From NCBI GenBank assembly GCA_011053005.1, contig DRHW01000032.1, positions 62,001-126,000 on the forward strand: a stretch of 64,000 bases of DNA, given 5' to 3'. Of the stretch, positions 1 to 64,000 are shown one piece after another. The notes under the pieces were generated by a model, which made no database searches, was not told the DNA's origin, and saw only the letters and a list, made by a program, of their open reading frames with translations. The stretch's first letter is position 1, and every line of letters starts with the position of its first letter. Source of the stretch: Methylophaga sp. GTDB taxonomy: Bacteria; Pseudomonadota; Gammaproteobacteria; Nitrosococcales; Methylophagaceae. Position numbers and translations under genes: made by a program.

Positions 1-1028
1 ATCAAATACCTCCTTCTGAAAAAGCGCAATTTAAACCTCATTCGATTCGTTTGATGGATCAAGTGAGGGAGGTGATGCGCTATCATCATTACTCAATCCG
101 AACAGAGGAAGCTTATATTAAGTGGATCCTTGCATTCATACGTTTTAATGGTAAGCAGCATCCGAAGTCGTTGGGTAAGCGTGAAATTGAAGGTTTTTTA
201 TCTGACATGGCGGTGAATAAGAACTATGCGGCATCAACACAAAGCCTTGCCCTAAATGCCATTGTGTTTCTTTATAAGCGTGTTTTAGATTTACCTATTG
301 CCGATGATTTAGAGCCTACACGCTCAAAAAAGGCTGTTCGTTTGCCTGTTGTGTTGAGTAAAACGGAGGCCGCTCAGATTTTATCTGCAATGACAGGTGT
401 CAATGCATTGTTAGCAAAGCTGATGTATGGCGCAGGTTTACGAGTGATGGAGTTACTTCGTTTGCGAGTCCAGGATATTGATTTTGCCAATGGGTACTTA
501 ATCGTACGTGATGGTAAAGGTGGCAAGGATAGGTCAACATTATTAGCTCAATCAATTGTGCCTGAGTTGAAGGCGCACTTAGTGGAAATAAAAGCGTTGT
601 TTGAGCAAGATCGTGCAGACAATGTTGCGGGCGTTTATTTACCCAATCTGTTGGATAAAAAGTTTCCAAATGCAGGTGTGACATGGGGTTGGCAATATGC
701 TTTTCCTTCTAAAACATTATCAACGGATCCCCGAACGGGAGCGATCCGACGTCATCATTTAGATGAGTCCGGTTTAGGAAAGGCGTTGCGTGCAGCGAAA
801 GTTAAAGTGGGGATTGATAAACGCGTGACATCACATATATTTCGACATTCATTTGCCACGCACTTGTTGGAAGCGGGTACCAATATTCGTGTAGTACAAA
901 AGTTATTGGGCCACGCTGATGTGAAAACGACCGAGATTTATACTCATGTTTTGCAACAAAATCTTCAGGCAGTGACAAGTCCTCTAGAGTTGATTCAGTC
1001 TGCGATTGACAATGATTCATCCTCTTAA
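1..1028 (+). CDS. intI: Integron integrase IntI, 5' end cut by window edge
   Basis: Tyrosine recombinase of the integron family, which inserts and excises gene cassettes at attI and attC sites. The frame is open from base 3 and the residues before the ATG at 54 (ending KPHSIRL) align with the N-terminus of IntI1-type proteins, so the real start is probably outside the window and neither TTG 51 nor ATG 54 need be it. Visible are the N-terminal SAM-like domain (HYSIRTEEAYIKWI), the catalytic Arg in GLRVMELLRLR, the IntI-specific extra segment around GAIRRHHLDESGLGKAL, then HIFRHSFATHLLEAG, LGH and the nucleophile Tyr in TEIYTHVL. All catalytic residues are present, so the enzyme looks intact. 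In integrons attI lies on the 5' side of intI, so any cassettes should be to the left of this window; none is seen to the right. Confidence 0.93.
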   Translation, partial: QIPPSEKAQFKPHSIRLMDQVREVMRYHHYSIRTEEAYIKWILAFIRFNGKQHPKSLGKREIEGFLSDMAVNKNYAASTQSLALNAIVFLYKRVLDLPIADDLEPTRSKKAVRLPVVLSKTEAAQILSAMTGVNALLAKLMYGAGLRVMELLRLRVQDIDFANGYLIVRDGKGGKDRSTLLAQSIVPELKAHLVEIKALFEQDRADNVAGVYLPNLLDKKFPNAGVTWGWQYAFPSKTLSTDPRTGAIRRHHLDESGLGKALRAAKVKVGIDKRVTSHIFRHSFATHLLEAGTNIRVVQKLLGHADVKTTEIYTHVLQQNLQAVTSPLELIQSAIDNDSSS

Positions 1029-1104
1029 GTCATAACCCGTTTCAAATTGATACTTTAACTAGCTGGCGGAACGACCTCCTGTTGATGACACTATAAACAG
1101 GAAC

Positions 1105-1119
1105 TAGACGACCGGTCTA
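1105..1119. promoter_or_regulatory. Candidate NemR-type operator 1
   Basis: The 15-bp sequence TAGACGACCGGTCTA has inverted TAGAC/GTCTA arms and ends 14 bases before the nemR-like start codon. It shares the core GACCGGTCTATT with a second site at 1780-1798. It resembles the TAGACC/GGTCTA half sites I recall for E. coli NemR. Autorepression is inferred. Confidence 0.7.
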
Positions 1120-1133
1120 TTCTTTGTTATGGT

Positions 1134-1745
1134 ATGTCCATGAATGCAATTACTCAAACACGAACAGGTGATACACGCCAACATATTTTATCCGTTGCTA
1201 AGACGCTTATTCTTGGTAAGGGCTTTAGTGCGGTTGGGTTAAGTGAGATCCTTAAAACAGCACAAGTACCTAAGGGATCTTTCTACCACTACTTCGATTC
1301 AAAAGAACATTTTGGTACCGCGCTGCTTGAAAACTACTTTGATGAGTACTTGGCTAAATTAGATGTGACGCTAGATGTGACGAATGGCAAAGCCGCCTTG
1401 CCATTATTATTCGACTATTTTGAAGGTTGGAAAAGCAATCAATGTAGCGACATTACAAATACCAAATGTTTGGTGGTAAAACTTAGTGGTGAAGTGTCGG
1501 ATTTATCAGAAGCGATGCGTCTCGCTTTAAAATTAGGTACGCAACGCGTGATTTCACGTTTGGCACAGTGTCTTCAGCAAGCGGTTGATAATAAAGAAAT
1601 TGTACTTGCTGACGATGCGCTAACGATTGCTAAAGAGATTTATTATCTTTGGATTGGCGCGACACTGATGGCAAAAGTGAATCATACAGCGGATGCCTTT
1701 GATGTTGCCAGTAAGGCACTTTATTCACGTCTTAAAGGCGTTTAA
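1134..1745 (+). CDS. nemR: TetR-family repressor, NemR-like
   Basis: A 203-residue TetR regulator. NemR of E. coli is 199 residues and releases DNA on oxidation by hypochlorite, quinones or reactive aldehydes. The N-terminal HTH (ILKTAQVPKGSFYHYF, about 40-55) is nearly identical to NemR, and the segment CLVVKLSGEVSDLSEAMR keeps the cysteine that corresponds to redox-sensing Cys106 of E. coli NemR. ATG 1134 is used; ATG 1140 (third residue) is an alternative. One operator-like palindrome lies just upstream and another before the next gene, so it probably represses itself and the SDR-yqhD-nemA genes. Family assignment is strong; the inducer in this organism is inferred. Confidence 0.88.
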   Translation: MSMNAITQTRTGDTRQHILSVAKTLILGKGFSAVGLSEILKTAQVPKGSFYHYFDSKEHFGTALLENYFDEYLAKLDVTLDVTNGKAALPLLFDYFEGWKSNQCSDITNTKCLVVKLSGEVSDLSEAMRLALKLGTQRVISRLAQCLQQAVDNKEIVLADDALTIAKEIYYLWIGATLMAKVNHTADAFDVASKALYSRLKGV

Positions 1746-1779
1746 CCAATAGTCATTCAGTCAATTTATTTGTGTAAAA

Positions 1780-1798
1780 AATAGTTGACCGGTCTATT
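1780..1798. promoter_or_regulatory. Candidate NemR-type operator 2
   Basis: AATAGTTGACCGGTCTATT, with outer arms AATAG/CTATT and the inner palindrome GACCGGTC. It shares 12 bases with the site at 1105-1119 and lies 65 bases before the SDR start. Two copies of one palindrome flanking the repressor gene point to a local regulon. Confidence 0.7.
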
Positions 1799-1863
1799 AG
1801 TAGCCGGATTTGGCTAGTCGCAAGTCTATTGAATGCGTTTATTTAAATAGTTAAGGAAAATTA

Positions 1864-2604
1864 ATGACATCACTAAAAGATAAAGTAGCTCTTATTACAG
1901 GCTCATCAAGAGGTATTGGCGCTGAGATAGCGATGACGTTTGCACTAGCTGGCGCTAAAGTCGTTATTAATTATTCTGGTAATAAACAAGCTGCCGACAA
2001 GGTGGTGGCTGACATCACGAATACTGGTGGTGTGGCGATTGCGATTAAAGCCGATGTGAGTAGTTCGGCTCAAGTTGAGGCGTTATTTGAATCAGCCATT
2101 TCTCATTTCGGGAAGCTCAATATTTTGGTGAATAATGCAGGATCGATCATCTATAAAACCATCGAAAATACGACGGATGAAGACTTTGATCGTATTTTTT
2201 CCATTAATGTTAAAGGCACATTTAATACGCTTCGTCAGGCGGCTTCGCGCCTTGAAGATGGCGGTCGTGTGATTAATTTCTCTAGTACAACCACACGCTT
2301 ATTGATGCCAACTTACGGCGCTTATTGTGCAACAAAAGGTGCAGTAGAGCAGCTTACTAGAGTGTTTTCTAAAGAAGTGGGTCAACGAAATATCACCGTG
2401 AACTCGGTTTCGCCAGGGCCTACTAATACCGAATTATTTAAAGAAGGTAAAAGTGAAGAAGTGATTAATCGACTTGCTGGTATGGCGGCATTAGGTCGAA
2501 TAGCTGAGCCGACAGATATCGCTCGTGTCGTGTTGTTTCTGGCAAGTGAAGATGCCTCGTGGGTGACAGGACAAAATATTGGTGCCAACGGCGGCTTTGC
2601 ATAA
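1864..2604 (+). CDS. Short-chain dehydrogenase/reductase (SDR)
   Basis: Classical cytosolic SDR of 246 residues, similar to 3-oxoacyl-ACP reductase-like and glucose-dehydrogenase-like enzymes. Visible are the NAD(P)-binding motif TGSSRGIG (13-20), NNAG (about 90), the catalytic Ser in INFSSTT and the YCATK (YxxxK) active site. The start has a good ribosome site (AAGGAAAA). It is first in an apparent operon with yqhD and nemA, downstream of a NemR-like box, so reduction of reactive carbonyls is a reasonable guess. The substrate cannot be read from the sequence. It is not placed in a fatty-acid gene cluster, so a FabG role is unlikely. Confidence 0.88.
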   Translation: MTSLKDKVALITGSSRGIGAEIAMTFALAGAKVVINYSGNKQAADKVVADITNTGGVAIAIKADVSSSAQVEALFESAISHFGKLNILVNNAGSIIYKTIENTTDEDFDRIFSINVKGTFNTLRQAASRLEDGGRVINFSSTTTRLLMPTYGAYCATKGAVEQLTRVFSKEVGQRNITVNSVSPGPTNTELFKEGKSEEVINRLAGMAALGRIAEPTDIARVVLFLASEDASWVTGQNIGANGGFA

Positions 2605-2678
2605 GCATTCGCGTTGGATAATTTAATTTATGTGCCGCCTGTCTTTAGACGTGGCATGGCATGATGAGGAAAAGAATA

Positions 2679-3839
2679 ATGAACAATTTTAACTTTTATA
2701 ACCCTACTCGCATTTTATTTGGTGAAAATAAGATTGCTGAGATGACAAACTTTATTCCACAAGATGCACGTGTACTAGTGCTGTTTGGCGGGGAGAGTGC
2801 TCGCAAGCATGGCACATTAGGCGAAGTGATTACTTCGTTAGGCGACCGTTATGTAGAAGAGTTCGGCGGCATTGAGGCGAACCCAAGCTACAGCACGCTG
2901 ATGAAAGCTGTTCAACAAATTAAAGATAACAAACTTGATTATTTAATTGGTGTGGGTGGCGGTTCAGTGATTGATGGCGTTAAATTTATTTCGCTTGCCG
3001 TGTCATGTAAAGGTGATGCGTGGCAAGAAATTTTAGTCGATAAAGCAAAAGGTATCACCCAAGCCTTACCATTTGGTGCTGTATTGACCTTGCCAGCAAC
3101 TGGGTCGGAAATGAACAGTAATTCAGTCGTCACACGTTATGAAACACGTGAAAAAATGGCGTTTAGCAGCCAACTTGTTTACCCGCAATTTTCAGTGCTT
3201 GATCCCACTAAAGTTTCGACATTACCACCTCGCCAAATAGCGAATGGTATCGTCGATGCGTTTACTCACACGATGGAGCAATATTTAACATATCCGGTTA
3301 ATGCACGGGTGCAAGATCGCTTTGCAGAAGGTTTATTAACCACCTTGGTTGAGATTGGTCCAGCGATATTAAAAGACCCGACTAATTACGAGTTGCAAGC
3401 AAATTTTATGTGGACAGCGACCTTAGCGCTTAATGGTTTGATTGGTGCGGGTGTGCCTCAAGATTGGGCGACACATATGATTGGTCATGAGCTTACCGCT
3501 TTACATGGTTTGGATCACGCTCAAACCTTGGCCATTATTTTACCGAGCGTCATGAGTGAGCAACGTGAGCAAAAACACGACAAACTCATTCAATATGCAG
3601 AACGTGTGTGGAATATTACCGAAGGCGATGATGATACTCGCATCGATCTTGCCATTGCTAAAACACGTGATTTCTTTGAACAAATGGGTGTTCGCACTCA
3701 CCTAAAAGATTATCAGTTAGGCTTGGCTGATATTCCTCAAATGATCAAACAGTTGGGTGAGCATGGACTGACGCAATTGGGCGAGCATAGCGATATCGAT
3801 TTAGCAAAAAGCACCAAAATATTGGAAGCCAGCGTTTAA
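2679..3839 (+). CDS. yqhD: NADPH-dependent aldehyde reductase YqhD (iron-type alcohol dehydrogenase)
   Basis: Group III metal-dependent alcohol dehydrogenase of 386 residues, collinear with E. coli YqhD, a broad NADPH-linked scavenger of short aldehydes including those from lipid peroxidation. Near-identical stretches include YNPTRILFG, GGGSVIDG, LTLPATGSE, NGIVDAFTHTMEQY, LIGAGVPQDWATHMIGHEL and HGLDHAQTLAI. The metal ligands (Asp and His in the VDAFTH region, His in MIGHE and in GLDHA) are present. An upstream ATG at 2661 exists, but GAGGAAAAG sits just before ATG 2679, whose MNNFNF start matches YqhD. In a methylotroph the substrates could include formaldehyde-derived or methylglyoxal-type aldehydes; that part is inference. 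Confidence 0.93.
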   Translation: MNNFNFYNPTRILFGENKIAEMTNFIPQDARVLVLFGGESARKHGTLGEVITSLGDRYVEEFGGIEANPSYSTLMKAVQQIKDNKLDYLIGVGGGSVIDGVKFISLAVSCKGDAWQEILVDKAKGITQALPFGAVLTLPATGSEMNSNSVVTRYETREKMAFSSQLVYPQFSVLDPTKVSTLPPRQIANGIVDAFTHTMEQYLTYPVNARVQDRFAEGLLTTLVEIGPAILKDPTNYELQANFMWTATLALNGLIGAGVPQDWATHMIGHELTALHGLDHAQTLAIILPSVMSEQREQKHDKLIQYAERVWNITEGDDDTRIDLAIAKTRDFFEQMGVRTHLKDYQLGLADIPQMIKQLGEHGLTQLGEHSDIDLAKSTKILEASV

Positions 3840-3889
3840 GGCCTATTCAGCTTACGTACGCAATTTACGATTTTATGAAGGACAATTTT

Positions 3890-4987
3890 ATGAATGACAC
3901 AACACAGCAAGACCTGACATTATTATCACCTATTCAATTGGGTGCTATAAGCCTGAAAAATAGAGTGGTGATGGCGCCGTTAACACGAAATCGTGCTGGC
4001 GGAGGTTTGGCGCCTACAGAGATGAATGTTGAATATTATCGCCAACGCGCTAGCACAGGTTTAATCATTACTGAAGGTAGTCAAATCGCTCACGAGGCGG
4101 CAGGCTATCCGAATACGCCGGGTATTTATACACAGCAACAAATTGATGGCTGGAAAAAAGTAACGGATGCCGTGCATGAAAAAGGCGGCAAAATAGTATT
4201 ACAACTTTGGCATTGTGGTCGTGTATCACATAGTTCTTTATTACCGAATGATATGCTGCCACAAGCGCCTTCTGCTATAAAGCTTAAAGGCGAAGTGTAC
4301 ACTTATGAAGGTATGCAGCCCTACGAAACACCTCATGCATTATCACTTGATGAAATTCAAGATGTGATCGAGATGTATAAAAAAGCCGCTCAAAATTGCC
4401 TTGAAGCGGGGTTTGATGGTGTTGAAGTTCATGGTGCAAATGGTTATTTGCTTGATCAATTTCTTCGCGATGGTAGCAATCATCGTGATGATATTTATGG
4501 TGGCAACCTAGAAAACCGTTCACGTTTATTACTAGAAGTGGTTGAAGCAGTCAGTAATATTTGGGGCGCTGATCGTGTTGGTGTACGTTTATCGCCATTA
4601 CAACCGTTTAATGACATGACCGATAGCGATCCAAAAGCGACGTTTAGTTATGTTGTACAAGCACTTAATCAATTTAATCTCGCTTATCTACATGTTACTG
4701 AAATGGGCGCTGAAGCGCCGGGTGCAGCTGGCTCCGCTTTTGATTTAACAACATTACGCCCATTGTGGAATGGTCATTATATGACCAATAGTGAATATAC
4801 CTTTGAAACAGGTAATGCGGCGATTCAGAACAATGACGCGGATCTTATTTCTTTTGGAAAGTTACTTATTAGTAATCCTGACTTAGTCGAACGGTTTGCT
4901 ACTAATGCGCCATTAAATGACTTTGATTCAAGCACTTTTTACGGTGGTGATGAGCATGGTTATACCGATTATCCCTTTATGAAATAG
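3890..4987 (+). CDS. nemA: N-ethylmaleimide reductase / Old Yellow Enzyme NemA
   Basis: FMN-dependent ene reductase of the Old Yellow Enzyme family, 365 residues as in E. coli NemA. It reduces activated C=C bonds and nitro compounds with NADPH. Visible are the N-terminal LLSPIQLGAISLKNRVVMAPLTRNR, the substrate-binding region WHCGRVSH, HGANGYLLDQFLRDGSN, YGGNLENRSRLLLEVVEAV and the phosphate-binding FGKLLISNPDLVERF near the C-terminus. An ATG at 3875 is possible, but GAAGGAC lies about 7 bases before ATG 3890. It is last in the nemR-SDR-yqhD-nemA group. E. coli has nemRA together, so the pairing with the regulator is expected; the added reductases are the local variation. Confidence 0.93.
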   Translation: MNDTTQQDLTLLSPIQLGAISLKNRVVMAPLTRNRAGGGLAPTEMNVEYYRQRASTGLIITEGSQIAHEAAGYPNTPGIYTQQQIDGWKKVTDAVHEKGGKIVLQLWHCGRVSHSSLLPNDMLPQAPSAIKLKGEVYTYEGMQPYETPHALSLDEIQDVIEMYKKAAQNCLEAGFDGVEVHGANGYLLDQFLRDGSNHRDDIYGGNLENRSRLLLEVVEAVSNIWGADRVGVRLSPLQPFNDMTDSDPKATFSYVVQALNQFNLAYLHVTEMGAEAPGAAGSAFDLTTLRPLWNGHYMTNSEYTFETGNAAIQNNDADLISFGKLLISNPDLVERFATNAPLNDFDSSTFYGGDEHGYTDYPFMK

Positions 4988-5124
4988 CATGCTTTTTTCA
5001 ATGAAAAATTAGGAAAATATTCAGCAATTACCTAAACATAGCAATATTTAGACAGGGAAATGGAATTCCTTTGTTTAAACAACATATAATGTCTTAAAAA
5101 TATTATTTAAGGATTATGTGCTAA

Positions 5125-7431
5125 ATGAGATTTTCATTTTACAAAAAACAAATGATGTATCTCGTTGCGATGATGTTAGCAGCACATTCTGTACTATCTT
5201 ATGCCGCAGCACCGCTTGAAAAAGTCTCTTTACAATTAGATTGGAAATATCAGTTTGAATTTGCTGGCTTTATCATGGCCAAAGAAAAAGGCTTTTATAA
5301 CGATGTCGGACTAGATGTTGAGCTACGCGAATACAAAGAAGGCATTGATATTGTTGATAGCGTACTTTCAAGACAAAGTAACTACGGTATTTATAACTCA
5401 AGCGTCGTGGTCAGTGATGGTAAGTTAAAACCGACTATATTAATGGCGACCTATTATCAAAAATCGCCGCTGATTTTTGTGACGTCAAAAGACATTAAAC
5501 AACCTAGCGATTTGGTTGGTAAACGAATTATGGGCACCACCGATGAGCTTAAATATAGTTCATTAGCATTGATGTTAGACCATTTTTTTATCAATAAGAA
5601 AAATGCGAGACTTCTAGAACATTCCTTCAATATCAATGACTTCATCGAGCATAAAGTCGATGCGATGAGCGCATTTCGGACCAATCAGCTTTTTGAGCTT
5701 GATCAACTCAATATCCCATACAACATCATCGATCCGGCTGATTATGGCTTTTCAATGAGCGCGGTTAATTTATTCACTTCTTATTCAGAAGCATTGAGTC
5801 ATCCAGAAAGAAGTCGATATTTTATTGATGCATCGAATAAAGGCTGGGCTTATGCCTTGGCTCATCCACAAGAAACTATCGACGTTATTTATAATCATTA
5901 TTCAAAAGAAAAAAGCCTCGATGCGCTGACATATGAAGCTGAAGTAACTAGAAAAATGATGTTATTAGACTTCTTTGAAATCGGTGCAACCAATCAAGAG
6001 CTTACGGTTCGCGCAGTTAATCAGCTTCAATATAGTGGTCTGCTTGATAAGAGTGAAAAATTGAGTACATTCATTTTTCAAAATGCACTGCATGAATTTG
6101 GTAGCGGTGTTCATTTTTCTGATGAACAAATGAAGTATTTGCAAAATAAGAAAGAAATTCGTCTGTGTATTTCTCCTGACTGGTTACCCTTCGAAGCCAT
6201 TAAGGATGGAAAATACATTGGCATTACTGCCGACGTAATAAGTAAGTTTAGAAAGCAACTACCTATTCCCATTACATTAATTCCCACAAAAGATTGGACG
6301 ACGTCGCTGCTCAAGGCTAAAGCGCGTGAATGTGATATTTTTTCACTAGCGGCTTCTACGCCAGAACGTCTCAAATACATGGATTTTACTCAGCCATATA
6401 TTGATCTTCCTATTGCCCTAGCAACAAAAATGAATACGCTTTTTGTTAATGACATTTCTGAAGTTAAAGATCAAAAGCTAGGTGTCGTTAAGGGCTATGT
6501 AATAGGAGAGTTACTTCGTAACAAAATACCCGATATCAATGTGGTTGAAGTAGCATCCATAAGCGATGGCCTTGCTCGAGTTGAAAGTGGTGAATTATAT
6601 GGCTACATCGATAATTTGATGGTGCTTGCCAATTCAATTCAAAAGGAATTTGCTGGGGTGTTGAAAATTTCATCGCGTCTAGATGAAAATATAAAGCTCT
6701 CTATGGCCTCTCGTAATGACGAACCAGAGCTTAATGCAGTACTTAATGAGCTGGTTAAGAACCTAAGTGACTCAGAACTACAAGTGATCTATAACAAATG
6801 GATCGTCGTGACAGATGATCACGAATTTGATTATAGCTACGCATGGAAATTATTTGCGATCATCGTTTTAATTCTGTCAGGCTATATTTTTCATTACATT
6901 AAGCTGAAAAAATTAAACAATTCGTTGTTAACATTATCGATCACCGATAAATTAACGGGACTTTATAATCGAGTGAAAACAGATGAAGTGCTTGCTGAGA
7001 AAAAGGCAGAAGTGGATAGGTATAACACTGATTTATCGGTTATTTTGCTAGATATCGACTTTTTCAAACAGACTAATGACAGTTATGGCCATCTCACTGG
7101 CGATAAAGTACTCATTGAGTTTGCTCAGATCATTAAACAAAATATACGAGTGACCGATTATGTCGGGCGTTGGGGGGGCGAGGAGTTTTTGATTATTTGT
7201 CCTAATACGGGCATTAATGACACGATGCTACTTGCTAACAAGCTACTCGATAAAATCAGAAATCATAGTTTTTCTGAACATATCAGTATTACCGCAAGTG
7301 CTGGTGTTAGTGTGTTTATAGAAGGTAAGACGATTGATGCGACGATACATGGTGCTGACCAAGCGCTTTATCAATCTAAAGAAAATGGCCGAGATCAAGT
7401 GACCGCATTTAATCCTGATACGGTCAATTAA
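5125..7431 (+). CDS. Diguanylate cyclase with NMT1/THI5-like and SBP_bac_3 sensor domains
   Basis: A 768-residue inner-membrane signalling protein. A signal peptide ends near SYAAA (about 27). Residues 30-330 look like an NMT1/THI5 (ThiY-like) binding-protein domain (QLDWKYQFEFAGFIMAKEKGF). Residues 335-560 are a family-3 amino-acid-type binding domain (LCISPDWLPFEAIKDGKYIGI). One membrane helix follows near 570-590, then a GGDEF domain (605-765) with the active site RWGGEEF and an upstream RVTD matching the inhibitory RxxD site. It should make c-di-GMP in response to small periplasmic ligands. Ligands are unknown. It converges on ureG, and its own promoter must lie in the 137 bases after nemA. 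Confidence 0.9.
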   Translation: MRFSFYKKQMMYLVAMMLAAHSVLSYAAAPLEKVSLQLDWKYQFEFAGFIMAKEKGFYNDVGLDVELREYKEGIDIVDSVLSRQSNYGIYNSSVVVSDGKLKPTILMATYYQKSPLIFVTSKDIKQPSDLVGKRIMGTTDELKYSSLALMLDHFFINKKNARLLEHSFNINDFIEHKVDAMSAFRTNQLFELDQLNIPYNIIDPADYGFSMSAVNLFTSYSEALSHPERSRYFIDASNKGWAYALAHPQETIDVIYNHYSKEKSLDALTYEAEVTRKMMLLDFFEIGATNQELTVRAVNQLQYSGLLDKSEKLSTFIFQNALHEFGSGVHFSDEQMKYLQNKKEIRLCISPDWLPFEAIKDGKYIGITADVISKFRKQLPIPITLIPTKDWTTSLLKAKARECDIFSLAASTPERLKYMDFTQPYIDLPIALATKMNTLFVNDISEVKDQKLGVVKGYVIGELLRNKIPDINVVEVASISDGLARVESGELYGYIDNLMVLANSIQKEFAGVLKISSRLDENIKLSMASRNDEPELNAVLNELVKNLSDSELQVIYNKWIVVTDDHEFDYSYAWKLFAIIVLILSGYIFHYIKLKKLNNSLLTLSITDKLTGLYNRVKTDEVLAEKKAEVDRYNTDLSVILLDIDFFKQTNDSYGHLTGDKVLIEFAQIIKQNIRVTDYVGRWGGEEFLIICPNTGINDTMLLANKLLDKIRNHSFSEHISITASAGVSVFIEGKTIDATIHGADQALYQSKENGRDQVTAFNPDTVN

Positions 7432-7513
7432 TTGTCTGATTGGTATTAACGCGCACTCGATTTGCCGTTTATTGCCACAAAACAAGTGCTCATTACTTTA
7501 ATCACTTACCGCG

Positions 7514-8125
7514 TTACAACATGCCTTCTTTAACGATAAAGGCAATAATGTCCGATAAGCCTTGACCTATTTTAAGGTTAGTAAACACATAAGGGCGGTC
7601 AACTCGCATTCTTTTAGTGTCACTGTCCATCACTTCAAGTGAAGCACCGACATACGGTGCTAAATCTATTTTGTTAATCACCAAAAGATCAGAGCGAGTA
7701 ATGCCAGGGCCGCCTTTTCTGGGGATTTTTTCACCTTCAGCGACATCAATTACGTAAATCGTAATATCTGCCAATTCAGGGCTAAACGTGGCAGATAAGT
7801 TATCGCCACCGCTTTCGATAAAGATTAGATCTAAATCTGGAAAGGCCTGACTGAGATCTTCAACCGCCGCTAAATTCATTGAAGCATCTTCGCGAATCGC
7901 CGTGTGAGGGCAACCACCCGTCTCTACACCCACGATCCGATCGGCGGATAATGCCTCACTTTTGACCAAAAATTGAGCATCTTCTTTGGTGTAAATATCA
8001 TTGGTAACGACGGCTAATTGATAATCATCACGCATTGCTTTGCATAAGGCATCAAGTAATGCTGTTTTGCCGGAGCCTACTGGGCCGCCAACGCCAATTC
8101 GTAACGGTGCTTTTTTATTCGTCAT
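7514..8125 (-). CDS. ureG: Urease accessory GTPase UreG
   Basis: SIMIBI-class GTPase that drives nickel delivery to apo-urease together with UreD, UreF and UreE. 203 residues, a normal length. Visible are the P-loop [14 protein letters not shown] (11-24), [14 protein letters not shown], the CxH metal site in [18 protein letters not shown], the switch [17 protein letters not shown] and the NKID base-specificity motif. Last gene of the urease operon. Confidence 0.97.
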
Positions 8126-8194
8126 ATTTTTACTCTTTATCTATTCTTTAAAATTAGGATAATTTGAATTTGAACGTGTTCTTATAATTAGGCA

Positions 8195-8866
8195 TTAAGA
8201 TCTAAATAAACGGGTGTATTGTGTTTCATGACGGGCGCTAGCATAAGCCAAAGCTGGTGCTGAACTGCCTATATTTTCATCGGTGACAGTTAAACCTTTT
8301 TTGACTGCTAACGCTAAGTCTTCGGCGAGATCACGTAATATTCGTTGTCCTGCCATTTGTCCTAATGGAATGAGTTTAACGCCCGAAATCACCATGTTTT
8401 CTAACCATGTCCACGCAAAACCTTGTGCCCCTTGCGCTATCGAAATATTCCACTGACTGAGCGCTAAGGCAAAACCTGCCGTTTGTGATTTTGCTAATAT
8501 TAGTTTCCATTGATCAGCGAGATTCATTTCTAAATCTTCTAATAGTCTGACCATTGCCCTACCACGGTTTTTTTCTTCTAGTCGAAGTTCACTGGTTTCT
8601 CGATGAGCAAGCAGAATGTCTATCCAACGTGATAAATCAGCTTCATCTTCATTTTCACAGGCCGCCACCATTCTGACCAATAATGGTATTTCAAGATCTT
8701 GCAGCGTGGTTGCAATCAGATCGGCAAGCCAATCATGTAATTGCAGTTCAGTGGTGATCCACTGGCATTCCACCGCCCATTCAAGCCCTTGAGAATAGGT
8801 AAAACCACCTACAGGTAAGGCACTGCTTGATAACTGCATCAAGCGAATTAAACTAATATCCGTCAT
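8195..8866 (-). CDS. ureF: Urease accessory protein UreF
   Basis: Scaffold protein of the urease maturation complex, thought to act as a GTPase-activating or gating partner of UreG and to form the tunnel for nickel. All-helical, 223 residues. Recognised by LIRLMQLSSSALPVGGFTYS near the start, QGLEWAVE, and the C-terminal SSAPALAYASARHETQYTRLFRS, the usual end of UreF. It is separated by 69 bases from ureG and 21 from ureE. Confidence 0.95.
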   Translation of the reverse strand: MTDISLIRLMQLSSSALPVGGFTYSQGLEWAVECQWITTELQLHDWLADLIATTLQDLEIPLLVRMVAACENEDEADLSRWIDILLAHRETSELRLEEKNRGRAMVRLLEDLEMNLADQWKLILAKSQTAGFALALSQWNISIAQGAQGFAWTWLENMVISGVKLIPLGQMAGQRILRDLAEDLALAVKKGLTVTDENIGSSAPALAYASARHETQYTRLFRS

Positions 8867-8887
8867 TATTTTGTGAACGAGTGCATT

Positions 8888-9349
8888 TTAATGATGGTGA
8901 TGACCGTGATCATGACTGCTACTTGCATTACTGCCGTAAGCACCGGCTTCTGGTTCAAAAGGCACTTTTTCAACTTTTACTTTTAAACCGAGTCCTATCA
9001 ACATGTCATCTAAAACATGATCATGCAAATATTGGATGCGGCCCGGATTAATCTGTAAAGCAACATGACGATTACCAAGATGGTAACAAGCCCGCGCCAT
9101 TAACCATGCATCATCACAACTCACGGTTGATACGGTTTCATTAGCGGCAATGATTTTGACAAAAATGCCATCTTCGCTGGCTAACACATCACCATTTTGC
9201 AGCACTTGACCGCGCTCTAGAAACAAACCGACATCACGACCATCATCCAAAACGGCGCGTAATCGACTTTTAACACGACTAGCGAGTGGTAATGTCAACG
9301 TGGCGTTTTCAGCGGCTTTAGTAGTGAGTTTTTTTGTTAAATTAATCAT
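8888..9349 (-). CDS. ureE: Urease nickel metallochaperone UreE
   Basis: Dimeric nickel carrier that hands Ni(II) to the UreDFG-apourease complex. 153 residues. Visible are the N-terminal peptide-binding fold (LASRVKSRLRAVLDDGRDVGLFL), the central metal-binding ACYHLGNRHVALQI with the conserved His, and a histidine-rich tail HDHGHHHH that would bind extra nickel. Starts two bases after the ureC stop, implying translational coupling. Confidence 0.96.
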   Translation of the reverse strand: MINLTKKLTTKAAENATLTLPLASRVKSRLRAVLDDGRDVGLFLERGQVLQNGDVLASEDGIFVKIIAANETVSTVSCDDAWLMARACYHLGNRHVALQINPGRIQYLHDHVLDDMLIGLGLKVKVEKVPFEPEAGAYGSNASSSHDHGHHHH

Positions 9350-9351
9350 AG

Positions 9352-11058
9352 TTAGAATAAGTAATAGCGTTGTGCCAAAGGTAATTCCACCGCTGGCTCA
9401 CAGGTTAATAGTTCGCCGTCAGCATAAACTTGGTAAGTCTGCGAATCGACTTCGATATTAGGTTGATAATCATTCAAAATCATATCGGCTTTTTTTACAT
9501 TTCGGCAATTTTTTACTACCCCGATCATGCTTTTTAAGTCGAGTTTTTCAGCAATGCCATCGTCTTTTGCCGCTTGTGATACAAAGGTCATACGCGTCGC
9601 ATGTCGTGCACCGCCGAGGCTGGCAAACATCATACGATAATGTACAGGTTGCGGAGTTGGAATTGATGCATTGGGATCACCCATCGGCGCTGCGACGATC
9701 ATGCCGCCTTTAATAATTAAATTAGGCTTAGTGGCAAAAAATGCTGGCGACCATAATATTAAATCGGCCAACTTACCGACTTCAATTGAGCCGATTTCAT
9801 GGGACATACCATGTGCGATCGCAGGATTAATAGTGTATTTAGCGATATAACGCTTTGCTCGAAAGTTATCGGCATCGGTATCTTTATCCGTCGCTAAAGG
9901 GCCACGCTGTACTTTCATTTTATGTGCCGTCTGCCAAGTGCGAGTAATTACTTCGCCTACTCGACCCATAGCCTGTGAGTCTGATGCTATCATCGAAAAA
10001 GCGCCAAGATCATGCAAAATATCTTCTGCAGCAATAGTTTCACGTCTGATGCGTGATTCGGCAAAGGCAACATCTTCAGCAATATTAGGATCAAGATGAT
10101 GGCAAACCATCAACATATCTAAATGTTCATCCACAGTATTAATCGTGTAAGGTCGAGTCGGATTGGTCGATGAAGGCAATACAAATGACTCACCACAGGC
10201 CTTAATAATGTCTGGCGCATGGCCGCCGCCAGCGCCTTCTGTATGATAAGTGTGAATGGTTCTACCTTTCATTGCTGCTAAGGTATGTTCAAGAAAACCT
10301 GATTCATTCAAGGTGTCCGTATGAATCGCGACTTGAATATCCATTTTTTCAGCAACGGATAAACAAGTATCAATTGACGCCGGTGTGGTACCCCAATCTT
10401 CATGTAATTTAAGGCCAATCGCACCTGCGAGCACTTGTTCTGCTAAAGGTTCTGGCAAACTTGCATTACCTTTGCCTAAAAAACCGATGTTCATTGGTAA
10501 CTCATCCGCCGCTTGCAACATACGATGCATATTCCAGATACCTGAAGTACAGGTTGTGGCATTGGTACCGGTTGCAGGGCCTGTTCCACCACCGATCATC
10601 GTGGTCACGCCTGACATTAAGGCTTCTTCGATTTGTTGGGGACAGATGAAATGAATATGTGAGTCGATGCCGCCTGCGGTTAAAATTTGACCTTCGCCCG
10701 CGATAACCTCTGTTCCAGCTCCTACTACAATATCAACACCAGGTTGAACATCAGGATTACCCGCTTTGCCGATAGCAACAATACGACCATGTTTAATACC
10801 TACATCGGCTTTGATAATGCCCCAGTGGTCCATAATTAAAGCATTGGTAATCAGTACATCTACGACATCAGCATCACAGCGTTGGCTTTGTCCCATGCCA
10901 TCACGAATAACTTTACCGCCGCCAAATTTAACTTCATCACCGTAAATAGTGCGGTCGTCTTCGACTTTTATCCACAGCTCTGTATCACCAAGGCGGACGC
11001 GATCGCCCGTCGTTGGTCCATACATCTCCATATAGGCTTGTCTGCTTATAGTGCTCAT
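9352..11058 (-). CDS. ureC: Urease alpha subunit UreC
   Basis: Catalytic subunit hydrolysing urea to ammonia and carbamate with a two-nickel centre. 568 residues, a typical length. All active-site elements can be read: the His pair in [10 protein letters not shown], the carbamylated Lys in GLKLHEDWG, His in [10 protein letters not shown] and [15 protein letters not shown], the mobile-flap His in MVCHHLD, and the Asp ligand in ASDSQAMGR. The start overlaps the ureB stop by four bases. No sign of damage. Confidence 0.98.
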
Positions 11059-11399
11059 CTTTTACTCTCCAAGGCATCCATTACTTCACCGTTAAAACCG
11101 TAAACCTTACGATCACCAGCATAAGCAACCAGTTCTACTTCGCGTGTTTGGCCGGGTTCAAAACGTATTGCTGTTCCTGCTGCAATATCGAGTCTAAAAC
11201 CGTAGGTCTTTTCACGATCAAATTCTAAAGCTGGATTGGTTTCAAAAAAATGATAATGCGAACCGACTTGAATGGGTCGATCGCCGGTATTACCTACATT
11301 CACGATAACGGTGGCGCGACCTGCGTTGAGCGTGATGTCACCTTTGGCGACAATTATTTCACCTGGAATCATGTGAAGTCTCCTGTTGCGTGCAATCAA
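11055..11399 (-). CDS. ureB: Urease beta subunit UreB
   Basis: Small structural urease subunit, 114 residues, needed for the (UreABC)3 assembly. Recognised by [45 protein letters not shown] and [17 protein letters not shown]. The translated start has an eight-residue lead (MIARNRRL) before the canonical MIPGEI; the internal ATG at 11372-11370 (complement), which carries AGGAGAC just upstream, may be the true start. Separate ureA and ureB genes, as in most Proteobacteria, overlap by four bases. Confidence 0.96.
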
Positions 11400-11698
11400 A
11401 CAATGGGATCATGAACGGTCACTAATTTAGTGCCGTCAGGAAAAGTCGCTTCTACTTGTATGTCATGAATCATTTCTGCGATGCCAGTCATGACATCATC
11501 ACGCGTTAATAAAGTACGGCCGTAATCCATCAATTCAGCAACGCTTCGCCCATCTCGCGCACCTTCTAAAATAGCAGCGCTAATATAAGCGATGGCTTCG
11601 GGATGATTGAGTTTTACACCACGTAATTTTCGACGTTCAGCCAATAATCCTGCGGTAAATATCAATAATTTATCTTTTTCTCTAGGAGTCAAATTCAT
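11396..11698 (-). CDS. ureA: Urease gamma subunit UreA
   Basis: Small urease subunit, exactly 100 residues as in the family. Recognised by [50 protein letters not shown] and the C-terminal [22 protein letters not shown] good ribosome site (AAAGATG-type, TATAAAGATGAA) precedes it. It follows ureD by 16 bases and overlaps ureB by four, so the structural genes are translationally coupled. Confidence 0.97.
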
Positions 11699-11714
11699 CT
11701 TTATAACCTATTCA

Positions 11715-12557
11715 TTATGTGGCCCAAATTCTTGGCGGACAGGCTTTGCGTTGTAATATGGCGGGTCTTAATTCCGTCCATATTTGGGTAAATAGTTTAC
11801 GGCATTGAGCGGTCGAGTTGCCTAAATAACGTATCACTAAACAATCTTCTATTAAGGTTGCGGCAATTAAGTGATTATCAGTATCTTGTAACGTAGATCT
11901 TGCTTGTTCGAGTAGTTCATTGTTAGCAGGAGTAGCGACTAACATTGCCATCACTGCATGACCACGTAAACCCGTCGGCGAATTTAATTTCTCAGCATTG
12001 ATGTGCATGCGTTCCATTAATAAAGGCACGCCATCACGACGGAGCAAAAAATCTAAGTTTAGTTGTCCTGTGGTAAAGGTTTCATTGTTGACGGGCAAGC
12101 CCAAACAGTGTGTTTCCCACCCTATAAATCGTGCATTAGGTGCGAGATCAATCTGCGTACTCATCCGTGCTTGAGCACCAGGAAAATAAATGTTTTCTTG
12201 CGGCATCCATTCTAAGGAAGCGTGGTCGGCAATTTTTAAGAATTGTTTTTGGTGAGCTGTTTGGCCTTGGCTACGATAAAACTTAGTCGCGCCGGGAGTG
12301 GTTAATAATGTGCTAGCGTTGGCATGAATGGTGGTGTTGATGGTCAGCGTATCGCCACCGACAACACCGCCAGGAGGATGAAGAATATATAAATGACACA
12401 CATCGCCTTCTGGGTAGAAAGGTCTTTGCACGTGGAGTGGTCCGCGTTGACTGCGATGTGACAATACGGTTTTATCGCTGCGATGAGAAAATTCTAAATC
12501 AAGTTGTGCTAGCCAGCCTGACGGAACATCTTCCGCCAAGCTGTTCAATGGATTCAT
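11715..12557 (-). CDS. ureD: Urease accessory protein UreD (UreH)
   Basis: Platform protein that binds apo-urease and recruits UreF and UreG for nickel insertion. 280 residues. Recognised by RSQRGPLHVQRPFYPEG, the diagnostic CHLYILHPPGGVVGGDTL, LLTTPGATKFYRSQG and YFPGAQ. Placed directly between urtE and ureA, so transporter and urease appear to be one transcription unit. Confidence 0.96.
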   Translation of the reverse strand: MNPLNSLAEDVPSGWLAQLDLEFSHRSDKTVLSHRSQRGPLHVQRPFYPEGDVCHLYILHPPGGVVGGDTLTINTTIHANASTLLTTPGATKFYRSQGQTAHQKQFLKIADHASLEWMPQENIYFPGAQARMSTQIDLAPNARFIGWETHCLGLPVNNETFTTGQLNLDFLLRRDGVPLLMERMHINAEKLNSPTGLRGHAVMAMLVATPANNELLEQARSTLQDTDNHLIAATLIEDCLVIRYLGNSTAQCRKLFTQIWTELRPAILQRKACPPRIWAT

Positions 12558-12596
12558 GCTAAGTAAATACTCACTAATTACTCCGTTAACGTAGAT

Positions 12597-13286
12597 TTAC
12601 ACCGATAGGTATTTGCTTATTTTAGCAACATCTACGTCTTTTCTGAGATCTTCGTGAATAAATTTTCCTGAATCAATCACAATCAGTCTATCGGCAATAG
12701 CCATCGTGAAGCTAAGTACTTGTTCAGAAACAATAATGGTGATGTCACGCATTTGTTGGATTTCATTCAAAATTTTAGCAATATCTTTAATGATTGAAGG
12801 TTGAATGCCTTCTGTCGGCTCATCTAATAACAGTACTTTGGGATTAGTGACCAATGCTCTAGCGATAGCTAGTTGTTGTTGCTGTCCGCCCGATAAGTTG
12901 CCGCCCTTACGATGACGCATATCGAACAAAACAGGGAACAATGCATAGATATCTTCTGGTACGCGTTTCATGCCAGATACTTGCATGCCCGTTTCAATAT
13001 TTTCCTGAACAGTGAGCGTTGGAAAAATCATACGACCTTGTGGCACGTAAGCAATGCCATTGGCAACGCGTTGGTGGCTCTCATTTTTGGTGACATCTTC
13101 ACCATCAATTTTAATGCTGCCTTCGCCCGCTTCTAAAATACCAATGAGTGATTTGAATAACGTGGTTTTTCCCATACCATTTCGGCCCATTATGGCCAAT
13201 GTTTCATTCTTTTTTGCTGTAAAGCTGATGCCATGAATCACTTCACTTTGCCCATAACTCACATGTAAATCGGATACTTCAAGCAT
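12597..13286 (-). CDS. urtE: Branched-chain-type ABC transporter ATPase UrtE (urea/amide)
   Basis: LivF-type ATP-binding protein of 229 residues, energising urea or short-amide uptake with UrtABCD. Walker A GRNGMGKTTLFKSL (34-47), signature LSGGQQQQLAIARAL, Walker B VLLLDEPTEGIQPS. Lies 17 bases after urtD and 39 before ureD, which makes urea the most probable substrate; an amide specificity is also possible because of the upstream fmd genes. Confidence 0.93.
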   Translation of the reverse strand: MLEVSDLHVSYGQSEVIHGISFTAKKNETLAIMGRNGMGKTTLFKSLIGILEAGEGSIKIDGEDVTKNESHQRVANGIAYVPQGRMIFPTLTVQENIETGMQVSGMKRVPEDIYALFPVLFDMRHRKGGNLSGGQQQQLAIARALVTNPKVLLLDEPTEGIQPSIIKDIAKILNEIQQMRDITIIVSEQVLSFTMAIADRLIVIDSGKFIHEDLRKDVDVAKISKYLSV

Positions 13287-13303
13287 AATTAATACCTCTT
13301 TTC

Positions 13304-14050
13304 TTAGTGTCCTAGATAGACTTCAATGACATCAGGATTATTTTGGACTGTTTTCATATCACCTTCGGCAAGAATTTTGCCTTGGTGAAGTACCGTTACT
13401 TTGTGTGCAATGCGGGCAACAAATTCCATATCATGTTCGATAACTAATACTGAACGACCTTTGCTGATGCGGTTTAATAGCTCGGCTGTTAGCTCACGTT
13501 CTTTTACGCTCATGCCAGCAACGGGTTCATCTAACATGAGTAATTCCGGATCTTGAATCAGCAACATGCCTATTTCTAACCATTGTTTTTGACCGTGGCT
13601 AAGTAACGCGGCTTCCATGCTCAGGAAATCTTCCAGAAACACTTCACCAGCAATTTCTCTAATACGAGCATCAACTTTGGCGGTGCGGTTAAACAGTAAT
13701 GAGCCCATTACGCTTCGGCCTTGTGGATACGACACTTCAAGATTGTCGTAAACAGACAAGTTTTCATAAATAGAAGGTGTTTGAAACTTGCGGCCTACAC
13801 CTGCATGCACAATTTGATGTTCAGAAAGCTTGGAAAGCTCTTTATTTTTAAATTTAATACTGCCTGATGTGGATTTTGTTTTGCCACAAATCAGGTCAAG
13901 CAAGGTGGTTTTACCCGCACCGTTTGGGCCAATCACCACCCTTAATTCATTGGTATCAACATAAAGACTCAAGTTATCTACCGCTTTAAATCCATCAAAT
14001 GAAACGGTTAAATCTTCAATGGCCAGTGCGAAATCGGTATTACTACTCAT
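13304..14050 (-). CDS. urtD: Branched-chain-type ABC transporter ATPase UrtD (urea/amide)
   Basis: LivG-type ATPase of 248 residues, partner of UrtE. Walker A GPNGAGKTTLLDLI, signature variant LLSHGQKQWLEIGMLL (LSHGQ rather than LSGGQ, usual for UrtD), Walker B LLMLDEPVAGMS, and the switch His in VIEHDMEF. 64 bases separate it from urtC. Confidence 0.93.
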   Translation of the reverse strand: MSSNTDFALAIEDLTVSFDGFKAVDNLSLYVDTNELRVVIGPNGAGKTTLLDLICGKTKSTSGSIKFKNKELSKLSEHQIVHAGVGRKFQTPSIYENLSVYDNLEVSYPQGRSVMGSLLFNRTAKVDARIREIAGEVFLEDFLSMEAALLSHGQKQWLEIGMLLIQDPELLMLDEPVAGMSVKERELTAELLNRISKGRSVLVIEHDMEFVARIAHKVTVLHQGKILAEGDMKTVQNNPDVIEVYLGH

Positions 14051-14114
14051 GACATATATTCCTTAAGACGTGAAGTCGAGTGCGAATTTAAGCGAAAGTA
14101 AGAATCAGAATGTT

Positions 14115-15272
14115 TCATTTACTGTCCTTTACTGAGCTAGCATTTTTATTACTGATTAATGCTTTAGCTGAGCTTAAAAATTTTGGTTTAGGAATACGGT
14201 CTAGGTGAGGTTTACCGTATTTATCCCAAATACCTGCAAGGCCATTAGGGAAGAACATAACGACGGCGATGAACAAGCCGCCCATCAAGAACAACCATAA
14301 TTCAGGGAATGTTTCTGAAAAGATTGTTTTGCCAGAATTCACCAATAAAGTACCGTAAACCACACCAATCAATGACATACGACCACCTACGGCGGCATAG
14401 ATGACCATTTCAATTGAGGGTACGATGCCGACAAATGAAGGTGACATAAAGCCAACTTGCAAGGTGAACATGGCACCACCAATTGCTGCAATCACTGCAG
14501 ATACACAAAAGATAAAGATCTTAAAGTTTGATACGTCATAACCTGAGAAGCGAACCCTATCTTCTTTGTCACGCATGGCTAATAATAAGCGTCCAAACTT
14601 GCTGGTTAGGATGAAGCGGCTGATTAAAATCACTCCAAATAATAGAAATGCATTGATGAAGTACAAGATGTATTTTGCTGAATCTTCACGAATATCCCAG
14701 CCATGGATTGTTTTTAAATCAGTGATACCGTTAATACCGCCGGTGTAACCTTGTTGGCCCACAATCAATACGGTGATGATTACCGCGATAACTTGGGTGA
14801 TGATGGCAAAATAAACCCCACCGACTCGACGTTTAAACATTGAATAGCCGATGATGAAGGCAAAGATAGCAGGAACAGCAATCACCGCGAATAAAGTAAA
14901 ACTAAAACTATGGAATGGTACCCAAAACCACGGTAGCTCGGTCAATTGGTTCCAATCCATAAAGTCAGGAATCCCCGGTGTTGATTGGATACTAGTGCTT
15001 TCTATATCAGAGGCTTCAAGCTTTAAAAACATCGCCATGCAATAACCGCCTAGCCCGAAAAACACCCCTTGTCCTAAACTTAAAATACCGCCGTAACCCC
15101 ATAATAGAACCAAACTCACTGCCACAAAGGCGTAGGTTAAGTATTTTCCCACCATGTTTAAGCGAAATAGGTCGAGTGATGCAGGCAAAATGATTAAGAT
15201 CAATATGGCAAGAATAGCCAAGCCGATCGCTCCATTTTTCCCACCTAAAAAACGTTCATACAGAAAATTCAT
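14115..15272 (-). CDS. urtC: Urea/amide ABC transporter permease UrtC
   Basis: LivM-type permease of 385 residues with about ten hydrophobic segments. Recognised by LLWGYGGILSLGQGVFFGLGGYCMAMFLK and its later GYTGGINGITDL and FSGYDVSNFKIF blocks. UrtC proteins carry an extra periplasmic loop between early helices; the stretch SDIESTSIQSTPGIPDFMDW fits this. Transports urea or related small amides with UrtB. Confidence 0.93.
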   Translation of the reverse strand: MNFLYERFLGGKNGAIGLAILAILILIILPASLDLFRLNMVGKYLTYAFVAVSLVLLWGYGGILSLGQGVFFGLGGYCMAMFLKLEASDIESTSIQSTPGIPDFMDWNQLTELPWFWVPFHSFSFTLFAVIAVPAIFAFIIGYSMFKRRVGGVYFAIITQVIAVIITVLIVGQQGYTGGINGITDLKTIHGWDIREDSAKYILYFINAFLLFGVILISRFILTSKFGRLLLAMRDKEDRVRFSGYDVSNFKIFIFCVSAVIAAIGGAMFTLQVGFMSPSFVGIVPSIEMVIYAAVGGRMSLIGVVYGTLLVNSGKTIFSETFPELWLFLMGGLFIAVVMFFPNGLAGIWDKYGKPHLDRIPKPKFLSSAKALISNKNASSVKDSK

Positions 15273-15290
15273 GTTGTGCTCCTCGTTCGC

Positions 15291-16214
15291 TTATTTACGG
15301 ACTTTGATTGAGAACAGGCCTTCAGGGCGCATCATCAAAATAATAACCAGCGTTAATAAGGTCAGTACTTTGGCCATAGATCCACTGATGAAAAATTCTA
15401 AAATTGACTGTGCCTGAGCGATGGTAAAGGCCGATGCAATCGTGCCAAATAAACTTGCTGCACCACCAAATACAACCACCATAAAGGTATCAACAATATA
15501 AAGAGAGCCTGATGTTGGTCCAGTTGATGCAATTGTTGTGAAGGCTGCGCCTGCGATACCTGCGATACCGCAACCTAAAGCGAAGGTTAAGCGATCTATT
15601 TTCTTTGTATTGATGCCCACAGCGCCACTCATAATTCTGTTTTGTGTGGTGGCGCGAACAGCTAAACCCCAATTTGATCGATACATTAAGATATAAACAC
15701 CAATTGTTACGACGGCGGTTAAACCTAAAACGAACATACCGTTGATTGGGATATAGATTGAATCTGTTGGTTGGTACGAGCCCATTAACCAGTCTGGTAA
15801 TGTTGGGCTTACTTCGCGTGCACCAAATAGTGAACGGAAAGTTTGCTGCATGATTAAACTTAAACCCCATGTCGCTAATAGCGTATCAAGTGGTCTTTTG
15901 TATAAGTGCCGTATCAAAATAAACTCGGTGAGATACCCCAATATCCCGGCAATAAAAAAGGAGGCCATTATTGCAAACAGGAAGTAATATTGCGTAAACC
16001 ACGGGAAATACGTTTCACTTATCACAGACATTAGATACGTTGTATAAGCACCTACTGCCATAAATTCGCCATGGGCCATGTTGATAACGCCCATTTGTCC
16101 AAAAATAATCGCCAGACCAAGTGCCATAAGTAGAAGTACACTGAACAAACTTAAGCCTGCAAAGCCTTGCATGGCAAAAATCGATGTTAACTCTTGTATT
16201 GAATACTCACCCAT
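15291..16214 (-). CDS. urtB: Urea/amide ABC transporter permease UrtB
   Basis: LivH-type permease of 307 residues. Visible are GLAIIFGQMGVINMAHGEFM, the EAA-like LATWGLSLIMQQTFRSLFGA, and GSLYIVDTFMVVVFGGAASL. It follows a perfect hairpin in the urtA-urtB gap, which may lower its expression relative to the binding protein. Some family members (TIGR03409) have a long N-terminal domain; this one does not. Confidence 0.93.
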   Translation of the reverse strand: MGEYSIQELTSIFAMQGFAGLSLFSVLLLMALGLAIIFGQMGVINMAHGEFMAVGAYTTYLMSVISETYFPWFTQYYFLFAIMASFFIAGILGYLTEFILIRHLYKRPLDTLLATWGLSLIMQQTFRSLFGAREVSPTLPDWLMGSYQPTDSIYIPINGMFVLGLTAVVTIGVYILMYRSNWGLAVRATTQNRIMSGAVGINTKKIDRLTFALGCGIAGIAGAAFTTIASTGPTSGSLYIVDTFMVVVFGGAASLFGTIASAFTIAQAQSILEFFISGSMAKVLTLLTLVIILMMRPEGLFSIKVRK

Positions 16215-16279
16215 AACACATACTCCGTAATAAAGTTTCTAACGAAAACATTACAATTACTCACTATCTGGTTTTAATA

Positions 16280-16306
16280 ACAGGTTGGTCATGATGACCA
16301 ACCTGT
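16280..16306 (-). other. Perfect hairpin between urtA and urtB
   Basis: ACAGGTTGGTCA and TGACCAACCTGT form a 12-bp stem with a 3-base loop. The following minus-strand sequence (TATTAAAA) is a poor terminator tail, so this is more likely an mRNA-stabilising or partial attenuation element that raises the urtA share of the transcript. Confidence 0.75.
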
Positions 16307-16338
16307 CTCTACATTAACTATTTGAAACTAAGGGCTGC

Positions 16339-17577
16339 CTATTGGTAACCTTTAGGGAATGGATTTGGTTCAATTAAGTCTGACTCATAAACTACTGTCG
16401 CTTGACCATCTTTGTTCCATTGTCCAACGCGTGCTTTGCTCCATAAATGATGGTTAGGATGTAATTTCACATAACCTTCTGGTGCAGTATCTAACGCGAT
16501 TTCGCCTTTTTCAGATTCAGCTACTACTTTGTCGACATCAAACGTACCTGCTTTTTCGACCGCTGCTTTCCATAACCAAGGACCTAAATAAGCGGCTTGA
16601 GTAACATCACCCATTACGCTGTCATCGCCCCACATTGCTTTGAATTCTTTAACAAATTTTGCATTGTTAGGATTATCTAGGCTTTCGAAATATTTCATGA
16701 TTGAGTAGAAACCTTCCAAGTTTTCACCACCAATACCTAACACTTCATCTTCTGTTACTGAAATGGTTAACAAGGTTTGTTTGTCGCTTGTAATACCCGC
16801 TGCTTTAAGCTGTTTAAACCAAGCAACGTTACTGCCACCTACTACTGCGGCATAAATTACGTCAGGTTTTTTAAGACGAATTTTATTGATGGTTGAACCA
16901 AATTGCGTGTCGCCTAATGGTTTGTAATCTTCGCCCACTACTTTGCCGCCCAATACATTTTCAATGTGTTTACGAGCAATTTTCATTGATGTACGAGGCC
17001 AGATGTAATCAGAACCAATTAGATAGAATGTTTTTGCACCCTTTTCTTTCGCTACCCAATCCAAACCAGCAAGGATTTGTTGTGTTGCTTCTTGGCCTGT
17101 GTAGAAAACGTTATGTGATTGCTCTAGACCTTCATAAAATGTCGGGTAATAAAGTAAGCCGTTTTCTTGTTCAAATACAGGTAATACCGCTTTACGTGAT
17201 GCTGATGTCCAGCAACCAAAGACCGCTGCTACTTTATCTTGAACTAAAAGCTTACGAGATTTTTCAGCAAACGTTGGCCAATCACTCGCACCATCTTCTT
17301 GAATGATTTTAATTTGACGACCTAAAATACCGCCAGACTCATTGATTTGTTTAATCGCTAATTTTTCAGCTTCTTGAGCACCGGTTTCACTGATCGCCAT
17401 TGTGCCGGTCAATGAATGCAAAATACCGACTGTGACCGTTGAATCTGTCACTGCTTGGCCTGTAGTGGTTGCTTCTATTGCCATTGCTGAGGTTGACATA
17501 AATCCTGCCGCGACCATTGCCGTTAGCAATGCTGCGGTTTTTCCTAAGAACTTTCTTCGATTAAATTGACTCATCAT
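16339..17577 (-). CDS. urtA: Urea/short-amide binding protein UrtA (FmdD-like) with Tat-type signal
   Basis: Periplasmic ligand-binding protein of 412 residues (LivJ/UrtA/AmiC fold). The N-terminus NRRKFLGKTAALLTAMVAAG fits a twin-arginine signal, with cleavage likely near SAMA (about 33). Recognised by VGILHSLTGTMAISETG, FGCWTSASRKAVLPVFE, LLYYPTFYEGLEQS, and VGEDYKPLGDTQF. In Methylophilus methylotrophus a homologue, FmdD, follows fmdCAB and binds short amides and urea, and the gene order here (porin, formamidase, FmdB, this gene) is the same. Ligand could therefore be urea, formamide or both. Longest leader gap of the array precedes it. Confidence 0.92.
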   Translation of the reverse strand: MMSQFNRRKFLGKTAALLTAMVAAGFMSTSAMAIEATTTGQAVTDSTVTVGILHSLTGTMAISETGAQEAEKLAIKQINESGGILGRQIKIIQEDGASDWPTFAEKSRKLLVQDKVAAVFGCWTSASRKAVLPVFEQENGLLYYPTFYEGLEQSHNVFYTGQEATQQILAGLDWVAKEKGAKTFYLIGSDYIWPRTSMKIARKHIENVLGGKVVGEDYKPLGDTQFGSTINKIRLKKPDVIYAAVVGGSNVAWFKQLKAAGITSDKQTLLTISVTEDEVLGIGGENLEGFYSIMKYFESLDNPNNAKFVKEFKAMWGDDSVMGDVTQAAYLGPWLWKAAVEKAGTFDVDKVVAESEKGEIALDTAPEGYVKLHPNHHLWSKARVGQWNKDGQATVVYESDLIEPNPFPKGYQ

Positions 17578-17634
17578 ATATCTCCTGTTGATATAATTTT
17601 TAGTACATTTTCTATTTCTATAAAGTAGTGACGC

Positions 17635-17979
17635 TCAATGTCCCAGCATCCAAGGTCTTGCGGTTTTCTTCGTTTGCATCGATAGGCCGTGTCCTGTAGT
17701 TGTTGAGTTAGTTTTTTCTTTCGATGCCGGTTTACAGCTATGTGAACCCGTGCAACCACAGCTTGAGCGTCTAGCTTGCTTAGGTTCATGAGCGGCTTTT
17801 TCATTTCGTTCATGTGCCACTCTCGTTGCTGAACTTACGAGCGCTAAATGGGGTGCCGAGATGATTCTCGGCGCCATTTCGCCACAGTTTTCACACAACG
17901 ATGGATTAGCAGATTCGCTCATCTTACGAAGCGCACTGAATGTTCCACATGATTCACATTGATAGTCATATAACGGCAT
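17635..17979 (-). CDS. fmdB: FmdB-family zinc-ribbon protein
   Basis: Small protein of 114 residues with the FmdB zinc ribbon MPLYDYQCESCG...LCENCG (CxxC pairs at residues 8/11 and 28/31). A second Cys-rich patch (SSCGCTGSHSCKP) follows in a basic tail. FmdB of Methylophilus was proposed as a regulator of the formamidase genes; the family's real role remains unsettled. It lies 13 bases after fmdA, so co-transcription is expected. Confidence 0.9.
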   Translation of the reverse strand: MPLYDYQCESCGTFSALRKMSESANPSLCENCGEMAPRIISAPHLALVSSATRVAHERNEKAAHEPKQARRSSCGCTGSHSCKPASKEKTNSTTTGHGLSMQTKKTARPWMLGH

Positions 17980-17992
17980 CGAATATCTCCAA

Positions 17993-19216
17993 TTACGATG
18001 TAGAGCTTAAATCTGAACCTGGCAGTACCAGTTTCGAAGGACCATCCGCATTGGGACGAATATCAAAATCAAATATTCCTGTGGGGATCCATAAGGTTGC
18101 ACAAGCATTAGGAATATCAACAATACCGCTGATATGCCCTTCTACTGGCGCTGTACCCAGAATTGAAACAGCCTGCTCGCCGGTGTAACCAAATTTTTTC
18201 AGATATTCAATCGCATTCAAACAGGCTTGTTTGTAGGCCATATTTACATCTAAATAACCTTGCTTACCTTGCTCATCAACCGAAATACCTTCAAAAATCA
18301 TATAGTCGCTGTAGTTCGGGCTGACTGGACTAGGTTGGAAAATAGGATTTTTAACACCGTATTTTTTAACGCCATCTTTAATCAACGTCACTTTGATATC
18401 TAAGTAACCTGCCATTTCAATCGCACCACAAAATGTGATTTCGCCATCACCTTGTGAGAAATGAAGATCGCCCATTGATAAGCCGCCATCTTTGACATAA
18501 ACAGGGAAAAAGACTTTTGAACCTTTCGTCAGATTCTTAATGTCACAGTTACCACCATGTTCCCGAGGTGGCACTGTTCTAGCACCTTCTTTCGCTGCTG
18601 CAGCAGCGGCATCGCCCTTCATACGGCCCATTAAAGCGGCTTTTTCATTAGGTGGTAAAGCAAGAGCAGGAACGCGATCGGGATCAGTCGCAATCAAATC
18701 ACCTTCACGTTTATTCCACGTTTCTAATAACTCGTGCGATGGCAAACAACCAATCAGTCCTGGATGCATGATGCCTGCAAACTTAACATTCGGTACATGG
18801 CGAGAGGTGGTGTAGATGCCATGAAAATCCCAAATAGATTTTCTCGCATCAGGATAATGGTCAGTTAAAAAACCACCGCCGTTTTCTCTGGCAAAAATCC
18901 CATTAAAACCCCATTGTGATTCATCAAAGGTGCCGACATCTAAGATATCAACCACCATTAAATCGCCGGGTTCTGCCCCTTCAACACCAATTGGGCCGCT
19001 TAAGTAATGCACTTGCAATAAATCAACATCACGAACATCGTCAGCACTATCGTTGTTTTCAATTTGGCCGCCCGTCCAATCCATGCATTCAACACGAAAC
19101 TCATCGCCGGGTTTGACCATCGAAATCATCGGAAGATCAGGATGCCAACGATTGTGGATCTGACCGTCTTGCTCCCATGGTTTTTTACTTAAATCTAGTT
19201 TTACTAAGGTTTTCAT
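17993..19216 (-). CDS. fmdA: Formamidase FmdA (acetamidase/formamidase family)
   Basis: Zinc-dependent hydrolase of 407 residues that splits formamide (and more slowly acetamide) into ammonia and the acid. Recognised by the family start VKLDLSKKPWEQ, HNRWHPDLPMI, the central HPGLIGCLPSHELL, ARTVPPREHGGNCDIKNL, and FSQGDGEITFCGAIEM. The last motifs hold the metal-binding acidic and His residues of the family. In a methylotroph the formate product can go straight to formate dehydrogenase, so formamide serves as nitrogen and reducing-power source (inference). Preceded by GGAGAGA ribosome site. Confidence 0.95.
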   Translation of the reverse strand: MKTLVKLDLSKKPWEQDGQIHNRWHPDLPMISMVKPGDEFRVECMDWTGGQIENNDSADDVRDVDLLQVHYLSGPIGVEGAEPGDLMVVDILDVGTFDESQWGFNGIFARENGGGFLTDHYPDARKSIWDFHGIYTTSRHVPNVKFAGIMHPGLIGCLPSHELLETWNKREGDLIATDPDRVPALALPPNEKAALMGRMKGDAAAAAAKEGARTVPPREHGGNCDIKNLTKGSKVFFPVYVKDGGLSMGDLHFSQGDGEITFCGAIEMAGYLDIKVTLIKDGVKKYGVKNPIFQPSPVSPNYSDYMIFEGISVDEQGKQGYLDVNMAYKQACLNAIEYLKKFGYTGEQAVSILGTAPVEGHISGIVDIPNACATLWIPTGIFDFDIRPNADGPSKLVLPGSDLSSTS

Positions 19217-19258
19217 TATTCTCTCCAGTTAATTGGAAAAGTCTTGCTTGAACGGTTG

Positions 19259-20404
19259 TTAGAATTGCAACTGCATACCAACAACAAGTGAATCTGTATC
19301 GGATTGATTAGTTACTTCAAGGTTTCTGTAAACCGCTGAAACTTGTGCGTTATAACCATCGATGATGTAGTTCACACCAAAGTCAGTCCGTTTTGTTTCA
19401 ACGCCGTTATCAGCATCAAAGTTTTGGTAGTGAACGATAGGCATAAATTGGCCCCAACCTACTTTTTGGTTGAAGATAAAGCCGGCACCTAGTGCATAAG
19501 ACTCGCCTTGTTCACTTAAAAACACATCATCGGTGTCATAATCGTAATAAGCGGCTTCAAACGATACGGCGCCCGCTTCTAATTTTTTCTCAATCAATAA
19601 ATCAGCGCCCCATTGACTGTAATCACCTACATCCGTTGCAGAAGCGGCGCCATCACCTTTCGAGCGACCAAAGACACCGACGGTGAAGATATCTTTTGCA
19701 CCTAAGTAATTGCCTGTTCCGTAATAACCTGGTTCTGTATCCCAAAAGCTATATTGCAAACGACCGGCATACATCAAATCATCGCTTTGATTTGGGTTGC
19801 TGGTAGAAATTCTGTCTGCTGCAGGAATAGTCGTTGAATCAAGTCCACTGTAGAAAAATATTTTGTCGCCTTCAAAAGCACCAAAAGAGTAAGCAAGACG
19901 TTCATCTAATGTTGTACCGACAAGTGCCACACCTTCATCACGGCCTATCGTGCCGCCATTCCAGCCATAACGTGCAGCGACGTTCTGCCAGTAGCCATCA
20001 CCCGATGTGTAATAAGGGCCCGCCATATTGGCGCGGCTACTTGGCGATAAGAAACGACCTGCCCAGATCGCAAAATCAGGCGTGATTTGGAAAATACCCG
20101 CAGCATCAATGACTTTCATTGATTCATCACTGTTGATTTCAGTGTTGAACATACCTTTGATGTATTTATTCAACGAACCGCCGAAATAAAGACGGGCGCT
20201 ATCAAGATTGAAGTCGTTCGAGTTACCACCATCATTTGCTGAGTCTTCAACGTTGCTAAAACTACTGCGAACGCCAAAACCAACACTGACATATTTATCT
20301 TCACCGAATGAGATGGTTCCGGCTGCTTGTGAAACGACTGGTGTCATACTTGCTGTACTGGCTAGAGCAATTGCAATGGCAAGGCTTCTATTTTTGATTT
20401 TCAT
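19259..20404 (-). CDS. fmdC: Outer-membrane porin of the amide/urea cluster (FmdC-like)
   Basis: A 381-residue beta-barrel porin. Signal peptide MKIKNRSLAIAIALASTASM to about SQA, alternating aromatic strands such as RLYFGGSLNKYIKGMFNTEI, and a C-terminal Phe (MQLQF) as required for outer-membrane insertion. An upstream ATG at 20434 is in frame, but AGGGG sits 8 bases before ATG 20404, which begins the signal peptide. In Methylophilus the porin FmdC heads the fmdCABDEF genes and is induced by short amides and urea, so it probably gives these small solutes passage through the outer membrane. First gene of the 13-kb minus-strand array. Confidence 0.88.
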   Translation of the reverse strand: MKIKNRSLAIAIALASTASMTPVVSQAAGTISFGEDKYVSVGFGVRSSFSNVEDSANDGGNSNDFNLDSARLYFGGSLNKYIKGMFNTEINSDESMKVIDAAGIFQITPDFAIWAGRFLSPSSRANMAGPYYTSGDGYWQNVAARYGWNGGTIGRDEGVALVGTTLDERLAYSFGAFEGDKIFFYSGLDSTTIPAADRISTSNPNQSDDLMYAGRLQYSFWDTEPGYYGTGNYLGAKDIFTVGVFGRSKGDGAASATDVGDYSQWGADLLIEKKLEAGAVSFEAAYYDYDTDDVFLSEQGESYALGAGFIFNQKVGWGQFMPIVHYQNFDADNGVETKRTDFGVNYIIDGYNAQVSAVYRNLEVTNQSDTDSLVVGMQLQF

Positions 20405-20517
20405 GTGGCTACCCCTGAGAGAATTATTCGACATTTATATGGTTCACTGACTAGCGTCGTTGCTCATCAAACTTGAACTTCAGGAGTTATATTAGAGAGA
20501 TGTTCTACATGCTTAAA

Positions 20518-20533
20518 TACGTTAAATTGCGTA
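20518..20533. promoter_or_regulatory. Candidate operator palindrome in the porin/lipoprotein divergent region
   Basis: TACGTTAAATTGCGTA has TACG/CGTA arms (10 of 16 bases symmetric) and lies between divergent starts. TAC...GTA arms are common for LuxR/NarL-type response regulators, one of which is encoded at 23204-24133. A TTGACA-like box on the minus strand (20546-20541) is next to it. No RpoN-type GG-N10-GC site was seen here. Confidence 0.35.
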
Positions 20534-20593
20534 GAAACGATGTCAAGAATTTGGGATAGGATGAGCTTAAACTTTTTAAGTGAGGATATTTCA

Positions 20594-21091
20594 GTGAAGT
20601 CAATGAAGCGTAGTAAACAAAAAACGAACGTATTATTAATAAGTGCGGTGTGTCTTAGCTTAAGTGCATGTGGGGAATTTAGTTATAAACGCGGTGCCAG
20701 TGCTAATGACTTTCAGCAAGAGAAAAAAAGCTGTGCAACGCAGCATAAAAATGACGCTGATGTTGATGCTTGTTTAGCGAACAGTGGCTGGATCGTTGTG
20801 AGTGCCGATAAACCGTTGTTTGCAGAAGCAACGACGACTGATAATAAAATGCCAGTTCAGATGACTTCTGACGATAAAGTCATCGCAGAAAAACCGGTTG
20901 ATCCTTTAGAATTAATTGCCGTTGGTTCGTGGTGGAAAACAGGCGCGGCACCTAATGCACTTATTGCTGATAGTGAACAATGTGTGACTGAACTCGGTGA
21001 GGCACATCAGACTCGCAATAATATGAGTTTGGTCACCAGAGGATTAGTAGGTTGTATGAGTGCTAAAGGCTGGTTTGCATTAAAAAAATAG
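20594..21091 (+). CDS. Predicted lipoprotein of unknown function
   Basis: Not recognised as a named family. A lipoprotein signal with lipobox LSAC is clear (VLLISAVCLSLSAC). GTG 20594 is chosen because GAGGA lies 7 bases upstream; the next ATG (20603) and a far upstream ATG (20540) are alternatives. Mature protein of about 140 residues has four further Cys residues (KKSCATQ, DACLANSGW, QCVTELGE, GLVGCMSAKGW), possibly two disulphides, and the repeated pattern C-x(n)-GW. Divergent from the porin and facing away from the urea array. Confidence 0.72.
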   Translation: MKSMKRSKQKTNVLLISAVCLSLSACGEFSYKRGASANDFQQEKKSCATQHKNDADVDACLANSGWIVVSADKPLFAEATTTDNKMPVQMTSDDKVIAEKPVDPLELIAVGSWWKTGAAPNALIADSEQCVTELGEAHQTRNNMSLVTRGLVGCMSAKGWFALKK

Positions 21092-21442
21092 GCCAATGAT
21101 TAAGCGACCCAGCATGTTCACGCTTGTAAGCCTTTCATCAATAAGGGAGTCTGTTAATGTGACATCGGTGTAATTAATCTTATTTTTTAGGCTATATACA
21201 GTCCCTATTTTGTCTTGCTGCTTCAGGAGAGCTGAATAACATCTCCCACTCTGTGAACTGTTTCAATTCATTTTCATCATCGTCTTAGCAACATTGTTCT
21301 AATTGGTTTAGAATTCATATTACAAACAGTCATTAAATCTAAATTGATTTATGTTGATTTTTTAATGACATGTGTGTGTTTAGGTCTATTTATAAGGAAA
21401 GCACTTTCAATTCCGACTACTCCCTTTTTTACTAGGTGACTA
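21092..21442. other. Intergenic region, 351 bases
   Basis: AT-rich sequence before the dCache-GGDEF gene. AGGTGA at about 21434-21439 is the ribosome site for ATG 21443. No clear tRNA, terminator, riboswitch core or repeat was found; a c-di-GMP (GEMM) aptamer was looked for and not recognised. Confidence 0.5.
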
Positions 21443-23170
21443 ATGAACTTAGTTAAAATAAACATAACTCGCCCCATCTTATTTCCCCTGCTTTTTTTAG
21501 GCATCGTGTTTATATCGATGTCGATCGCTCTGTTATATATTGAAGAGAACTCAAAAAAGAATGTGCATTCTGCATTGGATATTGTGTTGCATATCACTGA
21601 AGAAGCATTATTGCGCTGGTCAGAAAGTCAATTAGATAATTTGTCACGTACGGTCAACGATCAACAAGTCGTTTCTTTAACCGAAAAGTTACTGTTTGAA
21701 CATGATAATCGTCAAAATGTATTTGATACGCCAACATTAAAAGAACTAAGAACGTTGGTGACCGAAAAAATAAACCATCATCGCAACTTAGATTTTTTCA
21801 TTATAGCTCCAGATAGAATTAATATCGCTTCTCGACATAATGCCAATATAGGCAGGGTTAATATCATTGTTAAGCATAGAAAAGCACTCTTAGATCGTGT
21901 TTTTTTGGGTGAAAGTTTGTTTATTCCGACTTTTAATATTGATGATCCTGTGCCAGATAACAATTTACCGATGATGTCGAGCGTATTCCTGCATAAACAG
22001 CCTGCTGTTTTTGTCGCATCACCTATTTTAGATGCTTCTGGCACTGTTATCGCGGTGCTTGCATTACAACTTGATCCTAGCGATGATTTCACCCGAATCA
22101 TGGCGATTAGTCGTATTGGTCAAACAGGTCAAACCTATGCTTTTGATCACAATGGATTATTACTGACCAAAAGTCGATTTGGCGAACGCCTTAAGTTAGC
22201 CAACGTTATTACTCAAGATGAAGGCGTATTATCGATTTACGTGACCGATCCGGGGGGCAATGTCTTAGATGGTTTTGTACCTAAAACATCAATAGACAAG
22301 TGGCCATTAACCTTGATGGCTGAGCGAGCAATATCAGGCGATGAGACACCTTATGAGGGTGTTTACCGAGACTATCGAGGTGTGCCCGTTTTTGGCGCTT
22401 GGTTATGGAGTTCAACATTAGATATCGGTATTGCCACAGAAGTCAGTGCAAAAGAAGCATTACGTGGTTATACATTTACAAAACTTTCGCTCAGTCTTAT
22501 TTTTATATTGATTTCGTTGCTAACGCTGGGCTTGGTTTTTTTATTAGTGCAATTTCAAGAAAAAGAAAAACAAGCATTAAAAGAACACACTGCTCAGCTT
22601 GAACAAGCGGTATTAGAAGCGCGCTCTGAATTAGAACAAGCGAATGAAAATTTAAGAGCCTTAAGTGAGACTGATCCGCTGACTCAGCTTGCTAATCGCC
22701 GTTTGTATGAACATCGTTTGGCTGGAAAAATAGCCTTTGCAAAACGGGCATTGCAACCGTTATCACTGATGATAATTGATATCGATTATTTCAAACCCTT
22801 TAACGACAATTACGGCCATAAACAGGGTGATATTACATTGAAAAATGTCGCTCAGTCTATTGCCCATACCTTAACCCGAACGACCGATTTTGTCGCGCGT
22901 TATGGGGGGGAGGAATTTGTCGTTTTAATGTCATCAACAGATGCAAACGGTGCTTATCGGCTTGCTGAGAAAATTAGAGCAGATATTGAACAACTAGCTC
23001 TTGAACATAAATATTCGAAAATCAAAAACGTAGTGACTGTGAGTATCGGTGTGTCATCTTTAATGAACGAGGCTTTAAATGAAACAGACTTATTTAAGCA
23101 AGCAGATACCGCACTCTATCAGGCAAAAGCAAATGGTAGAAATCAGGTTGTTATCTATGAAGATGATTAA
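21443..23170 (+). CDS. Membrane diguanylate cyclase with dCache sensor domain
   Basis: A 575-residue c-di-GMP synthase. Membrane helix at 13-33 (ILFPLLFLGIVFISMSIALL), a periplasmic double-Cache domain about 35-335 (GQTGQTYAFDHNGLLLTKSR, then GVPVFGAWLWSSTLDIGIAT), second helix near 350-370, a coiled coil at 370-405, and a GGDEF domain from 410. The catalytic motif RYGGEEFVVL is intact, with RTTD five residues before it as the product-inhibition site. dCache domains usually bind small acids or amino acids; the ligand here is unknown. Confidence 0.92.
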   Translation: MNLVKINITRPILFPLLFLGIVFISMSIALLYIEENSKKNVHSALDIVLHITEEALLRWSESQLDNLSRTVNDQQVVSLTEKLLFEHDNRQNVFDTPTLKELRTLVTEKINHHRNLDFFIIAPDRINIASRHNANIGRVNIIVKHRKALLDRVFLGESLFIPTFNIDDPVPDNNLPMMSSVFLHKQPAVFVASPILDASGTVIAVLALQLDPSDDFTRIMAISRIGQTGQTYAFDHNGLLLTKSRFGERLKLANVITQDEGVLSIYVTDPGGNVLDGFVPKTSIDKWPLTLMAERAISGDETPYEGVYRDYRGVPVFGAWLWSSTLDIGIATEVSAKEALRGYTFTKLSLSLIFILISLLTLGLVFLLVQFQEKEKQALKEHTAQLEQAVLEARSELEQANENLRALSETDPLTQLANRRLYEHRLAGKIAFAKRALQPLSLMIIDIDYFKPFNDNYGHKQGDITLKNVAQSIAHTLTRTTDFVARYGGEEFVVLMSSTDANGAYRLAEKIRADIEQLALEHKYSKIKNVVTVSIGVSSLMNEALNETDLFKQADTALYQAKANGRNQVVIYEDD

Positions 23171-23203
23171 TAAATAAATCTATTTATCAGACTATCCCAG
23201 CAA

Positions 23204-24133
23204 TTAACCTCTTATCGCATGCAATTTATTTGATGCGAGGGATGCGGCAGCGGTTCTGGTTTCTACACCTAGTTTCACAAATATATGTTCGGTATGTTTG
23301 TTAATTGTTCTTGGGCTGGTGCCGAGTATTTCGCTGATGCTTTTATCTGTTTTGCCTAAAATCAGCCAATGCAGCACTTCAGATTCGCGATTAGTTAAAT
23401 TAAAAATGGCTTTAAGCGCTTCAATTTGAGCCGTTTCAGATTCTTCACGTAAGATGATTAACCATTGTTCTTGACTATGGATATCTGCAGGATTGAAGAT
23501 AAGTCTTCCTGTCGGACACTGCACTATCAGCGGTCTTAACCTGTTTTCTCCACCAAGATGTAATTGGTCAATCCACTGATGAAATATATCGGGCATGCCA
23601 GAATTAGGCACCGTAGTAGACTCCATATATTGAGTGATCAGCGATCTCGCCATGGGTGTTTGCCAGATAATTTTTCCTGTTGCAGGTAACACCGCAATCG
23701 CTGCCTGACCAAAAGTATCCAATGCACCTTGGGTTTGATTCAATACTCGCGAGTTGCGAAGGTGGGTATTCAATCGTGCGATCACTTCAATCGGACTGAG
23801 TGGCTTTGTAACATAATCAATGCCGCCCGATGTAAAACCAGCAACCACATGTTCAGGCTCGGTTAGACCCGTCATAAAAATAACGGGAATATGACGCGTA
23901 TTTAAATCATTTTTTAAGTGACGGCAGACTTCAAAACCATCCATTTCAGGCATGACCGCATCAAGCAAAATAATATCAGGCGTGACTTTGCGGCTGATCT
24001 CCAATGCGCGTTGACCATTATTGGCAATTAATACGGTATAGCCTGACTCCACTAAAGAATCATGCAACAATGCCAAGGTCTCAGGTATGTCATCGACGAT
24101 CAACACCACCACATCTTGCAGATGATTAGACAT
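23204..24133 (-). CDS. LuxR-type response regulator (REC, PAS-like middle, HTH)
   Basis: A 309-residue DNA-binding response regulator. Receiver domain 8-125 with phosphoacceptor Asp in ILLDAVMPEMDG and Lys in YVTKPLSP. A central region 140-235 (AAIAVLPATGKIIWQTPMARSLI) resembles a PAS-like sensor. C-terminal LuxR HTH at 240-305 (LTNRESEVLHWLILGKTDKSI). It overlaps the upstream hybrid kinase gene by 8 bases, so the two are translationally coupled and surely form one phosphorelay. Proximity to the formamidase/urea array suggests that array as a target (inference). Confidence 0.92.
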   Translation of the reverse strand: MSNHLQDVVVLIVDDIPETLALLHDSLVESGYTVLIANNGQRALEISRKVTPDIILLDAVMPEMDGFEVCRHLKNDLNTRHIPVIFMTGLTEPEHVVAGFTSGGIDYVTKPLSPIEVIARLNTHLRNSRVLNQTQGALDTFGQAAIAVLPATGKIIWQTPMARSLITQYMESTTVPNSGMPDIFHQWIDQLHLGGENRLRPLIVQCPTGRLIFNPADIHSQEQWLIILREESETAQIEALKAIFNLTNRESEVLHWLILGKTDKSISEILGTSPRTINKHTEHIFVKLGVETRTAAASLASNKLHAIRG

Positions 24134-27100
24134 CGGTGAGCGCCTTGAGCTTATCTTCTATAAACTGTTTCATACTTTCCAATTCAAAATGGTCTGACAT
24201 TCGCCGTATATCATTGATAAATAGTTGATAGTCAGTCTCTTGTTCTTCTAGTTCGCTGATGAGTTTACGCACACCAACGACATAACCCATATCAATCATG
24301 TCTAATAGTTGATTGAGCACATCACGTGGTGGTACTTGATAATGTTGGTTTTCCAGTGCGCTTAGCTTTTTAGGCTCTGGTGCTTTAGCTTGGGGCTCTG
24401 CCTCGATCCACTCGAGATTTAATCGCTCGCCTATCCAATTGATAAGCTCTAATAAATTGACTGGTTTGATAATAAAGTCTTTATCCGATATGCCGGATGA
24501 ATTTTCAAGGTTTCTATCAAAAGCATTGGCAGAGATAATGCCAATTAGCACATTGGAACGGTGAATATTTCTAATCAAATGAATAGTTTCCCAGCCATCC
24601 ATTTCAGGCATAGCGAGATCCATAAAAATAATTTCTGGTTGAAACTGTGGGTAAAGCTGCAAACATTCTGCGCCTGATGCTGCTTCTTTAACATCAAATC
24701 CCAAAGGCTCAAGAATATTAATCAAAAGTTCTCGGTCTACAGGTTCATTATCGACCACGAGTATTTTTCGCGTTGGCCCTTTGTAGCCAATGGGCATTTG
24801 CATGGCCATTGCTGATAAACCATTTTCAATGATCACCGTTGGTAAGTACAGACGCACTTTAAACACAGTGCCTACGCCCACTTGGCTTTCTACATTGAGT
24901 TCACCGCCCATTAATTCGGTGAGCAATTTGCAAATCGTTAAACCTAAGCCTGTCCCACCAACGCCTTTAGCTTCCGTACCACGAACAAATGATTCAAAAA
25001 TAGTTTCTAATTCGGAAGATTTGATGCCGGGTCCGGTATCTTCAACCTCCATCGATAAAAACTCACGCGCATAGGTAAACCGTAAATTGATCGACCCAGT
25101 TTGCGTATATTTGACCGCATTGCCAATAATATTGAGCAATATTTGGCTGAGACGCTTTTGATCTGCACGCACGACAGGCGGCATATCTGCACTGATTTGG
25201 TAATTAAACTGCAAGCCTTTGTTAGTGGCCTGTAGCTCGAACATACTAATAATATGTTGAATATATTCAGGTAGTCTCAGCGTTTTTATATCAAACTTTA
25301 ATTTACCGTTTTCTATTCGTGCAATATCTAAGGTACCTTCAATGAGTGACAGTAAATGATCGCCACTTCTCAGAATGACTTTAACGGCATGGCGATTTTT
25401 GGCTTCATCAGTAGCATTATTATCGAGTAATTGGGCATAACCTAAAATGCTATTAAGCGGCGTGCGTAATTCATGGCTAATCCCCGTGATATAACGGCTT
25501 TTAGCTTGGTTAGCTTGTTCGGCAATTAAACGTGCCTGTTGTAATTCTTTATCAGTATGATCATGTAAAACAATTTCTCGCTGCAATAAACTGGTTTGAT
25601 AATTGGATTCTTGTTGAGCGACTTTTCGGCTTTTCGAGGTCAATATTACCCACCAAACAATAATACCGCTGACCAAGACAAGCGCTGAAAAAGCCTTGAT
25701 AAATCCAGCTCTTAGTTCCGATAAGACATAGATAACATTTTCGGTTACCGTTAATTCAATATGCAGATAAATAAGACCAAAAATCGATGCAAGCAGTAAA
25801 AACATCAGTACCATCAACAGCACATAATGACCGATACCGCTGTCAATATAAGACCATAAGGACTTGGGTAAAAATTTGGTCATTAGCCCTTTCCACTGCT
25901 CGTTTAATCTTGCATGAGGCTTACACGCATCGTCACACCGGACATCAAGACAGCAGCATAAAGAACAAATCGGCCCCTGATAAGCGGGACAATGAGCGAT
26001 ATCATTAATTTCATATTCTCGCTCACAGATGCTGCATATTTCGGTCGTTTTACTCGGGTGAAATTTAAAGGGTTTTCGTGCGAGATAATATTTACCTTTA
26101 GTCAACCAAGCGATAAGCGGAGAAAAAATAAACGCTGTTGCCATGGCAATGAAGGATGAAAAAGCTTGGGCTTCAAAGCCAAATATGCCAATAAATGCTA
26201 ATACCGATAGCACCGATGCAATGACCATAGCGCCCACACCAACGGGATTAATATCGTATAAATAGGCGCGACGAAATTCAATGCCTTTTGGACTTAAACC
26301 GAGTGGTTTGTTGATCACTAAATCAGCTACCACGGCAGTTATCCATGCAATGGCAATATTGGAATACAAGCCTAATACTTGTTCCAGCGCCTGAAAAACA
26401 TCTAATAACATCAGCATGGTGGCTATTAGCACATTAAATAACAACCAGACGACGCGTCCAGGATGACTGTGTGTTAAACGAGCAAAGAAGTTAGACCACG
26501 CTAATGAGCCAGCATAAGCATTGGTGACGTTAATTTTGATTTGAGAGAGCACCACAAAAAATACGGTGACTGCCAATATTATTTCGGGGTTTGAAAACAC
26601 ATAACTAAAACCTACGGCATACATATGTGTGGGGTTGACGGCTTCTTCGATCGACTTATTAGCCATCAATGCAAGATAGGCCAGTAACACACCAGCAAAC
26701 ATTTTAAACATGCCGATAAATATCCAGCCTGGTCCAGCTAGAAATACGCCAAGATGCCAACGAAACTTATTGTTTGCTGTTTTTTCGGGCATAAAACGAA
26801 GAAAATCTACCTGCTCGCCCACTTGTGGGATTAATGCCATACCAATGCCGATAGCAGTCGCGAACATATAAATATTAAAACCGCTGTCATAGCCTGATTT
26901 ACCGGCAAAACTCATTAAACCTTGAATGGCTTCTGGTTGCTTAATTAAGATGCAAATAAAGGGTAATGCCATTAAAATCAACCAAATAGGCTGAGTAATC
27001 ATCTGGAGTTTACTAATAAGTGTCACACCGTGAGTGACCAGTGGAATGATGACGATGGCTGAGATCAAATACCAAATATACAAGGGCATATCAAAATACA

Positions 27101-27563
27101 TGCCCAAGGCATAGGCCATGATCACCGCTTCTAAAGCGAACAAAATAAAGGTAAAGGTCGCATATACAAATGATGAAATGGTTGAACCGATATAGCCAAA
27201 ACCCGCACCACGGGTTAGTAAATCCATATCAAGACCATATTTCGCCGCATAGTGGCTAATGGGTAAACTGGTTAAGAAAATAATCAAACTAACAACAAGA
27301 ATGGCCGAAAAGGCATTCACAAACCCATAGTTAACGGCAAGCGTGCCACCAATGGCTTCTAATACTAAAAACGAAATGGCACCTAATGCCGTGTTTGAAA
27401 CGCGAAAAATCGACCATTTTCTAAAGGAATGAGGTGTAAAGCGTAAGGCGTAATCTTCTAAGGTTTCGTTACCCACCCAAGTATTGTATTCGCGGCGACT
27501 TTTAATGATACGCATGGGCGCATTGTGTTCTTCAGGATCGAGCAATGCATCATTCGTTTTCAA
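24126..27563 (-). CDS. Hybrid histidine kinase with NCS1-transporter-like sensor domain
   Basis: A 1145-residue membrane protein fusing a solute-carrier fold to a phosphorelay. Residues 20-495 form about 12 helices of the NCS1 (cytosine/hydantoin/allantoin permease) type (GAISFLVLEAIGGTLAVNYG, LTRGAGFGYIGSTISSF). Residues 508-552 are Cys-rich (CSIC, CSLCCCLDVRCDDACKPH) and could bind metal. Two more helices follow at 580-600 and 622-645. Then HisKA with ISHELRTPLN (His about 696), HATPase (NIIGNAVKYT, DTGPGI, GGTGLGL), a receiver domain from 950 (FMDLAMPEMDG) and a C-terminal helical tail. NCS1 substrates are nitrogen compounds, so it plausibly senses a urea-like, hydantoin-like or nucleobase ligand and controls the neighbouring nitrogen genes. 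Ligand and transport activity are unproven. Confidence 0.93.
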   Translation of the reverse strand: MKTNDALLDPEEHNAPMRIIKSRREYNTWVGNETLEDYALRFTPHSFRKWSIFRVSNTALGAISFLVLEAIGGTLAVNYGFVNAFSAILVVSLIIFLTSLPISHYAAKYGLDMDLLTRGAGFGYIGSTISSFVYATFTFILFALEAVIMAYALGMYFDMPLYIWYLISAIVIIPLVTHGVTLISKLQMITQPIWLILMALPFICILIKQPEAIQGLMSFAGKSGYDSGFNIYMFATAIGIGMALIPQVGEQVDFLRFMPEKTANNKFRWHLGVFLAGPGWIFIGMFKMFAGVLLAYLALMANKSIEEAVNPTHMYAVGFSYVFSNPEIILAVTVFFVVLSQIKINVTNAYAGSLAWSNFFARLTHSHPGRVVWLLFNVLIATMLMLLDVFQALEQVLGLYSNIAIAWITAVVADLVINKPLGLSPKGIEFRRAYLYDINPVGVGAMVIASVLSVLAFIGIFGFEAQAFSSFIAMATAFIFSPLIAWLTKGKYYLARKPFKFHPSKTTEICSICEREYEINDIAHCPAYQGPICSLCCCLDVRCDDACKPHARLNEQWKGLMTKFLPKSLWSYIDSGIGHYVLLMVLMFLLLASIFGLIYLHIELTVTENVIYVLSELRAGFIKAFSALVLVSGIIVWWVILTSKSRKVAQQESNYQTSLLQREIVLHDHTDKELQQARLIAEQANQAKSRYITGISHELRTPLNSILGYAQLLDNNATDEAKNRHAVKVILRSGDHLLSLIEGTLDIARIENGKLKFDIKTLRLPEYIQHIISMFELQATNKGLQFNYQISADMPPVVRADQKRLSQILLNIIGNAVKYTQTGSINLRFTYAREFLSMEVEDTGPGIKSSELETIFESFVRGTEAKGVGGTGLGLTICKLLTELMGGELNVESQVGVGTVFKVRLYLPTVIIENGLSAMAMQMPIGYKGPTRKILVVDNEPVDRELLINILEPLGFDVKEAASGAECLQLYPQFQPEIIFMDLAMPEMDGWETIHLIRNIHRSNVLIGIISANAFDRNLENSSGISDKDFIIKPVNLLELINWIGERLNLEWIEAEPQAKAPEPKKLSALENQHYQVPPRDVLNQLLDMIDMGYVVGVRKLISELEEQETDYQLFINDIRRMSDHFELESMKQFIEDKLKALTDV

Positions 27564-27925
27564 TTTATTGCCTTGATATATTTTAGTGGGATGTTGAGTT
27601 GGCTGGCATTAATAATACATACAGCGAGCGGTAATTAAATACATATATTGTGCCGTAAATATAAGGTAATGATTTTGAATTATTTTTTATTAATTTTAAG
27701 GTTTTTATCAAACCATATATTGCAGCATATTAGTGCGTTAGGATGCTTGATGTTCCTAATTAGTGCGTGATGAGGGATATCTATCGTTTACTGGGGATTG
27801 ATTTGACGAGGTAAAAGCCACCAAATTTTCTGCGTCGTGTTGTATAAATAATTAGGCATTACTTTTTATAATTATTATTAGGTACACTAAGGTTCTTGTT
27901 GATAAGAGCTTTGTGAATTTAATTG
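27564..27925. other. Divergent intergenic region, 362 bases
   Basis: AT-rich region between the hybrid kinase (minus) and the CHASE-GGDEF-EAL gene (plus). It must hold both promoters. The only structure seen is a 10-base direct repeat (listed separately). No RNA gene or coding sequence was found. Confidence 0.6.
27729..27768. repeat. Direct repeat ATTAGTGCGT, two copies 30 bases apart
   Basis: Copies at 27729-27738 and 27759-27768. The start-to-start distance of 30 bases is close to three helical turns, which places both on one DNA face, as for cooperative regulator binding. No third copy was noticed in the divergent region. Confidence 0.5.
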
Positions 27926-30900
27926 ATGGCTAATACAAAATTTAAATTTTATACGCTTATTTTTATCATTACGGTAATGCTACTTGCTGCGCTCGTGGTT
28001 GCGGATAATTATATTCTTGCCAAACATGCTACTCAATCAGAAAGCCAAGTACATAATCAATTAACGCCTGTCGCAAATGCACTTACCTTTAATTTGTATA
28101 CCAATATTCAGATTATTAAAGGGTTACCGGCCTTATTTTCGATTAATCCCACGTTGTCACAAAAAGATTATGCAACGGCTGCGGCCAAAATATTTGAAGG
28201 CCAAACTCAACTTATAAATATTGTAGCGGCCCCCGATCTTATTATTAAATATGTCTATCCGATTCAAGGCAATGAAGCGGTAAAAAATGTCGATTACAGA
28301 ACATTGCCTAACCAGATAGGTTCCGTTAATAGGGCTGTCGCTACTAAAAAGCTAGTGTTGGCAGGTCCATTGACGCTTGTGCAGGGAGGACAAGGTTTAG
28401 TGTCTAGAATCCCTGTGTACATGAATGATCCAGATGGTCATGAATTCTTTTGGGGATTGGTTTCGACGGTGATCGATGCAAATCGGCTTTATCAAGCAAG
28501 CGGTTTATCAGATGCTGCATTGTCTATTGATGTTGCGATTAGGGGTAGAGATGGATTGGGAGAAAAGGGCGAAGTATTTTTTGGCAATCCTGATTTATTT
28601 GAGCAAAAAAATATAGCGTCGATTATTACGGTTCCCAATGGTTCATGGCTTATTGTGGCCAGACCAAAAGGTGGTTGGGAAAAACTCCCTGATGATATCT
28701 GGTTAACACGCTTATATCTGGTGGTTGCAGCATTATTGCTCTTTTTTATACTGTTTTCATTTTTAAAAACATCAATGAAAGCATCACTGGCAAATCTAAA
28801 GTTTAGAAGTCTTATCGTGACTTCACCTATCCCTTATATTTTATTAAATACCAAACAACAGATCACTTTCCTTAATGATACGTTTATAAAAACATTTGGT
28901 TATACAATCAAAGATATACCGACGATCGCAGCGTGGCGGGCAAAAGCCTATCCTGATCAACAATATAGAGAGCATGTCGCTTACTCTTGGAATCGCTATG
29001 TGGAAGAGTTTCAAACATCTGCTGACATGCTTTCGCCTATAGAAGTCAATATACAGAGTAAGTACGGTAAGACGCACACGGCATTAAAAAGTCTTTCAGA
29101 AAATATTGATAATAGCGGCTCAGAATATACGATCGTGCTCTATGACATCACAGAGCGAAAACGAGCTGAAGAACAACTACAAATTTCCAAACATCAATTA
29201 GAAAAAGTCATTGAAGGTGCAGAGTTAGGCTATTGGGATTGGAATTATAAAACGGGTGAGCATTATGTGAATGACCGATGGTTATCTATGCTAGGTCTAT
29301 TTCAACATCAAATGAAAAATTCGATAAGCGACTGGGAACTGCTTATTCACCCTGACGATAAACAAGCAGCGATGGATCTCGTTCAAACCCATATAAAGTC
29401 AAATCAAGCTTATGTAGTCGAATTTAGAATGCAACATGTTGATGGCCATTGGGTGTGGATACAAGGTGCAGGCGCGGTGGTTGAGTACGATGAGCTTACT
29501 AAAGAGCCGCTCAGGTTATGTGGTACTCATCAAGACATTACTGCCAGAAAAAAAATTGAAGAAAAATTGTTGTTATCTGCTCGGGTATTTTCGGATACTT
29601 ATGAAGGTATTTTAATCACGGATACCAATAATATAATTATTGATGTGAACCCTGCCTATTGTGACATTACGGGATATAGCCGTGAGGAAGTGATTGGTCA
29701 AACGCCCGATATTTTAAACTCAGGTATGCAGTCAGAAGCGTTTTATGGAGAAATTTGGCAGGAACTTCAGGAGCAAGGTCATTGGCAAGGTGAAGTCAGG
29801 CATCGTAAAAAAGATGGTCAAGTCTATGTCGAGTTATTAACCTTCTCTCAACTGCTGGATGATAAGGGTCAAGTTATTAACTATATTGGTATTTTTACGG
29901 ATATTACCGACCGGAAACAGCAGCAAGAAAAATTAAGTTTAATGGCACATTACGATTTGCTAACAGGATTGCCAAATCGTGTTTTATTCGCCGACCGCTT
30001 TCATCAAGCGATTGCTCATAGTAAACGCACCAAATCACAGTTAGCAGTATGTTTCCTTGATTTAGATCACTTCAAACCGGTTAATGATAATTATGGTCAT
30101 GAAGTGGGCGATCAATTATTGATTCAAGTGGCAGAAAGAATTAAGGCGAGTCTTAGAGAAGAGGACACGGTGTCTCGTCAAGGTGGTGATGAGTTTGCCT
30201 TTTTGCTAAATGATGTTGATTCATTTGAACATTGCAAGCTGACTTTAGAGCGTTTACATCGCTCGCTCGCTCAACCGTATCTTATTGATGGCTATGCTCA
30301 TAATATCTCAGCGTCTACAGGCGTCACTATTTTCCCTAGCGATAATAGTGATATTGATACTTTATTGCGTCATGCCGACCAAGCGATGTATCAATCAAAG
30401 CAAGCTGGTCGAAATCGTTACCAATTATTTGATACCCAAGATGATCAAGATGTCGTTAATAAACATCATCGATTAGCTGAGATTGAACGTGGTTTAATCA
30501 ATAATGAATTCACCTTATATTACCAACCTAAAGTGAATATGATGACAGGTGAGGTCTTCGGTGTTGAAGCGCTGCTTCGCTGGCTTCATCCAGAAAAAGG
30601 TCTGCTGCCACCTTTATCCTTTTTGCCGTTTATTGATGGCACTGATTTAGAGATTATGATTGGTCAATGGGTTATAAACGAGGCTTTAGAACAATTACAG
30701 TATTGGAATCAGCAGGGAATAAAGCTTGAAGTCAGTGTTAATATCGCATCACACCATTTACGTTCTCCGCTCTTTTGCACGCAGCTTTCTGATGCTTTAG
30801 CTGAATATTCAGCGGTCGATCCACATTCACTACAGCTAGAGATATTAGAAAGCAGTGCTTTGGGTGATCTCGATGCGATCAGTAGCATCATTAAAACAAT

Positions 30901-31609
30901 TCAAAATACGTTCGGTGTGAATGTTGCCTTAGATGATTTTGGTACTGGCTATTCATCACTAACTCATTTACGTAATTTATCTGCCAACACGCTCAAAATA
31001 GATCAGAGTTTTGTTCGTGATATTCTTGAAGATCCGAGTGACTACGCCATTATAGAAGGCGTTATTGGCCTCGCGAATGCCTTTAATCGCAAAGTTATTG
31101 CTGAGGGTGTCGAGTCTCAAGAGCATGGTGAGATCCTTATTATGATGGGGTGTGAGCAAGCACAAGGTTATGGCATAGCGAAACCTATGCCTGCCGATCA
31201 ATTTGTTGATTGGTTAAACAATTACCAGCCAAATCAAGTATGGGTTGAGTTTGGCCAACAGCACCGAAGCGATAAAGAAAACAAAGTAAAATTGTTCAGA
31301 TTAGTGGCACGATATTGGATGAATCGTTTTGTCAGTAATATTGAGTCATCGGCTGATACGATAAAAAGTTGGCCGTTGATGTCAGACTACAATGATCATT
31401 GCGGAAAGTGGCTCAAGCGAGAACGACAAGAGCTGTTATTTGCCAAGGAGCCCTTGCTCCAACTTAATAAAACATATGAAGAGCTTCATGGCATTGCCCG
31501 ATATTTGCGAGGTCAATACCTAGCAGGCAATATCGAGCAAGCCCAAGCAGGACTTGTCGAGTTACGCCTTATTTTTGATGATCTGTTCATTAATACCAAA
31601 AGTCTTTGA
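27926..31609 (+). CDS. CHASE-PAS-GGDEF-EAL protein with C-terminal CZB-like domain
   Basis: A 1227-residue c-di-GMP turnover protein. Helix 8-28, periplasmic CHASE domain about 75-265 (GLPALFSINPTLSQKDY, GQGLVSRIPVY), second helix near 268-290, three PAS domains (300-675, each followed by a PAC-type DITERK/DITARK/DITDRK end), GGDEF 680-845 with RQGGDEF and inhibitory REED, and EAL 855-1100. EAL residues EALLRW, VNI, LEILES, DDFGTGYSSL, LKIDQSF, EGVES and Q in CEQAQGYG are all present, so both activities could be live. Residues 1115-1220 (NDHCGKWL, then YEELHGIARYL) resemble the zinc-sensing CZB domain. ATG 27926 is preferred to the TTG three bases before it. Confidence 0.9.
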   Translation: MANTKFKFYTLIFIITVMLLAALVVADNYILAKHATQSESQVHNQLTPVANALTFNLYTNIQIIKGLPALFSINPTLSQKDYATAAAKIFEGQTQLINIVAAPDLIIKYVYPIQGNEAVKNVDYRTLPNQIGSVNRAVATKKLVLAGPLTLVQGGQGLVSRIPVYMNDPDGHEFFWGLVSTVIDANRLYQASGLSDAALSIDVAIRGRDGLGEKGEVFFGNPDLFEQKNIASIITVPNGSWLIVARPKGGWEKLPDDIWLTRLYLVVAALLLFFILFSFLKTSMKASLANLKFRSLIVTSPIPYILLNTKQQITFLNDTFIKTFGYTIKDIPTIAAWRAKAYPDQQYREHVAYSWNRYVEEFQTSADMLSPIEVNIQSKYGKTHTALKSLSENIDNSGSEYTIVLYDITERKRAEEQLQISKHQLEKVIEGAELGYWDWNYKTGEHYVNDRWLSMLGLFQHQMKNSISDWELLIHPDDKQAAMDLVQTHIKSNQAYVVEFRMQHVDGHWVWIQGAGAVVEYDELTKEPLRLCGTHQDITARKKIEEKLLLSARVFSDTYEGILITDTNNIIIDVNPAYCDITGYSREEVIGQTPDILNSGMQSEAFYGEIWQELQEQGHWQGEVRHRKKDGQVYVELLTFSQLLDDKGQVINYIGIFTDITDRKQQQEKLSLMAHYDLLTGLPNRVLFADRFHQAIAHSKRTKSQLAVCFLDLDHFKPVNDNYGHEVGDQLLIQVAERIKASLREEDTVSRQGGDEFAFLLNDVDSFEHCKLTLERLHRSLAQPYLIDGYAHNISASTGVTIFPSDNSDIDTLLRHADQAMYQSKQAGRNRYQLFDTQDDQDVVNKHHRLAEIERGLINNEFTLYYQPKVNMMTGEVFGVEALLRWLHPEKGLLPPLSFLPFIDGTDLEIMIGQWVINEALEQLQYWNQQGIKLEVSVNIASHHLRSPLFCTQLSDALAEYSAVDPHSLQLEILESSALGDLDAISSIIKTIQNTFGVNVALDDFGTGYSSLTHLRNLSANTLKIDQSFVRDILEDPSDYAIIEGVIGLANAFNRKVIAEGVESQEHGEILIMMGCEQAQGYGIAKPMPADQFVDWLNNYQPNQVWVEFGQQHRSDKENKVKLFRLVARYWMNRFVSNIESSADTIKSWPLMSDYNDHCGKWLKRERQELLFAKEPLLQLNKTYEELHGIARYLRGQYLAGNIEQAQAGLVELRLIFDDLFINTKSL

Positions 31610-31618
31610 GATAATAAA

Positions 31619-31667
31619 AGCGTAGATCCTAAGCCTGATATTAAGGATTTAGGGTCTACGCTCATTT
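31619..31667. terminator. Bidirectional terminator hairpin
   Basis: AGCGTAGA-T-CCTAA pairs with TTAGG-G-TCTACGCT around a 16-base loop and is followed by CATTTTTATT. It sits between convergent genes (c-di-GMP protein and SRPBCC protein). Confidence 0.85.
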
Positions 31668-31681
31668 TTATTAATTATCGT

Positions 31682-32173
31682 TTATTGATTAAAGTGTTTA
31701 TCTAAATTATTCAGCCCCGCTTCATAAATACCGGTGATGGCAGTGACGGCTTCTTCATCCGTTGCATCCTTGGCATCAAAACTTGAGCTCCAAGTGACGG
31801 TTGATTTACCATCGGCAGCAGGTGAAACCGAGATAGTTGAAACATAATCACTAACTGGCAATGGCGACAGTACAATCGCGTAGGTATAACTTCTTTTTGC
31901 ATCATCACGTGAAACTTGTTTTTCGGTAATTGTCGCGCCATTACCCAAGGTCAATAAACGTGTATCGCTCGTTGCGGTGTGTGTTAACACACTGCTAACA
32001 ACGACAGGATGCCAAACATCAAGATGATTAAAATCCCCAATCATTTTCCATGTTGTATCTGGGCTTGCATTGACTGTGACACTTTTGCTGACGTTTAAAT
32101 CGCCTGCAAAACTGGTCATTGCTGTCGTTAATAATACTGCTGATAATGTTGTTTTTATTATTGTATTTAACAT
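31682..32173 (-). CDS. Periplasmic SRPBCC-family protein
   Basis: A 163-residue protein with a Sec signal peptide (MLNTIIKTTLSAVLLTTAMTSFAG) and a START/Bet v1-type fold of the polyketide cyclase/dehydrase kind: VTVNASPDTTWKMIGDFNHLDVWHPVV, TRLLTLGNGATITEKQ, SYTYAIVLSPLPVSDYVSTISV, TVTWSSSFDA. Such proteins bind hydrophobic ligands; no enzymatic residue pattern can be read. Single gene between a terminator and a kinase gene, with no obvious partner. Confidence 0.82.
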   Translation of the reverse strand: MLNTIIKTTLSAVLLTTAMTSFAGDLNVSKSVTVNASPDTTWKMIGDFNHLDVWHPVVVSSVLTHTATSDTRLLTLGNGATITEKQVSRDDAKRSYTYAIVLSPLPVSDYVSTISVSPAADGKSTVTWSSSFDAKDATDEEAVTAITGIYEAGLNNLDKHFNQ

Positions 32174-32291
32174 AACTCTCTCGCTTCTAATTTAATTAAG
32201 ATCGGAGTTCAATTATGCGGTTTATGCTGATCTTAAATAAATACTCCTGAGGGCTATAGCTCTTAAGGATTATAAAACACACATGCCGTAG

Positions 32292-34508
32292 TTATAGCAG
32301 TAAAAGACGAGAATTCAGGTCATCGGGTTTAATGGGTTTCATCATAAACTGGGCGCCCTGTTGTTCAATCGCTTCACGTACTTTTAGATCAGTGGTTCCG
32401 GTGATGATAATGATAGGAATAGATCGTTGATAATATCCTTGTATGTGCGACGCAAGTTCAAGTCCCGTCTCATTGATCAATTGATAATCAGCAATAATGA
32501 CCTCGGGTGCTGTTGTATGTTGTTCTAGCATTTGAGTGACTTCTACGGATGATGCCATTGTTTCAACATCACAGTGCCACGACAGTAATAATTTTTCCAT
32601 GGCATAACGTGTCGTTGCATCATCTTCAATCACCCAGATCTGTTTATTTATCGATGCTTGCTGCGGTAATGTTTGTACTTGACCAATTAAAGTTGCATCG
32701 CCATTGGGAATATCAACATAGAAGCAGGCCCCTTTTGCTAATTGTGAGTCAACACCGAGATTTAATTGTAATAATGTGGTGATTTGTTGCACTATCGACA
32801 GGCCTAATCCTAAGCCTTTGTCGGAAAGTTGTTGGGCTGCTTGGTCCCGGTAAAAAGCATCAAATATTTTATCTTTCGATTGATGATCTAACCCTATTCC
32901 GGTATCGATGACACAGATCCTTGTATGCTGTTTTAAACGTCGGCAACCCAGCAGTACTTTGCCCTGCGGAGTGTAACGAATGGCATTCGATAATAAATTT
33001 CTTAAGACTCGTTCAAGTAGTATTGGATCGGTATACACGCAAGAAGATGTCTCCACCGTTTTAAAAGACAATGCATGTTGTTTAGCTTGTAATTCAAAAT
33101 CAAGACTGAGTTTATCTAATATATCTTGCAGGTAAAAATGTTCTTGATGAACAGGAAATTCGCTGGATTCTAATAGACTGAGATCAAGTAAGCTACCAAA
33201 CATAGTGTTCATACCATCGACAGCGATTTGTGTTTTATCAATCAACTGCGTTTGTTCAGCTTTATCTTTACTATCTTTTAACAAGGTGGTGAGCAGGCCA
33301 ATGGTATGTAAAGGCTGTCTCAGATCGTGACTGGCTGCTCTTAATAAGCCAGATTTTGCTTGGTTAGCTTTATCCGCCTCTTGTTTAAGTTTTGTTTGAA
33401 TATCCAGTTGGGTTGTTGTGCCTTCCAGTACGGTTGATAATTGACTGATCTGACGGGTTTTAATGAGTGCAATGAACAAATATATTGTCAGTAATAAAGT
33501 CATTAGACTACCAATAATTAAACCCGCAGAAGGTAGCCATGAGTCTGCATCTGAAAATAAGGCAGTATTAGGAAATACGACCAGTATCCACTGTTGGTCT
33601 GCCACGTTGAGCGAATAGGTCCATGATTGCCTTTGTTGCTGTTTGACTTTATCAACAGTATTTAACACTTTGCTAGAAGAATACAGAACTTGTTGGCTGG
33701 CGGTGTTGGCATCATACAACGCTATATCCACTTGATTATTATTATCAGAAAATACATCTTCAACCAGTGATTCAATATTATAGTTACCCATAACCAAGCC
33801 TGCCAATTGCTTTTGCCCGAAATCATTTCGAGTGAAAATGGGGTGCAAAGCTTGAAAACCATAAAACTGTCTATTGCCATAATAGAGCGAAATTCGCTGA
33901 GTGATAACAGTCGTTTCCATGCGTTCGGCTTTATTTATTAGGCGTTCTCTGGAACCAATCGAGGCGAGATTTAACCCCGCTTGTATGTCTCTATTTTTGG
34001 GTGAGATCAAGAATTTTATTGGATAGACGGCTTCACGCGTATTCACAGGCGTTGGCATACCGTGGCCTGTTATTTCATAAACGCGAAAGCTTGGGTCGCT
34101 TTTTTGCACTTCTTTTTCGAATATTGCAACGTTTTCACCTTTGATTTTAGGCACCCAACCTAAAGCGACAGTGCCTGAATGATATTTGGTATCCGAAGCT
34201 ACGTAGCTTGCGAGCTGTGAACGCGATACATCGCCCAAGACATGAAAAAGCACCTCAATTTCGTTTAAGGAATCAAGTGATATGTCTAAGTTAGTTTGAA
34301 TTTGTTTTACTTGTGATTGGGTATGTTTTTGGGTTTGTAAATAGAGGCGTTCACTGGCGATATCTTGTAGTTCTAAAAATCCTGCAATGGATAAGATTAA
34401 GCCTATCAGTAATATTAATAAGCCTATAATGGCTTGCAAACGAGCCCGTTTATCGCTAAACAATAGTGTTAATGTAGAAAATCGTGAATTCATTTTGTTA
34501 TCTTGCAT
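32292..34508 (-). CDS. CHASE-domain hybrid sensor histidine kinase
   Basis: A 738-residue kinase. Helix 24-45, periplasmic CHASE domain about 60-300 (GTVALGWVPKIKGENVAIFE, YPIKFLISPKNRDIQAGLNL), helix 325-348, HisKA with AASHDLRQPLHTIGLL (His about 394), HATPase (NLLSNAIRYTPQGK, DTGIGLD, KGLGLGLSIVQQI) and a C-terminal receiver with IIADYQL and MMKPIKP. The HDLRQPLH box is the form common in kinases paired with LuxR/NarL regulators. It is divergent from such a regulator at 34567 with only 58 bases between, a natural partner. An internal ATG at 34493 is a possible start. Confidence 0.92.
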   Translation of the reverse strand: MQDNKMNSRFSTLTLLFSDKRARLQAIIGLLILLIGLILSIAGFLELQDIASERLYLQTQKHTQSQVKQIQTNLDISLDSLNEIEVLFHVLGDVSRSQLASYVASDTKYHSGTVALGWVPKIKGENVAIFEKEVQKSDPSFRVYEITGHGMPTPVNTREAVYPIKFLISPKNRDIQAGLNLASIGSRERLINKAERMETTVITQRISLYYGNRQFYGFQALHPIFTRNDFGQKQLAGLVMGNYNIESLVEDVFSDNNNQVDIALYDANTASQQVLYSSSKVLNTVDKVKQQQRQSWTYSLNVADQQWILVVFPNTALFSDADSWLPSAGLIIGSLMTLLLTIYLFIALIKTRQISQLSTVLEGTTTQLDIQTKLKQEADKANQAKSGLLRAASHDLRQPLHTIGLLTTLLKDSKDKAEQTQLIDKTQIAVDGMNTMFGSLLDLSLLESSEFPVHQEHFYLQDILDKLSLDFELQAKQHALSFKTVETSSCVYTDPILLERVLRNLLSNAIRYTPQGKVLLGCRRLKQHTRICVIDTGIGLDHQSKDKIFDAFYRDQAAQQLSDKGLGLGLSIVQQITTLLQLNLGVDSQLAKGACFYVDIPNGDATLIGQVQTLPQQASINKQIWVIEDDATTRYAMEKLLLSWHCDVETMASSVEVTQMLEQHTTAPEVIIADYQLINETGLELASHIQGYYQRSIPIIIITGTTDLKVREAIEQQGAQFMMKPIKPDDLNSRLLLL

Positions 34509-34566
34509 TAAATCTACACACTATAAAACGTTTAACCCTCTTTTAAAGTGAAAGTACGCTATTAAT

Positions 34567-35205
34567 ATGCCAATGAAAATTCTAATTGCCGATGATCATG
34601 AGCTGTATAGAGATGCGCTCTCAATTTTGGTTCAACGTTTAGATAAGGCGGCTGAAATACATTTGAGTAGTAGTTATGATGGACTTTTAGCCGTTGCCAG
34701 CTCGATGGATGCATGGGATTTAATGCTGGTGGATTTGAATATGCCTGGCCTGAGCTATTATGACGGTATCGCTCAACTCACCAAAACGCATCCTAATACG
34801 CCGGTTATCGTCGTGACGTCATCTGAAGATCCCAGAGATACCCAATTGGCGCTTAAGGCTGGTGCCTTGGGTTATATGTCAAAAGCGATGAAAAGCAATG
34901 ACATGCTTAATGCAATCCAACTGATGTTAAGCAGTGGTATTTCTATTCATCCGGTACATGGACTAGAAAACGATGCATCATCGACCGCTTCTATTAACGA
35001 ACCTGCTTCGCTCGATAAATTAACACCGCGGCAACAAGAGGTGCTCATGCGATTATGCGAAGGCGAATCTAATAAGCGTATCGCCCTCAATTTAGACTTA
35101 AGTGAGCATACGGTTAAATTGCATGTTCGTGCCATATTGCAGGCATTGAATGCTGAGAATAGAACTCAGGCGGTGATCGTTGCGAAAGGTTTATTATTTA
35201 ATTAA
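34567..35205 (+). CDS. NarL/FixJ-type response regulator
   Basis: A 212-residue regulator: receiver 4-120 with the acidic pair IADDHELY, phosphoacceptor Asp in LMLVDLNMPG and Lys in GYMSKAMK; LuxR HTH 145-205 (LTPRQQEVLMRLCEGESNKRIALNLDLS, read in parts LTPRQQEVL and SNKRIALNL). Likely partner of the divergent CHASE kinase. The stop codon lies inside the 3' end of the convergent EamA gene (12 bases shared). Confidence 0.93.
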   Translation: MPMKILIADDHELYRDALSILVQRLDKAAEIHLSSSYDGLLAVASSMDAWDLMLVDLNMPGLSYYDGIAQLTKTHPNTPVIVVTSSEDPRDTQLALKAGALGYMSKAMKSNDMLNAIQLMLSSGISIHPVHGLENDASSTASINEPASLDKLTPRQQEVLMRLCEGESNKRIALNLDLSEHTVKLHVRAILQALNAENRTQAVIVAKGLLFN

Positions 35206-36111
35206 GGCGGCTTTTTTTCGGTGCTGGTTTTGACCAATAAGTACCAATGCTAAACCGCCTAACATCATGGTCGCTGCAATTATAAAATGAAGCGTGATTG
35301 ATTCATCAATCAGCCAATGCGCACCAAATGCAGCAAATAATGGGACTAATAATTGGCAGGCTGACGCTAAACTAGATGACAGTCTTGGCAAGGCTTTGTA
35401 CCAAACAATATAGCCTAATCCAGAGGTTACCGCGCCTGACAATACGGCCATTGATACACCTGTTGGCGTAAGCTTAATCGCATCGGTAAAGGCGAAGCTT
35501 GCCACCATTAATAAAATAATCATGGGTAAAGTACGATAAAAGTTATAAGCATTATCGGTGATGGGGTTTAATGACTGCCGTCCCGTTAAACTATAGATTG
35601 CCCATGTATACGCAGAGATGATGACCATGACTAATCCCCACCATGAAGGTGACGTTAAATTTGGGTACATTAAATAGACCAACCCGATAAGGGCTAAAGC
35701 AAGACCTAACCATTCAGCGCCATGCAATTTATCACCATTTCGTATTGCATAACCGATCATGGTCAGCTGCACGACGCCAGCTAATATCAAAGCGCCTGTT
35801 GCGGTGCTAATAGCAACATAACCATACGAAAACGTGAGGGCATAGATGAACAAATAGATACTGGTTTTCCAATTTCCTTTTTGATTTGGAATTGCGGTCG
35901 ACTTTATTCGGTTGTCACGAGTCAGTTTCCCCGCTGATAATGCCATGACAATAAACAGCATCGCAGCACCAGCCGCTAATCGAAATGATGAAAAACTGAT
36001 TGGATCTATATAGCCATTATCAAGCGTCCAACGGCAAATAATGGCATTGGCTGAAAAGGCTAACATGGCAATCAAGGTATATAAGGAAGTCTGTAAAAAA
36101 TAACGGTGCAA
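35194..36111 (-). CDS. EamA-family (DMT) transporter
   Basis: A 305-residue inner-membrane protein with about ten helices and the two EamA repeats typical of drug/metabolite exporters (LIAMLAFSANAIICRWTL in the first, AVTSGLGYIVWYKALPRLSS in the second). Substrate cannot be told. The C-terminus ends in a basic tail (QNQHRKKAALIK). 3' overlap of 12 bases with the convergent response regulator, so no separate terminator exists between them. Confidence 0.9.
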   Translation of the reverse strand: MHRYFLQTSLYTLIAMLAFSANAIICRWTLDNGYIDPISFSSFRLAAGAAMLFIVMALSAGKLTRDNRIKSTAIPNQKGNWKTSIYLFIYALTFSYGYVAISTATGALILAGVVQLTMIGYAIRNGDKLHGAEWLGLALALIGLVYLMYPNLTSPSWWGLVMVIISAYTWAIYSLTGRQSLNPITDNAYNFYRTLPMIILLMVASFAFTDAIKLTPTGVSMAVLSGAVTSGLGYIVWYKALPRLSSSLASACQLLVPLFAAFGAHWLIDESITLHFIIAATMMLGGLALVLIGQNQHRKKAALIK

Positions 36112-36160
36112 TGTGGTTTAGCCTTTTGTATCGGAAAATTAGAGAATATGACTGATTATT

Positions 36161-36817
36161 TTAACCTTCACCTTTATGCACGTCATCTATCCATTGTTCC
36201 ATGGTAATAACCCCGCCTTCTTTCTCTGGACGGCCTTGATCTTTCGGCGGTAGAACATCTTGCACTAAATCGACACGCTTCCAACCTGCAAGGGGTGTCT
36301 TTTCATTTTGCTCAGGCACATAACGTGAGACTTCTTTTAATTCATAGTGATGAATATAACGGGGACAGTTCACCCACAGTTTAGATAACTTAACCCGAAC
36401 GATAAGTTCTGCTTCTTTATAATCAGCCATTAATGGATCGTCTTTTGAAACGGTGGCTTCGCCATGAAATCGAATACGGTGCGGTGTTTCAAAATCGATA
36501 AATAACAGGCCGACTTTGGCCGTTTGTTGAATATTTCCGACAGAGTAAAACATGCCATTACCATCATAAGCAGGAAAGGCAATAGTGGTTTTATCCACTA
36601 CCTTTACAAAGCCCTGAGCACCACCTTTATAAGAAACTGTAGGTTGACCGTTATGATCAATGGTTGACAGGAAAAACATCATGCGACTTTCAATAAATGC
36701 TTGTTCTTCTTCACTAATTTCATCTTTAACGATCATTTCTTCAAGACGATCCGCTAGTTTTCTTGTCTCGAATTCATCCTGTAATGCCCGGTGTTTATCA
36801 CCATATAGTTCAGTCAT
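36161..36817 (-). CDS. Pyridoxamine 5'-phosphate oxidase-family protein
   Basis: A 218-residue flavin-reductase-like split-barrel protein. Recognised by the core FLSTIDHNGQPTVSYKGGAQGFVKVVD and VGLLFIDFETPHRIRFHGEA. The conserved KGGxxGFV and the C-terminal WVNCPRYIHHYEL belong to the general PNPOx-like branch that binds FMN or F420-like cofactors. It is not PdxH. Divergent from peroxiredoxin, so a redox role is conceivable but unproven. Confidence 0.82.
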   Translation of the reverse strand: MTELYGDKHRALQDEFETRKLADRLEEMIVKDEISEEEQAFIESRMMFFLSTIDHNGQPTVSYKGGAQGFVKVVDKTTIAFPAYDGNGMFYSVGNIQQTAKVGLLFIDFETPHRIRFHGEATVSKDDPLMADYKEAELIVRVKLSKLWVNCPRYIHHYELKEVSRYVPEQNEKTPLAGWKRVDLVQDVLPPKDQGRPEKEGGVITMEQWIDDVHKGEG

Positions 36818-37122
36818 TATTTAACCCTAGAAATTAAAGCAGTTGCTAATGTAACACCCCTTATTTTGACATGTTGAACTAATAAAATGTAATGTAGCGA
36901 ATGAAGCTGAATTATCCTTAATATATTGCTTTAATTTTAATTAGCTTTTATTCAAAGGTTTATAACGATGAATGTCTATTAATCGGTTTTTACTGTTATT
37001 ACCATAGAAATAACTTGTTTTACCTTTCATGTCATTATGTGGATAATCAATCCCACTCAAGCAACTCATATGAGCACTGCTTTAGCTGAATCAATCTCTT
37101 TCAAATAAAAAGGAAATGGAAA
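36818..37122. other. Divergent intergenic region, 305 bases
   Basis: Lies between the PNPOx-like gene and peroxiredoxin. AAAAAGGAAATGG before 37123 is the peroxiredoxin ribosome site. An OxyR-type ATAG/CTAT pattern was looked for; only weak fits (ATAGAAATAAC near 37005) were seen. No RNA gene recognised. Confidence 0.5.
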
Positions 37123-37641
37123 ATGAATAAGACAGTACCAGAAGTTACATTTAAGACTCGCGTACGTGATGCAAGCATTGGTGGTGACAACCCTTTCCGC
37201 TGGCAGGATGTGACAAGCAGTGATGTATTTAAAGGCAAAAGCATTGTTATTGTTGCGTTGCCGGGTGCATTTACACCGACTTGCTCTAGCACTCACCTAC
37301 CAGGTTATGAAGCTAAATACGATCAACTTAAAGCAAAAGGAATTGACGAAGTTTATTGTGTGAGCGTGAATGATGCGTTCACCATGTTCCAATGGTCAAA
37401 TCGCCTTGAATTAAAAAATGTAAAAATGCTACCAGATGGTAATGGTGATTTCACACGTTTAATGGGCATGTTGGTTAAAAAAGAAAATCTAGGCTTTGGT
37501 GAACGTTCATGGCGTTATTCTATGCATGTGGTTGATGGCGAAATTCAAAAAATGTTCGTTGAACCAGGTTTAATGGATAACTGTCCTGATGACCCATTTG
37601 AAGTAAGTGATGCAGACACAATGTTGAATTATTTAGCATAA
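37123..37641 (+). CDS. Prx5-type peroxiredoxin (thiol peroxidase)
   Basis: A 172-residue atypical peroxiredoxin that reduces hydrogen and alkyl peroxides. The peroxidatic Cys is in GAFTPTCSSTHLPGY, preceded by KSIVIVALPG, and the catalytic Arg is in ERSWRYSM. In related proteins (Haemophilus Prx-Grx hybrids, Chromatium Prx/Grx) the partner is glutathione, and here a glutathione reductase gene follows directly; the fused glutaredoxin domain is absent. GSH-dependent recycling is inferred from this pairing. Confidence 0.93.
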   Translation: MNKTVPEVTFKTRVRDASIGGDNPFRWQDVTSSDVFKGKSIVIVALPGAFTPTCSSTHLPGYEAKYDQLKAKGIDEVYCVSVNDAFTMFQWSNRLELKNVKMLPDGNGDFTRLMGMLVKKENLGFGERSWRYSMHVVDGEIQKMFVEPGLMDNCPDDPFEVSDADTMLNYLA

Positions 37642-37679
37642 ACAAGCATTTAGTAGTTTAAATAAGTAGAAATAATAGA

Positions 37680-37710
37680 GGCACCAGATAATCCAATCTG
37701 GTGCCTTTTT
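37680..37710 (+). terminator. Strong intrinsic terminator after peroxiredoxin
   Basis: GGCACCAGAT pairs perfectly with ATCTGGTGCC over a 6-base loop, followed by TTTTT. It separates peroxiredoxin from glutathione reductase and so allows only partial read-through between two functionally linked genes. Confidence 0.93.
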
Positions 37711-37737
37711 ACAGGGAATAGCGAAAAGGTGAAAACA

Positions 37738-39093
37738 ATGAAATACGATTACGATCTTTTTGTGATTGGTGCCGGTTCAGGTGGCGTAAGGGCGAGCCGT
37801 ATGGCGTCATCATTTGGCGCCAAAGTCGCTGTATGTGAAGACCTTTATATGGGCGGGACCTGTGTCAACGTAGGTTGTGTGCCTAAAAAATTATATGTTT
37901 ACGCATCTGAATACTCACGGCATTTTACCGAAAGCAAAGGGTTTGGCTGGTCTACCGGCGATATTAGCTTTGACTGGGCAACATTACGCGATAACAAAAC
38001 CAAAGAAATTAGCCGATTAAATGGCATTTATGATGGCATTTTAGAAAAAGCAAAGGTTGAAGTAATAAAAGGTCGCGGCAAGCTCGTTGATCAACATACG
38101 GTTGAAGTAAATGGTCAAAAATATACCGCTGAACGTATTTTGCTGGCGGTAGGTGGTTGGCCATCTGTACCTGACATTACAGGACGCGAACACGTTATCA
38201 GTTCAAATGAAATATTTGATTTAGAAACATTTCCTAAACGTTTAGTGATTGTTGGTGGCGGTTATATTGGGGTTGAGTTTGCCGGTATTTTTAATGGCCT
38301 TGGTTCTCAGGTCACCTTATTGCATCGCGGCGATTTATTCTTGCATGGATTCGATAATGAAATTCGTCAGTTTGCTGCACAAGAAATGCCTAAGAAAGGT
38401 GTGAATTTACGCTTTAATACCGATGTGACATCCATTGAAAAACAAGCCGATGAGTCTTTAAAAGTAAATCTGAAAGATGGCTCATTTATTATTGCTGATA
38501 CCGTGCTTTATGCAACAGGTCGTAAACCACAGCTAGATAATTTAGGTCTTGAAAACGTCAATATTACTGTGACAGATAAAGGCTATATTCAAGTTAATGA
38601 GCAATTCCAAACCTCAGAACCAAGTATTTATGCATTAGGTGATGCGACTGGCGGTATGGAATTAACCCCCGTTGCTTTGGAAGAAGGCATGACATTGGCT
38701 CGTGGACTTTATGATAATCAGCCATTCAAACTGGATTACAGCAATATTGCAACAACGGTATTTTGTCAGCCGAATATTAGTACGGTGGGCATGACGGAAG
38801 AACAAGCGAGAGCTGATTATTCTAATGTTGTGAAATACAGGTCTAGTTTTAAAGCGATGAAACATACGATCAGTGGTTCAGATGAGCGAACCTTGATGAA
38901 AATATTAGTTGATGGTGACACTGATAAAGTATTGGGCGTGCATATGGTCGGTCCTGATGCAGGTGAGATCATGCAGGGTATCGCCATTGCTATTAAAGCA
39001 GGTGCAACGAAAGCAGATTTTGATGCAACGATAGGTATTCACCCTACTGCTGCGGAAGAATTTGTCACAATGAGAGAGCCTGTAACAGACTGA
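37738..39093 (+). CDS. gor: Glutathione-disulfide reductase
   Basis: FAD- and NADPH-dependent class I disulfide reductase, 451 residues (E. coli Gor has 450). Visible are the FAD motif GAGSGGVRASRM, the redox-active GGTCVNVGCVPKKL, the NADPH motif GGGYIGVEFAGIFNGLG, the NADPH-preferring region LLHRGDLFL, ALGDATGG, and the catalytic His-Glu pair in GIHPTAAEEFV. A GTG at 37729 is in frame, but AAAGGTG lies before ATG 37738. Keeps glutathione reduced for the upstream peroxiredoxin and probably for formaldehyde-linked glutathione chemistry. Confidence 0.96.
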   Translation: MKYDYDLFVIGAGSGGVRASRMASSFGAKVAVCEDLYMGGTCVNVGCVPKKLYVYASEYSRHFTESKGFGWSTGDISFDWATLRDNKTKEISRLNGIYDGILEKAKVEVIKGRGKLVDQHTVEVNGQKYTAERILLAVGGWPSVPDITGREHVISSNEIFDLETFPKRLVIVGGGYIGVEFAGIFNGLGSQVTLLHRGDLFLHGFDNEIRQFAAQEMPKKGVNLRFNTDVTSIEKQADESLKVNLKDGSFIIADTVLYATGRKPQLDNLGLENVNITVTDKGYIQVNEQFQTSEPSIYALGDATGGMELTPVALEEGMTLARGLYDNQPFKLDYSNIATTVFCQPNISTVGMTEEQARADYSNVVKYRSSFKAMKHTISGSDERTLMKILVDGDTDKVLGVHMVGPDAGEIMQGIAIAIKAGATKADFDATIGIHPTAAEEFVTMREPVTD

Positions 39094-39242
39094 TTTGAAG
39101 TGGTTTTAGTCTAAGAAAATTCCTGAACAACATCAGGTGTTTTCCTCTAACTGCTGATTGATTATTTACGTATAGTATGAATCATGGCTATCGGAGTGGG
39201 TTTCGAAAGCCTAATGTGAAATTAACTTGAGAGGTAATGATT

Positions 39243-39314
39243 ATGTGGACTAAACCAGAATATTCAGACATGCGTTTCGGCTTTGAAGTAACAATGTACA
39301 TTTGCAACCGTTAA
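39243..39314 (+). CDS. pqqA: PQQ precursor peptide PqqA, stand-alone
   Basis: A 23-residue peptide starting MWTKP and holding the PqqA signature FGFEVTMY, where Glu15 and Tyr19 are the residues cross-linked by the radical SAM enzyme PqqE to make pyrroloquinoline quinone. GAGAGG lies 8 bases before the ATG and a strong terminator follows 18 bases after the stop, so it is a complete one-gene unit. No pqqB, C, D or E lies next to it in the window, unlike the usual operon; some methylotrophs carry extra or detached pqqA copies. It has been read directly from the sequence and is easily missed because of its size. Confidence 0.93.
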   Translation: MWTKPEYSDMRFGFEVTMYICNR

Positions 39315-39332
39315 GCACGATAACGTTTAAGC

Positions 39333-39368
39333 AAAAGCCCTAATATCGAAAGATATTAGGGCTTTTTT
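39333..39368 (+). terminator. Strong terminator after pqqA
   Basis: A 15-bp perfect stem, AAAAGCCCTAATATC with GATATTAGGGCTTTT, closed by a GAAA tetraloop and followed by more T residues. It can work on both strands and also ends the convergent DUF4136 gene. Confidence 0.95.
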
Positions 39369-39407
39369 ATGGCTGAAATATAATTAGCCTTCAATAACTA
39401 TTGTTAA

Positions 39408-39968
39408 TTATTGTTGAGTAAAAAACGGAAATTTAGCAAATATTTGTGCAATAGTTTTATGTAACGTTACTTTTAAATTAGACTGATTTGCCTCATTGAC
39501 TCGCCCTACCGCTTCGCCCTGCCAAACGACCTTGTTTGATTTGCTATCGACAAGATCAATAGTCAATTTTCCTACTTTATAATTATCGACATAAGGTCTA
39601 TAGCCGATAGAAGAACCATAATAAAAATGACTTCTAGACTGGCTAAGACCACCGTAACCCATTATTGGCATTGGGTCGATATATTGTCTCTCCTCAACCG
39701 TGTTGCGAAAATTAACCAATAAATCGGGTTTATTGTTACTTAAAACAAAACCTCGTTGGGTCATTTGATTAATAGTCGCTTCTTTTAAATTCTGAGTGGT
39801 TAAAGATTCATAACGTGAATCAGTATCTAGCTTTTCAAAGAAGCCGAACGTTTTGTAATGACTAAAATCAATGTTTTGATTGTAGTTGGAACGAATGTTC
39901 GGAGTGGCTGTGCATGCTGTTGTTATAAAAAGAATGCAGAGCGTCGTTACGAGATATTTGAACTTCAT
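39408..39968 (-). CDS. DUF4136 lipoprotein
   Basis: A 186-residue predicted lipoprotein with lipobox ITTAC at about residue 19. DUF4136 features: IDFSHYKTFGFFEKL near the N-terminus, NQMTQRGFVLSNNKPDLLVNF in the middle (read as MTQRGF and PDLLVNF), and KLTIDLVDSKSNKVVWQGEA, then a C-terminal helix IAQIFAKFP. Function of the family is unknown; it is common in outer-membrane lipoprotein sets of Proteobacteria. Confidence 0.9.
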   Translation of the reverse strand: MKFKYLVTTLCILFITTACTATPNIRSNYNQNIDFSHYKTFGFFEKLDTDSRYESLTTQNLKEATINQMTQRGFVLSNNKPDLLVNFRNTVEERQYIDPMPIMGYGGLSQSRSHFYYGSSIGYRPYVDNYKVGKLTIDLVDSKSNKVVWQGEAVGRVNEANQSNLKVTLHKTIAQIFAKFPFFTQQ

Positions 39969-40133
39969 AATTGATTCTCTTATTTATAATAGGTAATAGC
40001 TTAGGTCAACTGTGAACCGCTTAGTTTAAATAGACAACACGAAGCGCCAAACGTTACCAACAACTTACAAAATTGATCTTGTAATTAAGTATAACCTTCT
40101 AAAGTCAGCTAAGAGAATGGTAAATAGTTTTAT

Positions 40134-40373
40134 TCAACTATGTAATGTCACTACCGAATCATTGCTTAAATCAAACGAAGGCATCTTGCGAGATTTTAAT
40201 TTGAATACGCCTTTTCCTAGATCACTCGCAAACTCTTGAAAATGTGTTTCAGATAAATGCAGTGTAATAGAGCCTAGGATCAAATGAATCATTTTACAAT
40301 CTGGGCAATACTGCAGATCACAGCTTGATCCGTTTAATAATGTTTCTGTTTGACAAGCAGCTGGTGGGCGCAT
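40134..40373 (-). CDS. Small Cys-containing protein, second gene of a putative Fur-regulated pair
   Basis: No family recognised. 79 residues with Cys at 7, 18, 23 and 26, the latter three as CDLQYCPDC, a possible metal-binding knuckle, then a predicted beta-strand run MIHLILGSITLHLSETHF. AGGAG sits 8 bases before the ATG, which supports translation. It starts 40 bases after the preceding small gene on the same strand, so the two are probably one operon under the Fur box at 40655-40673. Confidence 0.65.
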   Translation of the reverse strand: MRPPAACQTETLLNGSSCDLQYCPDCKMIHLILGSITLHLSETHFQEFASDLGKGVFKLKSRKMPSFDLSNDSVVTLHS

Positions 40374-40413
40374 GGTAGTTACTCCTAATTTGTATTATTG
40401 GTTAGCTAATCGC

Positions 40414-40599
40414 TTAGCCAAGGTTGAAAGCGGTTAACGATCGTATTATTCCCCAAACACTTTTTTTGGATTGTGGATCTAGACAATGGAAGTCAGTAGG
40501 ATTTAGCTTGCCTTCTCGAATCAACGATTCAAGTTTATAAGGGGCGATGGCTAAATTTACGATGTGAGAATGTTCCGCATGATTATCTGTAGCTTTCAT
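40414..40599 (-). CDS. Small protein, first gene of a putative Fur-regulated pair
   Basis: No family recognised. 61 residues, with His-rich N-terminus (DNHAEHSHIV), then IAPYKLESLIREGKLNPTDFHCLD and the end SVWGIIRSLTAFNLG. GAAGGAC about 9 bases upstream is a reasonable ribosome site. A Fur-like box lies 56 bases before the start. It may be an iron-starvation small protein; it is not HemP or Bfd by sequence. Confidence 0.65.
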   Translation of the reverse strand: MKATDNHAEHSHIVNLAIAPYKLESLIREGKLNPTDFHCLDPQSKKSVWGIIRSLTAFNLG

Positions 40600-40654
40600 C
40601 GTGTCTGTCCTTCAAGAGTACGAGTTTGAAGTATAGCGATATTAACCATTAAAC

Positions 40655-40673
40655 GCAAATGAAAATCATTCGT
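40655..40673 (-). promoter_or_regulatory. Candidate Fur box
   Basis: GCAAATGAAAATCATTCGT matches 13 of 19 positions of GATAATGATAATCATTATC, and 12 of 13 in the core AATGATAATCATT. Placed in the promoter region of the two small genes at 40134-40599. Confidence 0.65.
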
Positions 40674-40711
40674 ATTTGACGGCTTAGTCAAGGCAGACTT
40701 TTTATCTCGTA

Positions 40712-41605
40712 TCAGACCGTTTTTTTGAAGTGTTCAGATAGAAAGTTAATTAAGCTGTTGACGCGTTGAGTGATATGACGTGTTTGGGGGTAAACAGCAT
40801 AAACACCGATTTCATAGTTATGCATATAATCGGTAAGAATCGCTTTTAATGTTCCGGCATCGAGTGCAGGTGAACAAATAAAATCAGGTAAATAAGCAAT
40901 TCCCCAGCCACTAATTGCTGCTTGGCAGGCAAAATTACCGTTATTAACGGTGAGGCTTTTAGTGACTTTAATGCTGTATGGATGACCAGCCTGATCCTTA
41001 AAGTGCCAACTATCTAAAGCAGAATGATAATGGACTTTCACATGACCTTCTAATAAGTCATTAGGCGTGCGAGGATTCCCTCTTTTTTGTAGATAATCAG
41101 GGCTTGCACAGTGAATGAGCTCTACGGTCGTTAAGCGTCTCGCTATCAAAGACGAGTCAGGTAGATGGGCGATTCGAATCGCCAGATCAAACCCTTCTTC
41201 AATCAGATCAACATGTCGATCGTTAAAATCAATATCAAACATGATATTAGGATACAAATCATTAAATTGTTTGAGCACGGGACATAATTTAGCAATACCA
41301 AATGACAACGGTGCTGCAATCTTAATTCGTCCCGAAAGCGCAGTATTTTCATTGCCTAAAGAGGCTTCAACATCGTTAATGTCATCAACAATACGAATAC
41401 ATTCTTTATAAAACTGTTCCCCTGATTCCGTGAGTGTTTGATTGCGAGTCGTGCGTGTTAATAAATTAATATCTAAGCGTCGTTCTAGCTCTGATAATCG
41501 ACGGCTGACCGCTGATTTAGCAGTATTCATTTGTTCAGCGGCCTTTGTAATACTGCCCGCTTCGACGATACGAATGAACGTTTGCATTTCTTCCAGTTGA
41601 TTCAT
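40712..41605 (-). CDS. LysR-family transcriptional regulator
   Basis: A 297-residue LTTR. HTH 3-60 (MQTFIRIVEAGSITKAAEQMNTAKSAVSRRLSELE, read in parts FIRIVEAGSITKAAE and AVSRRLSELE), then the co-inducer domain (RIKIAAPLSFGIAKLCPVL, DLAIRIAHLPDSSLIARRL). It belongs to the large CrgA/DsdC-like branch with ...LTESGEQFYKECIRIVDD. Divergent from the cytochrome b561-yceI-pirin genes, a frequent arrangement of this branch, which it probably regulates from the palindromes at 41645-41671. Confidence 0.93.
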   Translation of the reverse strand: MNQLEEMQTFIRIVEAGSITKAAEQMNTAKSAVSRRLSELERRLDINLLTRTTRNQTLTESGEQFYKECIRIVDDINDVEASLGNENTALSGRIKIAAPLSFGIAKLCPVLKQFNDLYPNIMFDIDFNDRHVDLIEEGFDLAIRIAHLPDSSLIARRLTTVELIHCASPDYLQKRGNPRTPNDLLEGHVKVHYHSALDSWHFKDQAGHPYSIKVTKSLTVNNGNFACQAAISGWGIAYLPDFICSPALDAGTLKAILTDYMHNYEIGVYAVYPQTRHITQRVNSLINFLSEHFKKTV

Positions 41606-41644
41606 TTTTATTCCATTCGCTGATGAGCAAGCAAGGCCAGTATT

Positions 41645-41671
41645 GTTCTAAATAATAGAACAGAATGTTCT
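41645..41671. promoter_or_regulatory. Overlapping inverted repeats, likely LysR binding site
   Basis: GTTCT (41645), AGAAC (41657) and GTTCT (41667) alternate at 10-12 base intervals, giving two overlapping palindromes: GTTCTA-N5-TAGAAC and AGAAC-N5-GTTCT. A further AGAAC stands at 41698. Location in the LysR/cytochrome b561 divergent region fits an LTTR operator. Confidence 0.55.
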
Positions 41672-41738
41672 TATTTAGTATATTTATTAATTATACAAGA
41701 ACAGTAGAATGAACTCATGTCATTTAAAAAGTACCTAT

Positions 41739-42290
41739 ATGTTAAAAAATAGTAAAACATCCTATGGTTGGGTCAGTATCGTCATACATTGGCTAATGGC
41801 GGTTGGCATTATTTTTATGTTTGGTCTCGGTCTCTACATGGTCGAGCTGACATATTACGATGCGTGGTACAAAGGCTCATTAGATTTACATAAAAGTTTA
41901 GGTGTACTGTTAATCGGTTTTTTGATCTTCCGACTTTTTTGGCGAGCGGCCACTATTCAACCAACAGCGTTAGCAGCACCAAAATGGCAGCAAATCGCAG
42001 CTCATGGTATGCACCATTTATTATATCTCGGAATGATTTTAGTCTTAATTAGTGGTTATCTAATATCGACCGCCGATGGTCACGCAATTGTCGTTTTTGA
42101 AGGGGTCAATTTACCTGCATTACCGTGGCATATTGCAAATCAAGAAGATATTGCTGGCGAAATACATAACTTTTTGGCATGGACATTAATTATTTTATCC
42201 ACCTTTCACGCCTTAGCAGCACTGAAACATCACTTTATTAATAAAGATCGCACACTCATACGTATGTTAAAAACAGATAACTCGAATTAA
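41739..42290 (+). CDS. Cytochrome b561 (CybB-like, diheme)
   Basis: Four-helix inner-membrane cytochrome of about 183 residues. Family features: YGWVSIVIHWLMAVGIIFMF with the first haem His, LDLHKSLGVLLIGFLIFRLFWR with the second, HGMHHLLYLGMILVLISGY and HNFLAWTLIILSTFHALAALKHHFI with the others. An ATG at 41709 would add ten residues; ATG 41739 (MLKNSKTSYGW) fits the family better. Likely passes electrons between quinol and the periplasm; E. coli CybB is a superoxide:ubiquinone oxidoreductase. YceI and pirin follow, as in many Proteobacteria. Confidence 0.9.
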   Translation: MLKNSKTSYGWVSIVIHWLMAVGIIFMFGLGLYMVELTYYDAWYKGSLDLHKSLGVLLIGFLIFRLFWRAATIQPTALAAPKWQQIAAHGMHHLLYLGMILVLISGYLISTADGHAIVVFEGVNLPALPWHIANQEDIAGEIHNFLAWTLIILSTFHALAALKHHFINKDRTLIRMLKTDNSN

Positions 42291-42327
42291 CGTTCAACTC
42301 TTTAATAACTTTAATATCAGGGATTTT

Positions 42328-42903
42328 ATGAAAAAATTTATATTAGCTACTACGCTTACCGCTGCAACCTTGTTTTCAGGCTTTATTTATGCGGCTGATT
42401 ACAACATTGATAGAGAAGGCGCTCACGCCTCGATCATATTTAAAATCAAACACTTAGGATATAGCTGGCTAACAGGTCGGTTTGATGATTTTGATGGTAA
42501 ATTCAGCTATGACGAAAAAACGGCTGATGCATCAAAGATTAATGTTGTTATTCAAACAGCAAGTCTTGATTCTAACCATGCTGAACGTGATAAACATTTA
42601 AAAGGAAAAGAATTTTTGGATGTGAGCAAATATCCAACTTCAACTTTTACAAGTACTAAATATACGGCAACGGATGCAAATAGCGGCACTTTGACTGGTG
42701 AATTTACACTACATGGTGTGACTAAAACAATTAGTTTCCCAATCGTAAAAATTGGTGAAGGCACCGATCCATGGGGCGGTTACCGAGCTGGATTTAGTGG
42801 TAAAACAAGCTTAAAACTAGCAGATTACGGTATCGATTATGACTTAGGTCCTGCATCAGCAAATGTTGAACTTGAGCTATTTATTGAAGGTGTTCGTCAG
42901 TAA
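42328..42903 (+). CDS. YceI-family periplasmic lipid-binding protein
   Basis: A 191-residue lipocalin-like protein with signal peptide (ATLFSGFIYAADY). Recognised by NIDREGAHASIIFKIKHLGYSWLTGRF, SLDSNHAERDKHLKGKEFLDV, YPTSTFTSTKY, GEFTLHGVTK and FSGKTSLKLADYGID. The family binds polyisoprenoids such as ubiquinone-8. The gene follows cytochrome b561 by 37 bases; together they may handle periplasmic quinone redox chemistry (inference). Confidence 0.93.
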   Translation: MKKFILATTLTAATLFSGFIYAADYNIDREGAHASIIFKIKHLGYSWLTGRFDDFDGKFSYDEKTADASKINVVIQTASLDSNHAERDKHLKGKEFLDVSKYPTSTFTSTKYTATDANSGTLTGEFTLHGVTKTISFPIVKIGEGTDPWGGYRAGFSGKTSLKLADYGIDYDLGPASANVELELFIEGVRQ

Positions 42904-43000
42904 GTTCAATCATCATGCTGTTATATTTCCTTTGGAACCCGTTTTTATAACGGTGTTCTGAGGGAAGTATCAAACAGTTTCACATCAAGGAGATCCAACA

Positions 43001-43846
43001 ATGACTCCATCTTCATTAAAAACGGCGAGACAAGTAGAACGCATTATCAATGGCATTGAGTCAACCGATGGTGATGGCGTTCAATTAACACGTGTTATTG
43101 GCTCACATGAATTACCAATGCTAGATCCCTTTCTGTTGTTTGATGCCTTTGAATCAAATGAAGCACAAGATTATATTGGCGGCTTTCCTAGTCATCCACA
43201 TCGAGGTTTTGAGACCGTTACATACTTGCTGGCGGGTCGTATGCGCCATAAAGATAGTGAAGGTCGTGAAGGTGTTATCGAGTCTGGCGGTGTGCAATGG
43301 ATGACAGCAGGTCGCGGTCTTATTCATTCAGAAATGCCCGAACAAGAAGATGGTTTGTTATCGGGTTTTCAATTATGGGTGAATTTACCAGCAAGCGATA
43401 AGATGACTGCGCCTGCTTATCAAGAGTTTCCGGCCGATAAAGTAACACTTGAACAACATGACAATGGTACTGAAATACGTATTATCGCGGGTCAAACTAA
43501 TGCTGGGTCAATAGGTCCGGTGATTAATAATTATGTAAACCCTCTTTATATTGATGTGTCATTACCCGCTGGCCAAGTATTTGAGCAAATAGTCCCTGAC
43601 GCTGACAATGTATTTGTGTATGTAATTGAAGGTGAATTATTAGTCGGTGAACAGTCGATGAGTATTAAAAAGCATCAACTTGCTGTTATGCATAAGGGCA
43701 ATGTTATTCAATTAAGAGCGTATAAAAATACCCGATTTATGTTGGCATCGGCACGACCTTTGAATGAACCCGTAGCTCGTGGAGGGCCATTTGTGATGAA
43801 TACTCGAGAAGAAGTTCTACAAGCGTTTAAAGATTTTGATAGATAA
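43001..43846 (+). CDS. Pirin-family protein (bicupin)
   Basis: A 281-residue bicupin. The metal ligands of the N-terminal cupin are visible in FPSHPHRGFETVTYLL (two His) and GLIHSEMP (His, Glu). The C-terminal half (FEQIVPDADNVFVYVIEGEL) is the second, metal-free cupin. E. coli YhhW and others show quercetinase activity, while other pirins act as redox sensors; the role here is open. AAGGAG precedes the start. Third gene of the LysR-linked group. Confidence 0.92.
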   Translation: MTPSSLKTARQVERIINGIESTDGDGVQLTRVIGSHELPMLDPFLLFDAFESNEAQDYIGGFPSHPHRGFETVTYLLAGRMRHKDSEGREGVIESGGVQWMTAGRGLIHSEMPEQEDGLLSGFQLWVNLPASDKMTAPAYQEFPADKVTLEQHDNGTEIRIIAGQTNAGSIGPVINNYVNPLYIDVSLPAGQVFEQIVPDADNVFVYVIEGELLVGEQSMSIKKHQLAVMHKGNVIQLRAYKNTRFMLASARPLNEPVARGGPFVMNTREEVLQAFKDFDR

Positions 43847-43950
43847 TTGTTATTGAACGAAACATGAACTAGATACTGATTAAATCGAACGCCTAATTTA
43901 AAGACTTTTCATCTATTAGCTTTAAATAAGAGTGAGTAGTTACTAACATT

Positions 43951-43990
43951 AAAAAGCCGATCTGATTATTCAGAGCGGCTTTTTTGTTTT
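43951..43990. terminator. Bidirectional terminator between pirin and amylosucrase genes
   Basis: AAAAAGCCG-A-TCTG and CAGA-G-CGGCTTTTT form a stem with a single mismatch; A-tract and T-tract flank it on both sides. Serves both convergent units. Confidence 0.92.
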
Positions 43991-44014
43991 TACTCGCGGG
44001 ATGAGTTTCAGCTG

Positions 44015-45970
44015 TTATTTTTCATACAACCAATAAAAACCAAAACTTGGCACGACTAATGTATTTTTAAATATTTCTGGACGTTGCCCTGTATATAAAT
44101 CAACTAGCTGTCCGTAATGTGGAGAGCCCCAGGAAACCAGTGAATCTAAGTTTAAATTCTGTGGTTTGCCATCAAAATTAGCAACAACCAAAATCCGTTC
44201 ACTTGTTCTATTTATATCGTAGCGTTCAAAAACGAATAAATGTGGGTTATCTACATCAATTAACTCACGATTATTAAAATCTGCAAAAATCCCCGTTTCT
44301 TTATGTACGGCAATCATTCGTTTTAATGCCGTAAAAATAGCATATTCAACTGTGCCGCTAGTATGTCTTAATTCTGCTTTTTCCCAGTCAATAACATGAC
44401 GATGCACCCAACGCGAATCGCTGGCTTTAATCGGATCATTCACATATGAATCATCATTGATGGTGCCGATTTCGTCGCCATAATAAATGAGTGGAATGCC
44501 GCCAAACGATAAGATCATGCTGTGGAATAATAAGATCAGCTTGATTGAATTTTCAGTGGCGACCGCATCACCCTTTTCTATCGCATATTGCAAACCGACT
44601 AATGAGGCCAACGTGCCCGATATTCTTGCGTCACCGGTTTTTTCATTTTCGCCAAATAAAACACCGCGAGCATGTGAGTCATCAAATTTACCTGAATAAT
44701 AATCAATTAAGAATCTACGATGCTCTGCCGGTTCATAGCCTGCTAAAGCGATATCTTTATCATCAAAACCTAAACCGATATCATCATGGCAACGTGCATA
44801 ATTTAACCACGTGGCTCGTTCAAGTTTAACCGGAACGTTTTTAATTCCTTGATTGAGCAATCTGGCATTTTTGGTAGCCACCGCGTCCCATAACAAAGCC
44901 ATATATGTTGCGTTATAAGCTATTTCACACTCTTTGGCGATAACGGCATCTTCACCAAAATATTTGGTCACTTCTAGCGGTGCAACAATCGCTTCAGCAA
45001 TAAATAACACACCTGGCGCGACAACTTGGCAACAATCTTTTAATAATTGAAGGATTAAATGCGCTTCGCGTTCATTTTGGCAAGTACTGCCGATTTTTTT
45101 CCATAAAAATGCTACGGCATCCAGACGAAGAATATCGGTACCCATATTGGCCCAATATAAAATGACATCGAGCATTTCAATGAAAACAGCCGGATTACTG
45201 TAGTTGAGATCCCACTGATAATTGTTGAATACCGTCATTACCCAACGCTGCATTTCCTCATCCCAAGTAAAATTACCTGGCGCCGTTTCAGGGAACACTT
45301 CCAGCATGCTTTGCTCAAACATATCAGGAACATTACGAGATTCGAACGTGTAGAAATAATCTTGATATTTTTTATCACCAGCGCGAGCTTTTTGTGCCCA
45401 CTCATGCTCATCAGAGGTATGGTTTAATACCACATCGAGCGTTAATAAAATGTCACGCTCTTGCATATCATCAGATAGGTTTTGCAAGTCTTCTAATGTG
45501 CCTATACGTGGGTCAATTTTTCTAAAATCACTGACTGCGTAACCACCGTCACTTTTCCCGACTGGGCAACGCAAGATCGGCATTATATGTACCAGATTTA
45601 CGCCGAGTTCTTGAAAGTAATGCAGGTTTTCACGCATGCCTTTAAGATTACCGGCAAAACCATTGCAATAGAGCGTCATGCCTACCCATTTCTGACTAAG
45701 GAACCAGTTGTAATCTTGTTCGCGCTCGATATCGAGTGTTCTTAACTTGTCTGGGCGACTAATGTATTGTCTGGCCATTGTCTCAACCAGCTCTTGTGCT
45801 TGTTCTTCAAAATCATCTCGGCCGCCATACAGTTTTTCAAATAATGAATGAATAGCATAAAAATTAGCGCCTAAGCGAGTGTAAAAGTAACGCAAATCTT
45901 GCTTGGCGATTTTTGGCTCAATCTTATTCAGAATATCGTTAAGCAATGAATGGGATAGCTGTTCGTACAT
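44015..45970 (-). CDS. ams: Amylosucrase (GH13)
   Basis: A 651-residue alpha-amylase-family glucosyltransferase that turns sucrose into alpha-1,4-glucan plus fructose. Visible are the N-terminal helical domain, YAVSDFRKIDPRIGTLEDL, LDVVLNHTSDEH (region I), ILRLDAVAFLWKKIG with the nucleophile Asp (region II), LFIAEAIVA with the acid/base Glu (region III) and RCHDDIGLGF with the transition-state Asp (region IV). Last gene of the sps-spp-fruK-ams order described in halotolerant methanotrophs and methylotrophs. Releases stored sucrose toward glycogen and, with fructokinase, toward glycolysis. Confidence 0.95.
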   Translation of the reverse strand: MYEQLSHSLLNDILNKIEPKIAKQDLRYFYTRLGANFYAIHSLFEKLYGGRDDFEEQAQELVETMARQYISRPDKLRTLDIEREQDYNWFLSQKWVGMTLYCNGFAGNLKGMRENLHYFQELGVNLVHIMPILRCPVGKSDGGYAVSDFRKIDPRIGTLEDLQNLSDDMQERDILLTLDVVLNHTSDEHEWAQKARAGDKKYQDYFYTFESRNVPDMFEQSMLEVFPETAPGNFTWDEEMQRWVMTVFNNYQWDLNYSNPAVFIEMLDVILYWANMGTDILRLDAVAFLWKKIGSTCQNEREAHLILQLLKDCCQVVAPGVLFIAEAIVAPLEVTKYFGEDAVIAKECEIAYNATYMALLWDAVATKNARLLNQGIKNVPVKLERATWLNYARCHDDIGLGFDDKDIALAGYEPAEHRRFLIDYYSGKFDDSHARGVLFGENEKTGDARISGTLASLVGLQYAIEKGDAVATENSIKLILLFHSMILSFGGIPLIYYGDEIGTINDDSYVNDPIKASDSRWVHRHVIDWEKAELRHTSGTVEYAIFTALKRMIAVHKETGIFADFNNRELIDVDNPHLFVFERYDINRTSERILVVANFDGKPQNLNLDSLVSWGSPHYGQLVDLYTGQRPEIFKNTLVVPSFGFYWLYEK

Positions 45971-46016
45971 GCGTTTCCTTAATCGTTATAAATGATGGAT
46001 ATTGAAAATAAAGCGT

Positions 46017-46892
46017 TTATATAAATGGTCTGTAAAACTCAGGATCTTGTGTCGTAGCACCACGAATTGCCAAAGCTTGGCTAGCAAACCGTTGAGCTAA
46101 CGATAATATATTAGGTATCGACCAGCCCAATGCTAAGCCATGAATGTACATTGCTGTAAAAGCATCACCGGCACCGACAGTATCGACGATGTGTGAGGCT
46201 TTGTCTGGAATACATTGATGAAACTGGTTATCTTGGTCACATACAATAGCACCTGCTTCACCACGCGTTACAATAAGATGATCTAAGCCAAATTTAGTCC
46301 GTAGATTGAGCATGTCTTGCTGCATATCGGCTGAATCATAACCGAGTGCAATGAGTTCATGATGATTTACTTTAGCCCACCGAGCATGGTTTAAATAGTA
46401 ATGTGTTTCTTCAATAGACCACCATGGATCACGAAAATTAACATCGAGAAACACTGAAAAATTTGGTTGAGAAGACAGTGTTTTAAGTGTTTGCCGTGAG
46501 ACTTCATTTCGTAATGCTAAAGTACCGTGATAAAGCAAACTGCTCGTTTTTAGCGAAGTGAGTACTTCATCTGTTTCAATAAAATCGTAAGCGACATTAG
46601 GTGCGATGGTGTAATTCGGTTCGTTATCAATAATCTTGACATCGACACGTCCGGTCGGATGATCATGATCAATTTGTACAGAACTTAAATTCATCTGCCA
46701 ATCAGACATGGCGGCTATGATGGTATCACCAAGCTCGTCATTACCAACACGGGTTAGAAATTGAACATCGCTATTTAATGCCTGTAAATGCCAAGCAATA
46801 TTAAAAGGTGCACCGCCTAAAACCTGTTCATTAGACGAAAAACAATCAAATAATGCTTCACCAAAAATGAACAGTTTAGTCTGATCAGTCAT
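46017..46892 (-). CDS. fruK: Fructokinase (PfkB family)
   Basis: A 291-residue ribokinase-fold sugar kinase. GGAPFNIAWHLQALNSDVQF near the N-terminus and the PfkB signature DTVGAGDAFTAMYIHGLALG with catalytic Asp near 245. Phosphorylates the fructose set free by amylosucrase, giving fructose 6-phosphate, which is itself the acceptor for sucrose phosphate synthase; this closes a sucrose cycle. Lies 12 bases after spp and 46 before ams. Confidence 0.93.
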   Translation of the reverse strand: MTDQTKLFIFGEALFDCFSSNEQVLGGAPFNIAWHLQALNSDVQFLTRVGNDELGDTIIAAMSDWQMNLSSVQIDHDHPTGRVDVKIIDNEPNYTIAPNVAYDFIETDEVLTSLKTSSLLYHGTLALRNEVSRQTLKTLSSQPNFSVFLDVNFRDPWWSIEETHYYLNHARWAKVNHHELIALGYDSADMQQDMLNLRTKFGLDHLIVTRGEAGAIVCDQDNQFHQCIPDKASHIVDTVGAGDAFTAMYIHGLALGWSIPNILSLAQRFASQALAIRGATTQDPEFYRPFI

Positions 46893-46904
46893 TCGTTTTC
46901 CTTA

Positions 46905-47762
46905 CTATTTAAGCATATCTCGAAATTGGGGTGCGTAGTGCCATATACCTTCTAATACACCGGCAGAATAATGACCATTCATCGCCAAATGATTACTGTT
47001 AGCAATATAAAGCGTTTCAACATGACCATTTTTTAAGACTAATTGTCGTGCTTCGGCTTTAATATCACTCGACGCATTATCGACTAAAACAGCATTAATT
47101 TGACTGGCTAAAACGGGCAAGTCATTACCACTATCACCTGCAAAAATAACCTCTTCAAGCGAATAGTCGAGCTTTTTTTGTAGAAATTCTATAGCGTGTA
47201 GTTTGGTGGCATGGCGAGGTAATACATCAATTAAACCTGTATTGTTTGGTTCATCAAGGCTCCAGATAAGGCTGACTTCAATATCGATATCAGCTAACAC
47301 GGCCTCCATTCTGCGAATTACCTCTTCATTATCAACATAAAGCGGTAAGTAATAGCTTAGTTTATGTGTATTTTGCTTACTACTTTCTTGCAAAACGAGT
47401 TCACTAATTGGATTGAAAAATTGTTTTATATCAAACGCGGTATAACCTTTCCAATCTTTATCGATTTCAGTTGCCCATTCGGTCATTTCTGACCACTGCT
47501 CATTGTCCCTTTGATACATTTTAGTACCGACATCGCTAATGACGTAGCGTGGTGTAGGTAAATCATAGTGATCAATAGCATGCTGAACGAGGGCAATATG
47601 ACGACCTGTGACATAGACTAAATTCACGCCAGTATTTGCACAAAATTGCTTAAACCGTTTACGTGCCTCTGGATGTTCAGGCTCTGAACCATTGGGAATA
47701 ACCGTGCGATCCATATCGGTACACAGTAGTAATTTGGGTAAATTCATAAGCGGACTAGTCAT
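46905..47762 (-). CDS. spp: Sucrose-6-phosphate phosphatase (HAD family)
   Basis: A 285-residue HAD hydrolase that dephosphorylates sucrose 6-phosphate. Catalytic motif LLLCTDMDRTVIPNG has the complete DxDxT; VYVTGRH is motif II and VIFAGDSGNDLPVL motif IV. The final HYSAGVLEGIWHY is typical of the family. Start overlaps the sps stop by 8 bases, coupling translation of synthase and phosphatase. Confidence 0.93.
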   Translation of the reverse strand: MTSPLMNLPKLLLCTDMDRTVIPNGSEPEHPEARKRFKQFCANTGVNLVYVTGRHIALVQHAIDHYDLPTPRYVISDVGTKMYQRDNEQWSEMTEWATEIDKDWKGYTAFDIKQFFNPISELVLQESSKQNTHKLSYYLPLYVDNEEVIRRMEAVLADIDIEVSLIWSLDEPNNTGLIDVLPRHATKLHAIEFLQKKLDYSLEEVIFAGDSGNDLPVLASQINAVLVDNASSDIKAEARQLVLKNGHVETLYIANSNHLAMNGHYSAGVLEGIWHYAPQFRDMLK

Positions 47763-49905
47763 CCTGAGATTGTTTTGTTTTATTCACAAAATCGTAATGA
47801 GCCAAGGCTTCTAAAATGCCTTCGGCATAGGGTTTATTCGCAAAATAGATCTGCTCGATATCCACTAATTGAGATAATTCTTCATGATGACGATTGGATA
47901 CCACCGCGGCCAAGGTATTGCCTCGCATCATATCTTCGTCAGCACCAGAGCCACCAGCAACAAACACATGTTCTAATGGTATTTGCCAGCGATCGGCGAC
48001 ATAACGGAGCGCCATGCCTTTTGATGCCCGTAGCGGCGTGATATCAAGGTATTGGCCAAATGCCATTTGAATATGCACGGATTGTTCTTCTCGGTGCAAC
48101 ATACTTTTGAGTTCTTCAATATTGACGAGTTGTGGATCAATAAAGTAGCTCAATTTGAAACGACTTTGTTCTGATTTTGGCTGTCGTTCTAAGCCGGGAT
48201 AATCCTTTAATAACTGCTTGATAGTTTCAGGCGACCATAAATGATCAATATGTTTGGTCCACGCGGTATCTGGTGTTAACTTCGGTGCGTAGTAAATAAC
48301 CGTTCCCGCACTGGTAATTAATATATCGGGTTCTGGAATATTATGTTTTTTCATCAGTTTTAAGGCTGAGTCTAAACGTCTGCCAGTGGCCACGGCAAAT
48401 TTAATCATCTTACGATTTTGGCGTAATAATGTCATTAGACGTTGCAATGCATCATCATCACCAATCAGATTAAGATCGAGATCGGTCATTACAACAAATT
48501 CGTTTCGATGAGATGAACGACGTGTTACTGGTTGACGAATTAAGTATTCTGAACGCTGAGCGATAGGTTTAATGATTTTAAGGTAACTTTTTACATGGGC
48601 ATCCCATGAATAATGTTGTTTTACACCTTGCAAACCTTTATTGACCAAGTCTTGCCAGTGCTGTTTGTCTTCAAGCAATGACAATAAAGCTTTAGTAATC
48701 GTCGAGCTTTCTAAAGGATCAATCAGATAACCATTGTGACAGTTACCGATAATATCTCGGGGACCACCATCTTCTGTGGCTACTAATGGCAAGCCTGAAG
48801 CTGCAGCTTCTATTAATGTTAAGCCAAAAGGCTCGGTTAAAGCAGGATTAACAAATACTCCGCCCGTCGCTGCGGCAATACGATAAATAAAAGGGACTTG
48901 ATCGCGACGATGATGTTTTGGCATAGCTACTTTGCCATAAAGATCATATCGATCAATGGCGACTAATAAGCCATGAAAAACTTCTTTTGCGCCTTCATCA
49001 AGATCATCAATATCATCACGATTACCGGCGATAATGACTAAGTTAGCTAAAGATTGTAATGTCTTTGATTGACCAAATGCTTGTACCAAAGCGGCTATAT
49101 TTTTACGCATATCAGGTCGAGATAAGGCCAAAATAATTGGTTTGTTAGGATCGCTTAAGTGTTCAGTGAGTTCTGCGAATAATTCAGATTCAAGCTCTTG
49201 TCCGTTAGGCACTGTAAATTGTTTGAGATTAGTGCCGGGTGGCACAATACGCATTTGATCAGGCTGATAATGGTCGTAGATTTCGTATTGTTCTTCGATT
49301 TCTTGGTGGGTGCTGGTAATGACCCGTTCAGCCGTCGCTAAGGTTAATTCCTCGGCCTCAATACGCCGTGACATATGATAGATACGTTCTATTTGTTCTG
49401 AACTCAAACCGCTGGCTAATAAGCGACTGCGTTTTACTCTACCTAAGGAATGTCCGGTATGAATAAGGGGAACGCCAAGTAAACTCGACAAATGTACACC
49501 TACAATGCCGCCATCGGCATAATGGCTATGAATGATATCCGGAAATTGACCAGCAGCACGCATAAAATCAGCCGCATTATCGGCAAACATATCGAGATGA
49601 TTCCATAACTGTTCTTTAGGAACATATTCATGAGGACCTGCATCAATACGAATAATGCGTAATTTGTCGCTAATGACTTCAATAGCTTCGGCATAATCTT
49701 TGTCAACGTGGTCGTCAACGACGCGTCGTGTAAACAAATCAACACGCGCCACATCAGGCTCTAAAGACAGTGCTTGAGCCAGTTCAAGTACATAAAGCGT
49801 TTGTCCACCAGTGTCTGCATCGCGGCCTAACTCTAGATCATGACCACGAATTAAGCCATGAATGCTGAGCAATGCAATATACAACTTACCGGATTCTTCG
49901 CGCAT
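47755..49905 (-). CDS. sps: Sucrose-phosphate synthase with degenerate HAD-like C-terminal domain
   Basis: A 716-residue GT4 glycosyltransferase joining a nucleotide-glucose and fructose 6-phosphate into sucrose 6-phosphate. Residues 1-460 are the GT-B fold: GRDADTGGQTLYVLELAQAL, HSHYADGGIVG, HTGHSLGRVKRSRLL, ALSRPDMRKNIAALVQAFG, and the nucleotide-sugar motif EPFGLTLIEAAASGLPLVAT. Residues 470-700 are HAD-like, but the nucleophile motif reads DLDLN in place of DxDxT, so phosphatase activity is doubtful; the separate spp gene supplies it. Sucrose is the likely compatible solute of this organism. Confidence 0.95.
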   Translation of the reverse strand: MREESGKLYIALLSIHGLIRGHDLELGRDADTGGQTLYVLELAQALSLEPDVARVDLFTRRVVDDHVDKDYAEAIEVISDKLRIIRIDAGPHEYVPKEQLWNHLDMFADNAADFMRAAGQFPDIIHSHYADGGIVGVHLSSLLGVPLIHTGHSLGRVKRSRLLASGLSSEQIERIYHMSRRIEAEELTLATAERVITSTHQEIEEQYEIYDHYQPDQMRIVPPGTNLKQFTVPNGQELESELFAELTEHLSDPNKPIILALSRPDMRKNIAALVQAFGQSKTLQSLANLVIIAGNRDDIDDLDEGAKEVFHGLLVAIDRYDLYGKVAMPKHHRRDQVPFIYRIAAATGGVFVNPALTEPFGLTLIEAAASGLPLVATEDGGPRDIIGNCHNGYLIDPLESSTITKALLSLLEDKQHWQDLVNKGLQGVKQHYSWDAHVKSYLKIIKPIAQRSEYLIRQPVTRRSSHRNEFVVMTDLDLNLIGDDDALQRLMTLLRQNRKMIKFAVATGRRLDSALKLMKKHNIPEPDILITSAGTVIYYAPKLTPDTAWTKHIDHLWSPETIKQLLKDYPGLERQPKSEQSRFKLSYFIDPQLVNIEELKSMLHREEQSVHIQMAFGQYLDITPLRASKGMALRYVADRWQIPLEHVFVAGGSGADEDMMRGNTLAAVVSNRHHEELSQLVDIEQIYFANKPYAEGILEALAHYDFVNKTKQSQDD

Positions 49906-50042
49906 AATCTTGTTACCAAATGAGGTGAATGAGCTTGTTTAATGCTGTTTCGTATGGCTTTAGGATAACAGGATTTAGCCTATTTATGCACCACCAGACC
50001 AAACAATAGTAAAGGTTATTTTGGCCGTAGATGACGAATTCT

Positions 50043-51278
50043 TTAGTGTTGAGACGGCACTTTTACGACAAAACAAGCTTGTTTATTATTGGTTAACTGC
50101 TGACAGAGTTGATTGGCATCTTTTTTATCGGTAAATGCACCGAATTGCACTCGATAAAAATCAGCTTTGCTAGCATTTGGATCTGGCTTTGTGATGATTG
50201 AGCTTTGTTCCGAGAGCAGTTTTGATGAACTTTTAGTAATATTAGTAAGTGCTATGTTTGCTTGTTGCTCGGTTTTAAATGAGCCAACTTGGACGCGATA
50301 GCGTGTTTCATTGGTCAGTGTCGTTTGCACGCTTGGCCCAGAAACAGGCATTTTAGCGATTACTTTTTGTTGGCGAGTTGGTGTTTTAACCGTGTTTTTT
50401 TGTTTAAACATCGTTGTTAAATGTTCAGCACTTGCTAGTTGCTCAACACTGAGCTTTGGTTTGAGTTCAGCTTGTTTAATATTTGCCTTAGGTTCAAGTT
50501 GCTCACTGGCCAATGTAAGCCATGAATAAGCTGCCACTAAATCTTGGCGCGCGCCTTGACCACTCATCAACATGTCGCCGACCATTAACTGAGCATGGCC
50601 ATCTCCTTTTTCTGCCGCTTGATGAAGCCAATAATAAGCATCTTTTTCTTGCTGCTGAATTTCAGATAATGCTGTTTGTTTTTGTTTAAAGCTTGTTGTT
50701 AAGGCATCTGCAAGGTCGAGCTGTTTTGCCGTAAGCCCTGTTTTGAGTTTTGCTTGGTCGAGCATCGCTTGTGGATGTTGTTGTTCACTTGCCAAGGTGA
50801 GCCATGAATAAGCCGCGATGCTATTTTTGCTGGTGCCTTGACCATTGTATGACATGATGCCCACCATCCATTGTGCTTGGGCATTATTATGTTGTGCTGC
50901 TTGCTCAAGCCAATAAAAGGCATCTTCCTCCTGTTCTGGTCCTAACTTGCCAGAATAATACATAGTGCCTAACTGAAGTTCAGCAAGCGGATGGTTATTT
51001 TCAGCCGCTTTTATGTAATATGATTGTGCGGTCAGATAGTTTATTTGAACGCCCTGCCCCAAGCGATAGAGTTGACCTAGATTATATTCAGCATCGGCAT
51101 CACCTTTTAGTGCAGCATTACTCCACGCAGTGAATGCTGCTTGATAATCTTGCTGTTGATAAGCAGTGTTTCCTTCATCAACATCATCTGCCAGAACGCC
51201 TAAGCTGATAAATCCAAAAAAAACTGCCGCGATCAGATGCTTTAGAAATTGTGTCGATAAACGTATATGCATAAACAT
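50043..51278 (-). CDS. Sel1-repeat protein with C-terminal SPOR domain
   Basis: A 411-residue exported protein. Signal peptide about 1-30 (LIAAVFFGFISLGVLAD). Residues 35-285 hold Sel1-like tetratricopeptide repeats (AEYNLGQLYRLGQGVQINYLTA-type units; also AQWMVGIMSYNGQGTSKN and AQLMVGDMLMSGQGARQD). Two of the blocks share the duplicated phrase AAYSWLTLASEQ, pointing to internal duplication. Residues 325-408 are a SPOR domain (RYRVQVGSFKTEQQANIAL, FYRVQFGAFTDKKDANQL), which binds denuded peptidoglycan at septa. A cell-envelope or division-site role is likely. Start ATG 51278 or 51272. Confidence 0.88.
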   Translation of the reverse strand: MFMHIRLSTQFLKHLIAAVFFGFISLGVLADDVDEGNTAYQQQDYQAAFTAWSNAALKGDADAEYNLGQLYRLGQGVQINYLTAQSYYIKAAENNHPLAELQLGTMYYSGKLGPEQEEDAFYWLEQAAQHNNAQAQWMVGIMSYNGQGTSKNSIAAYSWLTLASEQQHPQAMLDQAKLKTGLTAKQLDLADALTTSFKQKQTALSEIQQQEKDAYYWLHQAAEKGDGHAQLMVGDMLMSGQGARQDLVAAYSWLTLASEQLEPKANIKQAELKPKLSVEQLASAEHLTTMFKQKNTVKTPTRQQKVIAKMPVSGPSVQTTLTNETRYRVQVGSFKTEQQANIALTNITKSSSKLLSEQSSIITKPDPNASKADFYRVQFGAFTDKKDANQLCQQLTNNKQACFVVKVPSQH

Positions 51279-51315
51279 CTATAGCCGACTTTTTTCTACA
51301 AATGATGCAATCATT

Positions 51316-52140
51316 TTATCGATGTTGCACGCCGACAATCACGTGTTCCCACGCTTTTTGGATTTTATCTTTTAGTCTACTTAATTCGTCTTCATTTTCA
51401 GCATTAGGGAACGTTACACACAGCATTTCTAGCCCGACCGACATGTAATTGGCGCTCGTCATCAGTAATAACGACATATCCCCTATTTTTTGAACAATGG
51501 CATTGATACCGATAATTTCATCATTATAATTGTCAAAAATTAGATCAGTTTCTATTGAATGTAGGCTGGTATGTACTGATTGGCTCAATAGTGGATACGT
51601 TGTGCGGTAGTCATTGAGCATGCCAGCCATATCTGCTTTCATATAAATTTTAAAATCTTCACGATTGAGATCTTCAGCATTCGCAATCAATTTATCTAAA
51701 TCTTCAATTTCATCTTGCGTGTAGGTAGCCGTTGTTCTTTGTTGTTCTCTGACTTGCTTCAGAAATGCTAATCGCTGGTCATCATCACCTAAGATTAATG
51801 CGTTGAATAAATCATCATTTTTATGAAATGCAACCAGATCAAATAAGGTTTCCAACATGCAACGCAGCATCACTTCAACTTGGTGAACCATGCCGCGTTC
51901 AGCCATGATTATCATCGCTTGGTAATGGGATAACATACGCTGGAAGTAAAGCATTATGTACACTTCCTTGCGATTGTCGGGATGAATTATTGCTGTATTG
52001 AGCGCCGAATGTGCGAGTACATTCAGATCATTGCACAGTTTGAAATAGTCAGAAGAGGTCACTTCTGAGGCAATATTATTGGTGCTGCTTTCATCGGACA
52101 AAAAACCAACGTCATTGAAGTTGAATTTATTCCTGGTCAT
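51316..52140 (-). CDS. DUF5677-like helical protein
   Basis: A 274-residue soluble, mostly helical protein. The stretch MLRCMLETLFDLVAFHKND, with an Arg and Glu on one helix, and the later TYPLLSQSVHTSLHSIETDL are the pattern I associate with DUF5677. Function is not known; the family often occurs as a solitary accessory gene in variable regions. I see no partner gene: neighbours are a Sel1/SPOR protein and an MFS transporter. Confidence 0.6.
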   Translation of the reverse strand: MTRNKFNFNDVGFLSDESSTNNIASEVTSSDYFKLCNDLNVLAHSALNTAIIHPDNRKEVYIMLYFQRMLSHYQAMIIMAERGMVHQVEVMLRCMLETLFDLVAFHKNDDLFNALILGDDDQRLAFLKQVREQQRTTATYTQDEIEDLDKLIANAEDLNREDFKIYMKADMAGMLNDYRTTYPLLSQSVHTSLHSIETDLIFDNYNDEIIGINAIVQKIGDMSLLLMTSANYMSVGLEMLCVTFPNAENEDELSRLKDKIQKAWEHVIVGVQHR

Positions 52141-52268
52141 TCAAATGAGCTCCTGTATTGTTTGAAATTCGTTGTGAATGGTCTGTACTTGCATTCACTA
52201 TGGTGTAGAGGATAACCTGAATTCTATAAAAAAGGTGCAATTGCCTCAATGCCGTTTTAATTGTTAGT

Positions 52269-53471
52269 TTACAGGTTCTGTTGAGCTGCTTTGGCTGATG
52301 CACCACCAAATTGACCGATTAGGATACCTATTACAGCGATAGTTGCAGCGCCGATACAAACACCTGTCCAAGCATAATGTTGGTAAAGATTAACGGACAA
52401 CCATGAGCCTAATGCACCACCAATAAAATAGCAGGTCATATAACCGGCATTGAGGCGATTACGGATTTCAGAGCGCAGTGCATAAATCATATTTTGATTA
52501 CTGACATGGACAAACTGCACCGCAAGATCAAGCAATATCACCCCTACTAACAGTGCAATAAGTGAGACTTGACCATAATACAAAGGGAGCCAGCTTAATA
52601 ATAAGGTTATTAAACCTAAACGTGTACCTAATTCGCCCTTTCCTGCATCGGCAAAACGTCCTGCCCATGATGCTGCTAGTACACCTGCAGCTCCTGCGAA
52701 GCCAAATAAGCCAATAACCGCATCTGAATACTCATAAGGTGGTTGGGCAAGTAAAAATGAGAGCGGTGTCCAAAACATGCTGAATAAAGCAAACGAGATT
52801 AAACCTAGCAAAGCGCGATGTCTGAGAATAGGTTCTTCAACAAACAAGATAACCACGGAGATAAGTAATCGTTTGTAGCTCATATTGCTATCAGCACGGT
52901 AACGAGGCAATGCTCTGGTGAGGGCAACGGCAACGATAAATATAGCGAGTGCAGCAATCCAATATACAAACCGCCAATCGACTAATGTTGATAATCCGCC
53001 TGCTACAACACGTGCGAGCAAAATACCCAGCAATAAGCCGCCCATCAAAATACCAATAACACGGCCACGTTGGTCGGGCGCCGCTAAAGTGGCGGAAAAA
53101 GGCACTAATACTTGTGCTACAACAGAACTTATCCCCGTTAGCGCGGTACCAAATAACAACCAAGGCAAACTCGGTGCAAAGCCACTGATGATTAAACCTA
53201 CAGACGCTAATATCAACATGATAAATATTAAACGGCGTCGCTCTAAAATATCAGCGAGTGGCACTAATAAAATTAAACCCAAACCATAACTAAGTTGTGC
53301 CGTGGTGACGATAGTACCTGCGCGCGCTTGTGTCAGTCCAAACTCTGCTGCAATCGTGTGCAATAAGGGTTGGGCATAATAATTACCCGCAACCACAATA
53401 CCAGTTGCTGTGGCCATAAGCAGCACGAGTGCTTGGGTGAGAATTATCGGTGTAGAAGATGTAGATGTCAT
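52269..53471 (-). CDS. MFS transporter
   Basis: A 400-residue major facilitator with 12 helices. NYYAQPLLHTIAAEFGLTQ and the loop 2-3 motif PLADILERRRLI are typical of the drug-efflux-like YgaY/YnfM branch. Substrate unknown. It lies 128 bases before the next minus-strand gene and is probably transcribed alone. Confidence 0.9.
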   Translation of the reverse strand: MTSTSSTPIILTQALVLLMATATGIVVAGNYYAQPLLHTIAAEFGLTQARAGTIVTTAQLSYGLGLILLVPLADILERRRLIFIMLILASVGLIISGFAPSLPWLLFGTALTGISSVVAQVLVPFSATLAAPDQRGRVIGILMGGLLLGILLARVVAGGLSTLVDWRFVYWIAALAIFIVAVALTRALPRYRADSNMSYKRLLISVVILFVEEPILRHRALLGLISFALFSMFWTPLSFLLAQPPYEYSDAVIGLFGFAGAAGVLAASWAGRFADAGKGELGTRLGLITLLLSWLPLYYGQVSLIALLVGVILLDLAVQFVHVSNQNMIYALRSEIRNRLNAGYMTCYFIGGALGSWLSVNLYQHYAWTGVCIGAATIAVIGILIGQFGGASAKAAQQNL

Positions 53472-53620
53472 TCGGCTAACTTATCAAGTGGGATTTTAAT
53501 TGGCTTAGTTTACTATTTTTGTAAGGGAAATGGCTTATAGCCGACGATGGTTAATCGAAAGATGTTGAGCATGCATGGCGAGTAGCGATGAAAATGAGCA
53601 ACTTAGCACTTAAATTTATT

Positions 53621-53656
53621 ATAAAAAAGCCGTAGTGAATTTAATCACCACGGCTT
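53621..53656 (-). terminator. Terminator after the PEP-CTERM gene
   Basis: On the minus strand AAGCCGTGGTGA pairs with TCACTACGGCTT (one mismatch) around TTAAA-type loop and runs into TTTTTAT. Fits the 3' end of the gene at 53681-54265. Confidence 0.9.
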
Positions 53657-53680
53657 AGATATTTAACTGCCAGTTAAGTT

Positions 53681-54265
53681 TTAAGCGATGATATTTTTAG
53701 CTTTACGACGAAAACCCATAAAACCTAATAATGCAGGTGCAAATAACAATGCCGCTGCTGGAATTGGCACTGCTGATACATTTGACGTCAGAATCTGAAA
53801 CTGTGCATCTGTTCCAGTGAAGTTGAAAGCACTGTCACCAGTATAATTAATATGGATGCTGTTATCTGCGAAAGAAAGATTAGCTAACAAGTTTAAACTA
53901 GTTAAATTTCCTGAAAGTAATGAGATCCCTGTAATGACTTCTCCAGCATTAAACACGATATTAGAAATCCATGCATCAAATGTATAAAAGTCCCAATCGT
54001 CCTGAGACTTTAACGTTAAAATATTTGTGGTTGAATCTAAATCCATATTCACAACACCGCCGTTCCAAGATGATGGGTTTTCGATAAAGTCGGAGTTTGT
54101 TAATTCATCGCCAGAGCCAACATTGACATTTAATGCTTCATAAACAAGAGCGCCACTACCTTGACCAGGAAGATCGCTCTCAGTTCTAAAATCGCCTTGA
54201 ATAATGGCTGCATTAGTTTGTGAAGCAGCAATTAATAAAACTAGAAAACCTAAGTATTTTTTCAT
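53681..54265 (-). CDS. PEP-CTERM-type exosortase substrate (VPIPAA variant)
   Basis: A 194-residue secreted protein: signal peptide 1-19 (MKKYLGFLVLLIAASQTNAA), a Ser/Asn-rich beta-type middle, and a C-terminal sorting signal SAVPIPAAALLFAPALLGF, hydrophobic helix, then a basic end FRRKAKNIIA. This VPxPAA form is the common gammaproteobacterial variant of PEP-CTERM, recognised by exosortase and linked to extracellular polysaccharide. No exosortase gene is in the window. The functional middle region is not recognised. Confidence 0.85.
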   Translation of the reverse strand: MKKYLGFLVLLIAASQTNAAIIQGDFRTESDLPGQGSGALVYEALNVNVGSGDELTNSDFIENPSSWNGGVVNMDLDSTTNILTLKSQDDWDFYTFDAWISNIVFNAGEVITGISLLSGNLTSLNLLANLSFADNSIHINYTGDSAFNFTGTDAQFQILTSNVSAVPIPAAALLFAPALLGFMGFRRKAKNIIA

Positions 54266-54858
54266 AACACGTTCCTCAATGAAAATTGCAACCCAGCTAT
54301 CTTTAAGTTGTGACCAAAGATCTGAAGTTTTCCGTGCTTGGCTTACACCAAGGTTGGCTTTATCTATAATTAAATTAAAAGACTGAAACTCAATCTAAAA
54401 TATAATATAAACAGTATGACGACTGCGATCTATTGTACTTTAGTACTAAAAGTTAATTAATTTGGCTATTGATCATTGAGTGCTTGTTTTTAGGTCTTTT
54501 ATAGCAAAAAATGATAACCATTCGGTTACAAACCAGTAGTTATAATTCAGACTAAAAGCAGAGGATGAAAGTTATGTGAGCCCTACGTTCTAACATAAAA
54601 AACGACAGAGCTATCCGAACCCTATAAAAGATGATGTTAACCTCGGCACTGGCCAGCTAAGGCAAAATCAGTATGAGAACTCAGTGCTCCGAGAAGCAGT
54701 CCGAATCTGCTTTCGGAAAAATTAGAAGCTTTGAAAGTTTAAACCAAAAACACTCGGAGTTCTGTCAATAACTCTACGCACTATTAAATTCATGCATAAA
54801 CAAATATATATGCTTTATACTAAATTTTTTACTTGTTCTGAATTTATAAGGGTACATT
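54266..54858. other. Long intergenic region, 593 bases, with hairpins
   Basis: Separates the PEP-CTERM gene from the ATPase-nuclease gene. The left part should hold the PEP-CTERM promoter. Small hairpin TAACC-ATTC-GGTTA at 54515-54528. The block 54540-54770 is less AT-rich and folds (listed separately). No open frame, tRNA, CRISPR repeat or transposase remnant was found. No ribosome site better than AAGGGTAC is seen before 54859. Confidence 0.6.
54675..54764. other. Potential structured RNA or regulatory element with alternative pairing
   Basis: CCGAGAAGCAG (54689-54699) can pair with CTGCTTTCGG (54707-54716), leaving one bulge and a 7-base loop. CTCCGAG (54687-54693) can instead pair with CTCGGAG (54753-54759), extended by GAAC/GTTC. 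The two pairings share CCGAG and exclude each other. Whether it is transcribed is unknown. Confidence 0.4.
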
Positions 54859-56919
54859 ATGAGAGGAAACCCTCTAGGTGATATTCGAGCTGAAAATGAC
54901 GAGGAAATGCTCGACAAGGCTTTTCTAGAAACGGCCGATTATAAAACTTTACTTGAAGCTTCTGATAGGAGTGTTGTTGTTGGGAGAAGAGGCACGGGTA
55001 AAAGCGCTCTAGTTCATCAACTTAAAAAATATTGGTTGAAACAACCTAAAACTTTTATTGTCTCGATTGCTCCCGAAGAGGATCAAATCATCGGGTTGCG
55101 TGGCTTATTTAGTTCTTTTGGTGATAACTTTATCCATATAAAAGCAGGTTCAAAAATTGCTTGGAAGTATGCCCTATATATGGAACTGATAATTCAAATT
55201 AAGAATCACTATAAACTTACAAAGTTTATTAATGATAATGTTGTTAATCCACATATATCTACATGGGGTAAGCCTAATCAGAATGTCGCAACAAAGATTC
55301 GAAACAAATTAAAGAGCGTTCTCAATTTAGAAGAGTCATCAGAATCTATTGTTGCAGACTTATCAAGTAATCTTCATTTAGATGAAATTGAAGAACAGCT
55401 TCTAAATGTCATTGATAATAGTAGTTTAAAATTTATCCTTCTTGTTGACAGGCTTGATGAAGGGTATTCCCCTGATAACTTAGGGGTTGCTATTGTAGAT
55501 GGGTTTGTTCAATCTGTAATTGATTTAAATAGTAAATTTCATAATAAGATTCGTGGCATAATCTTCCTTCGCGATAATATGTATCGCTCTATCACCATTA
55601 AAGATCCCGATTTTACAAGAAATATTGAGGGACAGGTTTTGAGGCTTCACTGGGATGAATATGGCTTATTTAATTTAGTCTGTAATCGTATCAGAATTGC
55701 CTATAATATTTCTCAAGAAAATAATAATAAATTGTGGTCGTCATGTACTGCTCGAGAACTTAAGGGGCGAGAAGGTTTCAGATTATGTCTAAAGTTAACA
55801 CTTTATCGGCCTAGAGATATATTAGTTCTACTGAACAATGCTTTTTTAAATGCTAGCTCACAGGGTAGGCAAGAAATAATATCAGAAGATATTGACGCAT
55901 CAGCCAAGTCTATATCTCAAAACCGGCTTTATGATCTTCATAAAGAATATGAAAGTATTTTCCCCGCACTACATGCCTTTACTTCGACATTTGTATCTTC
56001 CATACCTATATTATCAGTTATTCAGGCTAGTGAGTTTATTAATAAAGTCCTCTCTCATGATAATCATTCTCTCGAAGTTCAACGTGATTTAGCTATATTT
56101 GAAAACCCAATGCAAGTTCTTCAGCGCTTATATGGAGTTGGTTTTATTGGTATTGAAAACTCTACAACAGGAACTTTTGTTTTTTGTCATGATGGTAGAG
56201 ATCCATCAACAGAAGTATCGGAGCACTCAAAACTTTTTATTCACCCATGTTATTGGTTAGCTCTCAATATATCTCAAGACTTTTTGGAAATCGAACAAGC
56301 GGAAGAAATTTATGATGAGTACGATATTGAAATTAGCTCCATAAGCGTTGAGCAGCGTCAAGCACGTCTTGGCAAACTGATTGAAGAAGTTAAAGTCATA
56401 AAGCCTGGAAGAGAAGACTGTCACGAATTTGAAAAATGGTGTTTAGATGCAATCCGTCTTATTTTTGCTGGTACATTATCCAACATTGAGCTTCACTCTA
56501 ATAAAAATGGACTTCAACAAAGAGATATTATCGCAACAAATGTCTCGCTTGTGCCTGTTTGGAAAAGATTAATTGAAGACTATAAATGTCGGCAAGTTGT
56601 TTTCGAAATCAAAAATTATGCTCAACTTAAATCTGATGACTACAGGCAAATGAATTCATACTTATCTAATGACCATGGGACTATTGGCTTCATTATTTGT
56701 CGTAGTGATAATAATAACCTAGAAAAAGGTAAAGAACTAAATTGGGCCCAGGAACTTTATTTTCAGCATAAGAAAATTGTTGTCAAGCTCTCTGAAAAAT
56801 ATCTTCTTAAACATTTATCTAAACAGAGAAGCCCGCAAAAGCATGATGCAGCTAATATTGAATTAAACAAATTAGTGGACACATATCTACGTCAATATCT
56901 TATAGTTAAGTCAGGGTAA
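54859..56919 (+). CDS. P-loop ATPase (Sll1717/STAND-like) with C-terminal PD-(D/E)XK-like nuclease domain
   Basis: A 686-residue cytosolic protein. Walker A GRRGTGKS at 42-49, Walker B FILLVDRLDE at 192-201, a sensor-like strand IRGIIFLRDNMYRS (231-244), and YRPRDILVLLNNAF (316-329), an arrangement I recognise from the Sll1717-type P-loop ATPases related to STAND NTPases. Residues 360-445 look like a winged helix. Residues 515-645 fit a restriction-endonuclease fold: acidic HEFEKW (522-527), Asp in QQRDIIAT (556), EIK in VFEIKNYAQL (583-585) and Gln in DYRQMNSYL (597), i.e. E-D-ExK-Q. An ATP-gated nuclease acting in phage or plasmid defence is inferred. It stands alone beside the 3' end of a tRNA and looks more AT-rich than its neighbours. 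Alternatively the C-terminal domain may only bind DNA. Confidence 0.85.
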   Translation: MRGNPLGDIRAENDEEMLDKAFLETADYKTLLEASDRSVVVGRRGTGKSALVHQLKKYWLKQPKTFIVSIAPEEDQIIGLRGLFSSFGDNFIHIKAGSKIAWKYALYMELIIQIKNHYKLTKFINDNVVNPHISTWGKPNQNVATKIRNKLKSVLNLEESSESIVADLSSNLHLDEIEEQLLNVIDNSSLKFILLVDRLDEGYSPDNLGVAIVDGFVQSVIDLNSKFHNKIRGIIFLRDNMYRSITIKDPDFTRNIEGQVLRLHWDEYGLFNLVCNRIRIAYNISQENNNKLWSSCTARELKGREGFRLCLKLTLYRPRDILVLLNNAFLNASSQGRQEIISEDIDASAKSISQNRLYDLHKEYESIFPALHAFTSTFVSSIPILSVIQASEFINKVLSHDNHSLEVQRDLAIFENPMQVLQRLYGVGFIGIENSTTGTFVFCHDGRDPSTEVSEHSKLFIHPCYWLALNISQDFLEIEQAEEIYDEYDIEISSISVEQRQARLGKLIEEVKVIKPGREDCHEFEKWCLDAIRLIFAGTLSNIELHSNKNGLQQRDIIATNVSLVPVWKRLIEDYKCRQVVFEIKNYAQLKSDDYRQMNSYLSNDHGTIGFIICRSDNNNLEKGKELNWAQELYFQHKKIVVKLSEKYLLKHLSKQRSPQKHDAANIELNKLVDTYLRQYLIVKSG

Positions 56920-56960
56920 ATTTTTTGTTGGGGCTGCTCCATAGCGTCTACATGAGATAA

Positions 56961-57001
56961 AAATAAAAAAGCCTCAACACTAAAACTAGTGCTGAGGCTT
57001 T
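56961..57001 (-). terminator. Terminator of the rpoD-tRNA transcript
   Basis: AAAGCCTCA-A-CACTA and TAGTG-C-TGAGGCTTT form a long stem with a short loop; on the minus strand it continues into TTTTTTATTTTTAT. It lies 8 bases past the tRNA 3' end. It may also stop the convergent ATPase gene, whose plus-strand T-tail is weaker. Confidence 0.93.
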
Positions 57002-57009
57002 GATATATA

Positions 57010-57086
57010 TGGTGGGCCCACAGGGACTTGAACCCCGGACAAAGGGATTATGAGTCCCCTGCTCTAACCAACTGAGCTATAGGCCC
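57010..57086 (-). tRNA. tRNA-Ile2 (anticodon CAT, AUA-decoding), or less likely tRNA-Met
   Basis: A 77-base cloverleaf with encoded CCA. Acceptor GGGCCTA/TGGGCCC, D arm GCTC-N9-GAGC, anticodon loop CTCATAA, T arm CGGGG-TTCAAGT-CCCTG. CAT anticodon fits either elongator Met or Ile2. C4-G69 and C5-G68 pairs are recalled determinants for TilS, and the anticodon context GACTCATAATC equals E. coli ileX, which also lies near rpoD. Hence Ile2 is preferred; C34 would be changed to lysidine. Only 6 bases separate it from the rpoD stop codon. Confidence 0.9.
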
Positions 57087-57092
57087 GATATT

Positions 57093-58886
57093 TTAGTTAT
57101 CGGTATCTAAGAAGCTTCGTAATTGATCCGAACGGGTCGGATGACGAAGTTTACGTAGTGCTTTTGCTTCGATTTGACGTATACGTTCACGTGTTACGTC
57201 AAACTGTTTACCTACTTCTTCTAAGGTATGGTCAGTGTTCATGTCGATACCAAAACGCATACGCAATACTTTTGCTTCACGTTCTGTAAGACCACTTAAT
57301 ATGCCTTGTGTTGCTTCTCTTAGGCCTTCAATCATGGCCGAATCTTGTGGAGACATTACGTTGGTGTCTTCAACAAAGTCACCTAAATGTGAATCTTCGT
57401 CGTCACCAATGGGTGTTTCCATTGAAATAGGCTCTTTCGAAATTTTAAGTACTTTACGTACTTTATCTTCCGGCATATCTACGCGTTCAGCCAACTCTTG
57501 TGGGGTTGGTTCACGGCCCATTTCTTGTAACATTTGACGTGCAATTCGATTCAGTTTGTTGATCGTTTCGATCATGTGTACTGGAATACGAATAGTACGG
57601 GCTTGGTCAGCAATTGAACGTGTGATTGCTTGGCGGATCCACCATGTAGCGTAGGTAGAAAATTTGTAACCACGTTGATATTCAAACTTATCAACTGCCT
57701 TCATCAAGCCGATATTACCTTCTTGAATTAGGTCTAAGAACTGTAAACCGCGGTTAGTATATTTTTTCGCAATCGAGATGACAAGTCGTAAATTCGCTTC
57801 GACCATTTCTTTTTTAGCACGACGTGCTTTTGCTTCAGAAATAGTCATTTGACGGCTGATTTCTTTGATCTCTGGAATTTCCATTCCACGATCGGAAGAT
57901 ACTTCAGCTAATTTTGTTTGCGCATTGATGATTTGATCAAGATTTTTCTTAATCGTTGAAGAGTAATGTTTTTTGGCACGGATATGTTTATCTGTCCATT
58001 CAAGGTTGGTTTCATTACCCATGAATGATTCGATAAAATCACGGCGTTCCATTCTTGCTTCATCAACAATGATTTTGCTAATGGTGCGTTCTTGTTTACG
58101 AATGATCGCAACAGTGTCACGCATTAAGCCATTAAGAAGATTCAATGTTTTTGGCGTGAGTTTGAATTCCATAAATAGCTCAGTAACAAGCGTATTTGCA
58201 GCTTCAAGTTCATCTTCTGATGCTTTTTCTGCTTGGTTTACTGCCGCGCGAAGTGCTGTGAAGTGTTCTTTTGCTTCTTCAGGATCAACACCAACAGCTG
58301 ATTCGTCATCATCATCGTCATCTGCACCTTCTTTTGCAGGTGGGCCTGCAACAACAGGTTCAGCATCAGGATCTTCAGGCAGAATAAAACCTTTAATCAC
58401 TTCATTCAGACGCATTTCGCCGGCTTCTACTGCTTCGTATAAGCTTAGGAATTTGCTGATGCAAGGCGGATAAGTCGTGAGCATTAATAGACTTTCGCGA
58501 AGACCGGCTTCAATGCGTTTTGCAATGACAATTTCGCCTTCACGGGTCAATAATTCAACCGAGCCCATTTCACGCATGTACATACGTACTGGATCCGTTG
58601 TGCGACCGAATTCACCATCTGAGCTAGATAATACAGCGGCGGCTTCGTCAGCAGAAACATCATCATTGTTACTTGCTGCTTCAGCTAAGCGTTCCATCTC
58701 ATCGGTATCCATGCCATCTTCATGGACCATAATACCGAGATCACTGAACATGCCGATGATGTCTTCGATTTGATCTGCGTCAACCAAGTTTTCAGGTAAG
58801 TGATCGTTTATCTCACCATAAGTGAGGTAGCCGCGTTCTTTCCCAAGTGTGATTAGCGCTTTAATTCGTGACTGTTGATCTTTCAT
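57093..58886 (-). CDS. rpoD: Primary sigma factor RpoD (sigma-70)
   Basis: A 597-residue housekeeping sigma factor. Region 1.1 at the start ([31 protein letters not shown], read as [15 protein letters not shown]), region 1.2 [22 protein letters not shown], an acidic non-conserved region (about 170-205), region 2 [27 protein letters not shown] and [20 protein letters not shown], region 3 [14 protein letters not shown], region 4 [15 protein letters not shown] and [19 protein letters not shown]. Part of the conserved rpsU-yqeY-dnaG-rpoD block. The stop codon is followed after 6 bases by a tRNA. Confidence 0.98.
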
Positions 58887-58984
58887 TCGACCTCTATTTT
58901 CGTCAGATGCGTGGCTGCATGTAGCCGGACATTATAACGCAACCCCCTAATATTGCACAGCATTATGTGTATATAAAGTTGCGT

Positions 58985-60718
58985 TTAACGGTATTGGTTT
59001 CTTATTTCTGCCTTCTCTTCATCGGTTAATTGACTCGGATGCTTTAATTCTAAATACGCTTTTCTTTGTTCAACAGCTTGTTTTTGAAGCTGTTGCACGA
59101 TTCCTACTAACTCGTGTTTTAATTCTATAGCGGTCAACGGTAAGTTTTGTTGAGCTAACCGTTGTAAATGATCCGCAGAATCAGTACCACGTGATCGCTC
59201 TAATAGTGCCGCAGTATTGAGATGGGGATTTTGCTGCAAAGTTTCAAGTATTTGCACTAAAATTTTTATTCCAGGCAAATCCAAAGTCGCTATTTTGTCA
59301 AAAGAGCCTAAGTCTTGTTGGAGTTTTGGATGCTGTATTAACAAAGTAATCGCCATTCTTACCGGTGATATAGCTGTTTTAGCTGACAATGAGCTTGCTT
59401 TATACGTCGGTCGTTGTCTGGTTTCTGGTGGTTTTTCTAAATGTTTATGTAGTACAGATGTGCTTGTTTGTGCCCTATCCGCTAATTGCTGTTCAAGCAT
59501 ATCGCGATAAACGCCAGTTGGAATATGACGCAAATATGGCTTAGCAATTTCTACCAGCCGTGACCGACCATCCATCGAGCTAATATCAACGCGGCTTTCT
59601 AAAGAAGCAAAAAAGAACTCAGAATAATTTTGTGCTTGTGCCACTAAATTATTAAATTCTGTTGCGCCTTGTTGACGGATCACACTATCTGGATCTTCAC
59701 CATCAGCTAAAAACATAAATTTAAGTTGATGATTGCCACCTAGTAATGGCAATGCATTTTCTGCTGCTCGCCATGCCGCTTCACGACCTGCGCGATCGCC
59801 ATCAAAACAAAAAACAACTTCGGGTGTGCTACGCAGTAATTGGCGCAAATGTTCGGGCGTGGTGGCAGTGCCTAATGTTGCGACCGCATTAGTAACCCCA
59901 TGTTCTGCTAAGGCGATAACATCCATATAGCCTTCTACAATGATGATGCGCTCTAATTTACGATGTGCTTTACGGGCCTGAAATAGGCCATAAAGTTCAT
60001 TTCCTTTATGAAAAACGGGCGTTTCAGGTGAGTTTAAGTACTTCGGCGTGCTGTCATCTAAAACGCGTCCACCAAAACCAATGACTCTGCCACGGCGATC
60101 TCGAATTGGAAACATGATGCGTTTGCGGAAACGATCGTAAGTACGGCCATTATCATTACTACTGAGTAAGCCGGCTTCATCAAGTTGTTTGCGTGCAAGG
60201 TCTGAAGTACCAAAGGTTTTTAGCACATTATCCCAGCCATCAGGCGCGATTCCGATATTGAAATGATCAATAATTTTGGCAGATAAACCGCGTTGTTCGA
60301 GATAGTTTACAAATTCAGCTTTTTGCGGATGATTACGTAGTTGATGCACATAATATTGGCTGACTTTATCTAGTAAGTCGTAAAGATTTTGTGTGGCGGG
60401 TGTGGGTGATAAAGCGTGTGTTGTCGGTACGGTCATCCCAACGAGATCGGCAAGTTCCTGAATAGATTCAGGAAAACTCATTTGATCGTATTCCATCAAA
60501 AAACCAATTGCCGTGCCATGGGCACCACAACCGAAACAATGATAAAACTGTTTATCGGGACTGACGGTAAATGAAGGGGATTTTTCGTTATGAAATGGAC
60601 AACAGGCAGTAAGATTTTTACCTGCTTTTTTTAGTGGTACCCGTGGATCAATGACATCGACTATATCAACTCGCGTTAATAGATCATCGATAAATTGTGT
60701 GGGTATTTGACCGGCCAT
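58985..60718 (-). CDS. dnaG: DNA primase DnaG
   Basis: A 577-residue primase that makes RNA primers at the replication fork. Zinc-binding CCPFHNEKSPSF and FYHCFGCGAHG at 40-70, the primase core motif YDRFRKRIMFPIRDRRGRVIGFGGR (read in parts YDRFRKRIMFPI, RVIGFGGR), TOPRIM residues in VEGYMDVIALAEHGV and FCFDGDRAGREAAWRAAE, and a C-terminal helicase-binding domain (AITLLIQHPKL). Follows yqeY, 49 bases apart. Confidence 0.98.
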   Translation of the reverse strand: MAGQIPTQFIDDLLTRVDIVDVIDPRVPLKKAGKNLTACCPFHNEKSPSFTVSPDKQFYHCFGCGAHGTAIGFLMEYDQMSFPESIQELADLVGMTVPTTHALSPTPATQNLYDLLDKVSQYYVHQLRNHPQKAEFVNYLEQRGLSAKIIDHFNIGIAPDGWDNVLKTFGTSDLARKQLDEAGLLSSNDNGRTYDRFRKRIMFPIRDRRGRVIGFGGRVLDDSTPKYLNSPETPVFHKGNELYGLFQARKAHRKLERIIIVEGYMDVIALAEHGVTNAVATLGTATTPEHLRQLLRSTPEVVFCFDGDRAGREAAWRAAENALPLLGGNHQLKFMFLADGEDPDSVIRQQGATEFNNLVAQAQNYSEFFFASLESRVDISSMDGRSRLVEIAKPYLRHIPTGVYRDMLEQQLADRAQTSTSVLHKHLEKPPETRQRPTYKASSLSAKTAISPVRMAITLLIQHPKLQQDLGSFDKIATLDLPGIKILVQILETLQQNPHLNTAALLERSRGTDSADHLQRLAQQNLPLTAIELKHELVGIVQQLQKQAVEQRKAYLELKHPSQLTDEEKAEIRNQYR

Positions 60719-60767
60719 GACAGATGTCTATGGCCAAGTTAAATTTTTAGTCGCGCGCTTATCTGCC

Positions 60768-61229
60768 TTAAGCAGAAAGCGCCGCCTTAACCAAACCACT
60801 TACTGCACCCATGTCAGCGCGACCTTGAAGTTGAGGACGTAAAATATTCATTACGGCACCCATATCGCGAGCACTAGAAGCGCCAGATTCGGCGATGGCA
60901 GCTTGTATGGCATCAGCAGTTTCTTGTTCCGTCATTGCTGTTGGCATAAATTCTTCAATGATCGCCAGTTCTGCAATTTCAATCACGGCTAGATCATCGC
61001 GACCAGCGGCTTGAAATTGACTGAGCGAATCACGTCTCTGCTTACACATCTTAGTCAAAATCGTGATGATACCTTCATCATCAAGATCTTCACGGTTATC
61101 AACTTCGTACTGCTTAATGGCCGCTGTGATTTGACGCAATGTTGCAAGGCGCTCTTTTTCTTTAGCGCGCATCGCATCTTTAACGTTATCAGTAATTGTA
61201 AGCTTTAATGGGCTTGATTCAGCTGGCAT
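60768..61229 (-). CDS. yqeY: GatB/YqeY-domain protein
   Basis: A 153-residue protein matching the C-terminal tail domain of GatB: LKLTITDNVKDAMRAKEKERLATLR, AAIKQYEVDNR, LDDEGIITILTKMCKQRRDS, and GAVMNILRPQLQGRADMGAVS. It probably binds tRNA; the free-standing role is unknown. Second gene of the macromolecular synthesis operon, 12 bases from rpsU. Confidence 0.95.
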   Translation of the reverse strand: MPAESSPLKLTITDNVKDAMRAKEKERLATLRQITAAIKQYEVDNREDLDDEGIITILTKMCKQRRDSLSQFQAAGRDDLAVIEIAELAIIEEFMPTAMTEQETADAIQAAIAESGASSARDMGAVMNILRPQLQGRADMGAVSGLVKAALSA

Positions 61230-61241
61230 GATAATCGTTTT

Positions 61242-61457
61242 TTAGTACATGCGAACGCGACGAGCGCTTTCACGTGATACTTTCTTTTGATGACGTTTAA
61301 CGGCAGCAGCTGCAGCGCGTTTGCGTACAGTTGTTGGTTTTTCATAAGCTTCACGAGCACGTGCATCTGTTACTGTGCCGGCTTTTTCACACGCGCGTTT
61401 GAAGCGACGTAGAGCGATATCAAATGGTTCGTTTTCTTTTAAACGTACTGATGGCAT
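61242..61457 (-). CDS. rpsU: Ribosomal protein S21 (bS21)
   Basis: A 71-residue basic protein of the small ribosomal subunit platform, close to the anti-Shine-Dalgarno region. Typical [27 protein letters not shown] (read as [20 protein letters not shown]) and C-terminal [18 protein letters not shown]. Heads the operon with yqeY, dnaG and rpoD; the 137-base gap to divergent tsaD holds the promoters. Confidence 0.98.
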
Positions 61458-61594
61458 TAATAATTCCTAAACATATTTAGATGGAAGAACCCGCAATTGT
61501 ACGAAATTCCGAAAGGAAAGCAAAGAGTTGAATCAAATTTATTTTAAAAAAGGCATAATAATCACCTTTATGACGAGCAGAGACGGACAGAAAT

Positions 61595-62602
61595 ATGCGG
61601 GTATTGGGCATTGAATCATCGTGTGATGAAACAGGTATTGCGCTCTATGATAGCGAAAAGGGTTTATTGGCGCATGCTTTATATAGCCAAATAGCACTTC
61701 ATGCTGAATATGGTGGCGTTGTCCCTGAATTGGCTTCTCGTGATCATATTCGTAAAACATTGCCGCTGATTAACGAAGTTTTAACCGAAGCTAAATTAAC
61801 ACGTGCTGATATTGATGCCGTCGCATATACCGCAGGACCAGGTTTAGTTGGTGCGTTATTAGTAGGTTCAGCAATTGGTCGCAGTATTGCGTGGGCATTA
61901 GATGTGCCGGCACTTGCGATTAATCATATGGAAGGGCATTTGTTATCGCCACTACTGGAAGAAAATCCGCCTGCATTTCCGTTTGTCTCGTTATTGGTTT
62001 CTGGTGGCCATACATTATTGATTGATGTTCAAGGTGTTGGACAATATGAATTACTGGGCGAATCAATTGATGATGCAGTAGGTGAAGCCTTTGATAAAAC
62101 CGCTAAAATGCTCGGCCTTAGTTATCCCGGCGGACCTATTTTGGCGGCATTAGCTGAACACGGTATTGTCGATAAATATACCTTTCCACGACCGATGACT
62201 AATCGTCCGGGATTGGATTTTAGTTTTAGTGGTTTAAAAACATTTGCGATGAATACATGGCGGGATAGTGCGCAAACGGATCAAGATAAAGCCGATGTTG
62301 CGCTGGCTTTTCAAACGGCGGCTGTAGAAACACTGGCTTTGAAATGTAAACGCGCTTTAAAACAAACCGGACGTCGTACTTTAGTGGTTGCCGGTGGTGT
62401 TAGTGCCAATAAGGCATTACGAACACGACTAGATGAGATGCCCAATACGCATGTTTATTATCCACGCCCAGAATTTTGTAGTGATAATGGTGCGATGATT
62501 GCCTTTGCAGGTGCGATGCGTCACTTAGCTATGATCAAACAAGATGTGCCGACTTTTTCTGCTCGACCACGTTGGCCTTTAGATGAACTTAGCCCGCCGT
62601 AA
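61595..62602 (+). CDS. tsaD: tRNA threonylcarbamoyladenosine synthase subunit TsaD
   Basis: A 335-residue ASKHA-fold enzyme that transfers the threonylcarbamoyl group to A37 of ANN-decoding tRNAs, with TsaB and TsaE. Motifs: [17 protein letters not shown], iron-ligand His pair in [46 protein letters not shown] and [13 protein letters not shown]. Divergent from rpsU, the conserved gammaproteobacterial arrangement. The initiating ATG follows GACGGACAGAAAT, a modest ribosome site. Confidence 0.98.
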
Positions 62603-62617
62603 GAATGGCGATTAATA

Positions 62618-63187
62618 TCACCACATTAAATCATCAGGAATTTCGTAATCAGCATACGGATCATCACTTGCGATGACGTCTGAAGCATTTATTTCTGGTT
62701 GAATACGAATAACGCTGCTAGATGATCTCATCTCAATCTTTGCGGCAATTTTGTCCGGAATCAGCAGATGACGTTCACCAATCGCGGTAATAGCAAGTTG
62801 ACCTAGTGTTAATTGTTGCCGTTGATCGTTTGTTACGTAGATTTTTTTCACCTTGTTCTTGTGCGTGAAATTGTAAGCAACGTCAGCATCTTTAGGTGTT
62901 TCGACGATATGTTGTTGAATGATCTGCTGGACTTCAGCGACGATAGCTTTTTCAGCGCGTTCGGCATCACGCTGTTTATTCAGTTCTAAATCGCGAATTT
63001 TCTTGTCATGTCTTTCTTTCGCCAGCTGTTGTTGGTCAACTAGTGATTGCGAGTCTGCTTTTTTGCCAGATTTAACGGCTTGACGCGCTTTGTTGCCATC
63101 TTTGCGTTGTTCATGTTGAACTTTTTTCTTCTTTTGTTTATCAATCACGCCAATTTTGAGTAATTGATCTTGTAGAGAGCCAGCCAT
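62618..63187 (-). CDS. DUF2058 (YaiL-like) nucleoprotein/polynucleotide-associated protein
   Basis: A 189-residue protein. N-terminus SLQDQLLKIGVIDKQKKKKV matches E. coli YaiL. A long, highly charged helix (about 20-100, Lys/Glu/Gln/Arg-rich, probable coiled coil) is followed by a small beta domain (VAYNFTHKNKVKKIYVTNDQRQQL, read as YNFTHKNKVKKIYVT) and an acidic end DDPYADYEIPDDLMW. Function uncertain; possibly ribosome- or nucleic-acid-associated. It is 15 bases from plsY on the same strand. Confidence 0.9.
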   Translation of the reverse strand: MAGSLQDQLLKIGVIDKQKKKKVQHEQRKDGNKARQAVKSGKKADSQSLVDQQQLAKERHDKKIRDLELNKQRDAERAEKAIVAEVQQIIQQHIVETPKDADVAYNFTHKNKVKKIYVTNDQRQQLTLGQLAITAIGERHLLIPDKIAAKIEMRSSSSVIRIQPEINASDVIASDDPYADYEIPDDLMW

Positions 63188-63202
63188 ATTGATTCTATTG
63201 CC

Positions 63203-63799
63203 TTATTTAGATTTAGTTTCTTCGCCAGCCATTAAGCGTTGAATATTGCCTCGATGACGAAACAATAGCATGACTGCCATCACTAAAATAATCCAACGCG
63301 CATTGACGCTGTCTATCAGCCATAAGCTATAAACTGGCGCGAGTGAAGAGGCGACAATGGCTGATAATGATGAAATACGGCTAATCAAAAATACTATCAA
63401 CCAGCTGAGTAATATAATGCCAGCCAATGCCGGTGATAAAGCCAAAAAGCCGCCTAATGCTGTAGCCACACCTTTACCACCTTTAAAACCAAAAAATATT
63501 GGATATAAGTGACCAAGGAACGCGGCAAACGCCGTTGCTGCAAGCCAAGTGATATCTAAATCAAGATAGCGGGCGATAACAACCGGCAATACACCTTTCA
63601 ACACATCAATAATTAATACGGTCACGGCAAGTTTTTTACCACCAAATCGTAAGACGTTGGTGGCGCCGGGATTACCTGAACCTTGTGAACGAGGGTCGGG
63701 TAGGCCGGCAATTTTGCATAAGATGATGGCACTCGATAATGAGCCGATTAAATATGCGGCCACGAGAACAATCAGCGGTAAAGAAAGTGTTTCTAGCAT
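63203..63799 (-). CDS. plsY: Glycerol-3-phosphate acyltransferase PlsY
   Basis: Inner-membrane enzyme that uses acyl-phosphate to acylate glycerol 3-phosphate, the first step of phospholipid synthesis. About 198 residues and five membrane helices. Conserved motifs: YLIGSLSSAIILCK (motif 1), GSGNPGATNVLRFGGKK (motif 2 region) and FFGFKGGKGVATALGGFLAL (motif 3). A GTG at 63811 is in frame, but AGGTG lies 9 bases before ATG 63799, which gives the usual short N-terminus. Lies between tsaD and folB as in many gammaproteobacteria. Confidence 0.95.
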   Translation of the reverse strand: MLETLSLPLIVLVAAYLIGSLSSAIILCKIAGLPDPRSQGSGNPGATNVLRFGGKKLAVTVLIIDVLKGVLPVVIARYLDLDITWLAATAFAAFLGHLYPIFFGFKGGKGVATALGGFLALSPALAGIILLSWLIVFLISRISSLSAIVASSLAPVYSLWLIDSVNARWIILVMAVMLLFRHRGNIQRLMAGEETKSK

Positions 63800-63884
63800 G
63801 GTATGATGCACCTGTTATGATTTACAGCATTATAAGGCTGTTCGAAGTTATTTCTACCCCTCACACTTTAAAACACAGAGCATC

Positions 63885-64000
63885 ATGGATAAAATCTTTC
63901 TCAACGACCTCAAAATAGACACAATTATCGGCATTTATGACTGGGAGCGTGAAACGTTACAAACGCTTGGGTTTGATTTGGAAATGGACTGGGATATTGC
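63885..64000 (+). CDS. folB: Dihydroneopterin aldolase FolB, 3' end cut by window edge
   Basis: The first 38 codons are present: MDKIFLNDLKIDTIIGIYDW, then ERETLQTLGFDLEMD. This is the N-terminus of FolB, which converts dihydroneopterin to 6-hydroxymethyl-dihydropterin and glycolaldehyde in folate synthesis. DLKIDTIIGIYDWER is diagnostic. Divergent from plsY, the usual order. The rest lies beyond the right edge. Confidence 0.92.
   Translation, partial: MDKIFLNDLKIDTIIGIYDWERETLQTLGFDLEMDWDI

What the first reader, a model, noticed from the sequence alone, without database searches (positions are those of the whole stretch)
54859..56919. Solitary ATPase fused to a PD-(D/E)XK-like nuclease: candidate single-gene defence system
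The protein joins a Sll1717/STAND-like P-loop NTPase (Walker A 42-49, Walker B 192-201), a probable winged helix and a C-terminal region with E-D-ExK-Q order (523/525, 556, 583-585, 597) as in restriction-endonuclease-fold nucleases. Architecture of NTP-controlled nuclease, lone position beside a tRNA 3' end, a long non-coding leader and AT-rich look all suggest a horizontally acquired defence gene. The domain reading is from motifs only; defence function is inference. I do not recall this exact fusion being described as a system.
Basis: partly seen in the sequence, partly recalled or inferred. Interest (0 to 1): 0.72.

Follow-up and report, generated by a model that had tools for sequence, protein, structure and literature searches.

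The report
Mobile ATPase-nuclease, probable phage defence gene
A lone bacterial gene that joins an ATP-driven switch to a DNA-cutting domain sits next to a tRNA gene behind a phage remnant; its relatives ride on phages, plasmids and a transposon present in deposited E. coli lab strains, so it is probably a little-studied weapon against phages that could be tested directly.

Summary
ORF 54859-56919 (686 aa) is an Sll1717-family P-loop ATPase (277 bits, cut-off 75) fused to a C-terminal PD-(D/E)XK nuclease. That domain, folded alone, gives pLDDT 86.7 and pTM 0.85 and aligns best with FokI and BspD6I (Z 10.1-10.6). E525, D556, [E/D]583-x-K585 and Q597 are kept in 11 of 11 rows. Three relative pairs show dN/dS of 0.01-0.03.

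The 'non-coding leader' holds a broken fragment of a P2-type phage gpA gene. Behind gpA lies the defence slot of P2-like phages (PMC9122126). Two sister species have a retron or a Shedu-like gene at this tRNA locus. Full-length relatives sit beside the P2 portal gene, in a variable slot of Klebsiella phage-plasmids, next to Gabija, and inside Tn1000, whose tnpX is a 44%-identical member in deposited DH5alpha and XL1-Blue chromosomes.

Most likely it is an NTP-controlled nuclease for phage or element exclusion. Architecture and mobility are shown; trigger, substrate and defence are inferred. I found no phage test of this fusion. The modules are known; the family is not a named system that I found.

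The parts
54859..56919 (+). ATPase-nuclease gene, 686 aa
54859..56271 (+). AAA+-like P-loop ATPase (Sll1717 family, NF047389) with probable winged-helix tail, residues 1-471
   Evidence: NF047389 residues 6-469, 277 bits; structural alignment of residues 1-471 to Cdc6 (Z 11.1, rmsd 8.9) and of the core to RdrA and BrxC; low-confidence model
54982..55005 (+). Walker A, residues 42-49 (K48)
   Evidence: invariant in alignment A1
55432..55461 (+). Walker B, residues 192-201 (D197, D200, E201)
   Evidence: D197, D200 and E201 invariant in alignment A1
56329..56916 (+). PD-(D/E)XK nuclease domain, residues 491-686
   Evidence: AlphaFold2 pLDDT 86.7, pTM 0.85; FokI/BspD6I-type match; PADLOC PDC-M36A E 4.4e-14 over residues 492-650
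56431..56433 (+). E525, conserved acid on a core helix
   Evidence: 11 of 11 rows
56524..56526 (+). D556, predicted metal ligand
   Evidence: 11 of 11 rows
56605..56613 (+). E583-x-K585 motif
   Evidence: E in 10 and D in 1 of 11 rows, K in 11 of 11
56647..56649 (+). Q597 on the helix after the ExK strand
   Evidence: 11 of 11 rows
54627..54779 (+). broken fragment of the C-terminal half of a P2-type replication gene A (gpA, phrog_91)
   Evidence: parts 88-91% identical in DNA to loci in G027 and in own contig C36; open-frame relatives L074, L075 and L076 match phrog_91, profile positions 517-625 of 852; two reading frames needed in the window
57010..57086 (-). tRNA-Met (CAT), presumed integration site
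   Evidence: second copies of its 3' part with flank in three sister loci
56968..57001 (-). 15-pair terminator-like hairpin between the gene and the tRNA

Best explanation
The gene encodes a single-protein, NTP-controlled DNA nuclease carried by mobile elements to exclude competing phages or other invading DNA. It most likely reached this genome as cargo of a P2-type prophage or a related element inserted at the rpoD-proximal tRNA-Met; the rest of the element decayed and left a fragment of gpA in front of the gene. Proposed action: the AAA+-like N-terminal module binds ATP and probably oligomerises; an unknown infection signal changes its state and activates or brings together the FokI-like PD-(D/E)XK domains, which cut DNA. 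Shown: architecture, intact active-site residues, strong purifying selection in relatives, mobile and defence-slot contexts of relatives, gpA fragment. Inferred: DNA as substrate, the trigger, the route of arrival, and anti-phage function.
For: Domain identity. Intact motifs. dN/dS 0.027, 0.027 and 0.010 in three unsaturated pairs of relatives, nuclease part 0.034, 0.035 and 0.007 (two further pairs, one with the window gene, were saturated). Relatives: beside a P2-type portal gene gpQ in L094, L096, L101 and L103 (portal tested in L096 and L103), with a gpA fragment upstream in L096; next to GajA/GajB and an annotated ABC-three-component system on a Vibrio alginolyticus plasmid with tail sheath and tail tube genes; in a variable slot of Klebsiella IncFIB phage-plasmids where plasmid p2 of Kp1604 has type I restriction-modification instead. 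The stretch between gpA and gpQ is a published defence hotspot (PMC9122126 section 10). gpA-type fragments in this genus lie beside a retron III-A, a Shedu-like gene, a type IIG enzyme and a SIR2 protein. One branch of the ATPase family is named anti-phage in NCBIfam: a protein over the DS41_1 cut-off also passes NF047389.
Against: No phage assay of this exact fusion was found (searches; none is exhaustive). Phage restriction by plasmid p2 of Kp1604 cannot be credited to it: p2 lacks the gene. PADLOC has no full-length match; only the nuclease part matches a candidate family. No P2 prophage remains here: gpQ is missing, no att repeat was found in the window, and the gpA fragment and its open-frame relatives cover only profile positions 517-625 of 852, so the last quarter of gpA next to the slot is not seen. 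At 4 of 11 places with gpA-type DNA I saw no defence gene. The N-terminal model is weak (mean pLDDT 57.9). Foldseek alone gives the nuclease domain no hit under E 1e-3 (best 4.7e-3, EcoT38I). The L094 gene has no DNA match in complete E. coli genomes.
Confidence: 0.7

Rival explanations
1. It serves the mobile elements themselves: an accessory for transposition, replication or stability (for example immunity, resolution or target selection, by analogy with TnsC/MuB ATPases), not defence.
For: TnsC and MuB are in the structural list for the ATPase part (low-confidence model); the E. coli member is inside a Tn3-family transposon next to its resolvase gene, between inverted repeats of about 35 bp.
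Against: The same full-length protein occurs on unlike elements (P2-like phage contigs, Klebsiella phage-plasmids, a chromosomal island, a Tn3 element), in one of them in a slot where another copy of the element carries restriction-modification, which a shared transposition role does not explain.
Confidence: 0.15
2. A toxin-like addiction or abortive nuclease that attacks host nucleic acid when its element is lost or overridden, protecting the element and not the cell.
For: Nuclease with a regulatory ATPase on plasmids and phages; PrrC-type second-line logic is known (PMC9122126 passage).
Against: By eye no antitoxin-like partner gene is constant beside it in the loci read; at the window locus it stands alone and has outlived most of its element.
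Confidence: 0.1
3. A relic or host gene without a defence role in this organism.
For: The adjoining phage sequence is broken; constraint was measured in relatives, since the pair with the window gene was saturated at synonymous sites.
Against: The ORF and all tested motifs are intact; no match in the other 28 genomes of the genus, so it is not a conserved host gene.
Confidence: 0.05

Closest known systems
Tn1000 (gamma-delta) tnpX, WP_000422420.1
   Same: Same full-length architecture, 44% identity over the length of the window protein, all tested motifs kept with D at 583
   Different: Lies inside a Tn3-family transposon of about 5.98 kb with inverted repeats of about 35 bp; no such repeat in the window
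NCBIfam NF053860, DS41_1_antiphage
   Same: The ATPase belongs to the same wider Sll1717 family: a protein over the DS41_1 cut-off scores 112.6 bits with NF047389
   Different: The window protein scores 48.4 bits against a cut-off of 370. That the model stands for DS-41 of PMC13092281 is inferred from its name
PADLOC PDC-M36A (candidate defence family)
   Same: Shares the C-terminal nuclease domain (A5)
   Different: Other members have another N-terminal half: L028 and L075 match PDC-M36A, L119, L126, L127 and L129 by similarity to these or to the domain; the one tested, L028, has no Sll1717 match
Shedu, Avs4, Old/GajA and other ATPase- or nuclease-based defences
   Same: Shedu and Avs4 nuclease domains appear in the structural list (Z 7.6 and 6.4); Old and GajA also join an ATPase to a nuclease
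   Different: Old and GajA use a Toprim nuclease (PMC9122126 passage); the ATPase family here is another one
RADAR RdrA and BREX BrxC
   Same: AAA+ cores in the structural list (Z 10.7 and 10.0, low-confidence model)
   Different: Parts of multi-gene systems (recall); no partner gene stands beside the window gene

Membership tests
Sll1717 P-loop ATPase (NCBIfam NF047389) | Score above the curated cut-off of 75 bits | tested here: met
   277 bits, residues 6-469
PD-(D/E)XK nuclease superfamily | alpha-beta core with D and [E/D]xK on neighbouring strands | tested here: met
   Predicted H28-45 (E525), E50-56, E66-71 (D556), H76-85, E89-94 (E583; K585 just behind), H102-111 (Q597), E119-124; FokI/BspD6I Z 10.1-10.6; motifs 11 of 11
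PD-(D/E)XK nuclease superfamily | Metal-dependent cleavage of nucleic acid | not testable with these tools
   needs purified protein
DS41_1 antiphage protein (NF053860) | Score above 370 bits | tested here: not met
   48.4 bits
PADLOC PDC-M36A | Match over the whole 457- or 330-position model | tested here: not met
   Only profile positions 274-427 of 457 and 159-313 of 330 matched
STAND NTPase | nSTAND model score above its cut-off, or a STAND-specific fold | tested here: inconclusive
   nSTAND1 11.9 bits against cut-off 27.1; NB-ARC chains listed at Z 8.4 below Cdc6, RdrA and BrxC, on a low-confidence model
P2-like phage defence-slot cargo (between gpA and gpQ) | gpA on one side | tested here: met
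   gpA fragment 54627-54779, same strand, upstream; the end of gpA itself is not seen
P2-like phage defence-slot cargo (between gpA and gpQ) | gpQ on the other side | tested here: not met
   tRNA-Met and rpoD follow in the window; met in relatives L096 and L103
Tn1000 passenger gene tnpX | Inside a Tn1000-type Tn3 element | tested here: not met
   No terminal repeat with up to 3 mismatches in the window; met in L006, L140 and L141
Anti-phage defence system | Reduced phage propagation when expressed | not testable with these tools
   bench test needed

The most novel reading that the evidence does not exclude
A distinct, so far unnamed family of one-gene ATPase-nuclease exclusion systems is shared among P2-like phages, Klebsiella phage-plasmids, chromosomal islands and the classical transposon Tn1000; the orphan tnpX gene of Tn1000, present in deposited DH5alpha and XL1-Blue chromosomes, would then be an active anti-phage nuclease that laboratories have carried unawares.
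Probability: 0.5. Interest if true: 0.75.

Novelty: new variant of a known kind. Interest (0 to 1): 0.6.

Why it matters
It ties an unexplained gene of a classical transposon, a phage defence slot and a phage-plasmid variable slot to one protein family with a clear catalytic prediction. An E. coli copy sits in deposited cloning-strain chromosomes (126 of 5426 complete E. coli genomes have a DNA match, 115 of them over at least 80% of the gene), so the idea can be tested at once, and if true it would matter for phage work done in such strains. The window also shows a prophage that has all but vanished at a tRNA site while its probable defence cargo stayed intact.

Tried and rejected
Phage-plasmid phenotype: deletion of p2 from Kp1604 raises plating of three lytic phages (PMC8969562 section 20). 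I hoped that p2 carries the gene; tblastn against four pieces that together cover the record finds nothing at E 1e-3, and the same slot holds type I restriction-modification and a DUF262 gene. The phenotype is therefore not evidence for this gene.

att repeats in the window: none found (whole window, short-word blastn of 56951-57095). RNA family in the leader: Rfam lists nothing within 54400-54858 at E up to 1; the stretch 54400-54626 stays unexplained. Promoters: 12 sigma-70-like sites against 11.4 expected, uninformative. No Pfam model reaches its cut-off for the protein. PDB sequence search: no relevant match. The viral scan with L028 found no relative. The ORF beside the DS41_1-type gene in L130 has no NCBIfam match. 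Folds not seen in the VIA-align lists are not excluded.

The first structural model (full length, 13 closely related rows) was poor for the nuclease; the second, nuclease alone with 11 more diverse rows (two of them nearly identical, one a fragment), was good.

Rows dropped: of the DNA matches, short ones at query 30-64 (G012, G016, G032) were not counted as gpA. Wide stretches past rpoD were fetched for 15 of the 28 other same-genus genomes; the rest were not read. L088 ends 141 bases past rpoD and was not judged for content.

Mended after a check against the calls: gpA is called a fragment, not a 3' end (profile positions 517-625 of 852), and my odds for arrival by a P2-type element went from 0.8 to 0.75 for that reason; G006 is no longer counted as an att copy, since its match covers the flank and only about six bases of the tRNA.

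Full report
The gene. Window 54859-56919 (+) is an intact 686-residue ORF. NCBIfam places residues 6-469 in the Sll1717 P-loop ATPase subfamily at 277 bits, cut-off 75. PHROGs puts residues 1-472 in phrog_13260 and 502-678 in phrog_31260, both of unknown function. PADLOC matches residues 492-650 to the candidate defence family PDC-M36A, E 4.4e-14. No Pfam family reaches its cut-off.

The nuclease. Alignment A5 has 11 rows: 6 of the same fusion (two nearly identical), 1 distant fusion (L125) and 4 PDC-M36A-like (one a fragment). E525, D556, K585, N586 and Q597 are kept in 11 of 11; 583 is E in 10 and D in 1; 523 varies. AlphaFold2 on A5 gives mean pLDDT 86.7 and pTM 0.85 with the alpha-beta order of a PD-(D/E)XK core. 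VIA-align 2, a second look at Foldseek's own list, ranks BspD6I and FokI at Z 10.1-10.6 (rmsd 3.4-4.8 over 152-168 residues), LlaBIII 9.2, EcoT38I 8.7, MspJI 8.2, Shedu 7.6, HindIII 7.2 and Avs4 6.4; the first entry that is not a nuclease is an RNA polymerase subunit at 6.5. Foldseek alone has nothing under E 1e-3; its first hit is EcoT38I at 4.7e-3.

The ATPase. The full-length model is weak (mean pLDDT 57.9; ten-residue means 65-93 from 31 to 250; under 50 in 265-363, 463-501, 531-626 and 636-686). On it, Cdc6 (Z 11.1, rmsd 8.9 over 319 residues, range 1-471), RdrA (10.7), BrxC (10.0) and TnsC (9.6) lead; plant NB-ARC chains appear at 8.4. I read this as an AAA+-like module, perhaps nearest ORC/Cdc6 with a winged helix; a STAND assignment is not settled. 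Elsewhere the same ATPase family has other partners: in L024, L025 and L026 it follows an N-terminal half that looks by eye like a TIR or nucleoside-deoxyribosyltransferase domain (the L024 ATPase tested). A protein over the cut-off of NF053860, 'DS41_1_antiphage', also passes NF047389 (112.6 bits). I infer from the name that this is DS-41 of the DefensePredictor paper (PMC13092281; passages and figure legends seen), which counts DS-41 among its validated systems. The window protein itself is not DS41_1 (48.4 against 370 bits).

How it came here. 0 of the other 28 same-genus genomes searched hold a match (several are incomplete). In two wider draws 6 of 369 (E 1e-3) and 9 of 398 (E 1e-6) genomes have any match, own genome included, and only the own genome and G465 match over both domains. 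The ORF has the lowest GC of the 31 long ORFs of the window. The leader contains a fragment of a P2-type replication gene A: 54648-54695 is 90% identical to G027 and to contig C36 of the own genome, 54702-54779 is 88% identical to G027, and 54712-54778 is 91% identical to C36. Relatives with an open frame, in L074, L075 and L076, match phrog_91 'nicking at origin of replication' (E 8.9e-14, 1.6e-14 and 1.2e-20) at profile positions 517-625 of 852, so they are fragments too. In the window the fragment needs two frames and reaches the stop that L075 has. In P2-like phages the stretch between gpA and the portal gene gpQ is a defence hotspot that holds old and tin in P2 (PMC9122126, section 10 read whole).

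The same locus in sister species. I fetched wide stretches past rpoD for 15 of the 28 other genomes. All 15 have tRNA-Met after rpoD; what follows mostly differs, though L087 and L089 share one gene a few kb apart in position, and L088 ends too early to judge. None of the 15 has the gene or four window neighbours tested (tblastn of five window proteins). In G027 the slot between this tRNA and a gpA fragment holds a retron III-A (RT and PRTase); in G013 a Shedu-like SduA protein lies between the tRNA and a short gpA-type match (28 bases, E 1.5e-4). Second direct copies of the tRNA 3' part with its flank occur about 9.3 kb (G027, 79%), 5.7 kb (G013, 85%) and 2.2 kb (G015, 84%) away, as expected of integration there; in G006 only the flank recurs.

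gpA-type matches lie at 11 places in 6 genomes. Beside 7 of them I found PADLOC-named genes: the window gene by its nuclease domain, SIR2 in own contig C36, the retron in G027:C13, SoFic about 1.2 kb off in G027:C14, a type IIG enzyme in G015:C33, SduA in G013:C24 and a type II methyltransferase in G007:C2. At the other 4 (three in G019, one in G013:C18) I saw none by eye and ran no PADLOC; the three in G019 are on short contigs. The matches at G013:C24, G007:C2 and G019:C139 are short and weak, and only L074, L075 and L076 were tested against phrog_91.

Relatives on mobile elements. Viral contigs gave 11 relatives. In L094 and L096 (59% identity) the gene lies tail to tail with a P2-type portal gene 30 bases away; in L101 and L103 (44%) a portal gene follows behind one small gene. 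Portal identity was tested for L096 and L103, and a gpA fragment upstream for L096; the other two are by eye. In plasmids 467 records match at E 1e-3, 198 with at least 80% coverage. Vibrio alginolyticus (59.5%) has it between tail genes and a Fic protein on one side and GajA/GajB and an ABC-three-component system on the other. Klebsiella IncFIB elements of about 110 kb (55.6%), two of them deposited as phages, carry it; in the one compared, the flanks match plasmid p2 of Kp1604, which has type I restriction-modification in that slot. p2 restricts phages (PMC8969562; abstract, sections 17, 18, 20 and passages seen) but lacks this gene, so that phenotype is no evidence for it. Vibrio sp. J1-1 has it in an island with integrase-like ORFs (by eye). 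The distant fusion in L125 lies in a viral contig and that in G465 near an IS110-like transposase (by eye).

Tn1000. The E. coli member WP_000422420.1 lies after the transposase and resolvase genes of a Tn3-family element with inverted repeats of about 35 bp, about 5.98 kb long, 99.97% identical between L140 and both L006 and L141. PMC6340991 (passages seen) names the gene tnpX of Tn1000; the link to the record here is the same protein in plasmid p5Y of duck strain 5Y, which I take from the strain name to be the strain of that paper. The gene is in the deposited chromosomes of DH5alpha and XL1-Blue; 126 of 5426 complete E. coli genomes have a match, 115 over at least 80% of the gene (131 places, 73 on chromosomes). 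Two papers in the library hold both 'tnpX' and 'Tn1000' (listing), and none of the 12 papers listed holds 'Tn1000'; this does not prove absence from print. 'Sll1717' gives no paper.

Selection. Nei-Gojobori dN/dS is 0.027 (L003/L004), 0.027 (L006/L008) and 0.010 (L101/L103); the nuclease part gives 0.034, 0.035 and 0.007. Two of the five pairs, L005/L007 and window/L096, were saturated at synonymous sites. In the relatives both halves are under constraint.

Judgement (mine). Architecture: about 0.95. Arrival by a P2-type element: about 0.75. Defence or exclusion function: about 0.7. The kind (nucleotide-controlled nuclease on a phage) is known; this pairing is a new variant, with a named but unexplained member in Tn1000.

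Noticed in passing
54283-54367 (-), ahead of ORF 53681-54265 (-): c-di-GMP-I-GGC riboswitch-like RNA (51.9 bits, gathering score 59, E 1.7e-10) upstream of an ORF that ends in a PEP-CTERM-like tail (by eye); similar DNA recurs at 7 other places in the genome (these were not tested with Rfam).
   Followed up: no
L023:2586-3593 (own genome, contig C36): A SIR2-domain protein matching SIR2 proteins paired with short Argonautes (PADLOC E 7.5e-135, profile positions 1-319 of 558) follows a gpA-type fragment behind tmRNA.
   Followed up: partly
L075:9141-10586 (G027, contig C14): A PDC-M36A protein with another N-terminal half lies in an island behind tmRNA in a sister species, with a SoFic-like gene.
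   Followed up: partly
L117:5239-6891: An Sll1717 ATPase of 550 aa without the nuclease lies about 4.7 kb from a gpA start in G761, with phage repressor-like ORFs between (by eye).
   Followed up: no
L085 and L090: Two sister rpoD loci carry a second tRNA-Met gene on the other strand 1.4-2.3 kb away.
   Followed up: no
54400-54626: Stretch between the riboswitch-like RNA and the gpA fragment with no recognised content.
   Followed up: no
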